From positions 1 to 64,000 of the forward strand of contig NZ_JAOQNS010000006.1 of the NCBI RefSeq assembly GCF_025961475.1: DNA of 64,000 nt, given 5' to 3'. This DNA comes from Rhodobium gokarnense. Its GTDB lineage: Bacteria; Pseudomonadota; Alphaproteobacteria; Rhizobiales; Rhodobiaceae. Positions within the stretch are counted from its first letter, which is position 1. Each line of letters begins with the position of its first letter. Positions 1-64,000 of this stretch are shown one piece after another. Made by a program: the position numbers and the translations under genes. The notes under the pieces were generated by a model. The model was not told where the DNA came from and made no database searches. It worked only from the letters and a program-made list of their open reading frames with translations.

Positions 1-140
1 GCGCGCGGCCCCGCCCTTTTAAAAAAAACAACAGCGGCGCCCAAAACCCCCCCCAAAAAAACCCCCCCCGTTTTAATTTTTGCCGCCCCCCCCCCCCCCC
101 CCCGGGGGGGGGGGGGGCGGGGCCCCCCCCCCCGGCGCAT
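1..140. other. low-complexity contig end, probably sequencing or assembly artefact
   Basis: These bases are runs of C, G, A and T with almost no other sequence, including a run of about 26 C followed by 14 or more G. No gene, terminator or known telomere-like repeat is visible. Such runs are usual at a poorly supported contig end, so I do not treat this as biological sequence. Confidence 0.75.
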
Positions 141-226
141 TGGCACCAATGCGGTACTAATTTCGCGCAAGTCTCGAAGGTCCCTGGTTGCTGGAGGGGT
201 AACGCATAGATTTCATTTCTGAAAAA

Positions 227-250
227 TGGTGCCCAAGGGCGGAATCGATC
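227..250 (-). repeat. partial copy of tRNA-Phe 3' end, putative attachment site (outer left)
   Basis: On the plus strand this segment reads TGGTGCCCAAGGGCGGAATC and onward. It matches 22 of 24 bases of 19708-19731, the CCA end and T-arm of the intact tRNA-Phe, in the same orientation. The similarity stops abruptly at 251. A short direct repeat of a tRNA 3' end far from the intact tRNA is what site-specific integration at tRNA genes leaves behind. With the second copy at 8606 it suggests two elements stacked at one tRNA. Confidence 0.6.
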
Positions 251-615
251 ATATGCGATAAATTTTAATTATCATTCACACATTAGATCTCTCATATTTC
301 TATATTACTCCCCCATCTTTGCCCAATACAAAATACGAATATTTTCCTTCGATTAATAGGCCGTGGAAATTGCAGAACGTTCAGTTATGAAATCGGTCAC
401 CGCGCTGAATGAGCCAGCAGCATTCGGTCGAAGCGATTGCCGCTTAGCACCGGGCAAAGGCAAGGCAGCTTTTCACCTGCTCTGCCGCTACGTTATACCG
501 GACATCAAGTAGTCCGGTTACAACCCAACAGCAGACACTAACGAGATTAGCGCCGATGTTTTTTCTGACCCAAACCGACACTGAGCAAGTGCAAAAAATC
601 CATTCATCTTGAGCG
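251..615. other. 365-base stretch with no recognisable gene
   Basis: This stretch follows the outer tRNA fragment and lies downstream of the protease operon. It is AT-richer than the rest of the window, and no reading frame in it resembles a known protein. I see no clear promoter or terminator. Confidence 0.5.
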
Positions 616-819
616 TCAGCGCATGAAATATCCGGTCATACAAGCGGTCTTGTCGCTTACATGATGTCCGAAAGGCGTTGGGATGAAGCGCCACCTTTTG
701 TCGGGAATTCCTTCAGTTCGCCGATCGTTTTTGGCGGGTGCCACTAGCAGATCCAAATTCCCATGCCATTTCCCTAGGCGGCTGAAATATGCAGTGCGTA
801 TGTCGGGAGCTACGCTCAT
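616..819 (-). CDS. possible small hypothetical protein (67 aa), weak
   Basis: The only support is position: the ATG overlaps the stop of the upstream propeller gene in an ATGA arrangement, as translationally coupled genes often do. The product is basic, has no signal peptide or hydrophobic segment, and I do not recognise it. It could be the truncated end of an older gene, or a chance frame. Confidence 0.25.
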   Translation of the reverse strand: MSVAPDIRTAYFSRLGKWHGNLDLLVAPAKNDRRTEGIPDKRWRFIPTPFGHHVSDKTACMTGYFMR

Positions 820-2153
820 TGAAAAGCAAATAAACTTTTCAGTGAATTGAGATCGTGAATCTTTCCCGCATTTTTCTCTTTGTTTTTAGCGAATTCGGAC
901 GCCGCTTTATAAGTGCGCGGCCCTGCAATGCCGTCAATGTAACCGACCGGATAACCTCTCTCCGACAACAGCCGCTGTATTTTGCGAATTTCGGGGTCGC
1001 CAGTGATTCCTGTACCATCGTTTTCGCCCCGTCTATCATAGCGGACGATTAAGCGGCGCTCGCGAGAAATAGCGACAGCGAATGCCCCAGATGGATCGAT
1101 TGCAATGTCGGTGGGCACGAAAGGCAGGCGGATTTCACCGATCTTGTCCAGTGTCGTTGAGTTCTGCGCGCGCGAGAATTGGACTATTTCCGGACGGCTT
1201 TGGTAGCCAAGCCAGATGACCGACTGATCGCAAGAACTCGCAATGAGGTTCGCGGGCCGGATGATGTCGGTGTGTTCATAGAACCTGTTCTCCACCTTTT
1301 TTCCAACGCCGGGGACCACCGATAACGTGTCGAGCGACTGCGAAATCGGCTCATAGTCAACGAGGGCGAGGTATCCGGTTAAGGAAGCAGCAATTACGAA
1401 AGAAGATGACGCTCCCTTCCTGCATGAATGTGCGCCGGTCCAGCCGTGCACAGCCAGCGGGCTCGGATTCTCCGACGTTGAGCGCCACGCAAGGAAGCCA
1501 CTGGCTCTTTTTTGGCTTGTATCGACCGTAATAAGCATAGGAGATTGTGCAGCGTTTGCGAACATTACCTCGCTTGTGGGATCCCACCAAACCTCGGAAA
1601 TCCCGATCGACGTGTCAAAAAATAAACGGGGCGCGTGGCGCAGATTTTTGGGATTGGCAATGTCTACAAATAATAGTCCCTTCTTGTTGCTCTTTAAGTC
1701 CGCAATGATCAACTGTTCAGTCGCTGAGTAGCTTAACGTCGGCCATACAAGGTCATCATCAAGTGTTAGCTTGCCGAGCCGTTTGAGGTCGCTCGAAAGG
1801 GATTCCAGCACTGGCTTTCCCTCCTGGATACCAACGACAAAAAGGACATCGCCTGTTTCCGAAAGTGCGATGTCGAACGCCGTGAAATCGAGGTCAACAC
1901 GAGCCGGTTTCTCCAAATCTTCTGAGGCAAATCGCATGACGGTCGAGTCGGTCCCCGCGTCATTGCCCATCACGAAAATTTGCGCCCCCGCAACTTCCAG
2001 CCCTAACGGTTCGATTGGCATTGAAACAGGCTGGTTAGGGAGGAGCGTGCCTGTTTGCACCGACGACGCATTGAGAGATCCAGCGGTGGCATGGTCTATT
2101 GCCATCGGTGGGAATGCCACTGAGATGGCAAGCCAAAACCGGCACCCGACCAT
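816..2153 (-). CDS. secreted beta-propeller-like protein with C-terminal peptidoglycan-binding domain
   Basis: A protein of 445 aa from the ATG at 2153, which has a good AGGCGG ribosome site six bases upstream. A frame-equivalent ATG at 2180 overlaps the upstream gene and has no such site. The N-terminus is a signal peptide (hydrophobic to about residue 24). The middle has repeating beta-strand-like segments ending in short hydrophobic runs, reminiscent of YVTN/WD-type propellers, but no family motif is decisive. The last ~60 residues contain IRKIQRLLSERGYPVGYIDG and GPRTY, the signature of the PG_binding_1 fold. It is the last clear gene of a three-gene minus-strand operon behind two secreted proteases, 10 bases after the second. 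Inference: a cell-wall-attached partner or scaffold for the proteases. The propeller assignment is tentative; the binding domain is fairly safe. Confidence 0.65.
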   Translation of the reverse strand: MVGCRFWLAISVAFPPMAIDHATAGSLNASSVQTGTLLPNQPVSMPIEPLGLEVAGAQIFVMGNDAGTDSTVMRFASEDLEKPARVDLDFTAFDIALSETGDVLFVVGIQEGKPVLESLSSDLKRLGKLTLDDDLVWPTLSYSATEQLIIADLKSNKKGLLFVDIANPKNLRHAPRLFFDTSIGISEVWWDPTSEVMFANAAQSPMLITVDTSQKRASGFLAWRSTSENPSPLAVHGWTGAHSCRKGASSSFVIAASLTGYLALVDYEPISQSLDTLSVVPGVGKKVENRFYEHTDIIRPANLIASSCDQSVIWLGYQSRPEIVQFSRAQNSTTLDKIGEIRLPFVPTDIAIDPSGAFAVAISRERRLIVRYDRRGENDGTGITGDPEIRKIQRLLSERGYPVGYIDGIAGPRTYKAASEFAKNKEKNAGKIHDLNSLKSLFAFQ

Positions 2154-2163
2154 TTTTAGCCGC

Positions 2164-3411
2164 CTATTCGAACCAGTCATAGGCCAGTTGTTCCTTAATA
2201 GTGGTTGACGGTAGTTTCTCGTCGCTCTCCAATATCGGCGTGATCACCAATTCCAAATGATCAAAGGGGCGTTGCCCCTCCACCGCGCCGTCGGTAAGAC
2301 TCAAAAGACTTTTCAATTTTTTCTGTATATCGGGAATAATGAATTCGCCGTCCCGGCCATCATGGCGGGTTTTCTTAAGCTCAAAAATAGGAGGATCATC
2401 GGTGGCAGTACGCAGCCGCAGTCGGGCCATTGGACTGATGACTATGTTGTCGGCGTTTGGTTGCCGAATCTTCATATGAGGCTGCACAGAAAGATGAATT
2501 TTTTTAATTTTTGGTCCGCCACCGATGATTTTCTTGTAGTGAACACTTAAAGAACCATCTCTTCTACTTTCAGCCTCCCAGCTGAAATTAGAAGCGATTT
2601 CCTCAAGATTAGCTTCGACCTTGTTTAAGCGTAAATGAAGCGGCGGGTCGTCATCGGACACCTCGCCAACCGTTTTCAGTAGCCAGTCGATTTTCCTGTT
2701 CATCTCGATAACGCGAAAATGCCCGATAAGAGGCAGGGCATACTCAATCGGGATCATCAGCGTGGCTTCATCGTCATCCTTCGCAGTCCCCTTGACAACG
2801 CCGACCACCGTGCCGTCATCAAGATAGACTGGACTGCCGCTCTGACCAGGTCCGATTTTGACGTTCAGGGTCCAAGCGAAGGAAACCTCCGCATTGCTGG
2901 CATCATTAAAGGCGGCTAGTCTGCGCTTGTAAGCTTCTCCCGAGAAACCGGAGGTCAAGAATTTTGGCGGACTGGATTGATCTATGCTCAGCGTATCACC
3001 GATTGTCAGTGCTGCCGGACGCTTTTGACCGTACGGGAGTTGCAGCTTAAGTAGGACAAGATCCAGGCTTTCCAGCGCTGAGATGTATTGCGCCGAGATC
3101 GATTGCGCTTTCACGTCTCCAATTCGGCCCGTGATCTTGATCCTATTTGCGTTGTCTTCTTTTAATTTTTCAAAAAAGTGTTCAGTTGTCAGAACAAAGC
3201 CATCGCTGCTAACGATAAAGCCAGTGGCGTGACTTTCTGAGGCGTCGTCAACACCGACGAGGTCGCCGGTTTGGGGCGTTCCTAATGCGGTTAGATAGAC
3301 GAGACTCTTGCGAACAAGGTCATGTGCTTGGTTTGCATCGGACGCCGCCGGCACTGACATTAGCGCTACGCTTAAGAGCGACACCAGAAAACGTGATAAC
3401 ATCCGGAACAT
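2164..3411 (-). CDS. secreted trypsin-like serine protease with C-terminal extension
   Basis: A 415-aa protein with a signal peptide (about residues 1-27). The chymotrypsin-fold triad is visible: His78 in LTTEHFF, Asp117 in ESLDLVLL and Ser191 in GPGQSGSPVY, with the usual VVGVVKG strand after the serine. The arrangement resembles S1C/DegP-type or peptidase S1 family proteins, but there is no PDZ domain. The ~170 residues after the protease domain (from about 245) have no recognised family and may be a binding module. Start at ATG 3411, preceded by AGGA eight bases upstream. The gene begins 2 bases after the astacin-like gene ends, so the two are surely co-transcribed. Expected to act in the periplasm or outside the cell; the substrate is unknown. 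Confidence 0.8.
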   Translation of the reverse strand: MFRMLSRFLVSLLSVALMSVPAASDANQAHDLVRKSLVYLTALGTPQTGDLVGVDDASESHATGFIVSSDGFVLTTEHFFEKLKEDNANRIKITGRIGDVKAQSISAQYISALESLDLVLLKLQLPYGQKRPAALTIGDTLSIDQSSPPKFLTSGFSGEAYKRRLAAFNDASNAEVSFAWTLNVKIGPGQSGSPVYLDDGTVVGVVKGTAKDDDEATLMIPIEYALPLIGHFRVIEMNRKIDWLLKTVGEVSDDDPPLHLRLNKVEANLEEIASNFSWEAESRRDGSLSVHYKKIIGGGPKIKKIHLSVQPHMKIRQPNADNIVISPMARLRLRTATDDPPIFELKKTRHDGRDGEFIIPDIQKKLKSLLSLTDGAVEGQRPFDHLELVITPILESDEKLPSTTIKEQLAYDWFE

Positions 3412-3413
3412 GA

Positions 3414-4211
3414 CTAGTTCCTGCCGTAGATATACTGAACAGCGAGTATATCGAACTCGCTCAAGACGCCATCATTACTGTAAGTCGGATTACAGTAATT
3501 CATGACGGAATGCAAATCCCACGGAGTCAGTAACGTGTCGCCGTCGGTTCCTTGCCGTTCGTCGCATTCGCCGGGCGTATCGGGGCGGTTTTGTTCGTGT
3601 GCAAATCCGATCGCGTGCCCGAATTCATGCACCGCAATCACGCGGTTGCAGTAGTCGAGCATAGACTGGCACCCTTGGCTCCAATTGTTGTAAGTGAAGT
3701 TCAGCACCATGCCGTTGCGAAGCCCGCCAATGAACTTGCCAAGGAATTTCACATGTGGACCGGAATCCTCGACCGCGATGCGAATGCCGCCGGCATTTTT
3801 ATGACATTTTCCCCAACCGAGAAATTTTAGGCCGGATGCCGCCTCCCAGGTATCGCGTATGGCATTGCGCACGATCATCCGCGCGTGGATGAATTCCGGT
3901 TCGAGGTCTTCCCAGCAGACATTGACTTCGTTAAACGGCCACTTCGCGGCCATCAGTGGATAGGCACGGTCGACAATATCTGCTTCCTGTTCTTTGGTCA
4001 GGGTTCTCAAAAACTCGGAGCGTGGCGATTGTCTTCTCCCTATTTCCAATGCTGCGTCGCCAATGGTTTTCTTCGGTGGTATCGCAATCTTGACTCTCGC
4101 ACCTTCTTCATTGGCTCGAATGGTGTCGAGGACGACCGTTTGCTGGCCGCTCGATGCTGATGTCAATGCGAGAAAGATCAAACCAGCCGACAAATGCATC
4201 TTTTTTCTCAT
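3414..4211 (-). CDS. secreted astacin-like (M12A) zinc metalloprotease
   Basis: A 265-aa protein with an N-terminal signal peptide (about residues 1-22). The zinc-binding motif HEFGHAIGFAHEQNRPD (His195, Glu196, His199, His205, Glu206) is close to the astacin consensus HExxHxxGFxHExxRxDRD. It is followed by a Met-turn SVMNY at Met237. The first ~90 residues probably act as a propeptide. The start at ATG 4211 is chosen over 4217 because AGGGG lies eight bases before it and only two before the other. It is the first gene of the three-gene operon with the serine protease and the propeller protein. Astacins hydrolyse peptides outside the cell, and bacterial members are often secreted virulence or nutritional proteases; which applies here is not visible. 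Confidence 0.85.
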   Translation of the reverse strand: MRKKMHLSAGLIFLALTSASSGQQTVVLDTIRANEEGARVKIAIPPKKTIGDAALEIGRRQSPRSEFLRTLTKEQEADIVDRAYPLMAAKWPFNEVNVCWEDLEPEFIHARMIVRNAIRDTWEAASGLKFLGWGKCHKNAGGIRIAVEDSGPHVKFLGKFIGGLRNGMVLNFTYNNWSQGCQSMLDYCNRVIAVHEFGHAIGFAHEQNRPDTPGECDERQGTDGDTLLTPWDLHSVMNYCNPTYSNDGVLSEFDILAVQYIYGRN

Positions 4212-4289
4212 AAGCATAACCCCTGCCGTTTCAGCAATTGCCTAATAGCCTCCATGCGGGCTACAATTTAAAGAATACACGAAAAAATA

Positions 4290-4481
4290 TTACATCAAAA
4301 CCATTGTTTGTATTTTGATTCCCTCGAAGTTCTCATCGGCTATCGATCTGACAGCTTCGAAGTTTTTCTGTGTCGCACGGCCGTGGAATGCACCTTCGCA
4401 TGGAACGGTTATTCCCGCCGTTTGGCGAAGGATCGTGGGAGAGTTGTGGTATAAGCCGATACGTTGATTAACGTCGTCCAT
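4290..4481 (-). CDS. possible small hypothetical protein (63 aa)
   Basis: A short frame starting at ATG 4481, with GAGG a few bases upstream, oriented towards the protease operon. The product has the look of a compact soluble domain (ITVPCEGAFHGRATQKNF in the middle), but I cannot place it in a family. It lies in the otherwise intergenic space between divergent protease genes. Its 3' end overlaps an inverted repeat. It may be a chance frame. Confidence 0.35.
   Translation of the reverse strand: MDDVNQRIGLYHNSPTILRQTAGITVPCEGAFHGRATQKNFEAVRSIADENFEGIKIQTMVLM
4294..4319. promoter_or_regulatory. inverted repeat upstream of the protease operon
   Basis: ATCAAAA and TTTTGAT form a perfect 7-base inverted repeat with a 12-base spacer, about 80-105 bases upstream of the astacin-like gene. 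The symmetry and place would suit a dimeric repressor or activator site, but no regulator is encoded nearby. AT-rich DNA produces such repeats by chance, so this is only a candidate. Confidence 0.3.
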
Positions 4482-4642
4482 ATCGGCCTCACAACAGATA
4501 GTCCGCAAGATATTGTTATCTCGCGTAAAAATGTATGTCGACCCTAAGAAATATCAATGATACGAGCGTGAAAATTAGTTGAAAATTGCGTTAATTCAAA
4601 TGAATGTTATGATGCTTGCGAAGACAACAGGGGAGCATGAAG

Positions 4643-6604
4643 ATGTTGGTTTTAAAAGCGTCAATTATTTCGTTGTGTTGCCTGGTCTTGGTGTTCGGTC
4701 AGTTTCCAGCTCAGGCTGCCGATATCACAGGTCAAAGCACCTATCACACCGACGGCCGCACGACTCCGCGTTTGGATTTCGTGACGCCTGAGGCGATCGA
4801 AAGAAAGATGTTCGTCATTCCGTCTGACGCGATGGTCATCGGCGAGAAGACAGCTAAATCGATGCGAAATGACGTGCTCCAATTTTTGGCCGCCAATTCC
4901 AATCGTTATGGGCTTACAGACAGTGCGGCCGAACTGAAGCTGGTCGACGAACAGGAATCCCTCTTAGGAAAACATTATCGTTATCAACAGTTTCTTGGTG
5001 GACGGGAAGTCATTACTGGCGAGATCGTCGTCACCGTCGACAAGAACGGCAATGTCACACGCGTCTCCAACAACGTCTATCCAACGACGACCACGGCAGC
5101 GGCCAACAAAAACGAACTTGCCGTGCTTGACCAGGAGCGTGCCCTTGATATCGCCTGGCAGGATTTAAATGTCGAGCAAGGCGCCGAGGTACTCGAGCTG
5201 CCTTCCGTCGATCTCAAATACTGGCCGTCAGAGAACAGTTTCATGCTAGTCTATGACGTCATGGTAGCTGTCAACAAACCATATGGTTATTGGCAGTATC
5301 TTGTGGATGCTGAAACCGGCGAAATCATTCAAAAACAAAACCGGGCCACCAACCTTGGAGAACATGAGAAATCGGGACATGTGGAACGCGGAACCGGACC
5401 GGTCGCAGACCGCCGTAACCTGTTTCGCGCCTACGAACTGAAGATCGTCGAAAACCGTATGAAGAATCTGTCTGCCCCGTTGGTCGAAGTTGCCGCTGAA
5501 AGTGCAGACGGAACCGCTTTGGTGTTCGATGGCGATCCGGTAACCACCTTGCAGGACGCCACGTTGCGTGACGATTCCCTGGCCAGCGCATTTGATCAAG
5601 CCTATCGCACGCGGCCGCTCCAGGACCTGCGTCGGGAAAGCGGTGTGTTCCACCTGGATGGGCCGTGGGTGCGCATCGTCGATTTCGAGTCTCCGACCGA
5701 CGAACCCTCCACTTCCACCGACGGGAATTGGACGGCAAAACGTGGCGATACTGCGTTCAACGATGCCATGACCTATTATCACATCGATCAGACGCAGAGA
5801 TACATTCAATCCTTGGGGTTCGCAAACATCATCGCCCGACCGATCGAAGTCGATGCAAACGGTGTGAGCGGCAACGACAACTCCTATCATCGACCCAACG
5901 GGGTTACGGGGAAATCGGGTATACTGTCCTTTGGTCATGGCTGCGTGGACGACAATGAGGACGCGGACGTCATCTGGCACGAATATGGTCATGCCGTGCA
6001 TGCCGATGTTGCCGCCAACAGATGGCGCGGCGGCGACACCCGTGCGATGGGCGAAGGTTTTGGTGACTACTTGGCAGCGACCCTCAGTCTCCGTAAAGAA
6101 AACGGAAATGCGTTTCAGACCAACAAGGTATTCAACTGGGACGGAATAGGTACCGGGGATCCGAATTGTCGCGGTTGGAGTGGTCGCCGGGTAAACCTTT
6201 CAACCGACGTAAAGTATGATCCGTCGAGGTTTTACAGCGACCACCAACCGATTGGCGGAGGCGCGATTTCTGACGAGTTGTGGGCTTCACCACTGTTTCA
6301 GGCGCAACTTATGCTAATCGGCGCCGGAAAGCCGCCGGAAGATGGCGACAAGATCGTTATTCAAGGCATGTTTGGTCTAAGCTCCAGCGGTGCCAAGATG
6401 CACGAACTCGCACAATTCACAGTGCTTGCAGCGCAAAGCCTATTCCCTGGCGACATCCATGCGGCAACGTTCATCCGGAAATTTCAGGACTACAACATCT
6501 GCAATCCGAATGACTCCACCGTATGTGCCATGCCAGGGTCTCCCGGCGCTCCGGGAGTCGCTGGCGCAGGGTCCGACGGAGAAAATGCGGCCGCAAAGAG
6601 GTAG
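4643..6604 (+). CDS. secreted fungalysin-like (M36/M4-type) metallopeptidase with FTP/PepSY propeptide
   Basis: A 653-aa precursor. Start at ATG 4643: AGGGGAG ends seven bases before it, whereas the ATG at 4637 is too close. A signal peptide covers about residues 1-24. Residues ~50-220 look like the FTP and PepSY propeptide of thermolysin/fungalysin proteases (HYRYQQFLGGREVITGEIVV, then YLVDAETGEIIQKQNR). The catalytic domain carries HEYGH (His446, Glu447, His450) and the third zinc ligand in GEGFGDYLA (Glu471), the M36-type pattern. The C-terminus has a short collagen-like tail of Gly-X-Y triplets (GSPGAPGVAGAG). It is transcribed divergently from the astacin/serine protease operon and followed by the HAD-M28 gene in the same direction. 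Role: secreted broad-specificity endopeptidase activated by propeptide removal. Confidence 0.85.
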   Translation: MLVLKASIISLCCLVLVFGQFPAQAADITGQSTYHTDGRTTPRLDFVTPEAIERKMFVIPSDAMVIGEKTAKSMRNDVLQFLAANSNRYGLTDSAAELKLVDEQESLLGKHYRYQQFLGGREVITGEIVVTVDKNGNVTRVSNNVYPTTTTAAANKNELAVLDQERALDIAWQDLNVEQGAEVLELPSVDLKYWPSENSFMLVYDVMVAVNKPYGYWQYLVDAETGEIIQKQNRATNLGEHEKSGHVERGTGPVADRRNLFRAYELKIVENRMKNLSAPLVEVAAESADGTALVFDGDPVTTLQDATLRDDSLASAFDQAYRTRPLQDLRRESGVFHLDGPWVRIVDFESPTDEPSTSTDGNWTAKRGDTAFNDAMTYYHIDQTQRYIQSLGFANIIARPIEVDANGVSGNDNSYHRPNGVTGKSGILSFGHGCVDDNEDADVIWHEYGHAVHADVAANRWRGGDTRAMGEGFGDYLAATLSLRKENGNAFQTNKVFNWDGIGTGDPNCRGWSGRRVNLSTDVKYDPSRFYSDHQPIGGGAISDELWASPLFQAQLMLIGAGKPPEDGDKIVIQGMFGLSSSGAKMHELAQFTVLAAQSLFPGDIHAATFIRKFQDYNICNPNDSTVCAMPGSPGAPGVAGAGSDGENAAAKR

Positions 6605-6730
6605 GCATCGTGCACGCCCGTGCAAGCGTTCTGATCAATGACACGCCTGTGCCGGTCGTGAGGCGAATCCTTGTCCGAAAATGACAGGCGACGATTCCGA
6701 AATGCATTCGGCACCATCAGGAGAATTGCA

Positions 6731-8149
6731 ATGAGGATCGTTCTGTTTGATCTCGGCAACACTCTTGTCGACGGCTATAACAAAGTGCTCGACGGTGCTA
6801 CCGAGTTGCTCGAATCGGTTGGAACCGTTCGCGATCCGGATGGACTACCGGTCCAATTGGGACTGGTGTCCGACTATTATTGGGCGGCTACTGAGGAGGA
6901 AAACGACCGGCTTCATCAGGAGTACTACAAAATACTTGAGGCAACAGGATTGGCGCCGCATTTCAGGCCATTCCAGCAGCGCGTCACGCTGTCCACGGCG
7001 ATTGGGGTCGGCAAACCCGATCGTCGGATTTTCGAGGCTGCCCTGAAGAAGCTGGGAGATGAGGTGCACTTTCATCATGCGCTTTTTATCACCGTGACGG
7101 AGGAGCATGTCATCGGCGCACGCCGTCTGGGCATGATGGCGATACATTTTAAGGGCCCAGGTCAGGAGAAGGGCGAAGTTGACAAGCTGGTCGATCTCAT
7201 TCCGATCATCGAACGCCTGCTGGCCTATTCGCCATGCTGCAAAAAACGTGGTGAGGCGGTCGGACGCTTCAAGAGCCAGGCTGCCAAGAGCAAAAGACAA
7301 GACCGTTCTATCAGTACTCAGCTTGCGAAAGTGAGCGAGCAAAGGCTGCGCGACACGATCGTTGGCCTCGGTGATTTCGGCACGCGGTTTTCGTATTCCA
7401 GCGGCATTGCACGGGTACCCACTTGGATTCACAATCGCTTTGTTGCGCAGGGTTACACTGGCGAACGGGCTCCCCGATATCAACCCTTCAACATGCCAGG
7501 CGGCGGGGAAGTCCAACAGCGAAATGTTCTCTGCGGACCCGCCACCAACGGCACGGGGTTCGTCCTCGTGTGCGCCCACTATGACTCGATTTCCGAACTG
7601 CCTGACGCCAATGCGCCGGGCGCAGACGACAACGCCTCCGGCGTCGCAGTGCTTCTGGAATTGGCGCATATCCTAAGGGATGTCGAGCTGAAGCGGGGCG
7701 TAATGTTCGTAGCCTTCGGTGGCGAAGAGCAGGGCTTGTATGGTTCATCCCATTGCGCCGAAATTGCGGCGTCCGATCAATGGCCGATCGATGTCGTCAT
7801 TAATCTCGATATGATAGCTTATCAGGGTGTCGACAAACCCGGCCACATCGTCGTCGAATACGATCAAGGTAACCGCAATCCAAAAAACGATGCCGCAGCG
7901 AAGGCTTATGGGCTGATGATGGCGCAGGCCGCCGCCGATTATACCTCGCTTGAGGTCGAGCACACCGACATCTGGAATAGTGACTATATGCCATTTGAAG
8001 AGAAAGGCTACGCCTGCATAGGTGTCTACGAGGCTACCGATAACCCCCGATACCACAAGACAACAGACACAATTGAAAATATTGAATTTCCTCACCTCGT
8101 GGAGGTCACAAAAATGGTCCTGGCCACTACTATGCGGATCGGCGCGTGA
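6731..8149 (+). CDS. HAD-like domain fused to M28 zinc aminopeptidase
   Basis: A 472-aa protein. Start at ATG 6731, with AGGAG eight bases upstream; the frame is open further 5' but without a ribosome site. Residues ~1-165 are HAD-like: FDLGNTLVD carries the nucleophile Asp7, and VGKPD carries the motif III lysine (Lys95). However, the second aspartate of motif I is Gly9, and motif IV reads FITVTEEHVIGARRLGM, without the usual GD acid pair, so phosphatase activity is doubtful. After a basic linker, residues ~200-472 form an M28 aminopeptidase with every metal ligand: His283 (AHYDS), Asp299 (GADDNASG), catalytic Glu332 and zinc Glu333 (GGEEQGL), Asp360 (NLDM) and His442 (YHKTTDT). There is no signal peptide, so unlike most M28 enzymes it should be cytoplasmic. 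It follows the fungalysin-like gene by 126 bases. Possible role: final breakdown of peptides released by the secreted proteases. I know of no standard name for this fusion. Confidence 0.8.
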   Translation: MRIVLFDLGNTLVDGYNKVLDGATELLESVGTVRDPDGLPVQLGLVSDYYWAATEEENDRLHQEYYKILEATGLAPHFRPFQQRVTLSTAIGVGKPDRRIFEAALKKLGDEVHFHHALFITVTEEHVIGARRLGMMAIHFKGPGQEKGEVDKLVDLIPIIERLLAYSPCCKKRGEAVGRFKSQAAKSKRQDRSISTQLAKVSEQRLRDTIVGLGDFGTRFSYSSGIARVPTWIHNRFVAQGYTGERAPRYQPFNMPGGGEVQQRNVLCGPATNGTGFVLVCAHYDSISELPDANAPGADDNASGVAVLLELAHILRDVELKRGVMFVAFGGEEQGLYGSSHCAEIAASDQWPIDVVINLDMIAYQGVDKPGHIVVEYDQGNRNPKNDAAAKAYGLMMAQAAADYTSLEVEHTDIWNSDYMPFEEKGYACIGVYEATDNPRYHKTTDTIENIEFPHLVEVTKMVLATTMRIGA

Positions 8150-8605
8150 TTTTGCGAGGCAAGATTATTTGTTAACTACTTTCGTCAGCACGCGTCCCCG
8201 AGGTGGGGAATTCTTGCAAGTGCCGCATGAGCCGAGGTATTTTGTTGGCTTTGGCCATGGGCGGGCGATGCCGATCCAGGAATTGATGGGGCTTCACTGA
8301 CCCGGAGAGTCAAAATACCAATGGCTTCATGTGCGCGGAGACGTGCTACGAGCCCCAGCGTTAGCATAGTGGACGGCGCTATCTTTGTGCGTAACACAAC
8401 TCTTTTCAACACCTGTGGCGGCTGTCAGCACGTAGCGGACTTGATTCAGCCTGCTTCGGACGGTCGCTTTCAGCAGGCGACCAAGCGAGTCTTTGCCGAA
8501 TGTTATTCAGAGAATACTGCAATTCATCATTTGAGAGGTCGTTTCCAATGTTTGCGTCACCACCTGCATATTCCCGAACATGCTGAAACATAGCGGCTCA
8601 GACGG
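8150..8605. other. 456-base stretch with no recognisable gene
   Basis: Only short unrecognisable frames occur here, on both strands. It separates the protease island from the second tRNA-Phe fragment and probably consists of decayed island DNA. I see no terminator hairpin with a T-run behind the HAD-M28 gene. Confidence 0.5.
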
Positions 8606-8649
8606 CAGGGGAGGAATCGAACCACCAACATGCGGATTTTCAAATCGCT
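8606..8649 (-). repeat. partial copy of tRNA-Phe (T-arm and anticodon arm), putative internal attachment site
   Basis: The segment matches 19715-19758 of the intact tRNA-Phe at about 39 of 44 positions in the same orientation, including GGAATCGAACCACC and GCGGATTTTCAA. The acceptor end is lost and the 5' half of the tRNA is missing, so this is not a functional tRNA. The recombinase remnant begins about 190 bases further right. It probably marks the junction between two integrated elements. Confidence 0.65.
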
Positions 8650-8838
8650 AACTACTTTTTTCTGCCAATTCTCAGGAAGCGCCTAGAACGCTGCTTTAAT
8701 AAATGTTGTCATGCCGGACTCGTCAGCATCGCTCGACGAGCATCCTTGCTTCTCCCGATTTCTTGCTACCTAGCGGTAAAAGTCAGGTTTGCAGGGCTGC
8801 GACGAGCCGAGACCGTCGTTGGCCTGGCGGTCCGCTAA

Positions 8839-9093
8839 CTCACTGACTACGCCGAAGCACACAAGAAGCCAGGAGCATCGCGACGGATCGAGGCAATATC
8901 GAGAACCATGTCATTCTCCACCTTCGCCTCCTGGGCAGTGATGAGCGGCCAATCCCCGCGGCGGGTCGGAGAATTGCTCTGCCACAAGTCGGCACAGACA
9001 ACGCTGCTCTATGCCGACCACGCCATGGATGCCTTGCAGTCCTGTAGCGAGCGGACGGCCGATACGTTTCGCAGGATCATTGACCGCAGGTGA
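8839..9093 (+). pseudogene. tyrosine recombinase (phage-type integrase) C-terminal remnant
   Basis: After an in-frame stop at 8836, 84 codons remain open. The product contains TFASWAVMSGQSPRRVGELL followed by CHKSAQTTLLYADHAMDAL, the C-terminal catalytic part of tyrosine recombinases, with the histidine and the nucleophilic tyrosine still present. The preceding LRH box with its catalytic arginine is replaced by unrelated residues, and the N-terminal two thirds of the protein are absent. It cannot be active. Its place beside a tRNA-Phe fragment fits an integrase that once served an element inserted at that tRNA. Confidence 0.75.
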
Positions 9094-9187
9094 TCACCGT
9101 TGCCTGGCCCATGCATCGGACCCTGTGGCAACGTTGCGCCGTTTTTTGGAAATCCGTCGTGCTGCTCGCGCGGTTTGTGATCCTGAC

Positions 9188-10525
9188 TCAGAACGTCACC
9201 CGACTGCGCAGGCCGAACAGCGCAATGAGGTCCTTGTCTGGATTGAGCGCCGGATCGCCGAGAAGCTGAACGCTTGGGGTTACCTGGAAATTCTCTGACA
9301 CCTGAACTCGGTAGAAAACTTCGCCGGTCCATTGATCGTCAAGAGCCGCTTTGAGCGTATGCCTGTTCGGACGTCCCCAGTTGACGCCGACGCCGAGGAG
9401 ATTTCCCGCCGGCGTCGGCATGTAGCCGAACCCGGTGCTGACCGAGGCCTCGTAGAGCCCGCCGCCTTCATGGGCCCAGCCGCCGCGCAGGAACGCCAGC
9501 CATTTGCCGTCGATCAGCTTCGATGCCGACCCGATCACACCCCATCCCCCGGGCGCGCCCGTCCTGGCGATGTCATCCATATGCCAGAATGAAATGTGCG
9601 CGTTGTCGACAAAGAGCAGTTTTCCCCCTCCGGTCAGTCCGATCTCGAACGTCTTGAAGGTGTCGAAATCACTGAAGAACGTTTCAAAGCTCTGGAAGGC
9701 CGAGGTCGGGTCGGCGCTGGCATCGGCAATACCCACGGCCGAGTAGATATGGTCGGTCAGGTAGCCGCCGGCCATCCCGCCGAATGCGCCGTCGGGCAAT
9801 ATCGCGATCGTATTGGCACCGGTGGAAAACACCAGGTTTTGGAAGCCCGACCAGGGACTGCCCAATGCAAAGACGTCGAAATACTCCTTGACGTCGACCA
9901 ACCCGAGACGGGCGACCGCCCGATCTTCAAGGAACCGCTGTTTCCAGTAGAGGGTGGTTGTCCGAAAGCGCTGGTCCGAGAAGACAGGCTGGGTTACTCC
10001 GACATAGCCCGCCGCCAGACCGAGCAATTGCGGAGGGGTGTCCGTGAAGGAATGACGATTCTCCCCCTTGAACTCGATACTTCCGGTGTTTGCGGCACCG
10101 CGGTTGAACAGGGCCCAGGAACCGTAAATGCGGGCGATCCCCGACACCGCCGTCCTGTCGCCAAGGCTGGTGTTGGCCCCGAACCCCACAATCGTGTAAT
10201 CGGCACCGAAGGAGAGCCCGGTCTTCTCCGTAACGGCCGCTTTCCAGGCTTCCCATTCCTGGAGAACATTCCGGTCGAGCAGGTCCTGTTTCTCTTCGCC
10301 GCTGTCCGTCAAAAGCGAATCTGCGGATTCCGGGCCGTTCAGCGGGTGCCCGCTCAGGTTGCCGCCCGCCGATGCCGCGACGGCGGAAGGGGTCGCCTCC
10401 TCCGCAATTGCGGTTTGCGGAGAAAAAACGACCGACGTCAGGGCCAGGGCAACGGCAAAAGTCCAGCCTGGACGCGCCGCAACCCTGGCGCAGACCATGT
10501 CTTGAATTCGTGTGAAGGACGTCAT
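9188..10525 (-). CDS. OprB-family carbohydrate-selective-type porin
   Basis: A 445-aa outer membrane protein with a signal peptide (a basic start, then a hydrophobic stretch ending in AIAEE). The body has alternating beta-strand segments such as TGLSFGADYTIVGFGAN, and the end LIALFGLRSRVTF has the C-terminal aromatic residue of outer membrane barrels. The pattern LNPDKDLIALFGLR is typical of the OprB family (PF04966). Start chosen at ATG 10525, with a GGAAACGGG stretch before it; the frame extends to a GTG at 10561 without a ribosome site. It lies 77 bases downstream of the CoA-pathway operon, in the same direction. Inference: uptake of that pathway's substrate. OprB-type proteins are not confined to sugars. 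Confidence 0.8.
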   Translation of the reverse strand: MTSFTRIQDMVCARVAARPGWTFAVALALTSVVFSPQTAIAEEATPSAVAASAGGNLSGHPLNGPESADSLLTDSGEEKQDLLDRNVLQEWEAWKAAVTEKTGLSFGADYTIVGFGANTSLGDRTAVSGIARIYGSWALFNRGAANTGSIEFKGENRHSFTDTPPQLLGLAAGYVGVTQPVFSDQRFRTTTLYWKQRFLEDRAVARLGLVDVKEYFDVFALGSPWSGFQNLVFSTGANTIAILPDGAFGGMAGGYLTDHIYSAVGIADASADPTSAFQSFETFFSDFDTFKTFEIGLTGGGKLLFVDNAHISFWHMDDIARTGAPGGWGVIGSASKLIDGKWLAFLRGGWAHEGGGLYEASVSTGFGYMPTPAGNLLGVGVNWGRPNRHTLKAALDDQWTGEVFYRVQVSENFQVTPSVQLLGDPALNPDKDLIALFGLRSRVTF

Positions 10526-10602
10526 TTTCCCGTTTCCGTTGCCCATCGGTGCGCCGAACACCTGCGGCGCGCCTGTTCTGACCAGGCGATACAGGCCCGT
10601 GA

Positions 10603-11358
10603 CTATCTGGCTTTCCAGTTCGGAGCCCGCTTTTCAGAAAACGCCAGAGCGCCTTCTTTCGCGTCTTCGGTCCGCATAAGGAAATCAAAGCTTTCCTTTT
10701 CCAGTCGGACCGCCTGAGGCAACGGCATATCGAGGCCCTGCATGACAGTGGTCTTCATCTTTTGGACGGCAAGCGGCGCACTCTTTGCGATTTCATCCGC
10801 GATCTGTGTGCACGTCTCGAGCAACTGATCCTGTGACACCACATGGTTGACGAGGCCCAGGCGATAGGCATCCTGTGCGCCGATGCGCCCTCCGGTGTAG
10901 AGGAGTTCAAGCGCCGGGCCCAAAGGGATCACGCGCGGCAATCTCTGGGTCCCATAGCCGCCCGGAATCCAGCCAAGCCGGATTTCGCCTGCGCCGAAAT
11001 GGGCATCCTCCGTGCAAACCCTGATATCGGCGCCGAGAGCCTGCTCCAGCCCGCCGCCGTTGCAATGGCCCTGTATGGCCGCAATCACTGGCTTGCTCAG
11101 TGTCAGCATGCGCGGATACAGACGATCGACAAATCCCTCGGCATCGGGCGACTTCACCCATCTGACATCCGTTCCGGTGCAGAAGGCCCGCCCCTCGCCA
11201 CTGAGGATGCCCACCCTCAGTTCGGGGTCGTTCTCAAGCTCATCCCATGCATCCGCGATGGCGTTGTATGTCTCGCCGTCACAGGCGTTCATGACTTCAG
11301 GGCGATAGATCCGCACGTGGATGATCCCACGCGATTTTTCGACGATCACTTTTTCCAT
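10603..11358 (-). CDS. enoyl-CoA hydratase/isomerase (crotonase superfamily), both catalytic glutamates present
   Basis: A 251-aa crotonase-fold enzyme. Start at ATG 11358, with AGAGGA before it; an upstream GTG would place the ribosome site inside the gene. The oxyanion-hole segments are seen in GRAFCTGTDV and IQGHCNGGGLE. Both acid-base glutamates of enoyl-CoA hydratase are at the expected places: Glu125 in FGAGEIRLG and Glu151 in ALELLYTG. It would hydrate a 2-enoyl-CoA to a 3-hydroxyacyl-CoA. It is the sixth gene of a minus-strand operon beginning with a class III CoA transferase. CaiD-like carnitinyl-CoA dehydratase is one possible specificity, not proven. Confidence 0.85.
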   Translation of the reverse strand: MEKVIVEKSRGIIHVRIYRPEVMNACDGETYNAIADAWDELENDPELRVGILSGEGRAFCTGTDVRWVKSPDAEGFVDRLYPRMLTLSKPVIAAIQGHCNGGGLEQALGADIRVCTEDAHFGAGEIRLGWIPGGYGTQRLPRVIPLGPALELLYTGGRIGAQDAYRLGLVNHVVSQDQLLETCTQIADEIAKSAPLAVQKMKTTVMQGLDMPLPQAVRLEKESFDFLMRTEDAKEGALAFSEKRAPNWKAR

Positions 11359-11400
11359 GTCTGTTCCTCTCACACGCCAACCGCCGGCTGATGCTTCGGT

Positions 11401-12177
11401 TCAGTATTTCGTAAAATTCGGCTTTCGCTTCTCGGCGAAGGCGGCCATGCCTTCCATCTTGTCGGCGGAGCCGAACAAGGCGTGGGCCAGTCTGCGCTCG
11501 ACCTTTCGGCCCGGGATCAGGGGCACCTCCGCCTGCTGGTTGACGCCTTCCTTGCAGGCCAGCACCGAAAGACGCGGCATAGCGGCGATTTCCTGAGCGA
11601 GCGCCATGGCTTCGTCCATCAGCCTGCCGTCTTCCACGACCTTGGTGATCATCCCGATGCGCTCGGCCTCGGCGGCGTCGAAGCGCTTGCCGGTCAACAC
11701 GTAGTACATCGCCTTGGCCTTGCCGACGGACCGTGTCATGCGCGCCGGTCCTCCGGCGCCCGGGATCACGCCCAAGCCGACCTCGGGCAGCGCAAACTGT
11801 GCCGTGAGGTCGGCGAGGATGATGTCGCACATGAGCGCGATCTCGGTTCCGCCTCCGAAGGCAAAGCCCCTGACGGCGGCGATGATGGGTTTCCGGACCT
11901 CGGCGACCTGGTCCATGTAGTTGGCGAAGTCGTGGAGGTAGGCGGTTTCGAAGGTCTGATCGAGGACATACTTGATGTCAGCGCCGGCGCAGAATGCCTT
12001 CTCCCCGCCAGCCAGGATCATGCAGCCGATGCTGTCGTCGGCATCGAATGCTCTCAGGGCATCCGTGACTTCAATGGCCACGTCCTCGTTCAGTGCATTC
12101 AAAGCCTCGGGACGGTTGAAGGTGACGATACCGACATTCCCCCGACGCTCGGTCTTCATGAATTTAAATTCGGCCAT
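11401..12177 (-). CDS. crotonase-superfamily enzyme with one catalytic glutamate replaced
   Basis: A 258-aa crotonase-fold enzyme. Start at ATG 12177, with AGAGGA upstream; the frame is open further 5' but without a ribosome site. The first catalytic glutamate is present (Glu132 in LPEVGLGVIPG). The position equivalent to the second hydratase glutamate, AMEMVLTG in the classic enzyme, reads AMYYVLTG here (Tyr158). Single-glutamate crotonases include isomerases, hydrolases and dehydratase variants, so hydratase activity should not be assumed. CoA-binding and oxyanion-hole motifs (AFCAGADIKY, GFAFGGGTE) are intact. It is co-transcribed with a second, canonical hydratase 42 bases downstream, which suggests that the two catalyse different steps. 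Confidence 0.8.
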   Translation of the reverse strand: MAEFKFMKTERRGNVGIVTFNRPEALNALNEDVAIEVTDALRAFDADDSIGCMILAGGEKAFCAGADIKYVLDQTFETAYLHDFANYMDQVAEVRKPIIAAVRGFAFGGGTEIALMCDIILADLTAQFALPEVGLGVIPGAGGPARMTRSVGKAKAMYYVLTGKRFDAAEAERIGMITKVVEDGRLMDEAMALAQEIAAMPRLSVLACKEGVNQQAEVPLIPGRKVERRLAHALFGSADKMEGMAAFAEKRKPNFTKY

Positions 12178-12220
12178 TTCTCTCGATCCTCTTTCGGCCT
12201 GCAGAAGTACGATCAGCTGT

Positions 12221-12859
12221 TCAGGCTGCTTTATTGATACCGATTTCGGGGTTTGGGATGAGGCCGAGACCGTCAAATCCGAAGATGATCAACTGAACGG
12301 CCAGCGCGCAAAGCAACAACCCGACGACGCGCAGGAATATCTTGAGAATGGCGGGCGGAATCCTGGAAAAAATCCGATCCGCGGCCAGCAGGAAACCCAG
12401 GTTGAACACCATGATGCCCATGATGATCGCAACGAAGATCGCGGCCTGCGTTGCCCCCTTGAGGGTCGCCTCGATCGCCACGATCGCAACAAGGCCGTGG
12501 GGCGAGGCCATGAGCGGCACCGCGAGCGGAAAGGTTGCGATGTCGAGCGAGGGTGCCGGCGGCGGGACGTCCGACGATTGTTCCTTGTCCTCGCCGAGTA
12601 TCAGTTGAAGGGCAAAGATGAACAGGATTGCCCCGCCGGCGATCAACAGGGCCTCGACGCTGACTTTGAGCCCCGCCAGAATGACCGCACCGAGCAGCGC
12701 GAAAATGACGCAAATCACCGCCGAAACGCTTACGGTCCGGATGGCGATGGCACGTTTCAGCTTGGCATCCGCCGATTTCGTCAGGCCCAGGAATACGAGC
12801 GCGCCGCGCACCGGGCCTATCGTGACGAGCAATAGAACGGTGATATCAATCCAACTCAT
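12221..12859 (-). CDS. MarC-family integral membrane protein
   Basis: A 212-aa protein with about six hydrophobic helices. It begins MSWIDITVLLLVTIGPVRGA, and ASPHGLVAIVA occurs near residue 120; the pattern fits the MarC/UPF0056 family of inner membrane proteins. The molecular function of that family is not established, and the old link to multiple antibiotic resistance was not upheld. It sits inside the CoA-pathway operon, between the acyl-CoA ligase and a crotonase, with short gaps. Location in a catabolic operon makes a role in moving substrate or product across the membrane worth considering, but that is inference only. Confidence 0.8.
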   Translation of the reverse strand: MSWIDITVLLLVTIGPVRGALVFLGLTKSADAKLKRAIAIRTVSVSAVICVIFALLGAVILAGLKVSVEALLIAGGAILFIFALQLILGEDKEQSSDVPPPAPSLDIATFPLAVPLMASPHGLVAIVAIEATLKGATQAAIFVAIIMGIMVFNLGFLLAADRIFSRIPPAILKIFLRVVGLLLCALAVQLIIFGFDGLGLIPNPEIGINKAA

Positions 12860-12919
12860 TGTTTTTGCTCATTTTCAGAGGGTCCGGAAGCGCGCCCGGC
12901 TTGGCGGGCAACACGGCGA

Positions 12920-14512
12920 TCAGTCGGGTTCGATCGGTTTCAGCCGCTCGCGCAGCTTGTTCTTTGCGATCCGATCCAGCGTTGAACGGGGAAAATCGTC
13001 GACGATGTGGACCGACCGCGGCACCTTGAAATCCGCCAGTCGCTCCCGGCAATGGGCGATAATCCGGCGGCTCACGTCTTCTTGCCCGAGGCCTTTGCCG
13101 GCCTCGCTCAGCGTGACGAACGCGGCGGGCACATCGCCCAGCATGTGGTGTTGCTGCGCCACCACCGCGCATTCCATCGCCAGGCCGGTTTCGGCAATGG
13201 CGGTTTCGATCTCCAGAGCCGCCACGTTCTCGCCGCCGACCCGCAACATGTCCTTGTCGCGGTTGACGAAAAACATCCAGCCGTCGCCGTCGATACGGAC
13301 CACGTCGCCCGTATCGAGCGCCCCGGTCGCATCGAATGCCGCCTCGGTCGCCTCGGCGTTGCGGTAGTATTCCTTGAACAGCGAGACGCCTCTTTCCCCG
13401 CGGATATAGAGAAGGCCCTGCTCGCCCGGTCCGGCCGGAATGCCATCCTTCCTGCGGACCTCGACGCCGTAAAACGGCGACGGTCGGCCCATCGTGCCTG
13501 CGGGCCCGGGATGGTCGGGATCGGTGACGATGCAGGACGACAGCGTCTCGGTCATCCCCCACAACGCCATGGTCCGAACGCCGAATTCCTCTTCGGCGTC
13601 CGGCAGGCGCGCCAGCCCCATCAGCACACGGACCTTGTGGTCCGGCACGGGCCGTCCCTTCAATGCCTTGAACGCGAAGGGGATCATCGACACCCAGGTG
13701 ACGCCGTGGGCGGCACAGGCATCCCAGAAGCGCGACGCGGAGAATCTGGGGTGGACGACAACCGTTCCGCCGGACCACAGCGCCGTGAGAAAGGTGATCT
13801 GCGCGTTGGCGTGGAACAGCGGCATGTAGAGCAGGGTCACGTCCTCGCGTCGCAGACGCATGTTCATCGACATGGACTTGCCGGCCCAAAGGCCGTTTGC
13901 GTTCGTCCAGACCGTCGGTTTGGGACGCGACGTGGTACCGGACGTGAACTGGACTGCGAAGTCGCGGCCGGGGTCGGGGGCGAGATGCGGCAGCGGGGCG
14001 TCGGAAAAGACCTCGGCAAAGGGTTCGGCGCCGAAGGTCTTGGCGTCGCCCTGCGGCGAGGGGTCTCCGGCCAGGATCATCCGGGCCTCGTCGCCGCAGG
14101 CCTCGCGGACCATTGCGGCGAGCGACGCCTGGGTGATGGCGCAGGCGGGTTTCATCACCTCGGCGAAGTAGCGCACGTTTTCGGGCACCGACCGCGTATT
14201 GGTCGTTACCGGCACCGCACCCAGATAGGCGCAGCCCAGCCACGCGATCAGGAAATCGGCCGAGTTCTCCAGGTGCATGAGCACGAAGTCCCCGGCGCCC
14301 AGGCCGCGCGCATGCAGGCCGGCGGCAAAGCGTCTGGCGTCCCGCGCCAGTCCGGCATAGGTCCAGCGCCGCGCCTCGCCGTCGAACGGCGCCCAGATGA
14401 CGAAGGTCTTGTCCGGTTGCCGGTCGACCCACTGGTCGAGCAGCCAGATCACGTCCATGCCGCGAAACAGGTCCATGGTCGGGCCGATTTTCAGACCGGT
14501 CGGCTCATTCAT
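12920..14512 (-). CDS. acyl-CoA ligase (AMP-binding, CaiC-like), with Arg at the usual catalytic Lys
   Basis: A 530-aa ANL-superfamily ligase. Start at ATG 14512, with AAGGGGG upstream. The phosphate loop FTSGTTSRPK is at residues 189-198, and WGMTET, DTGD and FVNRDKDMLRVGGENV follow in order. Near the C-terminus the A10 motif reads PRSTLDRIAKNKL: the lysine that contacts acyl-adenylate in PKTATGKI-type motifs is replaced by Arg514. The phosphate loop also has Ser and Pro where Gly is usual. It would activate a carboxylate to its CoA ester, though rate or specificity may differ from family norms. It overlaps no neighbour and lies between MaoC and MarC in the operon. Resemblance to crotonobetaine/carnitine-CoA ligase is by layout, not proof. 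Confidence 0.8.
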   Translation of the reverse strand: MNEPTGLKIGPTMDLFRGMDVIWLLDQWVDRQPDKTFVIWAPFDGEARRWTYAGLARDARRFAAGLHARGLGAGDFVLMHLENSADFLIAWLGCAYLGAVPVTTNTRSVPENVRYFAEVMKPACAITQASLAAMVREACGDEARMILAGDPSPQGDAKTFGAEPFAEVFSDAPLPHLAPDPGRDFAVQFTSGTTSRPKPTVWTNANGLWAGKSMSMNMRLRREDVTLLYMPLFHANAQITFLTALWSGGTVVVHPRFSASRFWDACAAHGVTWVSMIPFAFKALKGRPVPDHKVRVLMGLARLPDAEEEFGVRTMALWGMTETLSSCIVTDPDHPGPAGTMGRPSPFYGVEVRRKDGIPAGPGEQGLLYIRGERGVSLFKEYYRNAEATEAAFDATGALDTGDVVRIDGDGWMFFVNRDKDMLRVGGENVAALEIETAIAETGLAMECAVVAQQHHMLGDVPAAFVTLSEAGKGLGQEDVSRRIIAHCRERLADFKVPRSVHIVDDFPRSTLDRIAKNKLRERLKPIEPD

Positions 14513-14544
14513 GTCCGCCCCCTTGTCGCCGGGATGACCGTCAA

Positions 14545-15012
14545 TCAGTCCAAGGGCGTCCGTCTCAGCGTGTAGAAAACGTGCTCGGCGTAGCAGACGA
14601 CCTCGCCCCGCTGATTGGTCACCGTCTCCGCGTGCGTCATCAGGCCATGGGTCTTGTGTTTGGGGTGATCCTTCTTGTCGATCACCTTCACCGAAGCGGT
14701 GAGCGTATCGCCGGCAAAGACGGGGTGCGGATAGCGGAGTTTGTCGTACCCGTAGGACATCACGTTCGGATTTCTGTCCGAGGCCATGACGATCAGCCCG
14801 GTGCCGACGCAAAAGGACAGGTTGCCGTGGGCAATCGGCTTCTTGAACGGCTGCGTCCTTGCGAATTCCACGTCGACGTGGTGCGGCATCCAGTCTCCGG
14901 AATGCATGGCATGCATGACGATGTCCGTTTCGAAAACGGTTCGGGCACTGGTCGCATCGATTTCGGTATCGCCGACATTGAAGTCTTCGAAATATTTGTA
15001 CTCATGTGACAC
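14545..15012 (-). CDS. MaoC-like hotdog-fold dehydratase
   Basis: A 155-aa protein from GTG 15012, preceded by GGGAG at good spacing; the frame is open further upstream with nothing recognisable. The MaoC hydratase motif is clear: SGDWMPHHVDVEFA, with catalytic Asp40 and His45, then PIAHGNLSFCVGTG. Such proteins hydrate or dehydrate 2-enoyl/3-hydroxyacyl-CoA thioesters. It lies between the CoA transferase and the ligase of the operon. Having a MaoC enzyme and two crotonases in one operon suggests a substrate needing more than one hydration or isomerisation step, such as a branched or mesaconyl-type chain; the sequence does not say which. Confidence 0.8.
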   Translation of the reverse strand: MSHEYKYFEDFNVGDTEIDATSARTVFETDIVMHAMHSGDWMPHHVDVEFARTQPFKKPIAHGNLSFCVGTGLIVMASDRNPNVMSYGYDKLRYPHPVFAGDTLTASVKVIDKKDHPKHKTHGLMTHAETVTNQRGEVVCYAEHVFYTLRRTPLD

Positions 15013-15105
15013 GGCTTCACTCCCATCGAATTGCCGGACAAAGCTGTCCTGTGCCCGTCCCGTTGCAGGACGCGGCCGGTTGATCATTTCGCTGAGCCTT
15101 GTGCC

Positions 15106-16320
15106 CTAGCCTGGCAGGCCTGCCGCCTTCGCCTCGACCATCGCCTTGACGTCCGCCTCGCTGTAGCCGAGCGCCGTCAGCACGGACATGGTGTGTTCGC
15201 CGACCGCCGGCGGGGTCCGGGGCTTGACCTTTTCATACCCCTCGCTGTGGATCTGCATCGGGCTGTCGACGGTGCGGATACCGTCCGCGCCCTCGACCTC
15301 CGGAAAGCAGCCATTGGCGATCATGTGGTCGTCGCTCATGCATTCCGCGGTCGTCTGCGCCACGCCGTAGTTCACGCCGAAATCGCTCAGGCGCTTCCTG
15401 ACGACGTCAAGGTCGTAGGAGCCGACGATGGCCTGCATTTCGTCGTACAGCGCCTTGGCGTTCTGCAGGCGCGACTGCGGCGTCGCGAAACGCTCATCCC
15501 CCTTCAGGTGGTCGGCGCCGAAGGCATCGCGAAGATTCTCGATGTTGTTGGGATTTATTTCCATGATCAGGATGTAGCGACCGTCCTTGGTCCTGAAACG
15601 ACCACCGGATACCGGGTTCGGCCACTCATCGATGTGGAATTTCGGCATCGGCGGCGTGCCGACCAGCGCCGCCTGCATCATGCAGGAATTCGCCCACAGA
15701 CCATTGTGCATCAGCGAGGTCGAAACCTCGGAACCCTTGCCCGTCCGCTCACGGTGGAAAAGTCCGGCCAGGACCGCACCGGCCAGGGTCGCCGCCGTGC
15801 CGAGGTCACCCAGGCCGACCGGCAGGGCGACCGGAGGGCCGTCCTTCGGCCGCAGCTCCTCCATGATCCCGGTCCGGGCATACCATGCGGTCGCGTCAAA
15901 GCCCGGCGCATCCCTGTCGGGGCCGTTCTGACCGAAGCCGTTGATCGAGGCATAGACGATGTTCGGGTTGACCGCCTTGATGTCCTCGTAGGTGTGCTTC
16001 AGGGATTGCTGCACCGGGTGCGGCGAGTTCGTCAGGAAGACATCGGCCGTCGCCGCCAGCTTGTGCAGGACTTCCTGGGCTTCCGGCTTCTTGAGGTTGA
16101 GCGCGATCGACTTCTTGGTGCGGTTCTGGATGTAGGTTGTCCAGGCGACCTTGCTCGGCGGCAGTCCGGGCGTCAGGTGCCCATAGCGCCAGGGATCGCC
16201 GCCGAGCGGCTCGACCTTGATCACCTCTGCGCCGAGATCGGCGAGGATCACGGTCGAGTTCGGCGCCGCCGCCATGGAGGCGACCTCGATCACTCTGATA
16301 CCCTCAAGAATGTTGGCCAT
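15106..16320 (-). CDS. class III CoA transferase (CaiB/BaiF family)
   Basis: A 404-aa family III CoA transferase. It starts MANILEGIRVIEVASMAAAP, the family's usual N-terminus, with LADLGAEVIKVEPLGGDPWR for CoA binding. The nucleophilic aspartate that forms the glutamyl/aspartyl-CoA intermediate is Asp142 in PGFDATAWYARTG. These enzymes pass CoA from one acid to another, as in formyl-CoA, carnitine and bile-acid metabolism. It is the first gene of the operon running down to the porin, and its start faces the amidohydrolase across 386 bases holding a tandem 21-bp repeat. Substrate unknown. Confidence 0.88.
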   Translation of the reverse strand: MANILEGIRVIEVASMAAAPNSTVILADLGAEVIKVEPLGGDPWRYGHLTPGLPPSKVAWTTYIQNRTKKSIALNLKKPEAQEVLHKLAATADVFLTNSPHPVQQSLKHTYEDIKAVNPNIVYASINGFGQNGPDRDAPGFDATAWYARTGIMEELRPKDGPPVALPVGLGDLGTAATLAGAVLAGLFHRERTGKGSEVSTSLMHNGLWANSCMMQAALVGTPPMPKFHIDEWPNPVSGGRFRTKDGRYILIMEINPNNIENLRDAFGADHLKGDERFATPQSRLQNAKALYDEMQAIVGSYDLDVVRKRLSDFGVNYGVAQTTAECMSDDHMIANGCFPEVEGADGIRTVDSPMQIHSEGYEKVKPRTPPAVGEHTMSVLTALGYSEADVKAMVEAKAAGLPG

Positions 16321-16502
16321 CCGGCGTCATCTCCCCCTTTTTGAACCGCTTTCGGCTCTTATCTGTCCGCTGCGAAACTCCGGGTTTCGACGCAGAGCCC
16401 GTTTTGGCTCAAGCACAGGTCTGAAGCCTTCCTGTGGAGCCGAGCGGACAGTTTTGTTGGTGGACGTTACGGCCTTTGTTCCGAAACAGGAACCGAAGTT
16501 GG

Positions 16503-16544
16503 TATGCAGATCTTGTCAAACACTATGCAATTCTTATCAAACCG
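16503..16544. promoter_or_regulatory. tandem 21-bp direct repeat, candidate AraC-type operator
   Basis: Two adjoining 21-base units (16503-16523 and 16524-16544) share TATGCA, two variable bases, then TCTTRTCAAAC, matching at 16 of 21 positions. AraC-family activators typically bind two direct repeats spaced 21 bp, two helical turns. The repeat lies between the divergent CoA-transferase operon (start 16320) and the amidohydrolase (start 16707). An AraC-family gene lies just beyond the amidohydrolase. It could therefore control both directions. Confidence 0.6.
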
Positions 16545-16706
16545 ACCCCGTTGCATATGACAGCAGAAACGAGAGCTAGACCGGGCCGCGTCGGCATGGA
16601 TACTATGAAAAACTGTCACACGTGACCGTGCCAAAGCGGCAAGACAGGCGCGCGTCACGCCGTTGGCGGGCATCTTGGCCAATGCCGGTTCGAACGGAGT
16701 TGTTTC

Positions 16707-18056
16707 ATGCTGAAGGAAGTCTCATTCGCCGCCATCGCGACAGCCTTGATCCTCTCCGTGTCTGCGGCGGTTGCGCAGGACGACAGCACGAAAACGACAG
16801 TCCTGTTTGAAAATGTCCGGGTCTTTGATGGCACCGGGTCGGCGTTGGGCAACCCGACCAACGTGCTGATCAAGGGAAACATGATCGATGCGATCGGCCC
16901 CGATGTGACGGCCGATGGCGATGCGACGATCATCGCGGGTGACGGGCGGACGCTTATGCCGGGCCTCTCGGACTGCCACTGGCATACCATGCAGTCGAGC
17001 GTCACCAACATCGAACTGCTGACCCGGGATCACAATTACGTCGCCGTCGCCATGGTGCTTGGCATCGAACGCGTGCTGATGCAGGGGATTACGACGATCC
17101 GCGATGCCGGCGGCAACGTCTTCGGCATCAAAGCGATGATCGACGAGGGACGGATTCCCGGTCCGCGCATCCTGCCCTCAGGGGCGTTCCTGACCCAGAC
17201 GTCAGGCCATGCGGATTTCCGCTTTCCCAATGTCCTGCCGCGCAAGGAGGGGCGCGAACTCATCGACCCCGAAATCCTCGGCTACACGGCAACAGCAGAC
17301 GGGGTCGACGCGGTACGGCGGCGCGCGCGCGAGAATTTCATGAAGGGGGCGACACAGCTGAAAGTGATGGCGGGCGGCGGCGTATCCTCCTTTGCCGACC
17401 CCCTCGATGTGGCGCAATACAGCGACGAGGAACTCCGGGCCGCTGTCGAAGAGGCAGATAACTGGAATACCTACGTTATGGTCCACACCTATACGCCGAA
17501 GGCGATTCAGCACGCCCTCGATGCCGGGGTCCGGAGCATCGAACACGGCCAGATGATGGACGAGGAAACCGCCCGGATGATCGCGGAAAAGGATGTCTGG
17601 GTCTGCATGCAGCCCTTCCTCGACGATCAGGACAGGATCCCGTTCAAGCCGGGATCGTTCAGCGAACAGAAGTACAATCTCCTGCTGGGTGGTGTGGACA
17701 ATGCCTACAAGCTCGCCAAGCAGTATGGCATCAAGATCGGCTTCGGCACGGACTTCCAAAACAATCCCGACCTGATCGACCGGCAGGCCGCACAGATCCC
17801 GAAGCTCACGCGCTGGTTCAAGCCCGCGGAGGTGCTCCGCATTGCAACCAGCGGCAACCAGACGCTCTTCAAGCTGTCCGGCCCCCGGCACCCGTACCAG
17901 AAAGGCCCGCTCGGCGTCGTCGTGGAGGGTGCCTATGCCGATCTGCTGCTTGTCGACGGCGACCCGCTCGCCGATATCGACCTGATCGCCGACCCGCACA
18001 AGAACTTCAAAATCATCATGAAGGACGGCGTGATCTATAAGAACACGCTCAATTGA
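16707..18056 (+). CDS. exported amidohydrolase (prolidase/imidazolonepropionase-like)
   Basis: A 449-aa protein with a signal peptide ending near AVAQ (residue ~24), so periplasmic. It has the metal-dependent amidohydrolase barrel: His91 and His93 in DCHWHT, Lys219 in QLKVMAGGGV (the position of the carboxylated lysine), His260 in MVHTYTPKAI, His280 in SIEHGQ and Asp349 in GFGTDF. The closest pattern is the group of exported Xaa-Pro dipeptidase-like and Sgx9260-type carboxypeptidase enzymes. It is divergent from the CoA-transferase operon and faces the AraC gene tail to tail. Inference: it cleaves an amide or peptide-like substrate outside the inner membrane and releases the acid that the operon activates with CoA. 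Confidence 0.85.
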   Translation: MLKEVSFAAIATALILSVSAAVAQDDSTKTTVLFENVRVFDGTGSALGNPTNVLIKGNMIDAIGPDVTADGDATIIAGDGRTLMPGLSDCHWHTMQSSVTNIELLTRDHNYVAVAMVLGIERVLMQGITTIRDAGGNVFGIKAMIDEGRIPGPRILPSGAFLTQTSGHADFRFPNVLPRKEGRELIDPEILGYTATADGVDAVRRRARENFMKGATQLKVMAGGGVSSFADPLDVAQYSDEELRAAVEEADNWNTYVMVHTYTPKAIQHALDAGVRSIEHGQMMDEETARMIAEKDVWVCMQPFLDDQDRIPFKPGSFSEQKYNLLLGGVDNAYKLAKQYGIKIGFGTDFQNNPDLIDRQAAQIPKLTRWFKPAEVLRIATSGNQTLFKLSGPRHPYQKGPLGVVVEGAYADLLLVDGDPLADIDLIADPHKNFKIIMKDGVIYKNTLN

Positions 18057-18132
18057 CGGGAAGAATGCCGATCGCGGGTTTGGCCCGTCGTGTTTTCCGG
18101 CAGCCCGACGGGGTCCAGCGGAGAAACCGCGG

Positions 18133-19134
18133 CTAGAGCTGCGTGACCCTGTTCAACGTCGTTGACGGAGCCTCTCCGAACAGGCGTCGATACTCGATCG
18201 CGAACCGACCGAGCTCGGTCAGGCCGGCGGCAATGGCGGCGCTCTTGACGCCGCCGCGGTGCGCCGGCGACTTGATGAGCGCCCTGCGGGCAGCCGTGAA
18301 CCGGCGCTTGCGGAAATACGCAAGGGGCGGCTCGTCGCAGACCGTGCGAAAGGCGCGGTAAAGGGCGGATTGACTGACGCCCGTGGCGGCACACAGGTCG
18401 GCCAGCGAGACCGGGGCTCCTTGCGCCGCGAAAAACCGTTCCTCGGCCTGGCGAACGATTTGCTCCGGTGGGCGGGCCCAGTTTTCCTGCAGCTGCCTGG
18501 GCGGCGCGTGGAGATATGCGTCGACAAGCAAGCCAAAGATTGCCTCGCTTGGATCCACCGTGCCGGCGCCGGACGGGTTTCCGGGTCCGGGCCCGATCGC
18601 GCTCCTGATGAGCATGTCGACGCCGGCTCGAAACCGGGTTGCGGCCCCGGCCGTGAGGTCCAGCGCCGAACGGTTCAGAAGGACATCCTCCGGGCCGACG
18701 CCGCGAAGGGCGGCAACCGTCTCGATGAAGTCGGTGCGGCGTACGGCAATGCCCATGGTCTGCCGCTTGCCGCCGGTTGCATGAAATCCGTCCTGCGCGC
18801 CTTGCGCATAGAGCACCGACCGACGGGCAAGCTCGCCGTTGATCCGGCACTCTTCTCCACCGTCCCACCACATGAAACTGTAGCAGCAGGGTTCGATTAT
18901 GACGACGCCGACCGAAGCCGCGTTGTGCCGGACGCCAAGGATCGAGACCTTGTCCGACGAAAAAATCGTCATGTTGGTGAGTGCGGGCCCTGGCTGAAGC
19001 TGTACCGACGATACTTCCAAGACCGGAAGCAAAGGCTCGGCCGTGCCGCGATAATCGGCAAACTCGGCGAGTTTGATCGCCCTGACGCTTCGATCAGATC
19101 TTTGCGTGTTGCTGCGTATCGACGGATCGCCCAT
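18133..19134 (-). CDS. AraC-family transcriptional regulator
   Basis: A 333-aa protein. The C-terminal third has the double helix-turn-helix of AraC/XylS proteins: VSLADLCAATGVSQSALYRAF, then a second helix pair with VKSAAIAAGLTELGRFAIEY and RRLFGEAPS. The N-terminal ~220 residues form a ligand or dimerisation domain of the type seen in AraC_binding_2 (HNAASVGVVII, MWWDGGEECRI). Start at ATG 19134; an in-frame TTG at 19143 is possible. It is convergent with the amidohydrolase and is the only specific regulator in the catabolic segment, so it is the natural candidate to bind the tandem repeat at 16503-16544. Confidence 0.85.
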   Translation of the reverse strand: MGDPSIRSNTQRSDRSVRAIKLAEFADYRGTAEPLLPVLEVSSVQLQPGPALTNMTIFSSDKVSILGVRHNAASVGVVIIEPCCYSFMWWDGGEECRINGELARRSVLYAQGAQDGFHATGGKRQTMGIAVRRTDFIETVAALRGVGPEDVLLNRSALDLTAGAATRFRAGVDMLIRSAIGPGPGNPSGAGTVDPSEAIFGLLVDAYLHAPPRQLQENWARPPEQIVRQAEERFFAAQGAPVSLADLCAATGVSQSALYRAFRTVCDEPPLAYFRKRRFTAARRALIKSPAHRGGVKSAAIAAGLTELGRFAIEYRRLFGEAPSTTLNRVTQL

Positions 19135-19707
19135 GACTGTCAACGTACATCAAAAAATCGCAACTCGGAAGCAATGGCGGGCGTCCGGTGGTATTCGCGG
19201 ATCAAGAATAGTTGAGACCGGGGGACAGCCGGCGTCAAGATGCCGGCGCGTGAATGCGATTTATGCGGGCATCGCAAACGGCGGAATTGGAACGGAAACA
19301 GGCACCGGCTGCATCGGCCCGGCATGCCACCCACAACTTTGCATCTTCCATGCAAAGGGTCCTGTAGAAATCGACCATTGGCGCCCATCTTCCGACTGCG
19401 CATCAAAGTATACTCTGGCATGACGTGCCAACTCTCCTGCCGCTTTCTCCTTCTGCCAGTTGGATCGAAAGTCAAATAAGCTCGGAGCGACATCAATACA
19501 GGATCCGGCGAAGCGGCATGGTTGCCCGCGGAAACCACCTCCCCGGCACCCGCGCCTTCGTTGTCGCGCGTATGTTCATCGCAATCGCTTGGGCCAGCGC
19601 AGTGAACGTTCCCTGCCAAAGCGGTTCGCGCTGCTACCTATATGCCACCTAGGTTTTTGTTCCTCGCGCGAGGCGAAGAAATAAGTCATTGAAAATATTG
19701 GCAGATA
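19135..19707. other. 573-base stretch between the AraC gene and tRNA-Phe, no recognisable gene
   Basis: Reading frames here are short and unlike known proteins. The stretch is the right end of the accreted DNA next to the 3' end of tRNA-Phe, where an integrase would be expected, but none is visible. It must contain the AraC promoter; I see no convincing operator. Confidence 0.5.
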
Positions 19708-19783
19708 TGGTGCCCAGGGGCGGAATCGAACCACCGACACGCGGATTTTCAATCCGCTGCTCTACCAACTGAGCTACCTGGGC
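19708..19783 (-). tRNA. tRNA-Phe (GAA)
   Basis: Read on the minus strand, the gene starts GCCCAGGTAGCTCAG and has the D-loop TTGGTAGAG, anticodon stem-loop GCGGATTGAAAATCCGC with anticodon GAA, T-loop GGTTCGATTCC and acceptor closure CCTGGGC followed by A and an encoded CCA. All four arms pair. It stands next to yacG, and its 3' end is duplicated at 227-250 and 8606-8649. It is therefore the integration target for the DNA to its left. Confidence 0.97.
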
Positions 19784-20205
19784 TTGATCGTCCCGAAAAT
19801 GCGGCGTTGCGACGAAAATCCGCCGCGTCTCCGCGAAACGACCACGGCGTTATAGAGAGTTCGATCCGCCCTGTCCAGCACCCTCGAACGAGGTCATTTC
19901 GCCGGCCGGGGTCTCCTGCCGGCGATTGGCCGCCGGGTGGAAATCCGGACGCAACGACGCGGAAAGGACGGGACCTGCAGCGCCAAGGGATGGCCGGCTG
20001 GCATTGTCGCCGGGGCCATCGGCCGCCGGCGAAAAGCAGGTCGGGCAGGCATGCGGATGGCCTGGAATGGGGAGGCTCGACGCCCGGACGACGGGGCAGG
20101 CGAACGGACCGTCACCAGGCCCCGGGCAACAGGCCACTGGCAGGGTGCCACCTCGCCCCGCCTGGCGAGCAAGGACGTATCGGCCGACCCTCAATCCACC
20201 GGCCC
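19784..20205. other. 422-base stretch between tRNA-Phe and yacG, no recognisable gene
   Basis: High-GC sequence with overlapping chance frames on both strands and no family resemblance. It includes the 5' flank of the tRNA gene, but I cannot point to defined promoter boxes. Confidence 0.5.
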
Positions 20206-20427
20206 TCAATCCACCGGATCGTCGCCGCCGAAGCCGCGGTCTTCCTCCACCACGGGGATCGCGTAGGCGCCGGTCAGCCAGCGATTGAGGTCGACGTCGG
20301 CGCAGCGTTTGGAGCAGAACGGATAGAACTTGCGCTGCGACGGCTTCTTGCAGATCGGGCAGGGCCGGGTCGGGCGCAGGGGCTCGACATTGTCGGCCTT
20401 TTTCGGGGTGTCTTCGGAATCGCTCAT
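20206..20427 (-). CDS. yacG: DNA gyrase inhibitor YacG, zinc-finger protein
   Basis: A 73-aa protein with the four zinc cysteines of YacG: CPIC (Cys23, Cys26), then FCSKRCADVDLNRWL (Cys38, Cys42). YacG binds the gyrase B subunit and blocks DNA binding. The acidic tail is usual in alphaproteobacterial members. In Hyphomicrobiales it commonly lies next to maf and tRNA-Phe. Here an SDR and a ligase gene lie between yacG and maf, so the pair has been split by an insertion. Confidence 0.92.
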   Translation of the reverse strand: MSDSEDTPKKADNVEPLRPTRPCPICKKPSQRKFYPFCSKRCADVDLNRWLTGAYAIPVVEEDRGFGGDDPVD

Positions 20428-20667
20428 CGTTCCCGCTTATCCCATTCACGGTCGGCAAGACAAGGTTTGCCGGGCCGCCCTCTGCCGCGCGACGACCGGT
20501 AGCCGATCTTTGGGTTTCTGCCGCAGCCCTTCGCCAGGGCGCGGAACGCACGGCAATGACGCGCGCAGCAAGGCATGGCACGGAGCGGGTGCCGGCGTTC
20601 GAACCGGGTCTCCGCCCGGGATCGGATGTCATTCCCGTGGCGACGGGCGCCGCGCGGCAGCAGAAAA

Positions 20668-21477
20668 TCACGAATATTTCAGCGTGATGCCGCCGTCGAC
20701 GACGAGTTCCAGGCCGGTGACGTATTTCGCCTCGTCGGAGGCGAGGTAGAGCGCCGCATAGGCGACGTCCCAGGCATCGCCCATCTCGCCCATCGGGCAC
20801 TGGGCGTTGCGCGCCTCCCACATCTTGTCGACGTCGCCGGCCGCATATTCCCTGGCAAGGCCGACGGATTTTTCCACCATCGGCGTCTTTAAGAGCCCGG
20901 GCAGCACCGCGTTGACCCGTATCTTGTCCGGCGCGTATTGCACGGCCGTCGTCCTGGTCAGGTGGTTGAGGGCGGCCTTGGTCGCCGAATAGGTGGCGTA
21001 GGGAACGCCGGTATAGCGGATCGAGGCGATCGAGGAGATGTTGACGATCGACCCGCCGCCCTGGGCCTGCATGATCGGGATGACGTGTTTCATGGCCAGG
21101 TACGCGCCCTTGAGGTTGATCGCGAACACCCTGTCCCAGTCCTCCTCGGAGACGTCGACGACGCCGCCGACCTCGGCGATCCCCACATTGTAGTCCAGCA
21201 CGTCGATGCGGCCGTGGGCGTTCATGCAGGCGGCGACCATCGCCTCGATGTCGTCGCTCTTTGAGACGTCGGCGCGGAACGGGGTCGCCGCGCCGCCTTC
21301 CTCGCGGATGATGCGGACCGTCTCATCTGCCGCCGCGCCGTTGACGTCGGTGCAGAACACCCGCGCGCCCTCGCGGGCGAACAGCACCGAGGTCGCCTTG
21401 CCGTTGCCCCAGCCGGGGCCGATCGACCCGGCGCCGACCACCAGCGCCACCTTGTTGTGTAACCGTCCGATCGTCAT
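20668..21477 (-). CDS. short-chain dehydrogenase/reductase
   Basis: A 269-aa classical SDR. The Rossmann loop is the variant VVGAGSIGPGWGNGKAT (residues ~13-29) instead of TGxxxGxG. The catalytic residues are Ser149 in NISSIAS, Tyr163 and Lys167 in YSATKAAL, with Asn121 in AINLKG. It would oxidise or reduce an alcohol/ketone with NAD(P). The ATG follows directly on the stop codon of the upstream acyl-CoA ligase, so the two are translationally coupled and probably act on the same substrate. It ends in DGGITLKYS, the usual SDR C-terminal region. Confidence 0.88.
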   Translation of the reverse strand: MTIGRLHNKVALVVGAGSIGPGWGNGKATSVLFAREGARVFCTDVNGAAADETVRIIREEGGAATPFRADVSKSDDIEAMVAACMNAHGRIDVLDYNVGIAEVGGVVDVSEEDWDRVFAINLKGAYLAMKHVIPIMQAQGGGSIVNISSIASIRYTGVPYATYSATKAALNHLTRTTAVQYAPDKIRVNAVLPGLLKTPMVEKSVGLAREYAAGDVDKMWEARNAQCPMGEMGDAWDVAYAALYLASDEAKYVTGLELVVDGGITLKYS

Positions 21478-23010
21478 CTAGCTCGCATCCCTGTTGGTGG
21501 CCCGGGCGCGCTCCGCGTCCTGCCGGCGCAGTTCGGTCTTCAGGATCTTGCCGTAATTGTTCTTCGGAAGGGCCTCGACGAAGACGTAGTCCTTCGGCCG
21601 CTTGAAGCGGGCGATGCCGGAAAGGCAGAGGGCGTCGAGCTCGCCGGCCTCGGCCTCGCCGGCGACATAGGCAACGACGACCTCACCCCAGTCGTCGTCC
21701 GGCCGGCCGATGACCGAGACCTCGCGAACGCCCGGGTGGGCAAGCAGCACCTCTTCGACCTCGCGCGGATAGACGTTGGAGCCGCCGGAAATGATCATGT
21801 CCTTGGAGCGGTCCATCAGCGTCAGGTAGCCGTCGTCGTCGAAGGCGCCGACATCGCCGGTGTGCAGCCAGCCACCGCGAAGCGCCGAGGCTGTCGCCTC
21901 CGGGTTCTGCCAGTAGCCGGGCATCACGGCATCGCCGCGCACCAGGATTTCGCCGGCCTCGCCGGGCGGCAACGGATTGTCCTTGATATCCGCGATCATC
22001 ACCTCCACCGCCGAATTGACGATGCCGGCGGAGGCCAGGCGCTCGCGCCAGCGCGGATGGTCGCGGTCGGCAATGTCGGTCTTTGGCAGCACCGAGATGG
22101 TCATCGGCGATTCGCCCTGGCCGTAGATCTGGGCAAAGCGCGGGCCGAACCGGTCGATCGCGCGGATCGCATCGGCCACATGCATCGGCGCTCCGCCCCA
22201 GATGATGGTGCGGATGCTCGCGGGATCGATCTCGCGCGGCGCCTCGACCAGCCGCTTGATCATGGTCGGCGCGGCGAACATCGACGTGCCCGGCCGCTCG
22301 GCGATGAGCCGCAGGACTTCGTCCGGATCGAAGCCGCCGGAGGCCGGCACGGCATTGGCAGCAGTGCGGCAGACATGGGCCATCGCATAAAGCCCGGAGC
22401 CATGGCTCATCGGCGCGGCGTGGAGCAGCGTGTCGTCCGGCATCGTCGGGTCGACGTCCGAGAGGTAGGCGAAGGACATCGCCGCCAGATTTCGGTGGGT
22501 GAGCATGGCGCCCTTCGGCCGCCCCGTCGTGCCGGAGGTGTAGAACAGCCAGGCAAGGTCCTCGGGCGCGCGGGGCTGAATGGGGAGGGGCTCGGCGGCA
22601 AAGAGGCCGGCGTAGTCGGCGCTGCCGACCTCGATCAGCTCTTCAAGAGTTGCCGGCCGGTGGGCGTCGACGTCGCCGGCGATGTCGGCGCTGGCCAAGG
22701 CAATGCGGGCGCCGGAATTCTCCAGGATCCAGCCGATCTCCGCGCCGTGCAGCTTGGCGTTGACGGGGACGGCGGCGAGGCCGGCCCACCAGATGCCGTA
22801 GAGCATCTCCAGATAATCGGCGGAGTTTTTCGAGACGATCGCAACCCTGTCGCCGGCTTGAACCCCGAGCGGGCCGGTGAGCGCCGCAGCGAGGCGGCCA
22901 GCGCGCTCGGCAAAGCCGCCATAGTCGCGCAACGCGCGGTTGTCGGCGAGGATCGCCGGTCGGTCCCGGCTGCTCTTTGCGGCGCGCGCCAGCCAGGCGG
23001 CAAGGTTCAT
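21478..23010 (-). CDS. acyl-CoA ligase (AMP-forming, class I)
   Basis: A 510-aa ANL enzyme with canonical motifs: FYTSGTTGRPKGAMLTHRN, IYGQGESPMT, HTGDVG, DRSKDMIISGGSNVYP, and near the C-terminus PKNNYGKILKTEL with the catalytic lysine. It forms an acyl-CoA by way of an acyl-adenylate; the family includes medium/long-chain and aromatic acid ligases, and specificity is not evident. It is coupled to the SDR downstream (stop and start adjoin). The pair interrupts the conserved yacG-maf neighbourhood, so it is an acquired or lineage-specific module. Confidence 0.88.
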   Translation of the reverse strand: MNLAAWLARAAKSSRDRPAILADNRALRDYGGFAERAGRLAAALTGPLGVQAGDRVAIVSKNSADYLEMLYGIWWAGLAAVPVNAKLHGAEIGWILENSGARIALASADIAGDVDAHRPATLEELIEVGSADYAGLFAAEPLPIQPRAPEDLAWLFYTSGTTGRPKGAMLTHRNLAAMSFAYLSDVDPTMPDDTLLHAAPMSHGSGLYAMAHVCRTAANAVPASGGFDPDEVLRLIAERPGTSMFAAPTMIKRLVEAPREIDPASIRTIIWGGAPMHVADAIRAIDRFGPRFAQIYGQGESPMTISVLPKTDIADRDHPRWRERLASAGIVNSAVEVMIADIKDNPLPPGEAGEILVRGDAVMPGYWQNPEATASALRGGWLHTGDVGAFDDDGYLTLMDRSKDMIISGGSNVYPREVEEVLLAHPGVREVSVIGRPDDDWGEVVVAYVAGEAEAGELDALCLSGIARFKRPKDYVFVEALPKNNYGKILKTELRRQDAERARATNRDAS

Positions 23011-23127
23011 GGACGTCTCCCGGTTGTGTTCTTGGATCTCAGCCTAGAACAACAAGCGGAAGCGTGGGAACCGGGATTTTGGTGATATCTAATATGCGCA
23101 AATCGCGATGCGCGGGACGCGCCGGCG

Positions 23128-23763
23128 TTACACGTCGGAGGTGAGGGGATCGATCCAGCCGGCGCGCACGCGGTAGCCCTCGCCGGACAGCAGCGAAACG
23201 GTCTCGAACAGCGGCAGGCCGACCACATTGGTGTAGGAACCGGTCAGCTTGACGACGAAGGAGCCGGCAAGCCCCTGGATCGCGTAGCCGCCCGCCTTGC
23301 CGCGCCATTCGCCGGAGGCGAGGTAATCGGCAACCTCTTCGCGCCCGAGCCGCTTGAAGCGCACCCGCGTCTCCACCAGCTTCTGGCGGATGTCGTGCTT
23401 GGGATTGACGACGCACACGCTCGTATAGACCCGGTGCGAGCGGCCGGAGAGGAGCTCCAGGCAGGTCTCCGCCTCGTCGAGCATCTCCGCCTTCGGCAGC
23501 ACCCGGCGGCCGACGGCGACGACGGTGTCGGCTGTGACGGCATAGGCGTCGCTGACCGCCGCGTCGCGATCCATCCACAGTCGGATCATCTCCGCCTTGG
23601 TGCGCGCCAGGCGATTGACCAGCGTGCGCGGAACCTCGCCGCGCTGCGGCGTCTCGTCGATATCGGCCGGGTGCAGCCGGTCGGGCTCGATGCCGGCCTG
23701 CTGCAACAGCGCCAGCCGGCGCGGCGAACCGGAACCGAGGATGAGCATTTGCTTGTCGGACAT
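23128..23763 (-). CDS. maf: Maf-family nucleoside-triphosphate pyrophosphatase
   Basis: A 211-aa Maf/HAM1-like protein. The N-terminal [15 protein letters not shown] loop and [12 protein letters not shown] with the catalytic aspartate are typical, as is [11 protein letters not shown]. These proteins hydrolyse modified or canonical dTTP/UTP to limit misincorporation and affect cell division. The start is set at ATG 23763, with GGA upstream; a GTG at 23778 is possible. It is followed on its upstream side by infA, as in many Hyphomicrobiales. Confidence 0.9.
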
Positions 23764-23847
23764 CGCGGATTCCGGCACGTCTGGTTGCGCTACGGACGGA
23801 CTGTTAGCGGGCGCTGTCGGGAGGCGTCCAGCTTCTGAAGCGGCCCA

Positions 23848-24066
23848 CTATTTGAAGCGGTAAGTGATCCGGCCCTTGGTCAGATCATAGGGGGTCATTT
23901 CGACCAGCACCTTGTCACCGGCCAGAACGCGGATGCGGTTCTTGCGCATGCGTCCCGCCGTGTGGGCGATGATCTCGTGCTCGTTTTCCAGTTTGACGCG
24001 GAACGTCGCATTCGGGAGCAGTTCGGTGACCACTCCGGGGAATTCCAGAACTTCTTCCTTCGCCAT
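23848..24066 (-). CDS. infA: translation initiation factor IF-1
   Basis: A 72-aa protein with the OB-fold of IF-1: [20 protein letters not shown] at the start, then [20 protein letters not shown] and [15 protein letters not shown] at the end. Length and sequence match the family throughout. IF-1 binds the ribosomal A site during initiation. It is separated from maf by 84 bases. Confidence 0.98.
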
Positions 24067-24208
24067 TCGTTTCTCGGTTGTCGCATGAAAATTCGCCCGG
24101 AACCTAGCGGATCGGGAACGTAAAGGAAACTCCTAAAGCCGATTTCGCTATGGAGTAGGGCAGGAGGGACGGAAGGAGCGCCGGTGGCAGGGCCATCCGG
24201 CACGAAAG

Positions 24209-24916
24209 CTAGGTCGCGCGCCGCGTATGCCAGGCGCCCCAGAAGAGGCTGGAGAAGAATCGCTCGGGCGCGGTAAAGCCGCTGGCGGCGAGAAGGTCGG
24301 CGACGGCCTCCTCGGACGCCGGCGGCACGGCGCCGGCCTTGATGCGCGCCAGCTTTGCCTCGACCTCGCCTTCTGACGCGCCATGGAGCCGCCAGCGGTT
24401 TGCCCACGCGGCCTGCAGAAGCGGTTCGCTGTCATAGGCCCTGTAGTTGCCGGCAAGGACGAGCGATCCGCCCGGCAGAAGGCGGCCGGCGATGTCCTCA
24501 AGCAGCCGCGCCTTGTCGGCATCGCCCGGGATATGGTGCAGCACGCCGATCATCAGCGCGGCGTCGAAGGCAGGCTCTGCCGGCAGGGCCGAGACGGCGT
24601 CGCGGACGAAGGTGACGCGCTCGCCGATCCCGGCCTCCTCGACCGCGGCCTGCGCCAGCGCCAGCATCGGCTCGGACGGGTCGACCGCGACAAAGGTCCA
24701 GTTCGGCTCCAGCCGCGCGGTGGCGGTGATCTCGCCGGCGGTGCCGCCCGCGCCGACGACGAGGATGCGCCGCTCCCTGGCGCCGGCAAGGGCCGCCGAC
24801 AGGATGCAGGCCGAAAGCTCGTGGCAGGCGTCGTACCCGGCCAGCCCGATCCGCGCCTGTTCGGTATATTCCCGGGCCCGGGACGGATCGAACTTGGCAT
24901 GGGAGGAGGACGTCAT
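24209..24916 (-). CDS. class I SAM-dependent methyltransferase
   Basis: A 235-aa protein. Start at ATG 24916, with GAAAGG upstream; the longer open frame has no ribosome site. SAM-binding motif I is ILVVGAGGTAGE, with the acidic residue of motif II in FVAVDPSEPML, then FDAALMIGVLHHIPGD and the RLLPGGSLVLAG segment. Substrate unknown. It lies 70 bases downstream of a class V aminotransferase in a three-gene MarR-led operon inserted between infA and the phosphatase gene. The context suggests small-molecule methylation or biosynthesis. Confidence 0.85.
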   Translation of the reverse strand: MTSSSHAKFDPSRAREYTEQARIGLAGYDACHELSACILSAALAGARERRILVVGAGGTAGEITATARLEPNWTFVAVDPSEPMLALAQAAVEEAGIGERVTFVRDAVSALPAEPAFDAALMIGVLHHIPGDADKARLLEDIAGRLLPGGSLVLAGNYRAYDSEPLLQAAWANRWRLHGASEGEVEAKLARIKAGAVPPASEEAVADLLAASGFTAPERFFSSLFWGAWHTRRAT

Positions 24917-24986
24917 GGGGCAGGGCCTTTCGATGTTCGGGGAAAGCGTCGACGTCTCCATAACAGATGCAAGGAGAGTTGGGCGA

Positions 24987-26141
24987 TCACGACGCTCTTG
25001 ATTCATTGAGAATGTCTCCGACGAGATCGATTTGCGAAGTCGAATTGTAGAGGTGCGGTGACAACCGCACCGCCCCGGCGCGAACGGCGGTAAATATCCC
25101 TTCGCGGTCGAGGCGGCTCTTGAGCCGGGCAAGGGCGGCCGGATCGTCGTCGGTGAGAAGAACGAGCGAGGAGCGAGACGCCGTTGCCGCGGATGGGCTG
25201 ATGAGCCGGTATCCGTTTTCCGTGCAACTCTCGACCAGCTTCTGAACGAGGCGCTGATTGTGATCCTCGACGGCCTCGAGGCCGATCGCCAAAAGCAGGT
25301 CGATGGCCTCCCGCAACGCCGTGAAATTGAAGAAATTGGCGGTGCCGAAAACGTCGAAGTCGGCCGCCCGCTCGACGGGCCCGACGCGGAGTTCGCCGAG
25401 CTCGCCGGCGAGGTCGTCGGCCGTCAGCATCGACAGCCAATAGGCATGGGTGCGGTGCAGCCGGTCGATCAGCCGCGGCGCCATCCAGCAGAAGCCGGTG
25501 CCGTAGGGGCCGCAGAGCCACTTGAACCCCACCGTCGTGACGGCATCGACCGGATGCCCGGTGACGTCGAGGGCGCGCGCGCCGAGGGCCTGGGAGGCGT
25601 TGACGACGAAGACGACGCCGGCGCTCTGGCAGACGTCTCCCAGCGCGTCGAGATCGATGGCATGTCCGGAGAAGGAGTGGACGAGGGTCGTGCAGAAAAG
25701 CCGCGTGGCGGGCGTGACGGCCGCACGCAGCTCGTCGGGCGACAGCACGCGCCCTTGCGGCTTCAGGCGCCGCACTTTCACGCCGTATCGGGCTTCCAGC
25801 GCCAGCCATGGCAGAATGTCGGACGGGAAATCGGTCTCCATGACGATGATCTCGTCGCCTTGCCGCCACGGATAGGCGTTGGCGATCAGGTGCAGCCCGT
25901 AGGATGCGCTGTTGGCGAGGACGATTTCGTCCTCGTTGGCGTTGAGAAGGCGCGCGACGGCAGCGCGCAGGCCTTCCGGAACGCCCTTGAAGCGTTCGCC
26001 CGTCAACTCGAACGGTTTCTGCTTCCACGCGATCGCGCGCCGGGCAGCCTCGGCGGCCACAGTCGGCAGCGCGCCCTGGTGGGCCGTGTTCAGCCACGTG
26101 GCGTCGCCAAGCTCGAAATGGGCGTCGTAGCGGGTCGTCAT
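24987..26141 (-). CDS. class V PLP-dependent aminotransferase/lyase, Asn at the usual Asp
   Basis: A 384-aa protein of the SufS/NifS/kynureninase-type fold. PLP lysine is Lys207 in VGFKWLCGPYGTGF. The segment that normally reads VDGAQ or VDASQ, whose Asp bonds to the pyridine nitrogen, reads VVNASQALGA (Asn181). This would weaken the electron-sink role of PLP unless compensated. There is no conserved Cys loop of cysteine desulfurases near the C-terminus. Its ATG overlaps the stop of the upstream MarR gene by 4 bases. It may be an isopenicillin-N-epimerase-like or selenocysteine-lyase-like protein; function open. Confidence 0.82.
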   Translation of the reverse strand: MTTRYDAHFELGDATWLNTAHQGALPTVAAEAARRAIAWKQKPFELTGERFKGVPEGLRAAVARLLNANEDEIVLANSASYGLHLIANAYPWRQGDEIIVMETDFPSDILPWLALEARYGVKVRRLKPQGRVLSPDELRAAVTPATRLFCTTLVHSFSGHAIDLDALGDVCQSAGVVFVVNASQALGARALDVTGHPVDAVTTVGFKWLCGPYGTGFCWMAPRLIDRLHRTHAYWLSMLTADDLAGELGELRVGPVERAADFDVFGTANFFNFTALREAIDLLLAIGLEAVEDHNQRLVQKLVESCTENGYRLISPSAATASRSSLVLLTDDDPAALARLKSRLDREGIFTAVRAGAVRLSPHLYNSTSQIDLVGDILNESRAS

Positions 26142-26626
26142 GCGATATGGCCTCCGACCGGGCAGCGGGCATTTTCGCAGATCGCGTGGTTGCAGTGTCG
26201 GCAGAGCCGCCAGGCCTCGAGCCTGTCTTCCGCGGCGCCTTCCAAAATGCGCTCCAGCGTGTTTTCGAGGTGCGACAGGTCCTGTTGGGAGAGCATCTCA
26301 AGACGTGTCGCAATGGCCGTTTCCTGCAGCGCCAATATCGCCTCTGCCTGGTCGCGCCCGGCCGGCGTCAAGACGAGCGCCACATTGCGCTTGTCTGCGC
26401 CCTGCCGGCGCTCTACCAGGCCGGATCCCTGCAGCCGGTCGATCACCCTGACGGCGCCCGAATGCGAAAGCTGCATCATCGATGCGATGTCCCGGATCGG
26501 CGCGCCGGCATGGGCATGGATTGCCAGCAGCACGCTGCCGTCCGGATCGAGATGCGAACTGCTGCGGGCGACCGCGGTCTGGACGAGGTTCGAAAAGGCG
26601 AGGATCAGATTGGTTTGTATGCCCAT
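26138..26626 (-). CDS. MarR-family regulator with C-terminal cysteine cluster
   Basis: A 162-aa winged-helix protein. Start at ATG 26626, with GGAG eight bases upstream; an ATG at 26644 lies before that site. Residues ~45-110 form the MarR DNA-binding domain (IRDIASMMQLSHSGAVRVID, then VERRQGADKRNVALVLT, with the wing DKRN). The last 22 residues hold a cysteine cluster, CRHCNHAICENARCPVG (Cys142, Cys145, Cys150, Cys155). It could bind a metal or iron-sulphur cluster, or sense oxidation. It heads an operon with the aminotransferase (4-base overlap) and the methyltransferase and probably represses it. Confidence 0.88.
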   Translation of the reverse strand: MGIQTNLILAFSNLVQTAVARSSSHLDPDGSVLLAIHAHAGAPIRDIASMMQLSHSGAVRVIDRLQGSGLVERRQGADKRNVALVLTPAGRDQAEAILALQETAIATRLEMLSQQDLSHLENTLERILEGAAEDRLEAWRLCRHCNHAICENARCPVGGHIA

Positions 26627-26628
26627 AG

Positions 26629-26660
26629 TATATGCTCCAATCATATGACTAAAGCATACA
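26629..26660. promoter_or_regulatory. inverted repeat at the MarR start, possible autoregulatory operator
   Basis: TATATGCT (26629-26636) and AGCATACA (26653-26660) form an inverted repeat with one mismatch and a 16-base spacer, directly upstream of the MarR start codon. MarR proteins usually bind such palindromes at their own promoters. The repeat is short, so confidence is limited. Confidence 0.4.
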
Positions 26661-26850
26661 CCATAAACCGCAATCGTCGAGTCCCGAATGCGGGCAGTCG
26701 TAAAATGGCCACGTCGTTAGCCGAGCAGTCTTGAAGACCTCGCAGTTCCCGCCGTGCAAGACTGTGCGCGAAGCGCAAGGATGGAGGTCATGTCGTCCTT
26801 CGTATTGCCGGCTGCGCCGCGACGATGCCGGACGCTCGGCAGAAATCCCC

Positions 26851-27309
26851 TCAGTCCCCCGGCACCGGGTTCCAGTCGAAGCGATCCTTGATGCGCTCCA
26901 TGAGGCCGTCGCGGACCGCGCGGTAGGAATCGAGGATCTGCTCGCGCGAGCCGGTGGCAAGGCCGGGGTCTAGGGTCGGCCAGTATTCCACGTCGATGGC
27001 CTCGGTGCGGGTCAGTTCCAGGGCCTTGTGGTGGGCTTCCGGGGCGAGCGTGATGACGAGGTCGAAATGGGTGTCTTCCAGGTCGTCGAAGGTCTGCGGC
27101 CGGTGTTTTGAGATGTCGAGGCCGAGCTCTTCCATGACGGCGACGGCGAACGGGTCGGTCTCGCCGCGGCGGGCGCCGACGGACTGGACGTAGATCTGGC
27201 GCGGGAAGAGCTGCTTCAGGATGGCTTCGGCCATGGGCGAGCGGATGGCGTTGAGGCCGCAGGCGAAAAGCACCGCCCCGGGCCGCAAGGCACCCGGCGC
27301 CGCGGCCAC
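26851..27309 (-). CDS. low-molecular-weight protein tyrosine phosphatase-like protein
   Basis: A 152-aa protein with the P-loop CGLNAIRSP (nucleophile Cys17, Arg23), a variant of CX5R, and the general acid Asp114 in PTLDPG. The family covers phosphotyrosine phosphatases and arsenate reductases. The fixed place beside UPF0262 and hisD in Hyphomicrobiales argues for a housekeeping role instead of arsenic resistance, and no ars genes are nearby. It ends the hisD-UPF0262-phosphatase run with 2 bases between it and UPF0262. Confidence 0.87.
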   Translation of the reverse strand: MAAAPGALRPGAVLFACGLNAIRSPMAEAILKQLFPRQIYVQSVGARRGETDPFAVAVMEELGLDISKHRPQTFDDLEDTHFDLVITLAPEAHHKALELTRTEAIDVEYWPTLDPGLATGSREQILDSYRAVRDGLMERIKDRFDWNPVPGD

Positions 27310-27311
27310 CC

Positions 27312-27815
27312 TCAGCCCTTCCAGTGCAGGGCGCAGACCAGCGTGAACAGGCGGCGCGCCGTATCCAGGTCGATGGCGATCTTGCCGTTAAGCCGCGTTT
27401 GCAACACCTCCGAGCCCTCGTTGTGGACGCCGCGCCGGCCCATGTCGATGGCTTCGATCTGGCTCGGCGAGGCGGTCTTGATGGCGTGGAAATAGCTCTC
27501 GCAGATCAGGAAATAGTCCTTGATGATCCTGCGGAAGGGGGTCAGCGACAGGACATGGGTGACGATCCGCTCGCCGTCCTCGTGGGTTACGTCCAGGAAC
27601 AGCTTCTTGTCGACGATGCCGATGAGAAGGCGATAGGGGCCGCCGGGCTCATAGGTCTCGACGCGGAACCGGTTGTCCTCCAGGAGGTCGTAGACCGCGA
27701 TCGCCCGCTCGTGCTCGATGTCGGGCGTCGAACGCGCGATCGAGTTCTCGTCGAGCGTGATCTCGATCAGGCGGTCGGCGGGTCCGTAACCAGCATCGGG
27801 TCTGTCCTCAGCCAT
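27312..27815 (-). CDS. UPF0262 family protein
   Basis: A 167-aa protein matching the alphaproteobacterial UPF0262 family along its length: [20 protein letters not shown] at the N-terminus, [34 protein letters not shown] and [14 protein letters not shown]. The biochemical role is not known. It is almost always found beside hisD and a low-molecular-weight phosphatase, as here, with only 32 bases to hisD and 2 to the phosphatase. Confidence 0.93.
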
Positions 27816-27847
27816 GTCCTACCTATGCCGGGCCTGCCGTCGCGGCG

Positions 27848-29137
27848 TCAATTGAGACGGATCGTGACCGACCGGCCGTGCGCGTGCAGTCCCTCGGCCT
27901 CGGCGAGCGCCACCGCGGCGCCGGAAAGGGTCCTCAGGCTTGCCGGATCGCATTTCAGGATGCTGGTGCGCTTGACGAAGTCGAGCACCGACAGGCCGGA
28001 GGAGAAGCGGGCGGAGCGGGCGGTCGGCAGCACGTGGTTGGAGCCGCCGACATAGTCGCCGATGGTCTCCGGCGTGTGCCGGCCGAGGAAGACGGCGCCG
28101 GCATTGGTGATCCTGGCAAAGAGGCCTTCCGGATCGGCGACGGCGAGTTCCAGGTGCTCCGGCGCCACCCGGTCGACCAGCGCCGGCGCGTCCTCAAGGC
28201 TGTCGACGACGATGGTCGCCCCGAAATCCTGCCAGCTCGCACTGGCGATCTCCTCGCGCGGCAGCGTCTTGAGCTGGTCGGCGACGGCCGCTTCCACGGC
28301 GTCGGCGAACGCCGCGCTGTCGGTGATCAGGATCGACTGGGCCGAGCGGTCGTGCTCGGCCTGGGCGAGGAGGTCGGCGGCGATCCAGGCCGGATCGTTG
28401 CCGTCGTCGGCGACGACAAGGATTTCCGACGGTCCGGCGATCATGTCGATGCCGACCGTGCCGAAGACCTGGCGCTTGGCGGCGGCGACGAACGCATTGC
28501 CCGGCCCGACGATCTTGGCGACCGGCTTGATGGTCTCTGTGCCATAGGCGAGCGCCGCGACGGCCTGCGCCCCGCCGATGCGGTAGATTTCCGAAACGCC
28601 GGCGAGCCTTGCGGCCGTCAGCACCAGCGGATTGACGACGCCGTCGGGCGTCGGCACGACCATGGCGATGCGCTTGACGCCGGCAACGAGGGCCGGCACG
28701 GCGTTCATCAGCACCGAGCTCGGATAGGCCGCCGTGCCGCCCGGAACGTAGAGCCCGGCCGATTCCACCGCCGTCCAGCGCGAGCCGAGTTCGACGCCCG
28801 TGGAATCCTTGTAGCGGTCGTCGCCCGGCACCTGGCGGCCGTGATGGGCGGCGATGCGGTCGCGGGCGAGCGTCAGCGCCGCGCGCGTTTCGTCATCGAC
28901 GCTGGCGACGGCGGCGTCGACCTCTTCAGCCGAAATGGCGAGGCCGGTCTGGGTCAGGTCCAGCCGGTCGAATCTCTTCGTGTAGTCGAAGAGCGCGGCA
29001 TCGCCCCGGGCGCGCACATCGGCGATGATCTCGCGCACCACCGCGTCGACGTCCTCCGACACCTCGCGCTTGGTGGCAAGCAACGCCTGAAAGTCTGCCT
29101 CGAAACTGTCCTTGCGGCTGTCGAGCCTGATCGCCAC
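27848..29137 (-). CDS. hisD: histidinol dehydrogenase
   Basis: A 429-aa protein, the normal length. Start at GTG 29137 (giving the typical N-terminus MAIRLDS), with GGGAG upstream; a longer frame has no support. Recognisable segments include SAGLYVPGGTAAYPSSVLMN, VDMIAGPSEILVVAD and LLAQAEHDRSAQSILIT, with zinc ligands in the AEHD and DYVGGSNHVLPT regions. It catalyses the last two oxidations of histidine biosynthesis. It sits in the conserved order DUF2948-hisD-UPF0262. Confidence 0.96.
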   Translation of the reverse strand: MAIRLDSRKDSFEADFQALLATKREVSEDVDAVVREIIADVRARGDAALFDYTKRFDRLDLTQTGLAISAEEVDAAVASVDDETRAALTLARDRIAAHHGRQVPGDDRYKDSTGVELGSRWTAVESAGLYVPGGTAAYPSSVLMNAVPALVAGVKRIAMVVPTPDGVVNPLVLTAARLAGVSEIYRIGGAQAVAALAYGTETIKPVAKIVGPGNAFVAAAKRQVFGTVGIDMIAGPSEILVVADDGNDPAWIAADLLAQAEHDRSAQSILITDSAAFADAVEAAVADQLKTLPREEIASASWQDFGATIVVDSLEDAPALVDRVAPEHLELAVADPEGLFARITNAGAVFLGRHTPETIGDYVGGSNHVLPTARSARFSSGLSVLDFVKRTSILKCDPASLRTLSGAAVALAEAEGLHAHGRSVTIRLN

Positions 29138-29179
29138 GCCTTTGGTCTCCCGGTTTCGGCCCCCCAAAGGGCCGGTCGG

Positions 29180-29641
29180 CTACGCGTTGTTTTCGCCGTC
29201 AGTTTCGTCCGTGTCGTGCTGCGGCTTCGATTTCGTCTCCCAGGCAGCGCCGAGGTCGGAAAGCTGCGCCTCCAGGCACTCCACCTCCAGCCGGATCGTG
29301 CCGCCGCCGGCAAAGGCCAGTTCCACCGTGCCCTCCGGCTCCTCTGCGGCGGAGAACCGGACGGCCAGCAGGGCCAGCACCTCGTCCTTGTCGGCCGGCG
29401 TCAGGTTATGCGCCTGGGCCCGCCGCACCCGGTCGAAATGCAGCACGGCGCGCCGCCGCTCGAACCCGTTCTTGGCCGTCCTGTCCGCCTTTTCCCAGGC
29501 GAACCGGTTCATGGCGACGAGGAAGCGCTGCTGCTTCGGCATCCACTTGATGTCGCCGGTCTTCAGGACCGCGTCCTGGACATGCGCCGACACGATATCG
29601 AGGTCTTCGCTGTCGAGGGCTATCAGCTTCAGTGCGTTCAT
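29180..29641 (-). CDS. DUF2948 family protein
   Basis: A 153-aa protein. The start at ATG 29641 gives the family's N-terminus MNALKLIALDSEDLDIVSAH; the upstream part of the frame is not protein-like. Further typical text is DIKWMPKQQRFLVAMNRFAW and RRRAVLHFDRV. DUF2948 proteins are confined mainly to alphaproteobacteria and lie between murA and hisD. Function unknown. The acidic C-terminus (DTDETDGENNA) is variable. Confidence 0.9.
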   Translation of the reverse strand: MNALKLIALDSEDLDIVSAHVQDAVLKTGDIKWMPKQQRFLVAMNRFAWEKADRTAKNGFERRRAVLHFDRVRRAQAHNLTPADKDEVLALLAVRFSAAEEPEGTVELAFAGGGTIRLEVECLEAQLSDLGAAWETKSKPQHDTDETDGENNA

Positions 29642-29761
29642 GGTGCGTCGTTCGTTTCCGGAAATACCCGTCCGTCGCCGGCAAGGTGTCGTCCCAGACC
29701 TAGCCTCTGCGGATCGTCTTCGCAACAGATAGGGCACGTTCCAGCGGATGCCGAGATGCCA

Positions 29762-31051
29762 TCAGGCCGCAACGCGGGTGATTTCCGCGCCGCAGGCGTT
29801 GAGCTTGTCCTCAAGCCGCTCAAAGCCGCGGTCGAGATGGTATATGCGGTTGACGACGGTCTCGCCTTCGGCCGCCAGCCCCGCGATCACCAGCGAGACA
29901 GAGGCGCGAAGGTCCGTCGCCATCACCGGCGCACCGCGCAGGGACCTGACGCCGTCGACCGTCGCGACCTGGCCGTCAAGATGGATGTCGGCTCCGAGCC
30001 GGGCCAGCTCCTGCACATGCATGAAGCGGTTCTCAAAGATCGTCTCGGTGATGTGCGAGGTGCCCTTGGCCCGCGTCATCAGCGCCATGAACTGGGCCTG
30101 CAGGTCGGTCGGGAACTCCGGGAAGGGCGCGGTCATGACGTCGACCGGCAGGATGTCGCCGGCCTTGCGGGAAACGCGGATGCCCTTGTTGGTCTCGGTG
30201 ATCTCCGTGCCGGTCTGGCGCAGGATGTCGAGGGCGGATTCCAGGAGGTCGGCGCGGGTGCCTTCCAGCAGCACATCGCCGCCGGTCATGGCGACGGCCA
30301 TGGCGTAGGTGCCGGTCTCGATGCGGTCCGGCAGCACCCGGTGGGTGGCGCCGTGGAGGCTGTCCACGCCGTCGATGGTGAGCGTGTCAGTGCCGATGCC
30401 CTCGATCTTCGCGCCCATGGCGATAAGGCATTCGGCGAGGTCGCCGACCTCCGGCTCGCGGGCGGCATTCTCGATCACCGTCTCACCGCGGGCAAGCGTT
30501 GCCGCCATCATCAGCGTATGGGTGGCGCCGACGGAGACCTTCGGCAGGACGATGCGGTCGCCGATGAGGCCGCGCGGCGCCTTGGCGTTGACGTAGCCGC
30601 CCTCGATCTCGATCTCCGCGCCGAGGCTGGAAAGGCCCTGGATGTAAAAGTCGACAGGCCGGGTGCCGATGGCGCAGCCGCCCGGCAGCGACACCCGCGC
30701 CTCGCGCATGCGCGCAAGCAGCGGCCCGATGACCCAGAAGCTCGCCCGCATCTTGGAGACGAGGTCGTAGGGTGCCGTGGTGTCGACGATCTCGTGGGCG
30801 TTGAGATTGAGCGTCTGGCCGGCAGCACCGTTCTGGCCGGCGCGCTTGCCGGCGATGGTGTAGTCGACGCCGTGATTGACGAGGATCTCGGCGAGCTGGC
30901 GCACGTCGCGCAGGCGCGGCACGTTCTCCAGCGTCAGGGTCTCCTCGGTGAGGAGCGCGGCCGTCATCAGCGGCAGGGCGGCGTTCTTGGCCCCGGAGAT
31001 CGGGATGGTGCCGTTAAGGGCGTTGCCGCCGATGATCTTGAGGCTTTCCAT
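29762..31051 (-). CDS. murA: UDP-N-acetylglucosamine 1-carboxyvinyltransferase
   Basis: A 429-aa enzyme for the first committed step of peptidoglycan synthesis. The N-terminal [20 protein letters not shown] contains the substrate lysine (Lys22). The active-site cysteine targeted by fosfomycin is present: Cys126 in [15 protein letters not shown]. The C-terminal domain has [17 protein letters not shown]. Full length and intact. It heads the housekeeping run murA-DUF2948-hisD. Confidence 0.97.
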
Positions 31052-31153
31052 GAATGCTGTCCGTTTCCTGGATAAAAGGGCCGCTAAAGGGTCGGGGCGT
31101 TCGCCGACACTATGATGCCCGATGTGGCGTCAATAAGCCGGAGAATAAAGGGG

Positions 31154-31330
31154 TCAGCCGCCGCCGCCGGGCTTTTCCGCCGGGGTTTGCGCGTCGTCGT
31201 CCACCGGATGGCGCGCATCATCCGCCGGCGGGCCGGCCTTGCGGCGCCTGAGATTCTGGCGAAGAGCGTCGGCGAGACGCTTCTCGCGCTCGGCCCGCGC
31301 GTCGGATTTCTTCGGTGTGTCCCCGGTCAT
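31154..31330 (-). CDS. small conserved hypothetical protein upstream of murA
   Basis: A 58-aa, highly charged protein starting at ATG 31330. The core EREKRLADALRQNLRRRKAG resembles a small protein seen beside murA in many Hyphomicrobiales, usually with the pattern LxxALRxNLRRRK. The C-terminus is proline- and glycine-rich and variable. The longer upstream frame has no ribosome site or sense. Function unknown; the basic amphipathic helix might bind RNA or a ribosome, which is speculation. Confidence 0.65.
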   Translation of the reverse strand: MTGDTPKKSDARAEREKRLADALRQNLRRRKAGPPADDARHPVDDDAQTPAEKPGGGG

Positions 31331-31641
31331 GGCCGAGGGTTTTAGGCGATGAGACGGCATCCGCCAAGCCCGCAGGTTCATGCAGCCTCGGCTCCGATCA
31401 CAGGAGCGCTGCGAGGGCGCCGCTGGCGCTGCCGGTTCCCCTTGCATCGAACGGGAGGCTATGGCAGAAGAGCGCGGCGTTTGCGGCGCCCCGGCGCCAT
31501 GCCGCACGGGCGGCACCGAAAACGCTGTTGCATCGGGACGAAATCTGTGGTTCCACCGCGGCTAGGCGCCGGCGGACGAGCCCTCAAGAGTCGCCCCGCG
31601 CCAACAAGCCCCAGATGGCTTGACGCCCGCCAAGGGCCGAT
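31331..31641. other. 311-base stretch between the small murA-linked gene and tRNA-Thr, no gene seen
   Basis: High-GC sequence with chance frames only. It must contain the tRNA-Thr promoter and that of the small gene, but I see no clear boxes. Confidence 0.45.
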
Positions 31642-31716
<75 letters not shown>

Positions 31717-31971
31717 TATTTCCGATCTCACGGCAGTTCGCATGCGCTCACGCCTCCGATGGCGCGGCCTGACCGGCCGGTGCCCGTTTGGCCTCGCGAA
31801 CGCTTTGCGTTCGAACAGTCCCCATCGACGCACACCATTTGTCGGGGAGTGTCGGTTGCTCTGTACACACCTGATGACCAATCCCGCGCCGATCGAATGC
31901 CGCCACCGGGCTGCGGCTGGCCCGGCGCGAGATGTCGAACTGCCTGAACACTTTGAAAAAAAAAGCGCGAT

Positions 31972-31998
31972 GCGGTGAATAGGAGCGCTATTCTCCGC
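31972..31998. promoter_or_regulatory. palindromic operator-like element 1 upstream of fic
   Basis: GCGGTGAATAG and CTATTCTCCGC flank five bases (GAGCG). The arms are complementary at 10 of 11 positions, the exception being a central T-T pair. The same half-site GCGGTGAATAG recurs 56 bases downstream in element 2. Paired near-identical palindromes before a gene suggest cooperative binding by a dimeric regulator. Confidence 0.55.
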
Positions 31999-32018
31999 AA
32001 ATAATGCGTCGAATAGCC

Positions 32019-32048
32019 TTGCGTTCTGCGGTGAATAGATGCGATAAT
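32019..32048 (+). promoter_or_regulatory. candidate promoter of fic
   Basis: TTGCGT (32019-32024) and GATAAT (32043-32048) are spaced 18 bases, close to a sigma-70-type promoter. The second box lies inside palindromic element 2, so a protein bound there would block polymerase. The Fic start codon is 21 bases past the second box, with AGGAG between. Confidence 0.5.
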
Positions 32049-32054
32049 CTCCGC
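32028..32054. promoter_or_regulatory. palindromic operator-like element 2 upstream of fic
   Basis: GCGGTGAATAG, five bases, then ATAATCTCCGC. The left arm is identical to that of element 1, and the right arm pairs at 8 of 11 positions. It overlaps the candidate -10 box and ends just before the AGGAG ribosome site. Probably a lower-affinity copy of the same operator. Confidence 0.5.
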
Positions 32055-32068
32055 AGGAGATGCGTTGA

Positions 32069-33172
32069 ATGATCCGCTATATTCACCAAGGAAAGGACTG
32101 GCCCGCTTTTCGCTGGAATGCAGAAAAGCTTTCAAGCCTGCTCGCCGACGTTCGCCACCGCCAGGGCCGCCTGATCGGGCGGATGGAAGCGCTCGGCTTT
32201 CCGCTTCGATCCGAAGCCGTTCTCAAGACCCTGACCGAAGACGTCCTCAAATCCAGCGAGATCGAGGGCGAGCGTCTCGACAAGGCGCAGGTGCGCTCCT
32301 CCATCGCCCGGCGTCTCGGTCTCGATATTGGCGGCCTGGTTCCGGCCGACCGGCATGTCGAGGGGATTGTCGAGCTGATGCTCGATGCCACCCAGACCTA
32401 CGACGCACCGCTCTCCGCCGATCGGCTGTTCGATTGGCACGCGGCCCTCTTTCCCACGGGGCGCAGCGGCATGACCCGTATCACTGTCGGCGCATGGCGC
32501 GACGACAGCTCCGGCCCGATGCAGGTCGTCTCCGGCCCCTTCGGCAAGGAGAAGGTTCACTTCGAGGCACCGGAGGCCGGACGGCTCGACGCCGAAATGC
32601 GGGCGTTCCTCGACTGGTTCAATTCCCGGCCCGTGACCGATCCGGTCTTGAAGGCGGGGATCGCCCATCTCTGGTTCGTCACCCTCCATCCCTTTGACGA
32701 CGGCAACGGGCGCATCGCCCGCGCGATCGCCGACATGGCCCTGGCACGCTCGGAAGGCACATCGCAGCGCTTCTACAGCATGTCGGCGCAGATCAGGGCC
32801 GAGAGAAACGCCTATTACGACACCCTGGAGCGCACCCAGAAGGGCGATCTCGATATCACCGACTGGCTGGACTGGTTCCTGGCCTGTCTCGGACGCGCCT
32901 TCGAAGGGGCAGAGGCGGTTCTGTCCTCAGTCCTCGGCAAGGCACGCTTCTGGGAAGCCCACGCGGCGGCCTCCTTCAATGACCGCCAGCGCGAAATGCT
33001 CAATCGCCTCATGGACGGCTTTGAGGGCAAGCTCACCTCGTCGAAATGGGCCAAAATCGAGAAATGCTCCCAGGACACGGCCCTGCGCGACATCGACGAC
33101 CTGATCAGACGGAATATTCTGGTGAAGGATGCCGCCGGAGGGCGCAGCACGAGTTATTCGCTCGTTCCATAA
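32069..33172 (+). CDS. Fic-domain protein (AMPylator type, class II) with C-terminal winged helix
   Basis: A 367-aa protein. Start at ATG 32069, with AGGAG upstream. Residues 1-80 resemble the DUF4172 N-terminal domain. They contain the inhibitory motif (S/T)xxxE(G/N) as SSEIEG (Ser62, Glu66, Gly67), which normally blocks the ATP site (class II Fic). The catalytic motif HPFDDGNGRIAR (His207-Arg218) is complete. The C-terminal ~70 residues look like a winged helix (SSKWAKIEKCSQDTALRDID, RRNILVKDAAGGRST). Such proteins transfer AMP to a target or reverse the transfer, and some act as toxins. No antitoxin gene is adjacent. The DNA-binding tail and the two upstream palindromes suggest self-regulation. 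Confidence 0.9.
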   Translation: MIRYIHQGKDWPAFRWNAEKLSSLLADVRHRQGRLIGRMEALGFPLRSEAVLKTLTEDVLKSSEIEGERLDKAQVRSSIARRLGLDIGGLVPADRHVEGIVELMLDATQTYDAPLSADRLFDWHAALFPTGRSGMTRITVGAWRDDSSGPMQVVSGPFGKEKVHFEAPEAGRLDAEMRAFLDWFNSRPVTDPVLKAGIAHLWFVTLHPFDDGNGRIARAIADMALARSEGTSQRFYSMSAQIRAERNAYYDTLERTQKGDLDITDWLDWFLACLGRAFEGAEAVLSSVLGKARFWEAHAAASFNDRQREMLNRLMDGFEGKLTSSKWAKIEKCSQDTALRDIDDLIRRNILVKDAAGGRSTSYSLVP

Positions 33173-33232
33173 GACGTCTCTTATACTCCGAGAGAGGCGC
33201 CAGGCGGGGACGCAACGCGCCCACCCAGCCCC

Positions 33233-34015
33233 TCAACTCGCCACCAGCCCCCGAGCCCGAAAAACATCCCGCGCCGCCTCCGTCGCCGCATCGTCGGGCG
33301 TTGGCGTATCCGCAAGGGCGTAGGGCTTGTTGAGTTCGGCCCATTTCGCCGCGCCCATCTGGTGGAAGGGGAGGACTTCGACGCGCTCGATAATGGAGCC
33401 GAGGCCGGCGACGAAGTCGGCCATGCGGGCGACGTCATCCGGCGCGTCGGTGAGGCCGGGGACGAGGACGTAGCGGATCCAGGCGTGCTTTTGCATCGCC
33501 GCGAGCCGGTGGGCGAAGTCCAGCGTCGGCTGCAGCGGCTGGGCGGTCAGCTTCTCGTAGCGGACCGGATCGATGTGCTTGATGTCGAGCATGACGAGGT
33601 CGACCGGATCGAACCAGTCGTCATCGAGGCTCTCGTGCAAAAAACCTTGCGTGTCGAGCGCGATGTGGAGGCCGAGTTCTTCCTTGATCCGCCGCGTCAC
33701 CTGGCCGACGAAGGCGGCCTGCATCAGCGGCTCGCCGCCGGAAAAGGTGACGCCGCCGGCAAGCTTCAGGAAGCCGGCATAGCGCGTCACTTCCTCCAGC
33801 ATATCGTCGGCGTCGACGCGCCGGCCGTTGTGCAGCTTCCAGGTATCCGGGTTGTGGCAATAGAGGCAGCGGAACAGGCAGCCCGCCATGAAGAACACGA
33901 AGCGCACGCCCGGCCCGTCGATCGCGCCGCCGGTCTCGACCGAATGCAGAAAGCCGTGGTCGGCGTCGTGGTGAACGCCGGCAACGGGATGCGGATGGTG
34001 AACGCGCGCGTCCAA
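33233..34015 (-). CDS. pflA: pyruvate formate-lyase activating enzyme (radical SAM)
   Basis: A 260-aa radical SAM enzyme. The 4Fe-4S motif CX3CX2C is Cys46, Cys50, Cys53 in MAGCLFRCLYCHNP, and the SAM-binding GGE is in VTFSGGEPLMQ. It installs the glycyl radical on PflB under anoxic conditions. The start is probably TTG 34015, with AAGGA upstream, since no ATG gives the full N-terminal glycyl-activase segment. It lies 166 bases downstream of pflB in the same direction, the usual order. Confidence 0.93.
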   Translation of the reverse strand: MDARVHHPHPVAGVHHDADHGFLHSVETGGAIDGPGVRFVFFMAGCLFRCLYCHNPDTWKLHNGRRVDADDMLEEVTRYAGFLKLAGGVTFSGGEPLMQAAFVGQVTRRIKEELGLHIALDTQGFLHESLDDDWFDPVDLVMLDIKHIDPVRYEKLTAQPLQPTLDFAHRLAAMQKHAWIRYVLVPGLTDAPDDVARMADFVAGLGSIIERVEVLPFHQMGAAKWAELNKPYALADTPTPDDAATEAARDVFRARGLVAS

Positions 34016-34093
34016 GACGGTCCTTGAGGGTTGCTCGCGAACGCGCCTCCGGCCTCGGCCGGGGATGCCGTTTCGCGTGGGACACTTCGGACC

Positions 34094-34121
34094 GATCAGC
34101 CCGTGGGAGGACGGGCCGATC
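34094..34121 (-). terminator. hairpin between pflB and pflA
   Basis: GATC-A-GCCCGT and ACGGGC-C-GATC form a stem of ten pairs with one mismatch around a 6-base loop. There is no T-run after it, so it may be an attenuator or an mRNA-stabilising structure that sets different levels of PflB and PflA, not a full terminator. Confidence 0.4.
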
Positions 34122-34181
34122 CGATCTCGCTAGGAGTGCTGGCCGCGGCGCGGGGCCACGACCGGCGGTGTTTTCGGCCGA

Positions 34182-36443
34182 CTACATCGTCGCGTGGAAG
34201 GTGCGGTTGATGACGTCCATCTGCTGCTCGCGGGTCAGCTTGATGAAGTTCACCGCATAGCCGGAGACGCGGATGGTGAGCTGCGGATATTCCTCCGGGT
34301 GCTCCATCGCGTGCAGCAGCGTCTCCCTCTTCAGGAGGTTGACGTTGACGTGGAAGCCTTTCGCCGCGGCAAAGCCGTCGAGGCAGTTGCAGAGGTTGGC
34401 GATGCGGTCTTCTTCCGTATGGCCGAGGCTCGACGGGGTCGCGGACGCCGTCCAGGAGATGCCGTCGAGGGCCGAGCCGTAGGGCAGCTTGGCGATCGAG
34501 GCGCCGGCGGCCACAAAACCCTTCTTGTCGCGGCCGTTCATCGGGTTGGCGCCCGGCGCGAACGGCTCTCCGGCCCGGCGTCCGTCCGGCGTGTTGCCGG
34601 TCTTCTTGCCGTAGACGACGTTGGAGGTGATGGTCAGGATCGACTGGGTCGGCAGGGCGTCGCGATAGAACACCGGCTGCGCCTTGACCTTGTCCATGAA
34701 GGTCTCGGTAAGCCAGACGGCGATCTCGTCGACGCGGTCGTCATTGTTGCCGAAGGCCGGATAGTCGCCCTCGATCCTGTAGTCGACGGCGAGCCCGTTC
34801 TCGTTACGGATGACGTTCACCTTGGCGTGCTTGATGGCCGAGAGCGCGTCGGCGACGATGGACAGGCCCGCAATGCCGCAGGCCATCGTCCGCAGAACGT
34901 CACGGTCGTGCAGCGCCATCTCGATCCGCTCATAGGCGTATTTGTCGTGCATGTAGTGGATGGCGTTGAGCGCCTTGACGTAGGTCTTGGCGAGCCAGTC
35001 GGTCGCCTTGTCGAATTTCGCGACGACCTCGTCATAGTCCAGAACGTCCGCCGTGATCGGCTCCAGGCCTTCCGCGACGGTCTTGCCCGACGTCTCGTCG
35101 ACGCCGCCATTGATGGCGTAGAGGAGGGCCTTGGCGAGGTTGGCGCGGGCGCCGAAGAACTGCATCTGCTTGCCGATGCGCATGGCCGAGACGCAGCAGG
35201 CGATGCCGTAGTCGTCGCCCCATTTCTCGCGCATCAGGTCGTCGTTCTCGTACTGGATGGCGCTGGTGTCGGCCGAGACCTTGGCGCAGAACGCCTTAAA
35301 ACCCTTCGGCAGCGCCGTGCTCCACAGAACGGTCAGGTTCGGCTCCGGCGCCGGGCCGAGATTGTAGAGGGTGTTGAGGAACCGGAACCCGGTCTTGGAG
35401 ACCAGCGTGCGGCCGTCCTCGCCCATGCCGCCGATGACCTCGGTGACCCAGGTCGGATCGCCGGAGAAAAGCTGGTCGTAGTCGGGGGTGCGGAGGAACC
35501 GGATGATGCGCAGCTTGATGACGAGGTCGTCGATCATCTCCTGGGCGGCTTCCTCGGTCAGGAACCCGGCCGCCATGTCGCGCTCGACATAGATGTCGAG
35601 GAAGGTGGAGATGCGGCCGAGCGACATCGCCGCGCCGTTCTGCTCCTTGACGGCGGCGAGATAGCCGAAATAGGTCCACTGGATCGCCTCGCGGGCGTTC
35701 TGGGCCGGATGCGAGATGTCGAAGCCGTATTTGGCGGCCATTTCGCGCAGCTCGTCCAGCGCGCGGTACTGCTCGGAAATCTCTTCGCGAAGGCGCAGCG
35801 TCGCCTCGCTGAAATCGGCGTCGTCGAGGGCGTGGAACTCGGCCTTCTTCTGCTCGCGCAGGAAATCGGTGCCGTAGAGCGCAACGCGGCGATAGTCGCC
35901 GATAATGCGGCCGCGGCCATAGGCATCCGGCAGGCCGGTGATGACGCCGGACTTGCGGGCGGCGAGGATGTCGGGGCTGTAGACGTCGAAGACGCCCTGG
36001 TTGTGGCTCTTGCGGTAGCGGGTCCAGACTTCCTTGACCTCCGGCGCCAGCTTGAAGCCGTAGGCCTCAAGGCCGTTTTCCACCATGCGCAGGCCGCCAT
36101 TGGGCATGATCGAGCGCTTCAGCGGCGCATCGGTCTGCAGGCCGACGATCAGCTCTTCCTCGCGGTCGATATAGCCGGCATCGTGCGCGGTGATCGAGGA
36201 GGCGCGGTCGGCGGAGACGTCGAGGACGCCCTTTTCGCGCTCTGCCTTCAGGAGTTCGCCGAGCTTCTCCCACAATGCCTTGGTGCGCTCCGTCGCCGGG
36301 GCCAGGAAGCTGTCGTCCCCTTCATAGGGGGTGTAGTTCTCCTGGATGAAACCGCGTACGTCGATCTCGGTGCGCCACGCCCCGTCGCTGAACCCGGTCC
36401 AGGGGTCGGCGTGGAGGCTGGAGGCATTGGCATATACGTTCAT
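34182..36443 (-). CDS. pflB: formate C-acetyltransferase (pyruvate formate-lyase)
   Basis: A 753-aa glycyl-radical enzyme, close to the 760 aa of the E. coli enzyme. Start at ATG 36443; the frame is open 128 codons further but that part is not protein-like. The active-site cysteine pair is in [12 protein letters not shown]. The C-terminal glycyl-radical loop is RVSGYAVNF (Gly728). It converts pyruvate and CoA to acetyl-CoA and formate without oxygen. An FNR-like box lies at 36931-36944, far upstream. With cyd, cytochrome c' and Otr genes nearby, it points to a facultative lifestyle with fermentation. Confidence 0.96.
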
Positions 36444-36819
36444 AGCGTAATCCTCGTTCTGGAAGAGGCAAAAGCGGCGGTTTCCCCACTCGCGCCCGGG
36501 AGGGCGGCGCGGCGGCAAGGGTCTTTCGGAGCGATGGGGGTAGCGTCGAGGAACCGTCGGGTTCCAGGGCTGGACAATGTCCAAACGACATCGATGAGCA
36601 GGCCCATAGCTCTTCTCATCCTCGTCACGACCAATCGGAAACGGCGACCGGGAGGGGGCGTCGTAAATTTGCTCTTTGGAACAATTAAAGCCGGATCCTT
36701 GGGAGACAACCCGGCGCATCCCGATTGACGGTCGGCGACTCTTTCGACTTTCGTCTAGTGGGTGCCCTTTAAATACGCCTGATGGAGCGATTTCGCCAGA
36801 CCCTAACGCCAAAAAAAGA

Positions 36820-36839
36820 ATATTCACGATATCGAATAT
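36820..36839. promoter_or_regulatory. inverted repeat ATATTC-N8-GAATAT
   Basis: A perfect 6-base inverted repeat whose spacer itself contains the palindrome CGATATCG. It lies about 380 bases upstream of pflB. It could be a regulator site for pflB, but no matching regulator is known to me. Confidence 0.3.
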
Positions 36840-36930
36840 AATGATTTTCAGGTCTGTAGGTATTGTCCGGTAAGTAAAACTGAGGGGTGCAGTGGCGGAA
36901 ACGGGGGGTCGACGCTCTATGGTTTAGATT

Positions 36931-36944
36931 TTGTTTACCATCAA
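36931..36944. promoter_or_regulatory. FNR/FixK-like box
   Basis: TTGTT-TACC-ATCAA matches the FNR consensus TTGAT-N4-ATCAA at 9 of 10 positions. It lies in the divergent region about 490 bases from pflB and 165 from the type ISP gene. The Crp/Fnr protein at 41616-42317 has the recognition residues expected for such a box. Distance to pflB is large, so this stays a candidate. Confidence 0.4.
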
Positions 36945-37107
36945 CTTGTGTCTGTGTGCGCGGAAGTGCGGAAAAGTGAGCCGAACGACTGAGAGATCGA
37001 ATAGGCCGTTTTCGGGGTGATCTGCTGCGAGCCGCTCCGTGCTTGATCGGGCTCGCACTTCAGATAGGCTTACATCTTCTGTTCGATTCCCGCCCTTGGC
37101 CGCACGC

Positions 37108-40100
37108 ATGGCGCAGTATCTTATTCAAGAGTATTTCAACGCGATCGACCGCCTGAAGCAGTTCTCCGGAACAGCGACCGAGCAGGTCATTCGCGAGGCC
37201 TTCAAAGACCTTTTGAAGAACTGGGCCAAGGGCGAGGGGCTGATCTTCATCCCCGAGCTGGAATACGAGACTGCGCGCAAGACCAAGGTCTATCCGGACG
37301 GCACCGTGCTGCACGACCTGCGGGTCCCGCTCGGCTTCTGGGAGGCCAAGGACACCGCCGACGACATCGACACGGAGATCGCCAAGAAATTCTCCCGCGG
37401 CTATCCGCAGGACAACATCGTCTTCGAGAACTCCAAAACGGCCGTCCTGTGGCAGAACCGCCAGGAGGTTCTGCGCTGCGACATGCGCGACGGCGGCGCC
37501 CTTGCGCAGCTCGTGCTCCGGTTCTTCGATTATGAGCGACCCGAAATCGCCGAATTCCGCAAGGCGGTCGAGCAGTTCAAGGCCGACCTGCCCTTCGTGC
37601 TGGAGGCGCTCCGGGAAAAGATCGACGCCGCCTATGCGCGTAACAAGGGCTTCAAGGCCGAGGCGGAGCGGTTCCTCACCCACGTCAAGGACACGGTGAA
37701 CCCGACGCTCGGCGAGGCCGATGTGCGCGAGATGCTGATCCAGCACATCCTGACGGAGGAAATCTTCAACCACGTCTTCAACGAGGGCGACTTCCACCGG
37801 GAGAACAACATCGCCAAGGCGCTCTATGCGCTCGAGGCAAAATTCTTCACCGGCGCCGTCAAGCGCGAGACCCTGAAGGGGCTGGAGCGCTACTACGCTG
37901 CGATCCGCGCCAACGCGGCGCAGATTTCCGGCCATTCGGAAAAGCAGGCCTTCCTCAAGGTCATCTACGAGAGTTTCTACAAGGTCTACAACCCGAAGGC
38001 AGCCGACCGGCTCGGCGTGGTCTACACCCCGAACGAAATCGTCCGCTTCATGATCGAGGGTGCCGACTGGCTGTGCCGCGAGCATTTCGGCCGCGGCCTG
38101 ATCGACAAGCATGTCGAAATCCTCGACCCGGCGACCGGTACGGGCACCTTCATCTGCGAATTGCTGGAGCATTTCCGCGGCCAGCGCAAACGGCTTGCGG
38201 AGAAATACAAGAACGAGCTGCACGCCAACGAGGTGGCGATCCTTCCCTATTACGTCGCCAATCTGAACATCGAGGCGACCTATGCGGCGATCACCGGCCA
38301 GTATGCCGAGTTCCCGAGCCTGTGCTTCGTCGACACGCTCGACAATGTCGATGCCCTCGGCATCCGCACCGGCCACCAGCACGATCTCTTCGGCGCCATG
38401 TCGGAGGAGAACATCGAGCGCATCCAGCGCCAGAACCGGCGCAAGATTTCCGTCATCATCGGCAACCCGCCCTACAACGCCAATCAGCAGAACGAGAATG
38501 AAAACAACAAGAACCGGACCTACCGGCAGATCGACGAGGCGATCAAGGCGACCTATATCCGCGCCTCGACCGCCCAGAAGACCAAGCTCTACGACATGTA
38601 TGCGCGGTTTTTCCGCTGGGCCTCGGACCGGCTCCACGACGACGGCGTCATCGCCTTCATCACCAACCGCAGCTTCATCGACAGCCGCACCTTCGACGGC
38701 TTCCGCAAGGTGGTGGCAGAGGAGTTTGCCGAAATCTGGGTGGTGGATCTCGGTGGCGACGTGCGCGCCAACCCGAAACTCTCCGGCACCACCCACAATG
38801 TCTTCGGCATCCAGACCGGGGTTGCGATCTCCTTCCTCGTCAAGAAGCGGGGCAAGTCGGGCGCCGTCATCCACTATGCCCGGCGGCCGGAGATGGAGCG
38901 GGCCGAGGACAAGCTTGCCTTTCTCGCCGGGACCCGGCTGTCCTCGCTTTCGACCGAAACCATCGTGCCGTCGAAGCGGAATTATTGGATCAATCAGGTT
39001 GAGAATGATTGGGAAGAATTAGTTCCCATCGCCGACAAGAAAGCGAAATTGGGAAAAACGCCACGGCAGGAAAGAGCGCTTTTTAAACTGTTTTCATTGG
39101 GTGTGGTTACATCCCGCGATTCATGGGTTTACGATTTTGACCAACAGGCCCTTCTTAGAAAAGTCAATTTTTTTGTCGACAAGTACGAGTCGGAAAGAAA
39201 AAAATGGTCAAAATCCGATGGTAGGGGGAGTATATCTTCTTGGGTTTCTAGAGAAATTAAGTGGACAAGCGAACTTGAAGATTATTTGCGTAGGCAAGTT
39301 GTTTTAAAGATAAGTTCTGAGCGGATTAGAACAGCAGAATACCGCCCATTTGTTAAAATGTACACCTATTATGATAGGATTATTACCCATCGTATTTACC
39401 AGCAGGACTCTATTTTTCCAATTGAATCAAATAAAGAAAACTTTCTGATCGTTTTTACTGACCCTGCGGCCCAAAAGCCATGGCTAGCGCATTCAGTCAA
39501 TCGACTTCCCGATCTTCACTTTGTTGGTCCCGCAGCCGGAACTGTTTGCACGCCCCGCTACCGTTACACCTCCTCCGGCGAACGGGTCGACAACATCACC
39601 GATTGGGGGCTGCGCCAGTTCGAAAAGCACTACGGCAAGACCAAGAAGAAGCCGATCACCAAAGACGCCATCTTCCACTATTGCTACGGCGTGCTGCACG
39701 ATCCGGTCTACCGCGAGAAATACGCCATCAACCTGAAGCGCGAGTTCCCGCGCATCCCGTTCTATCCCGACTTCTGGCAGTGGGCGGACTGGGGCGAGAG
39801 GCTGATGGATCTCCACATCGGCTACGAGACCGTGGAGCCCTGGCCCTTGCAGCGCACCGACGTGCCCGACGAAAGGGCGCGCGAGGCCGACCAGGCGCCG
39901 ACGCCGAAGCTGAAGGCCGACAGGGACAACGGCATCATCGTCCTCGACAGCGAGACCCAGCTTTCCAGCGTGCCGCCCGAATGCTGGGCGTACAAACTCG
40001 GCAACCGCTCGGGCCTTGAGTGGATTCTCGACCAGTACAAGGAAAAGAAGCCGCGCGACCCGACCATCCGGGAAAAATTCAACACCTATCGCTTCGCCGA

Positions 40101-40197
40101 CTACAAGGAGACCGTGATCGACCTGCTGATGCGGGTCACGCGGGTCTCCGTCGAGACGATGGCAATCGTTGCCGAGATGACCTCGGCGCGCCGGTAG
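37108..40197 (+). CDS. single-chain nuclease-methyltransferase, type ISP-like restriction-modification enzyme lacking helicase
   Basis: A 1029-aa protein from ATG 37108 (in-frame codons before it are unlikely). Near the N-terminus a PD-(D/E)xK-like nuclease pattern is seen: PDGTVLHDLRVPLGFWEAKD. After a helical connector come the N6-adenine methyltransferase motifs DPATGTGTF (38125-38151) and NPPY (38464-38475). The C-terminal half carries the target-recognition and the C-terminal domain found in type ISP enzymes (FHYCYGVLHDPVYREKYA, IPFYPDFWQWADWGERLMD). No DEAD/SF2 helicase motifs are present, so it resembles a type IIG layout more than LlaBIII. Bases ~38975-39540 are clearly AT-rich and fall in the recognition region. 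No separate restriction or modification gene is adjacent. Probable role: DNA defence with methylation of self. Confidence 0.85.
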   Translation: MAQYLIQEYFNAIDRLKQFSGTATEQVIREAFKDLLKNWAKGEGLIFIPELEYETARKTKVYPDGTVLHDLRVPLGFWEAKDTADDIDTEIAKKFSRGYPQDNIVFENSKTAVLWQNRQEVLRCDMRDGGALAQLVLRFFDYERPEIAEFRKAVEQFKADLPFVLEALREKIDAAYARNKGFKAEAERFLTHVKDTVNPTLGEADVREMLIQHILTEEIFNHVFNEGDFHRENNIAKALYALEAKFFTGAVKRETLKGLERYYAAIRANAAQISGHSEKQAFLKVIYESFYKVYNPKAADRLGVVYTPNEIVRFMIEGADWLCREHFGRGLIDKHVEILDPATGTGTFICELLEHFRGQRKRLAEKYKNELHANEVAILPYYVANLNIEATYAAITGQYAEFPSLCFVDTLDNVDALGIRTGHQHDLFGAMSEENIERIQRQNRRKISVIIGNPPYNANQQNENENNKNRTYRQIDEAIKATYIRASTAQKTKLYDMYARFFRWASDRLHDDGVIAFITNRSFIDSRTFDGFRKVVAEEFAEIWVVDLGGDVRANPKLSGTTHNVFGIQTGVAISFLVKKRGKSGAVIHYARRPEMERAEDKLAFLAGTRLSSLSTETIVPSKRNYWINQVENDWEELVPIADKKAKLGKTPRQERALFKLFSLGVVTSRDSWVYDFDQQALLRKVNFFVDKYESERKKWSKSDGRGSISSWVSREIKWTSELEDYLRRQVVLKISSERIRTAEYRPFVKMYTYYDRIITHRIYQQDSIFPIESNKENFLIVFTDPAAQKPWLAHSVNRLPDLHFVGPAAGTVCTPRYRYTSSGERVDNITDWGLRQFEKHYGKTKKKPITKDAIFHYCYGVLHDPVYREKYAINLKREFPRIPFYPDFWQWADWGERLMDLHIGYETVEPWPLQRTDVPDERAREADQAPTPKLKADRDNGIIVLDSETQLSSVPPECWAYKLGNRSGLEWILDQYKEKKPRDPTIREKFNTYRFADYKETVIDLLMRVTRVSVETMAIVAEMTSARR

Positions 40198-40203
40198 CCC
40201 GCC

Positions 40204-40827
40204 TCAGTCCTTCTTCACCTTCTTCCAGCCGGTGATCATCGGGATGATCAGGTCCTCGCCCTTGTAGAACTTGTAGAAATAGATCGAGACGACGTGGATG
40301 ATCGTCAGCACGAGGGCGATGATCGCCAGCGGCTCGTGCCAGGAGAGGGCAAAGCGCGAGGTCGCCGACGAGACGTACTGCGCCAGCGGGCCGACATTGA
40401 TGTAGTCCTCCGGGTCGGAGACGAGCCCGGTCATCACCTGCAGGGCAAGGAGGGCGAGGATGGCGACGACGAAGATCGCGCCGACCGGATTGTGGCCGGC
40501 AAGGTTGGAGGGCTTGCGCGAGAACATGGTGCCGGCATAGGCGAGTACCTTGCCCGGGCCCTTGACGAAGCTGGAAAAGCGCGCCGGCTTCGGGCCGATG
40601 AAGCCCCAGATGACGCGCAGGACGACGATGCCGGCGACCGTATAGCCGGCCCAGAAATGGTAGGTCATGTCGGCCGGGCCGAACTCGCCGAGGATCCAGG
40701 CGGCGGCGAAGGCGACAAGGAGCGCCCAGTGCAGGATGCGCACGACGGGGTCCCAGAGGCGGACCTCTTCGGTCGCGTCGGAGGCGGCGGCGCGCGGCGA
40801 GCGTTTCGGGTCGGCTGCAATCGTCAT
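40204..40827 (-). CDS. cytochrome b561-family protein
   Basis: A 207-aa membrane protein with four hydrophobic helices and the heme-ligating histidines of b561/hydrogenase-type cytochromes (RILHWALLVAFAAAWI, YHFWAGYTVAGIVVLRVIWG, SWHEPLAIIALVLTIIHVV). It accepts electrons from quinol and donates them to a soluble cytochrome. Pairing with a cytochrome c' gene (111 bases upstream) is common in proteobacteria, where the two probably form an electron-transfer pair. Confidence 0.88.
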   Translation of the reverse strand: MTIAADPKRSPRAAASDATEEVRLWDPVVRILHWALLVAFAAAWILGEFGPADMTYHFWAGYTVAGIVVLRVIWGFIGPKPARFSSFVKGPGKVLAYAGTMFSRKPSNLAGHNPVGAIFVVAILALLALQVMTGLVSDPEDYINVGPLAQYVSSATSRFALSWHEPLAIIALVLTIIHVVSIYFYKFYKGEDLIIPMITGWKKVKKD

Positions 40828-40937
40828 GGTCGTCGGTCCCGGTCCTGGAGGAGAGTCCTGGAGGAAAGTCCTGGGGGAAAGAGGACCCGGGGCCCGAAAG
40901 ACGGGTCCCGGGGGTGTCTTATGGTGTGGTGTGGGAA

Positions 40938-41399
40938 TCAGAAGTCCTTGGCGCGGAAGTCGTCGTGGCAGCCCTTGCAGGCGGCGCCGAGCTTGCCGAC
41001 GGCGGGCCTGAGGGCATCGAGGCCGTTGCCGGCAGCCGCGTTCAGCTCATCGACGGCGACGTGGAACGCCTTACCCTTTTCCCCGAAACTCTCCATGTCT
41101 TCCCAGATTGCCGGCAGGGCGCGGGTCTTGCCCGGCAGGTCGGCGTTGGAGGTGCCCGGCGCGAACAGGTCGGAGATGGTGTAGCCGGTGAGCGCCTTCA
41201 GGTCCTTGGCGTGGGCCATGGCGGCGTCGGCGTCGTAGTCGACCTCGCCCTTGGCCATGGCGGCAAGGCCGTGCATTTCAAAGCCGAGCAGCTCGAAATA
41301 GGCCATGCGGGCCTTGGCGGTGTCCTCGGCCGACTGGGCGAAGGCCACGGCCGCGGGCAGCACCACGAAAAGCGTCGAGAGTAAGAACTTGCGCATCAT
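40938..41399 (-). CDS. cytochrome c' (class II c-type cytochrome)
   Basis: A 153-aa periplasmic protein from ATG 41399 with a signal peptide ending AFAQ. The heme-binding CKGCH (Cys141, Cys144, His145) is close to the C-terminus, as in the four-helix-bundle class II cytochromes. Cytochrome c' has a five-coordinate heme that binds NO and CO and often protects against nitrosative stress. Co-transcription with the b561 gene suggests a membrane electron donor. The Crp/Fnr gene lies upstream, 216 bases away. Confidence 0.92.
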   Translation of the reverse strand: MMRKFLLSTLFVVLPAAVAFAQSAEDTAKARMAYFELLGFEMHGLAAMAKGEVDYDADAAMAHAKDLKALTGYTISDLFAPGTSNADLPGKTRALPAIWEDMESFGEKGKAFHVAVDELNAAAGNGLDALRPAVGKLGAACKGCHDDFRAKDF

Positions 41400-41615
41400 T
41401 GAATATCCTTGTGGTCGGTGTCCTTGGGAGGCCTGGTTGGCCATGCGTAATGATCCTTAAACCGATCACGGAAGAGGAATGTGACATCCTGTCGTCCCCT
41501 TTTCGAGCGCCCTTGGGGGGGCGCTGCCGGGAGGGCCGGGATGCGGTGGAAATCAACGGGTTACGGGTACCCGCACGCGATGCGCGCGGTTACATTACAA
41601 TTTGTTCATGTAGGC

Positions 41616-42317
41616 TCAGGCGACCAGCCGGCGCAGATTGGGGATGTCGCAGAGAAACTGATTGGTGTGCGGTTCGGAAATGTAGCCCTGGCGCTTCAAC
41701 TCGGCCATCATCCGGCTCGCCGTTTCCGTCGTTAGGCCGAGCACGGCGCCGAGATCCTCGCGGCTGAACAGCTCGCAGCGCCCGTCCGGCTCGACCTCCG
41801 ACAGCCACAGCAGCAGTCGCACCACCCGGTCGCGGGACGGGCCGGTGGAGAATTCGGTGATCCAGCGGTCGGCCTCGCTGAGGGCCCGGTGCCAGCGCGC
41901 CATCAATTCGTGGAACAGTCGGGAATTGGAGTTGGAAAGCTCCCGGATGGTGCCCACCGGCAACCGGCACAGCTCGGTCGGGTGCAGCGCCGTGGCGCTG
42001 TGGCTGTAGCTGTCGCTGACGATCGATTCGATGCCGATGATGTCGGTCTTTCGCAGGAGCCGGACGATGCGGTGGGTGCCGTCGGGCAGGAACCGGGTCA
42101 GCTTGACGAGGCCGGTGCGAATGGTGAACAGCGAGGTCGCCTTTTCGCCCATGCCGTAAATCTCCGCGCCGCGGGCATAGGTGAGCTGGTCGATCGGCCG
42201 GTGCACCAGATCGAAGTCGGCCTCGGAAAGGTCGGAGAACAGAACCGACTGTCTGATGTTGCAGTTGAGGCAGTCTGCAACCCCGGTCCAGGCTTCGTTT
42301 GGCGAAATGCGCTTCAT
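41616..42317 (-). CDS. Crp/Fnr-family regulator, FNR-like DNA recognition, incomplete cysteine set
   Basis: A 233-aa protein. Start set at ATG 42317. It has the cyclic-nucleotide-binding beta roll, dimer helix, and a C-terminal helix-turn-helix REDLGAVLGLTTETASRMM whose E-T-A-S-R matches the FNR recognition residues (E..SR). N-terminal cysteines Cys16 and Cys19 and a later Cys117 occupy positions like those in FNR, but the third N-terminal cysteine of the FNR [4Fe-4S] set is missing. It may sense oxygen with a different ligand set, or not at all. It is located between the cyd and cytochrome c' genes, which it probably controls. Confidence 0.88.
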   Translation of the reverse strand: MKRISPNEAWTGVADCLNCNIRQSVLFSDLSEADFDLVHRPIDQLTYARGAEIYGMGEKATSLFTIRTGLVKLTRFLPDGTHRIVRLLRKTDIIGIESIVSDSYSHSATALHPTELCRLPVGTIRELSNSNSRLFHELMARWHRALSEADRWITEFSTGPSRDRVVRLLLWLSEVEPDGRCELFSREDLGAVLGLTTETASRMMAELKRQGYISEPHTNQFLCDIPNLRRLVA

Positions 42318-42360
42318 CGTCTTCTTGCTCGATAGGGCCGCAAATGGCGGCAAAACGGAC

Positions 42361-42393
42361 GGGAAAGAGGCATAAAGAAAACCTCTTTATCCC
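42361..42393 (-). terminator. possible terminator after cydC
   Basis: AAAGAGG and CCTCTTT form a 7-base stem around an 11-base loop directly after, and partly within, the cydC stop codon on the minus strand, with further GGG/CCC pairing at the base. No T-run follows, so it is a weak candidate. Confidence 0.35.
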
Positions 42394-44084
42394 ATCTGGT
42401 GGCCGGCGCGCCGATCCACAATGCGACTTCTTTCCATTAGCAGCAACGCATGCATTCGCTCAAGCGCAACCGGTCGGTGCGTGATGTAGAGGACGGCCCG
42501 CTCGCGGGTGGCGTCGAAGAGGGCGTCAAGCATCGCCGTCTCGGTCGCCCGGTCGAGTCCCTCGCCGGGCTCGTCGAGGAGGAGGATCGGCGCCTCCTTC
42601 AGGAGCGCGCGGGCAACGGCAATGCGCCGCGCCTCGCCGCCGGAAAGCTTCAGGCCGTTGGCACCGACGAGGGTGTCGTAGCCATCCGGTTGGGCGGCAA
42701 TGAAGTCGTGGACCTGGGCAATCCGGCACGCCTCTTCGAGCTTGCCGAGGGCGGCATCGGGCGCGGCAACGCGCAGGTTTTCGGCGATCGAGGCGGTGAA
42801 CAGATGGGCATGCTGGGAGACCGCGGAGATCTTTCGGCGGACGTCCTCCGGGTCGAGAGTGGCGACGTCGGTGCCGCAAAGGAAGATGCTGCCGGCGTCC
42901 GGCGGCCAGAACCGCAGCGCCAGATTGACAAGGCTCGACTTGCCGGAGCCGGAGGCGCCGAGGATGCCGGTGCGCGTGCCGGGCATGAGGTCGAGATCGA
43001 TGCCGGAAAGGGCGGGGCGCGGGGAGCCCGGATAGGCGAAGGTGACGCCGCGGAAGGAAAGGGCCGGAACGTCCCCTGCGACCCTTGGCAGCGGGGCCGG
43101 GCTGGCGGGCACCGGAACCGGCGGCGTTCCGTCGGCAAGGGCAAAGATGCGCCGGGCCGAAGCGAGCGTGCCGCCGAGGGACTGGGCGGCGAGCGGCAAC
43201 GGCCCGATGGCCTCAAAGCTCGCCATCGCCAGCAATGCGACCATCGCAAGGTCTGCGGGCGCCAGCGCTCCGGAGCGCACGGCGGGAACGGCAAGCGCGA
43301 TGGCGGCAAGGAGCGCCAGGTTGGTGGCGAGCCCGACGCCGGCGATGGAAAGGCCGGAAAGGCGTGAGAGCCTCGTTTCCTCTGCGATCATGTCGCCGGT
43401 GAGCGCATCGATGCGCGCGGCGTGGCTGGCGTCGAAGCCGTACGCCTGAAGCGTTCCGAGCCCGTCGAGCATGTCGACGAGCTTTGTGTTCATATCCGCG
43501 CCCTGGTGCGTCAGCCGTTCCGAAGGCGCGCTGCCGGCCCTCGCGACGAGCACGGGAAGCGCGATGCCGGCAAGGGCGAGAAGCACGGCCTGGCTGGCGG
43601 CAATGAGCGGGTGCCAGGCAAAGAGCACGGCGATGACGACGAGCGAGGCAAGGGCCGCCACCGTCACCGGCGCAAAGACCCGCAAAAAGACCAGTTCCAG
43701 CCGGTCGATGTCGGCGCCGATGCGGGCATGGACGTCGCCGGAATGGGCCTTGGCGAGCCCCGCCGGCGCCAGCGGCTCGATCCGCCGGTAGAACCAGGTC
43801 CTGAGTTCGGCAAGCAGCCGGAACGTCGCCTCGTGGCTGATCACCCGCTCCGCATAGCGCCCGACCGTGCGCACGATGGCAAAGGCGCGGATGAGGGCGG
43901 CCGGCGTGAAATAATTCATGGAAACGCCGGCAAGGCCGGCCAGCGCCATCGCCGTGATGAACCAGCCCGAGACCGCCATCAGCCCCACATTCGCAAGCAC
44001 GGAGGCGAGCGAGAGCAGAATGGAACCGGCCATCCACAGCCAGTACGGCCGGAACAGCTTCAGAAGGCGCAGGAGGTCGCTCAT
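42387..44084 (-). CDS. cydC: thiol/heme ABC exporter subunit CydC
   Basis: A 565-aa half-transporter: six transmembrane helices, then an ATPase domain with Walker A GASGSGKSS, signature LSGGEARR and Walker B ILLLDEP. With CydD it forms the heterodimer that exports cysteine/glutathione and is required to assemble cytochrome bd. Its ATG overlaps the cydD stop by 4 bases. Its N-terminus FRPYWLWMAGSILLSLASVL is typical of CydC. Confidence 0.93.
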   Translation of the reverse strand: MSDLLRLLKLFRPYWLWMAGSILLSLASVLANVGLMAVSGWFITAMALAGLAGVSMNYFTPAALIRAFAIVRTVGRYAERVISHEATFRLLAELRTWFYRRIEPLAPAGLAKAHSGDVHARIGADIDRLELVFLRVFAPVTVAALASLVVIAVLFAWHPLIAASQAVLLALAGIALPVLVARAGSAPSERLTHQGADMNTKLVDMLDGLGTLQAYGFDASHAARIDALTGDMIAEETRLSRLSGLSIAGVGLATNLALLAAIALAVPAVRSGALAPADLAMVALLAMASFEAIGPLPLAAQSLGGTLASARRIFALADGTPPVPVPASPAPLPRVAGDVPALSFRGVTFAYPGSPRPALSGIDLDLMPGTRTGILGASGSGKSSLVNLALRFWPPDAGSIFLCGTDVATLDPEDVRRKISAVSQHAHLFTASIAENLRVAAPDAALGKLEEACRIAQVHDFIAAQPDGYDTLVGANGLKLSGGEARRIAVARALLKEAPILLLDEPGEGLDRATETAMLDALFDATRERAVLYITHRPVALERMHALLLMERSRIVDRRAGHQMG

Positions 44085-45838
44085 TGCGCGACCTCCTCAG
44101 CGATCAGCCCGGCAAGGCGCGGATCGTCGGAAAAGTCTGCGGGCGCGCCGGTCGCGGCGACCTCTCCGGCCTCCATCAGGACGATGCGGTCGGCGCCCCG
44201 CGCCGTCTCCAGCCGGTGGGCGATGGCGATCAACGTGCGGCCCTCCGCGATCCGGTCGATAGCCTCCGAGACCTTCTTCTCGCTGTCGCGGTCCAGATGC
44301 GCCGTCGCCTCGTCCATCAGCACGAGAGGCGCGTCGCGATAGAAGGCGCGGGCAAGGCCGATCCGCTGGATCTCGCCGCCGGACAGCCCGAAGCCGCGCT
44401 CGCCGAGGCGCGTGGAAAAGCCGTCCGGCAGCGCGGCAACGATCTCCCGGGCAGAGGCCGCCTCCGTCGCGGCCTCGAGCCGGGCCTCGTCGACGGCGCC
44501 GTCGGTCATCGCAATATTCTCGGCGAGATCAGTGTGGAAGAGGTGCGGGCGCTGGGACAGGTGCGCGATGTGCCGGCGCCAGTCGGCAATGTCGATCGCG
44601 TCGAGCGGTGTGCCGTTGACGAGAATCCGGCCGGAGGTCGGAGCGATGAAGCCGAGCAGCAGGTTGAGGACCGTCGACTTGCCCGCGCCGCTGGGCCCGA
44701 CGAGGGCGATCCGCTCCCCCGCGGCAATCTCGAGCGAAAAGCCGTCGAGCCCGACGCGCCCGTCGGCAAAGACGACGCCGACGTCTTCGAACGTGATCGC
44801 GATGCGCTCGCCGTCAGCCAGTTTGTTCCCGCCTTCCGGCCGCGCCGGCACCGGAATATCGAAAAGCTCCGTCACCCGCTCGGCCGCGCCGATCGCCTCC
44901 ATGCGGGCGTGGTAGGCGGTCCCCAGGGTGCGGAGCGGCAGGTAGAACTCGGGCGCCAGCAGCAGCACGAAAAAACCGTTGAAGAACGCCATCTCGCCCC
45001 ACAGCAGCCGGAAGCCGATGAAGACGGCGACGATGGCGATGGAAACGGTGGCAAAAAACTCCAGCGCCAGCGAGGAGAGGAACGCGAGCCGCAGCACCGC
45101 CATGGTGTCGCGCCGGTAGTCCTCGGCCATGCGCGCGACCTCGGCGGCTTCGCGCCGCGAGGCGTTGAAGATTTTGAGGGTCGTCAGCCCCTGGATGACG
45201 TCGATGAGGTGGCCCGACATGCGGGCGAGCTTGCGCCACTGCCGCTGGTTCATGCGTTCCGCGCCGCCGCCGATCAGCACCATGAAGAGCGGGATCAGCG
45301 GCGCCGTGACGACGAGGACGAGGGCCGAGACCCAGTCGCTGGGAAGGACCGCGACCAGGACGGCGAGCGGCAGCAGGGAAACGAGGCTCGCCGTCGGCAG
45401 GTAGCGCGCATAGTAGGGCTCGATGGCGGCAAGGCTGTCGGTGAGTGCCGTCACCAGCCGCCCGGTCGGCTGCTCGGCAAGAGCCACGGGCCCGGCAAGC
45501 CTCAGATGGTCGAGGGCGCGCGCCCTGAGGTCGCGCTTGACCGCGGCGCCGGCGCGAAAGCTCGCCAGCTCGGCGAAATAGATGAGACCCGCGCGGGCAA
45601 GGAACAGCGGCAGGAGCAGAAGAAGCGACGGCAGGACGGCGTCGAGCGACGCTCCGTCGATGGCGACCGCCGCAACGGCGCTGGCGATCAGAAACGCCTG
45701 GGCAATGATCAAAAGCCCGTTGGCAAAGGAGAGGGCGACGGACAGGCGCAGATCGCGGGTCGCGATCGGCTTTTCGGCCTTCAGGAACGTCTTGACGCGG
45801 TCCACCCGCAACGCCTCGCTAATCTCCCCCGCATCCAT
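44081..45838 (-). CDS. cydD: thiol/heme ABC exporter subunit CydD
   Basis: A 585-aa half-transporter with Walker A GPSGAGKST, signature LSGGEIQR and Walker B LVLMDEAT. The membrane part has QPTGRLVTALTDSLAAIEPYYARYLP, as in CydD. The annotated ATG 45838 lies only five bases from a strong hairpin that would cover its ribosome site. A GTG or TTG about 10 codons in, preceded by GGGGGAG, could be the real start. It follows cydX in the order cydA-cydB-cydX-cydD-cydC. Confidence 0.92.
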   Translation of the reverse strand: MDAGEISEALRVDRVKTFLKAEKPIATRDLRLSVALSFANGLLIIAQAFLIASAVAAVAIDGASLDAVLPSLLLLLPLFLARAGLIYFAELASFRAGAAVKRDLRARALDHLRLAGPVALAEQPTGRLVTALTDSLAAIEPYYARYLPTASLVSLLPLAVLVAVLPSDWVSALVLVVTAPLIPLFMVLIGGGAERMNQRQWRKLARMSGHLIDVIQGLTTLKIFNASRREAAEVARMAEDYRRDTMAVLRLAFLSSLALEFFATVSIAIVAVFIGFRLLWGEMAFFNGFFVLLLAPEFYLPLRTLGTAYHARMEAIGAAERVTELFDIPVPARPEGGNKLADGERIAITFEDVGVVFADGRVGLDGFSLEIAAGERIALVGPSGAGKSTVLNLLLGFIAPTSGRILVNGTPLDAIDIADWRRHIAHLSQRPHLFHTDLAENIAMTDGAVDEARLEAATEAASAREIVAALPDGFSTRLGERGFGLSGGEIQRIGLARAFYRDAPLVLMDEATAHLDRDSEKKVSEAIDRIAEGRTLIAIAHRLETARGADRIVLMEAGEVAATGAPADFSDDPRLAGLIAEEVAQ

Positions 45839-45843
45839 GCAAA

Positions 45844-45865
45844 GGCGCGCCGTTTCCGGCGCGCC
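45844..45865 (-). terminator. GC-rich hairpin between cydX and cydD
   Basis: GGCGCGCCG and CGGCGCGCC form a perfect 9-base stem with a 4-base loop and are followed on the minus strand by TTT and the cydD ATG. It may terminate or attenuate transcription after cydABX, lowering CydDC relative to the oxidase, or hide the cydD ribosome site. Confidence 0.5.
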
Positions 45866-45890
45866 CGGTTGTCATTGTCGCTCGGGGAAA

Positions 45891-46013
45891 TCAGTCCTTC
45901 TGCTCCCCGTTCTCGTCGACCTCGAACTCGTTCTGGAATTCGTACCACATGACGTTGATGGTCGCGATGGCGAGCGCCGCGGTGACGCCGAGGATCCAGG
46001 CGAAATACCACAT
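45891..46013 (-). CDS. cydX: cytochrome bd oxidase small subunit CydX
   Basis: A 40-aa single-helix protein beginning MWYFAWILG, identical to the start of E. coli CydX, with an acidic tail (FEVDENGEQKD). GGAGAG lies eight bases before the ATG. It sits 20 bases after cydB. CydX binds CydA and is needed for oxidase stability and activity. It is too short for most gene finders, but its identity is clear. Confidence 0.95.
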   Translation of the reverse strand: MWYFAWILGVTAALAIATINVMWYEFQNEFEVDENGEQKD

Positions 46014-46033
46014 GATTTTTCTCTCCTTCGTCC

Positions 46034-47188
46034 TCAGTAGACTTCGTGGGCGCGGGATTCGATGTCCTCCACCGTCAGCTTGCCCCACATGCGGGTATAG
46101 GCCCAGACGGTGTAGAGGAGGACGATCGGCAGGAAGATCACCACCGACCAGAACATCACGGTCAGCGTCAGATGGCTCGACGGCGCGTCCCAGACCGTGA
46201 GGCTGGAGGACGGCTGCGTGCTCGACGGCATCACGAACGGGAACATGGAGATGCCCGCCGTGGCGATGATGCCGGTCATGGAGAGGGCGCTGGTAACGAA
46301 GCCGAGCCCCGGCCGCCTGGCTGCGCACAGCATCCAGGTGACGAGCGGGCCGAGAAGCCCGACCGCCGGCGCGACCAGCGCGATCGGATAGGCCGCATAG
46401 TTGTCGAACCAGGCGAGGGGAGCCCTGACCGCCTCCTTGGCGAGCGGGTTGGCGACCGCATCGAGCGGCGGCTGCGAGATGATGCGATAGCCGTCGATGC
46501 CGAAATAGAGCCAGACGCCGGCAATGGCGAAGGCAGCGGTGACGAACACCGCCAACATGCCGGTGACCCGCCGCGCCCGGACCGCGATGACGTTCTCGGT
46601 GCGAAGCTGCAGCCACACCCCGCCATGCATTGCCAGCATGGCGACGCTGATGAGGCCGGCAAGGAGGGCGAACGGGTTGAGCAGCCCGAGGAGCGCCCAG
46701 ATGAAGGTCGCCTCATAGTGCGGCTTCAGGAACGGATCGAGATAGAACGGCACGCCCTGCAGGAGGTTGCCGAAGGCAACGCCGAAGACCAGCGCCGGGA
46801 TGAAGCCGCCGGCAAAGAGGCCCCAGTCCCAGGCGGTCCGCCAGGTGGAGTCCGTCAGCTTGCTGCGGTAGTCGAAGCCGACCGGCCGGAAGAAGAGGCC
46901 GATCAGGACCAGGAGCATGGCGAGATAGAAGCCGGAAAAGGCGGCAGCATAGACGGCCGGCCAGGCGGCGAAGATGGCGCCGCCCGCGGTGATCAGCCAG
47001 ACTTGGTTGCCGTCCCAGTGCGGGGCGACGGAGTTGATGATGACGCGGCGCTCGCCGTCGCTCTTGCCGAGGAAGGGCAGCAGCGTGCCGACGCCCATAT
47101 CCATGCCGTCGGTGATGGCAAAGCCGATCAAAAGCGTTCCGACCAGGCCCCACCAGAGGAATTTCAGCACTTCGTAGTCGAGTAACAT
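46034..47188 (-). CDS. cydB: cytochrome bd ubiquinol oxidase subunit II
   Basis: A 384-aa inner membrane protein of eight to nine helices. It starts MLLDYEVLKFLWWGLVGTLL and has the typical AITDGMDMGVGTLLPFLGKS and VAPHWDGNQVWLITAGGAIF. CydB pairs with CydA in the bd oxidase and supports its fold and the proton/oxygen path. It lies 22 bases after cydA and before cydX. Confidence 0.96.
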   Translation of the reverse strand: MLLDYEVLKFLWWGLVGTLLIGFAITDGMDMGVGTLLPFLGKSDGERRVIINSVAPHWDGNQVWLITAGGAIFAAWPAVYAAAFSGFYLAMLLVLIGLFFRPVGFDYRSKLTDSTWRTAWDWGLFAGGFIPALVFGVAFGNLLQGVPFYLDPFLKPHYEATFIWALLGLLNPFALLAGLISVAMLAMHGGVWLQLRTENVIAVRARRVTGMLAVFVTAAFAIAGVWLYFGIDGYRIISQPPLDAVANPLAKEAVRAPLAWFDNYAAYPIALVAPAVGLLGPLVTWMLCAARRPGLGFVTSALSMTGIIATAGISMFPFVMPSSTQPSSSLTVWDAPSSHLTLTVMFWSVVIFLPIVLLYTVWAYTRMWGKLTVEDIESRAHEVY

Positions 47189-47210
47189 CGTTCAGTCTCC
47201 CTGGTGCCGG

Positions 47211-48806
47211 CTATTCGGCGGGCTGGGCGGCCGGGGCGTTGCCCGAACGTCCGTTGCCGTTGCGCTCGTGGTAGTAGCGGCCGGTGTGCAGCGAACTCGG
47301 GCCGAGCCGGGCGAACTTGACCATCAGGAACAGCTCGATGGCGAGGAGGACGCTGTAGAAGATCAGATAGCCGGAGATCGAGAAGATGAGGTCCGCCGTC
47401 GTCAGTGCCGAGGTGGCGAGGAACGTCGGCAGCACCTCGCCGATGGCCCAGGGCTGGCGGCCGTATTCCGCGACGATCCAGCCGAGCTCCATGGCGATCC
47501 AGGGCAGCGGGATGGAATAGAAGAGGACCCGAAGCAGCCAGCGGTTCTGTTCCAGCCGACCGCGCGCGAGCACCCAGAAGGCGGCGCCGAAAAGGGCGAG
47601 GAAGAAGAAGCCGATGGCGACCATGATCCGGAAGCTCCAGAAGAGGTACGGCACGTAAGGGATGCTGTCCCGCGCCGCCTGGGCGATCTGGTCGTCGGTG
47701 GCGTCGGCCGGGTTCTCCACATAGCGCTTCAAAAGGAGGCCGTAGCCGAGGTCGGCCTTGTGCGCCTCGAAGGCGGCGACGATCTCGTCCGTCCGCTCGT
47801 TGTTGCGCAGCTTGGTGAGGTTCTCATAGGCGATCATGCCGGAGCGCACGCGCGTCTCGTTGTGGGCGATGAGGTCTTTCAGGCCGATGACGGGCGTATC
47901 GAGCGAGCGGGTGGCGATGAGGCCCATGACCCAGGGGATCCGGATGTCCATATGGGTCGTCATGTCGGCGTCATCGGGGATGCCGAACAGGGTGAAGCCA
48001 GCCGGCGCCGGCTGGGTCTCCCACTCCGCCTCGATGGCGGCCAGCTTGACCTTCTGCACGTCGCCGAGCTCGTAGCCGGACTCATCGCCGAGCACGATCA
48101 CCGACAGCGAGGCGGCAAGGCCGAAGCCGGCGGCAACCGCAAAGGACCGCTTGGCAAAGGCGACGTCCCGGCCCTTCAGCAGGTACCAGGAGGAAATGCC
48201 GATGACGAAGACGGAGGCGCAGGTGTAGCCGGCGGCGACCGTGTGGATGAACTTGACCTGGGCGACCGGGTTGAACACCACGGCCCAGAAATCGGTCATC
48301 TCCATGCGCATGGTTTCCGCGGAGAACTCCGAGCCGACCGGGTTCTGCATCCAGCCATTGGCGACCAGGATCCAGAGCGCGGAGAGGTTCGAGCCGAGCG
48401 CGGTCAGGAAGGTGACGGCCAGGTGCTGCACCTTGGTCAGCTTGTCCCAGCCGAGGATCATCAGGCCGATGAAGGTCGACTCAAGGAAGAACGCCATCAG
48501 CCCCTCGATGGCGAGCGGCGCGCCGAAGACGTCGCCCACATAGTGCGAGTAGTAGGACCAGTTGGTGCCGAACTGGAACTCCATGGTGAGGCCGGTGGTG
48601 ACCCCGAGGGCAAAGTTGATGGCGAACAGCTTGCCCCAGAACTTGGTCATGTCCTTGTAGATCTGCTTGCCGGTCATGACATAGACCGACTCCATGATGA
48701 CAAGGATCCAGATCAGCCCCAGGGTCAGCGGCACGAAGATGAAGTGGTACATGGCAACGGCGGCGAACTGCCACCGGGAGAGTTCAACAAAGGTTGCGTC
48801 GATCAT
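47211..48806 (-). CDS. cydA: cytochrome bd ubiquinol oxidase subunit I
   Basis: A 531-aa quinol oxidase subunit. Start at ATG 48806, with GGAAGGTG upstream. Heme ligand regions are visible ([25 protein letters not shown]). The quinol-binding loop reads [20 protein letters not shown] and continues into a long insert, as in the E. coli-type (long Q-loop) enzymes. The complex reduces oxygen at high affinity without pumping protons. First gene of cydABX-DC. An FNR-like box lies 252 bases upstream. Confidence 0.97.
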
Positions 48807-49387
48807 TGTGCGGTCACCTTCCTGAAGGGTACCTTTGATGGGACGGCCGAAGCGCCCGCGATATTCGGGATGCGTTGCGCACAAGCCTAACGCCGCGGGA
48901 TGACAGGATCACCCCGGGAACGTCGGGCGGCAGTCATGCGCGGGGCGCTTGGCCGTCGGGAATGGCGCAATTATCGCCTTCTGGCGAAAAACGGCAAATG
49001 AAAAACTTCTTTGTTACGAATGTGACTTTCGGTTAAGATGTTGGAAAATATATCTATTTGATAGAAATCGAGATTTGTTGTCGCAGCCGATTATGGCGCA
49101 AAAAATCGTTTTTATCGCATGTGATATGTGTGTTTCGAATTCGTCCTTGACGAAGAGGTTGTTTCTACGCCGACGCGGCTAAGATGGTTCAAGCTAGCAG
49201 GGAAAAAATACGGTGCGTTGAAAACGACATGCTCCGCTCCGGGCTCTAATACGATCTTCAGCTGACAACAGAAAGAGCGTAGTTTATAAACCCTTTCCAC
49301 TACCATTGCAGGCAATGCTATAAGATAACCTAAAGTGTAAATTCTCTTGCACCGTTAAGATGGCCCCAAAAAGATGAGAAGACATGT
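48807..49387. other. 581-base intergenic region between cydA and the NACHT gene
   Basis: No convincing gene. GC drops sharply from about 48960 rightwards, marking the left edge of the AT-rich insert with the NACHT gene. It contains an FNR-like box at 49058-49071. Confidence 0.55.
49058..49071. promoter_or_regulatory. FNR/FixK-like box upstream of cydA
   Basis: TTGAT-AGAA-ATCGA matches TTGAT-N4-ATCAA at 9 of 10 positions, 252 bases before the cydA start. Low-oxygen control of cydA by FNR-type proteins is well known, and an FNR-like gene is in the same cluster. However, this box lies in DNA with insert-like composition. Confidence 0.4.
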
Positions 49388-51742
49388 TCATTTAAATTTT
49401 CGCTCCTCTTGAATCAACTGAGAGGCCCACGTTTTATCGAGACAAATAGTAATTTCCGAGCTAGATACCAAATGGCGCAGGCCACCTAGTTCCGCCCACT
49501 CATCAACCACCAAAGCGCTTCTGAGAACGGGTCGAAACGCATCGACCAAACTTTCCAGTTTCACGGGTTTTCCCGCAAAAAAACAGATTGCCCTAAGTAC
49601 ACTCATCACTGCCGGCTCATATTGGGCCACATTCAACATTTTCACCGAATGCCTTCTTCCAATCATCCTTTCGACCCGCTGTCTCTTATGACCAATAAAT
49701 TTCGAAAACCCGTCTATTATATTATAAATATATTTATCTCTATCAGTCTCAAAAGCGGAAAGAACAAGTCCAACGACACAGCAATGCGCCCCGTATCGCA
49801 GGTTATGGTGCCGGTGCGTTTCCAAAGAAAAATTTCGCTCGTATTCATGCGCGCAACGATTGATGGCCGCAAGAATTTTCGATCGAAAAACTGGCGTCGC
49901 ATCATCATAATCGATTTCTTGACTGCGTTTTCGAAGGAAGTTCACAAGTAAAATTAGCAAAACGGCATCTTGTTCCGTTTCCAAAACAAGCTTAAGGCAA
50001 TGTGAAATTATATCCTTATTTTCAGAGAAATTCTCTAGTGCAGGTAAGCTAATAGATTTATTGTTTTTAAGATAGGCCTTAAGAAAAATTCCAAATTGAT
50101 CATAATTTAAAATTGAGCAAAGAAACTCCACTATCTCTTCATTTATCGATATATCTAGCAACCAGCTGGGTGGCTCGAACCGACGGTCACGTTTTTTTTG
50201 TATCGCAAATTCATAAAGGAACTCTGCTACAAGAAATTCTTGCACTGATCTGTGAGGGAAGTGCAGGGCCTCACCGCCCTGCGAAGATAAAAAGCACGAC
50301 ATGACTAAATCACGCCTAATTGCATCAAGGTCGTCACCTTTTCGCGAAAAGAGTGCAATAACTTCACGCGGTATTTCTGAGGCGGAAACCGATGATTCTC
50401 CTGTCTTTTCCCAAAGCCAGCTAGCAATTACTTGAGCAAATCTCCGTCGCGCTTTAACGCCAAAGGCTTTCCGGGAAATGTTTTTTAGCTCGCGATCAAT
50501 TAAGCTGTCCAGAAAAATAGAATACAGTAGCCAAACTGTCATCGTAGATATATCGATATTGGTTTCAGGTAGAATCTCCAGCAGCATCATTAATTGAATT
50601 GGGCGTTTAGCTAAATCGTTAATTCGTTTTTGCTCGGGATTCGACACCAAGTTTACAGTTTGAACAACACGTCTTCCAGAGATGTTCTTTGATCTGTAAT
50701 AACTTGTGGCCATTGATTCAATTTGTTCCGCATCAAAAGTGGATAATTCATATTCGTCAAATGGAATATCGTCTGCCGAAAGAAGTAATTTTCGCTCCGG
50801 CTTTGCGTTAATGACATAATCATACTCAACTTTATTGGTAAATGCTGTAGGTCGACCCAATAAAAGAACTCGAGAATTCAAATTTATTAATTTCCTAAGC
50901 TCATCTATATTGAACTTGAACTCTTCCCAGCGCAACATGTGTCGCATCTCGTCAAGCCCATCCAATATGAGGATAATTTTTCGCCTGTTATTTAATCTCG
51001 TAAAACGTGCGAAATTGTACCCCTTGGCATTATAGTCGGAGGTAAATACGCGTCCAAGAAGTCCTTCAATATTTTGCTCGCCACTAAATTTAGAAAGTGG
51101 GATAAAGACAGGCATGAACACTTCGCCTGATCGGCGTTTTTCGCATAGCATTAGGTATATCGACTTTGCGAGGGTCGTTTTTCCCACGCCATATGCGCCG
51201 AGTACGGCCAGTGGTTGATTGCCGTTGAGTAGGCGGGAGCAAATGTGGTTCGTCAACGATTCACCGTGTCGATAGTCAAAAACGGTTCCGCTTGAAAAAT
51301 GAGTCCCGATTGGTTCGATAAAGTATTCCCGAACAGTTTCGGACTTAAAGGTTTCCTCAATTGTATCGATATATTCAGAAAAATCGATAATAGAGTTTTC
51401 TAGCTCATCCAGCGTCTGGTGAAAGAAGCTTTTTCTCAGTTGAATATGGGTCTCTGCTGCCGGGTGAAGTCCATGTTTTGTTACAATAAGAAGGTTATCA
51501 ATATTTGACGAATCTATTAATGGTTGATATGTGCTGCAAATATCCGAAATTTGCGATTCCGTTAAGGGATGTGAGTAATTCTTGCATTCAACGGCTGTTC
51601 GCTCTTTCTTACCCATAAATTCGGATTCGAAATAGCTATCAATCTTTTTGTGTCCAAGTATCATTTCGTCGTGGACGACTCTGAACCCCTTCAGCGACAA
51701 AGTTGATCGAACGTCGGATTCAAATTTCTCGAAATCTTTCAT
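49388..51742 (-). CDS. nuclease-NACHT STAND NTPase, bacterial NLR-type antiphage candidate
   Basis: A 784-aa protein. Residues ~1-130 have a PD-(D/E)xK nuclease pattern: Asp35 in HKKIDSYFE and Glu52-Cys53-Lys54 in AVECKNY, like Mrr-type endonucleases. Residues ~175-400 are a NACHT ATPase: Walker A GAYGVGKTTLAKS (182-194) and Walker B IILILDGLDEM (the DGLDE form typical of NACHT). HRSVQEFLVAEFL, seen after NACHT domains, is near residue 500. The C-terminal ~280 residues should be the sensor and show helical repeats without a known family. No partner gene is adjacent. GC is far lower than in neighbours, a sign of transfer. Known bNACHT/Avs proteins sense phage proteins and activate a fused effector; here DNA cleavage is inferred. 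Confidence 0.82.
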   Translation of the reverse strand: MKDFEKFESDVRSTLSLKGFRVVHDEMILGHKKIDSYFESEFMGKKERTAVECKNYSHPLTESQISDICSTYQPLIDSSNIDNLLIVTKHGLHPAAETHIQLRKSFFHQTLDELENSIIDFSEYIDTIEETFKSETVREYFIEPIGTHFSSGTVFDYRHGESLTNHICSRLLNGNQPLAVLGAYGVGKTTLAKSIYLMLCEKRRSGEVFMPVFIPLSKFSGEQNIEGLLGRVFTSDYNAKGYNFARFTRLNNRRKIILILDGLDEMRHMLRWEEFKFNIDELRKLINLNSRVLLLGRPTAFTNKVEYDYVINAKPERKLLLSADDIPFDEYELSTFDAEQIESMATSYYRSKNISGRRVVQTVNLVSNPEQKRINDLAKRPIQLMMLLEILPETNIDISTMTVWLLYSIFLDSLIDRELKNISRKAFGVKARRRFAQVIASWLWEKTGESSVSASEIPREVIALFSRKGDDLDAIRRDLVMSCFLSSQGGEALHFPHRSVQEFLVAEFLYEFAIQKKRDRRFEPPSWLLDISINEEIVEFLCSILNYDQFGIFLKAYLKNNKSISLPALENFSENKDIISHCLKLVLETEQDAVLLILLVNFLRKRSQEIDYDDATPVFRSKILAAINRCAHEYERNFSLETHRHHNLRYGAHCCVVGLVLSAFETDRDKYIYNIIDGFSKFIGHKRQRVERMIGRRHSVKMLNVAQYEPAVMSVLRAICFFAGKPVKLESLVDAFRPVLRSALVVDEWAELGGLRHLVSSSEITICLDKTWASQLIQEERKFK

Positions 51743-52035
51743 AGGCGAAAGTTCCCATATTGAATTTCTTGAGTTGAGAAAGAGAAATCTCGAATATTGA
51801 GTGCAGAGAATTAGTCCAAGGACAGGGAGTACGGTGCCAGCGACAAACTGTAAACTAAATTTCGTTCATCGAACTGTATTGGAAATTTTTGAACGTCGGT
51901 CGAATTTCAGTTGGCCGAATATCATTGTAACGAGAATACACGTGTTCGCAAGCTACTTCAGATTTGCGGGTATTCAAACGTTCTTTTTTTGGCGTTTCGC
52001 AAAGGCCAGATGGGGCGGATGGCCTTGCCCACCCC
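51743..52035. other. AT-rich leader of the NACHT gene, right edge of the insert
   Basis: No gene is visible. GC returns to the chromosomal level at about 52000, just before the duplicated cytochrome b fragment. The promoter of the NACHT gene must be here; several AT-rich boxes are possible and none is decisive. Confidence 0.5.
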
Positions 52036-52215
52036 TCACTCAATCATCGAAACCGACTGCGTCTCCCGAATATATGCCTCTTCCGCCTCCGTCAGCTCCA
52101 CGCAGTCATAGCCGGTGATCATCGTCTTGACGTAGTGGAAGACCGATTTGCCCGTCGTCGTCATATAGACGTGGACGATGACGAAGATGGCGATCACGAA
52201 GGCCGCCGCCGCGTG
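52036..52215 (-). pseudogene. truncated duplicate of the cytochrome b gene 3' end
   Basis: The last 59 codons and stop repeat those of the intact gene at 53662-54402 with about nine in ten bases equal. The protein text IAIFVIVHVYMTTTGKSV and VELTEAEEAYIRETQSVS is nearly identical in both. Upstream of 52215 the similarity ends, and there is no start or N-terminal domain. It is a gene fragment, the mark of a duplication or insertion that also involves the antiporter gene between the copies. Confidence 0.85.
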
Positions 52216-52340
52216 CAGGCAAACCGCTGCCCCGTCTGCCCCGACCAACACCGCGCTCACAGCCCAGTTTCCCCTCCAACACCTTGGTCCCCCTGCCCCG
52301 CAAATGATATGACCGTCCTGCAAACCTCCACAGGATCGCC

Positions 52341-53594
52341 ATGTCGCTTCTTCAGATCGCATCGCTTTTGATCGTGCTCGCCGGGGTTTTCGGGGCGATC
52401 AATTATCTGTTTCTGCGGCTCCCCTCGGCGATCGGCATTCTGGTCGTCGCGCTGGTCGCGTCCTTCGCGGTGATCGGGACGGACGCGCTGTTCCCGGGGC
52501 TGACGGTGGAGGAGGCGATCCGGGCTCAGGTTTTGGAGCTGGAATTCTCCGAGGCGCTGCTGGAGGGCATGCTCGGCCTGTTGCTGTTCGCCGGCGCGCT
52601 GCATGTGGAGCTGTCCGATCTCCGCAAGGACTGGCTGGTGATCCTGTTGATGGCGACGATCGGCGTCGGCCTGTCGACCGTCATCGTCGGCGCCGGGTTC
52701 TCCTGGCTGACCGGCATGCCGCTGCTCGTCGCCCTCGTCTTCGGCGCGCTGATTTCGCCGACCGACCCGGTCGCGGTGCTCGGCGTCCTGCGCGAGGCGG
52801 AGCTGCCGAAATCCCTGGAAACGAAGATTGCCGGCGAAAGCCTCTTCAACGACGGCGTCGGCTATGTGGTCTTCCTCGTGCTCGTCGGCCTCGCCTTTCC
52901 CTCCGGTGAGAACCATGGCTCGGGCCTTGCCGATGCGGCCATCCTGTTCGTGCGCGAGGCGCTCGGCGGGGCCGTCCTCGGCATCGTCCTCGGCTGGCTG
53001 ACGTTTCGGGTCATGCGCCGCATCGACGACTATTCGCTGGAGGTTCTGATTACCCTCGGCCTTGCCTTCGGCGGCTACGAGCTGGCCGTCTGGCTCCATG
53101 TCTCCGCGCCGATCATGGCGGTCTGCGCCGGGCTGCTGATCGGCGATATCGGCACCCGTTACGGCATGTCGGAGGAGACCCGCCTCTACGTCTCGGCCTT
53201 CTGGAAGCTCATCGACGAGATCCTCAACGCGGTCCTCTTCCTGATGATCGGGTTCGAGGTCTTCGCCGTGGCGTTCGAGGTCGATTTCCTGGTCTCCGGC
53301 GCCCTGGCGATCGCCCTGTCGCTGGTCGCCCGGCTCGCTTCCGTCTCGGTCCCGGTGCTGATGCTGAAACCCTTCCAGGCCTTCAGCCGGGGCATTATCC
53401 CGATCATGACCTGGGGCGGGCTGAAGGGCGGCATATCCGTCGCGCTCGCCCTGTCGCTGCCCGACGGCGAGTGGAAGCCGCTGATCCTGACGGCCACCTA
53501 TATCGTCGTGGTGTTTTCCATCGTCGTCCAGGGCCTGACCGTGACCCGGCTGGCCGAACGGGTCGGCCGCGCGCCGGAACTGCCCGAAACCTGA
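52341..53594 (+). CDS. Na+/H+ antiporter, CPA1/NhaP type
   Basis: A 417-aa inner membrane protein with about 12 helices. The CPA1 ion-binding motifs are present: SPTDPVAVLG (Thr141-Asp142-Pro143) and GESLFNDGVGY with the Asn170-Asp171 pair of electroneutral exchangers. WGGLKGGISVALALSLP is the conserved arginine-free C-terminal motif region. It exchanges Na+ (or K+) for H+ for pH and salt balance. It lies alone on the plus strand, between the cytochrome b fragment and the intact cytochrome b gene. Confidence 0.9.
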   Translation: MSLLQIASLLIVLAGVFGAINYLFLRLPSAIGILVVALVASFAVIGTDALFPGLTVEEAIRAQVLELEFSEALLEGMLGLLLFAGALHVELSDLRKDWLVILLMATIGVGLSTVIVGAGFSWLTGMPLLVALVFGALISPTDPVAVLGVLREAELPKSLETKIAGESLFNDGVGYVVFLVLVGLAFPSGENHGSGLADAAILFVREALGGAVLGIVLGWLTFRVMRRIDDYSLEVLITLGLAFGGYELAVWLHVSAPIMAVCAGLLIGDIGTRYGMSEETRLYVSAFWKLIDEILNAVLFLMIGFEVFAVAFEVDFLVSGALAIALSLVARLASVSVPVLMLKPFQAFSRGIIPIMTWGGLKGGISVALALSLPDGEWKPLILTATYIVVVFSIVVQGLTVTRLAERVGRAPELPET

Positions 53595-53661
53595 AAAGGT
53601 CGAGAACGGATCTCGGGTCGGTCAATGTGCAGGTGGCACATCGGGCGCCCGGCCACTTCCC

Positions 53662-54402
53662 TCACTCGATGATCGAAACCGACTGCGTCTCGCGGATATA
53701 CGCCTCCTCGGCCTCTGTCAGCTCCACGCAGTCATAGCCGGTGATCATCGTCTTGACGTAGTGGAGAACCGATTTGCCCGTCGTCGTCATGTAGACATGG
53801 ACGATGACGAAGATGGCGATCATGAAGGCCGCCGCCGTGTGCAGGAAGGCAACGATCGGCAGGATGACGCCGGCATAGGGCATGTCGCGCCAGAGGTCGT
53901 AGAGCAGGTAGATGATGCCGGTCGACCACAGCGCCGGTCCGACGATCAGCATGAAGGTCATGTAGGCGAGCGACTGCAAAGCGTTCTGCTTCCTCTGCAG
54001 CCCCTTCTTGTAGGGGTGCGGCTCGCCGACAATGATGCCGTAGGCGTAGAAGCGGATGATCTTGAAGATGCCTTCCTTGAACAGGTACTGCCGCCACTGG
54101 CCGGTGGTGAAATTCCAGAAGGTGGTGAAGATCCAAAGGACGATCAGCGCGATCGCCGCGAAGGTGTGGATCGTCACGGCGAGCTTGAACGAGATCAGCG
54201 AAAAGGTGCCGTGGATGTTGAGCCCGGTGAAGAACAGGGCAAAGATCAGCGCTGCCTGCGACCAGTGCCAGAACCGCTCGTAGCGGGTGTAGATCATCAC
54301 ATAGTGGTTCTGGCCGGGGCACAGGCCCGCCTTGTTCTTCTTCTTGATGACCGGCGGTTTTTCCTGGGCCCGGATGTCGTGATAGTGGTTCTGGTCGGTC
54401 AT
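53662..54402 (-). CDS. cytochrome b (thiosulfate-reductase-type membrane subunit) of the octaheme operon
   Basis: A 246-aa protein with four to five hydrophobic helices and paired histidines for b hemes (ERFWHWSQAALIFALFFTGL, TIHTFAAIALIVLW, HTAAAFMIAIFVIVHVYM). It belongs to the cytochrome b/b6-like PhsC/PsrC-type quinol-linked subunits. It is 22 bases downstream of the octaheme cytochrome gene and should carry electrons between the quinone pool and it. The C-terminal 59 codons are duplicated at 52036-52215. Confidence 0.86.
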   Translation of the reverse strand: MTDQNHYHDIRAQEKPPVIKKKNKAGLCPGQNHYVMIYTRYERFWHWSQAALIFALFFTGLNIHGTFSLISFKLAVTIHTFAAIALIVLWIFTTFWNFTTGQWRQYLFKEGIFKIIRFYAYGIIVGEPHPYKKGLQRKQNALQSLAYMTFMLIVGPALWSTGIIYLLYDLWRDMPYAGVILPIVAFLHTAAAFMIAIFVIVHVYMTTTGKSVLHYVKTMITGYDCVELTEAEEAYIRETQSVSIIE

Positions 54403-54424
54403 GGCGCGTCTCCCCCGCTGCTGA

Positions 54425-56077
54425 TCAATGCTTTGTCCTGCCGCGCATCATGACGCGCGCCAGCCCGTGCAGGATGACCCCGCCGAGCGCCCCGGCGATC
54501 GCCAGGTAGCCGATGATGTCGAGCCAGGAGAAATGGTCCCGGCCCGGCATGTAGAAGCCGGCAAGGCTGGCAAGCCGTCCGTCCCTGGCGTGGCATTCGG
54601 CGCAGGCCAGCGCGTCTTCCTTCGGCGCCACCATGTGGGTGATCGGCCAGTACATGTGCGTGTCGACGAAGCCGTAGTCTCCGGAATACTCCACGCCCAC
54701 ATGCTCCATCGCCGCCTTGATCGCCTTGTCCCAGTCGAAATTGGTCCAGAAGGCGCTGTCGGTCTCCGGCCCGAAGACGTGGTTGTAGACGAGGTGGTTC
54801 AGCTTGGCGTCATAAGCCTGGCGCCCCTCCATCCGCTTGAACGGCCAGATCCGCGAATTGGGATCGTCGGGGCTGCCCTTGATGCGGTTGATCTCCACGG
54901 TCTTCGTCGGGTCGATGGTCTCGTCGGCGAGGGTGTAGCGCACCTGGCCGTCGAACCAGGCGTAATAGGGCGTGACGTTCTCGCCCCACTCGAAGTCGCC
55001 CTTGGTCGAGAGATAGGTGTGCAGATGCTGTCCGTCGCTCTGGGTGAAGTCTTCCTCGTGGTAGGGCGCTCCCTCCTTCAGCTTGCCGGCGGTCGACCAG
55101 TCCCACTTGGTCTTGGTGGCAACGCCGCCGCGGGCAAAGGATGGGATATGGCAGGTCTGGCAGGCGACCCGGCCGGTGTGGTTGTTGAGCTTGATGCCGG
55201 CAACGGTATCGATCGGGTGCGGGCTGGCGCCGTGGCAGGATTCGCAGGTGGCAACGTCCCGCCTTGCGCCCGGCTTGCCGGTACCCACCGTGTCGATCGC
55301 CTTCACGTCGTAGCGGCTGCCGGCCCACTGGTGCTCGTTGCTGACATGGCATTTGGAGCAGGCAAAGTTCAGCCCGTCCTTGTCCATGTGGACGTCGACG
55401 GCCTTGGTCGGCTGAAACAGCACCGACGACAGGTCGCCGTGTTTCACGTTGTCGCCGCCGCCGCCGTAGAAATGGCACTGGCCGCAGTTCTCCCGCTGCG
55501 GCAGCCCGACGCTGCGGGCGATCTTGCCGAGGTCGAGGGCGACCGCCTTGGCGCCGGTGATGGTCTTGGCCGTCGGCGACACCGGCTCGACCGGGACCGC
55601 TCCCGCCGCGGTCGCGATCTTGGTGTAGGTGCCGGTGCGGTCGTGGCAGGCGAGGCAGTCGACCTTGGTCTCGTCCTTCGGCGGCCCGGCCGCCATGTCC
55701 GTCCAGCCATAGCCCACATGGCAGCTCGTGCAGCGCGGCTCGTTGGCCGCCACATTGCCGCAGAAGGCGTTGATGACGTGGCTCTTGCCGAGCGTCTGGC
55801 CGGTCTTTTCGTTCTGGAATTCCCATTTCCAGTGGATCGAGTGCATGACCTGGTCGCCCGCCTTGTTGTGGCAGGAGAGGCAGGCCTTGGTGACCTCCGG
55901 GCCCGACGCGAAGTCCTTCTTCAGTTCCTCGAACTTGGCGTGGTCGGCGGTGCCGCCCGACTTGCCGTCGTGGTCCTGGTCGTCCGCAGCCAATGCCGCT
56001 ATCGATCCCGTCGTTACGGCGAAAAGGAAGGCGGCAAGCTGGCAAAGGGCGGTTGCGGACTTTCGCATCGGGCTCAT
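54425..56077 (-). CDS. octaheme c-type cytochrome, tetrathionate-reductase (Otr) family
   Basis: A 550-aa exported protein with a signal peptide and eight CXXCH heme sites: CLSCH, CTSCH, CLACH, CGQCH, CSKCH, CESCH, CQTCH and CAECH. Length and spacing fit the octaheme tetrathionate reductase family; the Shewanella enzyme also acts on nitrite and hydroxylamine in vitro. Unlike soluble Shewanella OTR it ends in a transmembrane helix (WLDIIGYLAIAGALGGVILH), so it is membrane-anchored. It lies seven bases after a NifX-like gene and before the cytochrome b gene. In vivo substrate unclear: tetrathionate, nitrite or another oxidant. Confidence 0.9.
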   Translation of the reverse strand: MSPMRKSATALCQLAAFLFAVTTGSIAALAADDQDHDGKSGGTADHAKFEELKKDFASGPEVTKACLSCHNKAGDQVMHSIHWKWEFQNEKTGQTLGKSHVINAFCGNVAANEPRCTSCHVGYGWTDMAAGPPKDETKVDCLACHDRTGTYTKIATAAGAVPVEPVSPTAKTITGAKAVALDLGKIARSVGLPQRENCGQCHFYGGGGDNVKHGDLSSVLFQPTKAVDVHMDKDGLNFACSKCHVSNEHQWAGSRYDVKAIDTVGTGKPGARRDVATCESCHGASPHPIDTVAGIKLNNHTGRVACQTCHIPSFARGGVATKTKWDWSTAGKLKEGAPYHEEDFTQSDGQHLHTYLSTKGDFEWGENVTPYYAWFDGQVRYTLADETIDPTKTVEINRIKGSPDDPNSRIWPFKRMEGRQAYDAKLNHLVYNHVFGPETDSAFWTNFDWDKAIKAAMEHVGVEYSGDYGFVDTHMYWPITHMVAPKEDALACAECHARDGRLASLAGFYMPGRDHFSWLDIIGYLAIAGALGGVILHGLARVMMRGRTKH

Positions 56078-56084
56078 TCCATTG

Positions 56085-56438
56085 TCAGTGGCTGCAGTCG
56101 TCGTGGGGCGGGGCGGGGAGAAGCTCCCGTCCGGCCGCCACGGCTTCCGCCGCCTTGTGAGGATCGGTTTCGCTGGTCTCGACCACCCGGATGCCGCGCG
56201 CGTCCATCTTGCGCCGAAACCCGGAGCCGCAGCTCTGGGTGACGACGACGTCGACGACGTCGATCGGGTGCGGCGCGTCGAAGGCGGTCTCGTGGAGGCT
56301 CTGGTCCTTCGGCAGGTCGAGCTTGTCGACGACGACGGGCGCGTTCGTCCCGTCGGCGAGAAAGATCATGAAACGCCGGGTCTTGCCGGCATGCGGCGTG
56401 ATGGTGCGAAAGTTCTGGCTGGTAACGGCAATGCGCAT
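56085..56438 (-). CDS. NifX/NafY-like (dinitrogenase iron-molybdenum cofactor family) protein
   Basis: A 117-aa protein. Start at ATG 56438, with GAGGAG upstream. The fold is the small alpha/beta Nitro_FeMo-Co domain (PF02579): IAVTSQNFRTITPHAGKTRR at the start, then VVVTQSCGSGFRRKMDARGI. A histidine/cysteine-bearing tail (PPHDDCSH) may bind metal. There are no nitrogenase genes nearby. Members of this family also occur as metal-cluster carriers, so it may help assemble or serve the octaheme system. Confidence 0.8.
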   Translation of the reverse strand: MRIAVTSQNFRTITPHAGKTRRFMIFLADGTNAPVVVDKLDLPKDQSLHETAFDAPHPIDVVDVVVTQSCGSGFRRKMDARGIRVVETSETDPHKAAEAVAAGRELLPAPPHDDCSH

Positions 56439-56449
56439 TTGTCCGCTCC

Positions 56450-56854
56450 TCATGCCGTCACCGGGTCGGCGCGCAGCGCCCTGACCCAGTTTTCCATGGC
56501 GATGTTGGCGACCGGCATCGGCGCCTCGAGGAACGAGACGATGAACCGGTCGGCGAGCTCGGCAACGCCGATGGAGCGCGGCCGGAGCGCCAGCATCTCC
56601 GCGCTCGGCAGCGCCACGCCGAAGCAGAACAGGATGTTCTTGGCGTCCTCGATCTCCGGCGCAATGGAGCCGTCGGGCAGCGCCTTGGTGTGGTTGTAGT
56701 GGTCGAAGACCCCGATATAGCGGGCGACCCGGTCCGCCTCGATATTGCTCTTCAGCCGGGCGACGATGTCGTCGGCCGATTGCATGTCGGTCTCGTCCTT
56801 CTGCAGCTCTAGGACGAAGATCGGGTATTTTTCCTGGATGATTTTCTGTCTCAT
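56450..56854 (-). CDS. small conserved protein of the octaheme operon (DUF6858-like)
   Basis: A 134-aa soluble protein from ATG 56854; the frame before it is not protein-like. It begins MRQKIIQEKYPIFVLELQKD and contains YIGVFDHYNHTKALPDGSI and AKNILFCFGVALPSAEMLA. From memory it matches a small family listed as DUF6858, found with NifX-like and octaheme genes; I cannot verify the name here. It is first in the operon, with its stop 11 bases before the NifX-like start. Function unknown. Confidence 0.7.
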   Translation of the reverse strand: MRQKIIQEKYPIFVLELQKDETDMQSADDIVARLKSNIEADRVARYIGVFDHYNHTKALPDGSIAPEIEDAKNILFCFGVALPSAEMLALRPRSIGVAELADRFIVSFLEAPMPVANIAMENWVRALRADPVTA

Positions 56855-57339
56855 CGCGTGCTTGCTCGAAAACCTTTGGTTGTATGAAAAGAGGTTCCGG
56901 ACACACCTTCCCTGTTGCCGGTCCCGGTGGTTGTTCCGGGCGCCCGTCATCGCGTCTTCGCGCAGCACGTTCTTTCAGGTGACGGGCGCAGGCGCCGCCT
57001 GCGAGACGTCATCCTCCCTCAAGGAAACCGCGCATTTTCGTGATTTGGACGTCCGGCACGCCGGCCTGCCCGTTGTCGTTGTTCGCTTCTGCGGTCCCCT
57101 GCCAGCCAAGGGCGCGTCCAACGGGACGGGTGATCCTCGGACCGGCTCTGGAGTCCTAGGCGCGGTGCGACAAAAGCGCATTGAGAATCCGCAACTGCCG
57201 GGCGCATAGATGCAAAAAAACTAATATTAGAACAATTAAACTCTGGCGTTTCACTCTCGTTTACCCTGATGCGGCACACTCTAGCCCGTGGGCCGCCCAT
57301 CAGGCCGGGCCGCCCGCAGAGTATGTGTGAGGGCGTATC
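56855..57339. other. 485-base divergent intergenic region
   Basis: No gene is recognised between the octaheme operon and the acidic protein. It holds a perfect 10-base palindrome CTAATATTAG (57221-57230) within an AT-rich patch, which may be part of the promoter of the acidic gene. Confidence 0.5.
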
Positions 57340-59253
57340 ATGGCCGAGTTCGAGACAGAGTCTGTCGAACACCCGCTATATCCCGCGCCGCAAGGCAGCG
57401 GCGTTCCCGATGACGGGGCCGACGGACGGCTGCTGGTCGCGGAACTTGCCGCCGACGACGGCGGCGAGAGCTTTTCGTATGAGATCGTCGGCGAGGGCGC
57501 CGACATCTTCGAGATGACCGGCGACGTCCTTTACGTGAGGAAGGGCGCCGAGGATGCGTTCCGCGCCGTGCCGGAACACCGGCTGATCCTCCGGATCACC
57601 GACATCACCGGCGAGGTCTTCGACGAGCCGATTTCGATCGACGTGGCAAGCGTCGCCGAACCGGACGCGGAGGACGCCGAGACCGACGACGCCCCGGAAA
57701 GCGACGGGATCGATGGCGAACCGGAACCCGAGCCTGTCGCCTCCGATCCATTCACGCCAGATCCCTTCGCCATTGCCGAACAGGCCGCGTCCGACGCGCT
57801 CGCGGCGTTTTCCGAGCCCGGCGCGGGCGAAGAAGATGGGCCCGCAGGTGCGGTCGCAGTTGGCGACGCCGATCACCTGCCCCTGGAGCCGGAGACGGCC
57901 CGGGTCGAACTAGTCGCCGTCGACGACGATGGGACCGGAGAAGAGGTCGAGATCCCGGGCCCGACCGCCGTGCTGGAAAGCGATCCGGACGCCGAACAGG
58001 CGGCGCTGGTCGCCGAGATCGACGCCGCTGAGCTGGACGCCGCCGACGCGCCGGCCACCGAAATCCTGGAAGCGCCCGTGCCTGTCGCCGAGCCGTTTTA
58101 CGGCGCCGATGGCGAGTCCGAACGTGAAGCCGAGGATGCGCCGGACGACGCCCTGCTCCACGGCGACCCGAACCGGGAAGACGCCGGCGAGGAGACGGCT
58201 GCGGAGGAAGCGGCATTCGACGAGCGGCAGTCCGACCTGGTGTCGGCAAGCGAAGACGACGGCGGGTCCGAAGAGCCGGCTTTCGACGACGACGTTGCGG
58301 AAGCCGAAGGCGTCACCGAAGAGCCCTTCCTTGCGGACGAGGGTTTGGGCGAGCCGTCAGAGGTCCTTGCTGAAGGAGCTTTCTCGGAAGAGGCCATATC
58401 CGAACAAGATGTCGCCCTTGGCGCTGAAGAGCCCGTCGCGCCGGATGACGGCATCTCCCGGTCCGAAGAGCCCTCGGACGCCAGCGCCGATGCGGCGGAC
58501 CTGGTGCGGGTCATCGAGGAGGCCGATCCGGACGTCGAACGGCCCGTCGACGATATTCCCTATGCCGCCTTCGCCGACGTCGCACGCGCGGAGGCCGAGC
58601 CGGTTGTCGACGAGGCCATAGAGGCGCGTGAGGAGGAAGAGCCGGCCGGATACGAAGAGCCGGTCACATACGCCGACGAAGAAGCCGAGCACGAATTCGG
58701 CAAATACTATTTCTATCTCGGCCCGGACGGCCATTTCGTCATCGGCGAACTGGACGACGACGCTCCGGAACTGGCCAACGGCGTCGCCGACGTTACCCTG
58801 GTGCCCCATTACGCCGACCCGGAGCCGGACCTTTTCGGCGACCGGAATGAGCGGGCGAGCGCGCCGGCGGTTGAGGAGCCGCTTCCTGACGAACCGCCGG
58901 CCCCCGTCCTGTCGGAACCGGAAGCACCGGCATTCGATCCGCTCGAGACGCCCGCGGCCGAGCCCGCCGCAACGCCCGCCGACGAGCCGGCGTCCTTCGA
59001 CGCCGCCTCCGCCGACGAAGCGCCCGCTGACGAGCCCCTCGAAACCCCGGCCGAGCCTGTCGAAGGCGCCATGCGCTACGAGGTCGACGACGATCGCTTC
59101 TTCGTCGACGAGGAGGGCAACGTCATGCTCGCCGACGGCGCCGCCTTCGATGCCGATGCCGAGCCCTCCGTCGACCTGGAGGTGACGGCGCGCGCGCCGG
59201 ACGGCTCCGTCAGCCGCCAGACCTTCACCATCGACGTCAGCGAATTCGTCTGA
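57340..59253 (+). CDS. very acidic low-complexity protein with cadherin-like ends
   Basis: A 637-aa protein; ATG 57340 is preceded by GAGGG. Residues ~40-105 look like a cadherin-type beta-sandwich half (IFEMTGDVLYVRKGAEDAF, then RLILRITDITGEVFDEPISI). The last ~70 residues repeat that plan (RYEVDDDRFFVDEEGNVML, VEVTARAPDGSVSRQTF-like end). Between them lie about 450 residues rich in Glu, Asp, Ala and Pro, almost without Lys, surely disordered, broken by one folded-looking patch (FGKYYFYLGPDGHFVIGELD). No signal peptide, so a non-classical or type I exporter would be needed if it is secreted; none is adjacent. I do not know this architecture by name. Calcium binding is an inference. Confidence 0.7.
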   Translation: MAEFETESVEHPLYPAPQGSGVPDDGADGRLLVAELAADDGGESFSYEIVGEGADIFEMTGDVLYVRKGAEDAFRAVPEHRLILRITDITGEVFDEPISIDVASVAEPDAEDAETDDAPESDGIDGEPEPEPVASDPFTPDPFAIAEQAASDALAAFSEPGAGEEDGPAGAVAVGDADHLPLEPETARVELVAVDDDGTGEEVEIPGPTAVLESDPDAEQAALVAEIDAAELDAADAPATEILEAPVPVAEPFYGADGESEREAEDAPDDALLHGDPNREDAGEETAAEEAAFDERQSDLVSASEDDGGSEEPAFDDDVAEAEGVTEEPFLADEGLGEPSEVLAEGAFSEEAISEQDVALGAEEPVAPDDGISRSEEPSDASADAADLVRVIEEADPDVERPVDDIPYAAFADVARAEAEPVVDEAIEAREEEEPAGYEEPVTYADEEAEHEFGKYYFYLGPDGHFVIGELDDDAPELANGVADVTLVPHYADPEPDLFGDRNERASAPAVEEPLPDEPPAPVLSEPEAPAFDPLETPAAEPAATPADEPASFDAASADEAPADEPLETPAEPVEGAMRYEVDDDRFFVDEEGNVMLADGAAFDADAEPSVDLEVTARAPDGSVSRQTFTIDVSEFV

Positions 59254-59271
59254 CGCCTGCCGCGTCCGTTC

Positions 59272-59311
59272 CGCCGGTGCATCGTGTAAGCGGGGCACCG
59301 GCGCATTTTTT
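59272..59311 (+). terminator. rho-independent terminator after the acidic protein gene
   Basis: CGCCGGTGC and GCACCGGCG form a perfect 9-base stem with a 14-base loop, followed by CA and six T. It lies 18 bases after the stop codon of the acidic protein gene. Clear terminator form. Confidence 0.8.
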
Positions 59312-59405
59312 CAAAACGGAACCAGACTGTTCACCCCGGAACCGATGGCCTCGGCCCCTCGTTGCCTTACATGTGCTTGCGGCAGAGCAACGAAAGGACT
59401 GCGCC

Positions 59406-60389
59406 ATGGGTTTGCTGGTTGACGGCGTCTGGAAAGATCAGTGGTACGACACGGACGCGACCGGCGGCCGCTTCGTGCGCTCCGAGTCCCCCTTCCGCAA
59501 CTGGGTGACGGCCGACGGCGCGCCCGGGCCGAGCGGCGACAAGGGCTTCCGGGCCGAGCCGGACCGCTACCACCTCTACGTCTCCTATGCCTGCCCCTGG
59601 GCCCACCGCACGCTGATCTTCCGCGCCCTCAAGGGCCTGGAAAAGATGATCACGGTTTCGGTCGTCAACTGGCACATGGGCGAGGAAGGCTGGACCTTCG
59701 AGGACGGACCCGGCGTCATCCCCGACCCGATCCACGGCGCCAAGCGGCTCTTTGAGGTCTATCTGGCGGCAAAGCCGGACTATTCCGGCCGCGTCACCGT
59801 GCCGGTGCTGTGGGACAAGACGACCGGCACCATCGTCTCCAACGAGTCGGCGGAAATCATCCGCATGTTCAACAGCGCCTTCGACGCCGTCGGCGCCCGC
59901 TTCGGCGACTATTATCCGCAAGCCAGGCGCGAAGAGATCGACGCCCTCAACGAGCGCATCTACGACACCGTCAACAACGGCGTCTACAAGGCCGGCTTCG
60001 CCACCAGCCAGGACGCCTATGAGGAGGCCGTCGGGCCGCTGTTCGAAACCCACGATTTCCTGGAGGAGCGCCTGGCGACCCGGCGCTACCTGACCGGCGA
60101 CAAGATCACCGAGGCCGACTGGCGCCTGTTCACCACGCTGGTGCGCTTCGATCCGGTCTATGTCGGCCACTTCAAGTGCAACATCCGCCGCATCGCCGAC
60201 TATCCGAACCTGTCCGGCTATCTGCGCGACCTCTACCAGGTGCCGGGCGTCGCCGGGACGGTGCATCTCGACCACATCAAGAACCACTACTACGGCAGCC
60301 ACAAGACCCTGAACCCGACCGGCATCGTCCCCGTCGGCCCGGACCTCGACTACGACGCCCCGCATGAGAGGGACCGGCTGGCGGCCTGA
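59406..60389 (+). CDS. glutathionyl-hydroquinone reductase (xi-class GST)
   Basis: A 327-aa protein. Start at ATG 59406, with AAAGGA upstream. The N-terminal thioredoxin-like domain has the catalytic cysteine Cys63 in YVSYACPWAHRTLI, the signature of the YqjG/PcpF/ECM4 group. The segments NESAEIIRMFNSAFD and KTLNPTGIVPVGP are typical of that group. These enzymes remove glutathione from glutathionyl-hydroquinones. It stands alone behind a terminator and is followed by a DUF2267 gene. Confidence 0.93.
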   Translation: MGLLVDGVWKDQWYDTDATGGRFVRSESPFRNWVTADGAPGPSGDKGFRAEPDRYHLYVSYACPWAHRTLIFRALKGLEKMITVSVVNWHMGEEGWTFEDGPGVIPDPIHGAKRLFEVYLAAKPDYSGRVTVPVLWDKTTGTIVSNESAEIIRMFNSAFDAVGARFGDYYPQARREEIDALNERIYDTVNNGVYKAGFATSQDAYEEAVGPLFETHDFLEERLATRRYLTGDKITEADWRLFTTLVRFDPVYVGHFKCNIRRIADYPNLSGYLRDLYQVPGVAGTVHLDHIKNHYYGSHKTLNPTGIVPVGPDLDYDAPHERDRLAA

Positions 60390-60439
60390 GCATCGGCCGG
60401 TGTAGAACGGCGGGCGAACCGGTTCCGGAGCCCGCCGCC

Positions 60440-60865
60440 ATGCCGATGCCGATGGACTACGCCCACGCCTCGGAAGAATTCGAAGCGTTTCTGCGCAACG
60501 CCAAGGAAGAACTCGACCTCACCACCCGCAACCAGACCTTTACTGCGGTCGAAGGCGTGTTGCTGGTCTTCCGGGCAAGGTTGACGGCCGACGAGGCCCT
60601 TGCCTTCGCCGGCGTGCTGCCACCCGTGCTGCGCGCGATCTTCGTCGCCGGCTGGGACCCCGAGGCCCCGAAAAAGCCCTTCGCTGACCATCTGGCCATG
60701 AACGCGGAAGTGCGCCACCACCGCCAACACCACAATTTCGCACCCGAACACGCCATCGAGCGCGTCGCGGCGGCGCTTGTCAGGCATGTCGATGAGGTGC
60801 GGTTTCGGGCGACCCTGCAGCAACTCGGGCCCGCGGCCGTGCGGTTCTGGACGTCCGCCGCTTGA
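60440..60865 (+). CDS. DUF2267 domain protein
   Basis: A 141-aa mainly helical protein matching DUF2267: TAVEGVLLVFRARLTADEAL, then LPPVLRAIFVAGWDPEAP and the C-terminal helix RATLQQLGPAAVRFW. Function is unknown. It follows the glutathionyl-hydroquinone reductase gene by 50 bases and may share its transcript. Confidence 0.8.
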   Translation: MPMPMDYAHASEEFEAFLRNAKEELDLTTRNQTFTAVEGVLLVFRARLTADEALAFAGVLPPVLRAIFVAGWDPEAPKKPFADHLAMNAEVRHHRQHHNFAPEHAIERVAAALVRHVDEVRFRATLQQLGPAAVRFWTSAA

Positions 60866-60891
60866 GAACCGCCGTATGCGAGGGACCGGCG

Positions 60892-61584
60892 TCAGTTCTT
60901 CTTGGAAATTTCTAGGTCGTCGAAACGGTAGGTGCCGAGCCCGAAGGCGGTCAGGGCGATGCCGACCTGCTCGCCCTTGCGGGCATCGAAGGGCACCTGG
61001 ATGACTTCCACGCCATTGACGAAGAAGGCGATCCGGTTGTCCTGCCATTCATAGGTCACGCGATTGGGCTCGTCCGGAGTGACCGCATTGCTGCGACCGC
61101 CGAAGGCGGGCTGCAGTTTGCCCCTGTTCTTGGTGAAGACGTAGTACCGGCCCTGCCGGTCGATGCAGAACATCCAGTGGTGGCCGCGGCCTGCGCTCCC
61201 GACCAGGATGCCCGCGCCGCCGCGCCCTTCATTGGCGGCGTCGACGGTGACGGAGATGGTCGCCCTGTGGGTGGAAGACAAAAAGGACGTTCCCTCATAT
61301 TTCACCCAGTTGATCTCGTTGTAGTGGGTGAGATTGGGATTGGTCCTGTTCTCGAAGATAAGCTTCCCGCCGATGACCGAGACGAACCAACTCGACTTGG
61401 TACTGGCAAAGTTGATCTGGCCGCCGAGCATGGTCATGCGATCGGCACCGTTGAAATCCTCTTTGTAGGTCGATCGGGCAACGCCGCCGGACGCGGTTTC
61501 CTGGGAAAAGGCCATGTCGGGCGCGAGCGCCGAGGCCGAAGCAACAATTGCGGCAAGAATAGATACACGCTTGAAAATACTCAT
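60892..61584 (-). CDS. secreted concanavalin/laminin-G-like protein of unknown function
   Basis: A 230-aa protein. Start at ATG 61584, with GGGAG upstream; the frame is open for hundreds of codons further, but those are a shadow of the neighbouring cfa gene. A signal peptide ends near AFSQ (residue ~28). The rest is beta-rich with text such as GGAGILVGSAGRGHHWMFCI, RVTYEWQDNRIAFFVNGVEV and IALTAFGLGTYRFDDLEI, the pattern of DUF1080/LamG-type jelly rolls that bind glycans. No catalytic residues can be named. Exported; substrate unknown. Confidence 0.7.
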   Translation of the reverse strand: MSIFKRVSILAAIVASASALAPDMAFSQETASGGVARSTYKEDFNGADRMTMLGGQINFASTKSSWFVSVIGGKLIFENRTNPNLTHYNEINWVKYEGTSFLSSTHRATISVTVDAANEGRGGAGILVGSAGRGHHWMFCIDRQGRYYVFTKNRGKLQPAFGGRSNAVTPDEPNRVTYEWQDNRIAFFVNGVEVIQVPFDARKGEQVGIALTAFGLGTYRFDDLEISKKN

Positions 61585-61706
61585 GCTTATGCTCCCGCAT
61601 CGGACAATAGCGATGTCTGCGGGCCTAACACGACGCGTACAAGGCGTATAGTTTAAGTTGTGGATACAGTTAATATGAAACCGCGTTCGAGCGGCCTGGA
61701 ATCGGT

Positions 61707-63014
61707 CTACCGATACAAATCCTCCCGCGTCGGCGGCAGGCCGGCAGAGCCCTTGGCGCGGCGGGAGGCGAGGGTCTGGAAGATCTGCAGCGTGCCGCGC
61801 TGGAAGGCGAGGGAGACGCCGGACAGATAGGCGATCCAGATGCGGGTGCGCGCCTCGCCGGCGATCGCAACGGCCGCCTCGCGGTTGGCCATCAGCGCCT
61901 TTGCCCAGAGCTCGGTCGTGCGCCCGTAATGCTCGCGCCAGCCCTCCACGTCGTGGACCTCGAAGCCGTTCGCCTCCAGCCCCTTCAGCGACATGCCGAT
62001 ATGGTCGACCTCCGCGCCGGGGAAGATGTAGCGCACCATGGCGTTGTATTCCTTGCGCTTTTGCCGGAACAGCCGGTCGGTCGCCTTGGCCCGCCGTGTG
62101 ATTGCGTGGTGGAGGTAAAGCCCGCGCGGCTTCAACAGCTTTCGGACCGAGGAGAAATAGCCGTCTGCATTGTCGATGCCGACATGCTCGAACATGCCGA
62201 TGGAGGCGATCTTGTCGAAGTCGCCGGAAAGCGCCCGGTAGTCGCGAAGTTCCACTGAGACCCGGTCCGACAGTCCCCGCTCCTTGATCCGGTGCCCGGC
62301 CAGCTCCGCCTGCTCTTCGGACAGCGTCACGCCGACCGCTTCGACGCCGTAGTGCTCGGCCGCATAGGTGATGAGCGAGCCCCAGCCGCAGCCGATATCG
62401 AGCAGCCGCTCGCCGGGTTGCAGCCTGAGCTTGCGGCAGATCATCTCCAGCTTGTCTTTCTGGGCGGTGGCGAGGTCGTTCTGCCAGTCGGTGAAGTAGG
62501 CGCAGGTGTAGACCATCTCCGGGTCGAGGAAGAGCCGATAGAAGTCGTTGGACACGTCGTAGTGATGGGCGATGTCCGCCTTGTCGCTGCCGCGCGACAG
62601 GGTCGCCGCCGTGCCCCCATCGACGCCATGGGCCTCCGGCGCCGTCCCCGGTTTGGAGGACGACAGCGCGAAGGGGAGGGCGGCCTTCAGCAGGAGCCCC
62701 TTGTTGATCTTTTTCGCAATGTCGCGGGTCCGCGTTTCCGGCCGCTTTTCGGCAAGGTCGAAGAACGAGCCGTTTTTGATGTCGACGAGGCCGGCGGCGT
62801 AGAGCTCGATCAGGGTCGGGATGCGCGGTGCGCGGATCAGCCGGGAAAAGACGGCCGGGTCCGAGACCGCGATCCGAAGGCTCCCCGGATCGGCGTCGGC
62901 CGGCACGGTCGAGCCGTCCCACAGTTCGAAATCGAGGCTGAGCCTTGCTGCCTCGCGAAGGTGTTCGAGCGCACGGCGTGCGGCAACGAGGCGGCGGTCG
63001 GCGGCGGGCGTCAT
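61707..63014 (-). CDS. cfa: cyclopropane-fatty-acyl-phospholipid synthase family enzyme
   Basis: A 435-aa SAM-dependent enzyme. The N-terminal lipid-binding domain is followed by IAHHYDVSNDFYRLFLDPEM, SAM motif LLDIGCGWGSLITYAAEHYG and SIGMFEHVG, the CFA synthase hallmarks. It adds a methylene bridge (or methyl group) to unsaturated phospholipid acyl chains, often in stationary phase or stress. Length is somewhat above the E. coli enzyme's 382. The exact lipid modification is not visible from sequence. Confidence 0.9.
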   Translation of the reverse strand: MTPAADRRLVAARRALEHLREAARLSLDFELWDGSTVPADADPGSLRIAVSDPAVFSRLIRAPRIPTLIELYAAGLVDIKNGSFFDLAEKRPETRTRDIAKKINKGLLLKAALPFALSSSKPGTAPEAHGVDGGTAATLSRGSDKADIAHHYDVSNDFYRLFLDPEMVYTCAYFTDWQNDLATAQKDKLEMICRKLRLQPGERLLDIGCGWGSLITYAAEHYGVEAVGVTLSEEQAELAGHRIKERGLSDRVSVELRDYRALSGDFDKIASIGMFEHVGIDNADGYFSSVRKLLKPRGLYLHHAITRRAKATDRLFRQKRKEYNAMVRYIFPGAEVDHIGMSLKGLEANGFEVHDVEGWREHYGRTTELWAKALMANREAAVAIAGEARTRIWIAYLSGVSLAFQRGTLQIFQTLASRRAKGSAGLPPTREDLYR

Positions 63015-63209
63015 GGCAAGAGAATCCCTGGCGGTTGGCGGCGGCTGCGTGCGGTCATCCGTGTTTCATGTCCCGGTCGGGGCCGCAAGGTGCAGAAAAA
63101 CGGATGGTTGATCCGGCCGGTCAAAAAGACGATGTTTGCGCGAAATTCCGCCGACCGGATTCTTTTTTCCGATTCGACAATCGACCAAGCCGAACAGCAA
63201 AGGCCGATC

Positions 63210-63842
63210 ATGATCGATCTTTACACCTGGACGACGCCGAACGGGCGCAAGGCCTCCATCGTTCTGGAGGAGCTGGGGCTGCCCTACACGGTCAAGCCGA
63301 TCAACATTATGGCGAACGAGCAATTCGCGCCGGAGTTTCTCGCCATCAGCCCGAACAACAAGATCCCGGCGATCGTCGACCACGACACCGGCATCCACCT
63401 GATGGAATCGGGCGCCATCCTCATGTATCTCGCCGAAAAGACCGGCCGGCTGATGCCCACCGACATCAAGGGCCGCTTCGAGGTCATCGAATGGCTGATG
63501 TGGCAGATGGGCGGTTTCGGCCCGATGCTCGGCCAGGCCCACCACTTCCTGGAATTCAACCCCGGCAAGGCGCCCTATGCCGAGGAGCGCTACGGCACGG
63601 AGACCGAGCGGCTCTACCGGGTCCTCGACAAGCGCCTGGAAGGCCGCGACTATGTCTGCGGCGACTATTCCATCGCCGACATCTCGATCTGGCCCTGGGC
63701 GACCCGCTTCGACTGGCAGCGCATCGACCTCAACGACTATCCGAACGTCAAGCGCTGGTACGTCGCCGTCGCCGAACGCCCGGCCGTCCAGCGCGGCTAC
63801 CACGTGCCGAAGCAGATGCCGGAAATCCCGATGCCGGATTGA
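63210..63842 (+). CDS. glutathione S-transferase (YfcG/YghU-type)
   Basis: A 210-aa protein. Start at ATG 63210, giving MIDLYTWTTPNGRKASIVLE, the N-terminus of the disulfide-bond oxidoreductase-type GSTs (active residue Thr/Asn in TPNGRK). It has the glutathione-binding MESGAILMYLAEKTGRLMP and the C-terminal GDYSIADISIWPW. These proteins act on glutathione disulfides or peroxides. Divergent from cfa; long frame 5' of it is a shadow. Confidence 0.92.
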   Translation: MIDLYTWTTPNGRKASIVLEELGLPYTVKPINIMANEQFAPEFLAISPNNKIPAIVDHDTGIHLMESGAILMYLAEKTGRLMPTDIKGRFEVIEWLMWQMGGFGPMLGQAHHFLEFNPGKAPYAEERYGTETERLYRVLDKRLEGRDYVCGDYSIADISIWPWATRFDWQRIDLNDYPNVKRWYVAVAERPAVQRGYHVPKQMPEIPMPD

Positions 63843-63866
63843 CGGGGGGCGCGGACCAAATACTTG

Positions 63867-63970
63867 CGTCATCGCGAGGAGGCCGAAGGCCGACGCGGCG
63901 ATCCAGGGGCCGCTGGCTCCGAACGAGCCGCTCTGGATTGCCGCGCTCGCTCCGCTCGCTCGCAATGACG
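63867..63970. repeat. dispersed palindromic repeat (REP-like), about 104 bases
   Basis: The ends GTCATCGCGAG and CTCGCAATGAC, and the inner parts GCGGCGATCCAG and CTGGATTGCCGC, form a long imperfect inverted repeat. Repeats of this text (TCATTGCGAGG... GCAATCCAGG) are scattered in intergenic DNA of many Hyphomicrobiales. It probably folds as an RNA hairpin and could act as a terminator or as a transposable miniature element. Only one copy was noticed in this window. Confidence 0.7.
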
Positions 63971-64000
63971 GAAGATCAATGGGCAAGGGAAAATAGCATG

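Follow-up and report, generated by a model that had tools for sequence, protein, structure and literature searches.

In a 64,000-nucleotide window of the Rhodobium gokarnense genome, we identified a gene that joins a HAD-like domain to an M28 aminopeptidase. On balance, its product is probably a genuine two-domain protein, in which a pseudo-HAD domain would serve a competent, probably intracellular aminopeptidase as a module for binding or regulation. Each part is of a kind already known; their combination, and the degenerate family of HADs that supplies the N-terminal half, appear to be new variants.

The gene is a single uninterrupted coding frame of 472 amino acids on the forward strand (positions 6731-8149), with an ATG at 6731, a stop codon ending at 8149, and an AGGAG ribosome-binding site, read directly from the sequence, at 6719-6723 on the same strand, 7 nt 5' of the ATG. 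It comprises a capless HAD domain (residues 1-165, positions 6731-7225; Pfam PF00702, E = 1.4e-7 on the HAD half, and alignments), a basic and hydrophilic linker (residues 166-186, 7226-7288; hydropathy scan), and an M28 aminopeptidase domain (residues 187-472, 7289-8146; Pfam, PDB sequence matches, and model comparison). An earlier note made from the letters alone had proposed a HAD-M28 fusion in one open reading frame, and the exact coordinates, the Pfam matches on both halves, and the ribosome-binding site uphold it. A GC pattern typical by codon position (first high, second low) runs through most of both halves and is flat in the linker, homology to HAD and to M28 lies in the same reading frame on either side of the joint, and the other two linker frames contain stops and no signal peptide. 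No frame near the joint offers the M28 part a separate start codon or signal peptide. A frameshift joining two genes was considered and ruled out, since the continuous codon bias, the same-frame homology, and the stops in the other linker frames give no sign of one; together with the intact reading frame, they indicate that the fusion is real at the sequence level. Promoter and terminator signals around the gene did not exceed chance, and no RNA family was found there. The protein was also considered as an anti-phage defence protein, for which PADLOC returned no match.

The sequence identifies the C-terminal 286 residues as a complete, predicted di-zinc M28 aminopeptidase of the LapA/AAP type. 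Pfam Peptidase_M28 matches residues 275-466 (E = 7.6e-40), and the similarity to M28 enzymes begins cleanly at residue 187, corresponding to residue 3 of mature Vibrio AAP. Alignment to 1AMP and YwaD confirms the earlier reading that every metal ligand (H283, D300, E333, D360, and H442) and the catalytic Glu (E332) are kept, with N301 in the place of AAP D118; these sites are assigned by AAP numbering, which we take to be established knowledge on the Vibrio enzyme. The domain match, the five ligands, and the catalytic Glu place the protein in peptidase family M28. Within its own genome it clearly outscores every other M28 match, at 140 bits against 20-45 bits. In a full-length structure model that is confident in the M28 half only, residues 187-472 superpose on LapB, LapA, and AAP with Z of 28-30, at 22-24% or 16-22% identity.

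The C-terminal domain thus resembles LapA and LapB of Legionella, AAP of Vibrio proteolyticus, and YwaD/BSAP, down to the metal ligands and the catalytic Glu. In contrast to these enzymes, the window protein has no export signal, and its HAD domain occupies the position where secreted M28 enzymes carry a signal peptide and a propeptide. A hydropathy scan found no signal-peptide-like hydrophobic stretch at its N-terminus or in the linker, as the earlier note had stated, while all four upstream neighbours have one. With the HAD domain in place of the signal peptide and propeptide that mark secreted LapA/AAP-type enzymes, the aminopeptidase probably remains in the cytoplasm. The accompanying remark that M28 enzymes are usually exported needs a qualifier, as M28 proteins that lack an evident signal peptide also occur in a rhizobial genome (G950) and in Azospirillum, one in each. 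These two are 51% identical to each other, carry a different N-terminal domain, and adjoin an M43-like peptidase that also lacks a signal peptide. The M28 and M43-like pair (L053, 8756-13478; L064, 4617-6902) is conserved between the rhizobial genome and Azospirillum, and in L053 the M28 protein ends GCGCGCGGC and is followed by an ATP-grasp-like gene.

Directly upstream of the fusion gene, on the same strand and across a gap of 126 bp, lies an M36-type metallopeptidase gene (4616-6604, forward), whose product has a signal peptide, an FTP propeptide (Pfam E = 4.4e-11), a fungalysin-like M36 domain (1.2e-6), and an HEYGH motif. Three divergent genes on the reverse strand precede it, encoding an astacin-like metallopeptidase with a signal peptide (3414-4217; PF01400, 8.4e-8), a trypsin-like serine peptidase with a signal peptide (2164-3411; PF13365, 7.8e-12), and an exported protein whose C-terminus weakly matches peptidoglycan-binding domains (816-2180; PF09374/PF01471, below cut-off). 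Positions 816-6604 thus hold a cluster of four genes for exported products, of which three belong to distinct peptidase types (trypsin-like, astacin-like, and M36). GC content is 52.6% in the window's first 9 kb, at the start of the contig, compared with 63.0% beyond, and neither the HAD-M28 gene nor the M36 gene was found in two genomes of the same genus, so this low-GC region was probably acquired. A Burkholderia cenocepacia replicon carries, in the same order, genes for an M36-like and an M28 protein, both exported, that are 28% and 27% identical to their counterparts here; in two further Burkholderia records, the M36 and M28 queries match adjacent places.

This setting bears on our main alternative, that the fusion arose by accident: within recently acquired DNA, a deletion would have stripped a once secreted M28 enzyme of its signal peptide and joined what was left to a HAD gene lying upstream. 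The resulting protein would be stable, with a HAD half that contributes nothing to the peptidase. The presence of the gene in one genome only and its absence from the two congeners are consistent with such an event, as are the low GC content at the contig start (0.526 versus 0.630) and the secreted M36 and M28 pair of Burkholderia, which looks ancestral. However, the reading frame is intact, all M28 ligands are kept, the ribosome-binding site is good, the linker is well formed, and the HAD family also occurs beside M36-like peptidases in other genomes. We regard an accidental origin as a serious but lesser possibility.

The HAD half scores above the Pfam cut-off for Hydrolase (PF00702) and retains the motif I Asp, motif II Ser/Thr, and motif III Lys of the superfamily as D7 (in D-L-G-N-T, with G9), S47, and K95. 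The retention of D7 and K95, previously noted from the sequence, is borne out by the alignments. Structure predictions for this half are of low confidence (pLDDT mostly 31-54 in the HAD blocks of the full-length model, and a mean of 36.8 for the domain alone). Its motif IV reads F-I-T-V-T-E-E-H (residues 119-126), and the acids are absent from the canonical positions. Among the closest described systems is YihX (HAD4) of E. coli, an active alpha-D-glucose-1-phosphate phosphatase with a kcat/KM of 1.87 per mM per s (PMC4251788). The two share the motif I DLGN, the motif II Ser, the motif III KP, and a similar spacing of motif IV; YihX differs in that its motifs I and II lie further apart, in the DD of its motif IV (FFDDNADNI), and in being an active enzyme (PMC4251788). 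Gly9, which had been cited as a sign of a degenerate site, is not in itself evidence of degeneracy, because the active YihX has the same motif I. The claim that the motif IV acids are missing does stand: T121-V122 lie opposite the YihX DD, and the acids that bind Mg in a YihX-type motif IV are lacking.

Part of this loss is shared. Among 196 genomes searched, we found five relatives of the HAD domain (G1038, G1448, G1285, G1325, and G1450), all from a single different genus within the same order and 31-36% identical to it over the aligned domain; the identity to the G1038 protein is 39% over residues 2-141. Like the window domain, these proteins are capless and carry D-L-G-[DN]-T, S-D, and KP motifs and an unusual motif IV, [FL]ITENA[ED]HI in the relatives and FITVTEEHV here, summarised for the family as [FL]IT[EV]...[ED]H[IV]. 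They differ in that they stand alone or carry a C-terminal extension of about 130 amino acids, never an M28 domain, and in that they keep a motif IV Glu where the window protein has V122. The YihX DD is thus replaced by T-E in the five relatives, which have lost one acid, and by T-V in the window protein, which has lost both. HMMER aligns the relatives' Glu with the Asp of canonical HADs, which would allow them still to bind metal. The window domain belongs to a small, YihX-derived, degenerate family of capless HADs, seemingly undescribed, and most of its degeneracy is common to that family, the window protein having gone one step beyond. With the last motif IV acid gone, Mg-dependent phosphatase chemistry by this domain appears unlikely.

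Alternatively, the HAD half may still be an enzyme, with E124/E125 or water standing in for the motif IV acids, in which case the protein would be a bifunctional phosphatase and aminopeptidase acting, for example, on phosphopeptides. E124 and E125 might serve as alternative metal ligands, D7, S47, and K95 are kept, DLGN is the motif I of an active enzyme (PMC4251788), and the relatives retain a motif IV Glu. T121-V122 opposite the DD of YihX, H126 at the next position, and a site with no cap domain above it argue against catalysis, and we consider this alternative unlikely.

The neighbours of the HAD relatives provide a further line of evidence. The HAD proteins of G1038 and G1448 each carry the C-terminal extension and adjoin an M36-like peptidase (weak Pfam match, E = 0.0087; HEVGH motif), and the pattern TH....G..L.R.RF closes both the extension and the peptidase. 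In G1232, a related peptidase (32% identical) precedes a separately encoded copy of the extension that closes in the same way. The other three of the five relatives are HAD proteins with no adjoining peptidase, so the association between this family and M36-like peptidases is suggestive but not constant. Across three loci (L052, 9564-12119; L061, 3051-5056; L067, 115-2394), the tail is shared by the HAD protein, a 131-amino-acid protein, and M36-like peptidases that have no clear signal peptide, and it is possibly a sorting or partner-recognition module. Elsewhere in L061 (661-2818), a Radical SAM/SPASM-like protein adjoins a YSR/YAR-repeat peptide, and the M36-like peptidase, the 131-amino-acid protein, and a TolC-like protein follow; with the families assigned by eye, the whole looks like a peptide-modification cluster.

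The common tail of the relatives' HAD protein and its neighbouring peptidase, together with the signal peptides on all four upstream neighbours of the fusion, could also fit a HAD half that works in targeting or leaderless export, with the peptidase acting outside the cytoplasm. The window protein lacks the TH....G..L.R.RF tail and has a known export signal at neither end, which makes this a rather improbable reading.

The earlier note had also proposed a search for other HAD-M28 fusions, and ours found no second one. Homology searches covered fewer than 2000 genomes of one phylum; no homologue spanning both halves was found in 61 relatives, in 385 genomes of the class and 397 of the order (overlapping sets), or in plasmids, phages, and viral contigs. 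A scan of 84,980 genomes with six exact peptide stretches, which detects close relatives alone, likewise found no fusion, matching M28 proteins of Chryseobacterium and one ordinary HAD. Against 398 genomes of the phylum at 1e-6, the sole matches to the HAD half were the window protein itself and an ordinary HAD from the same genome; a profile of this half (A2) gave only weak matches in 299 genomes, and YihX and L004 as baits found no match in viral contigs. One candidate, an exported-looking protein of G007 with a C-terminal HAD domain (L013, 1348-2667), has DSGDT as motif I but was rejected as a member of the same family on the basis of its motif IV (VGNHLERD, of the form VGN....D). A literature search found no paper on HAD-M28 fusions. 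An assembly or sequencing error could account for an orphan fusion 6.7 kb from a contig start, but the absence of a stop or frame change, the continuous coding bias, and the lack, in every frame around the junction, of a separate start codon or signal peptide for the M28 part make this extremely improbable.

The fused reading frame, the intact M28 half, the missing signal peptide, and the loss of the motif IV acids are thus best read as a peptidase that stays in the cytoplasm and carries a non-catalytic HAD domain. The earlier note had described a cytoplasmic peptidase with a repurposed HAD domain as a sensor or binding module, and this is supported in part, on the same points and without the argument from Gly9. 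The M28 half would be a competent aminopeptidase held inside the cell for want of an export signal, and the HAD half, probably non-catalytic after the loss of its acids, would most likely be a binding, dimerising, or propeptide-like inhibitory module that controls it. The recurrence of the HAD family beside M36-like peptidases (in the window, G1038, and G1448) favours a pseudo-HAD module; that a single genome holds the fusion and that three of five relatives have no adjoining peptidase count against it. A precedent for a non-catalytic, partner-binding HAD is PcrP of Pseudomonas, which has been shown to lack activity and to bind protein partners; its subfamily (PcrP/PA2803) keeps the HAD fold without the catalytic residues (PMC12632274). 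Unlike the window domain, PcrP is a relative of C1-type phosphonatases with a shortened cap and no peptidase fusion. More tentatively, the capless pseudo-HAD family may partner with or regulate metallopeptidases and have been recruited more than once, here by fusion to an M28 domain beside an M36 peptidase and in the other genus by fusion to a tail-sharing domain beside an M36-like peptidase.

To our knowledge, few HAD pseudo-enzymes have a demonstrated role. If our reading is correct, a pseudo-HAD covalently joined to a metallopeptidase, with a small family recurring beside M36-like peptidases behind it, would offer a simple system for testing whether dead HAD domains regulate proteolysis. 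The same system could be used to examine how an exported type of aminopeptidase becomes internal.
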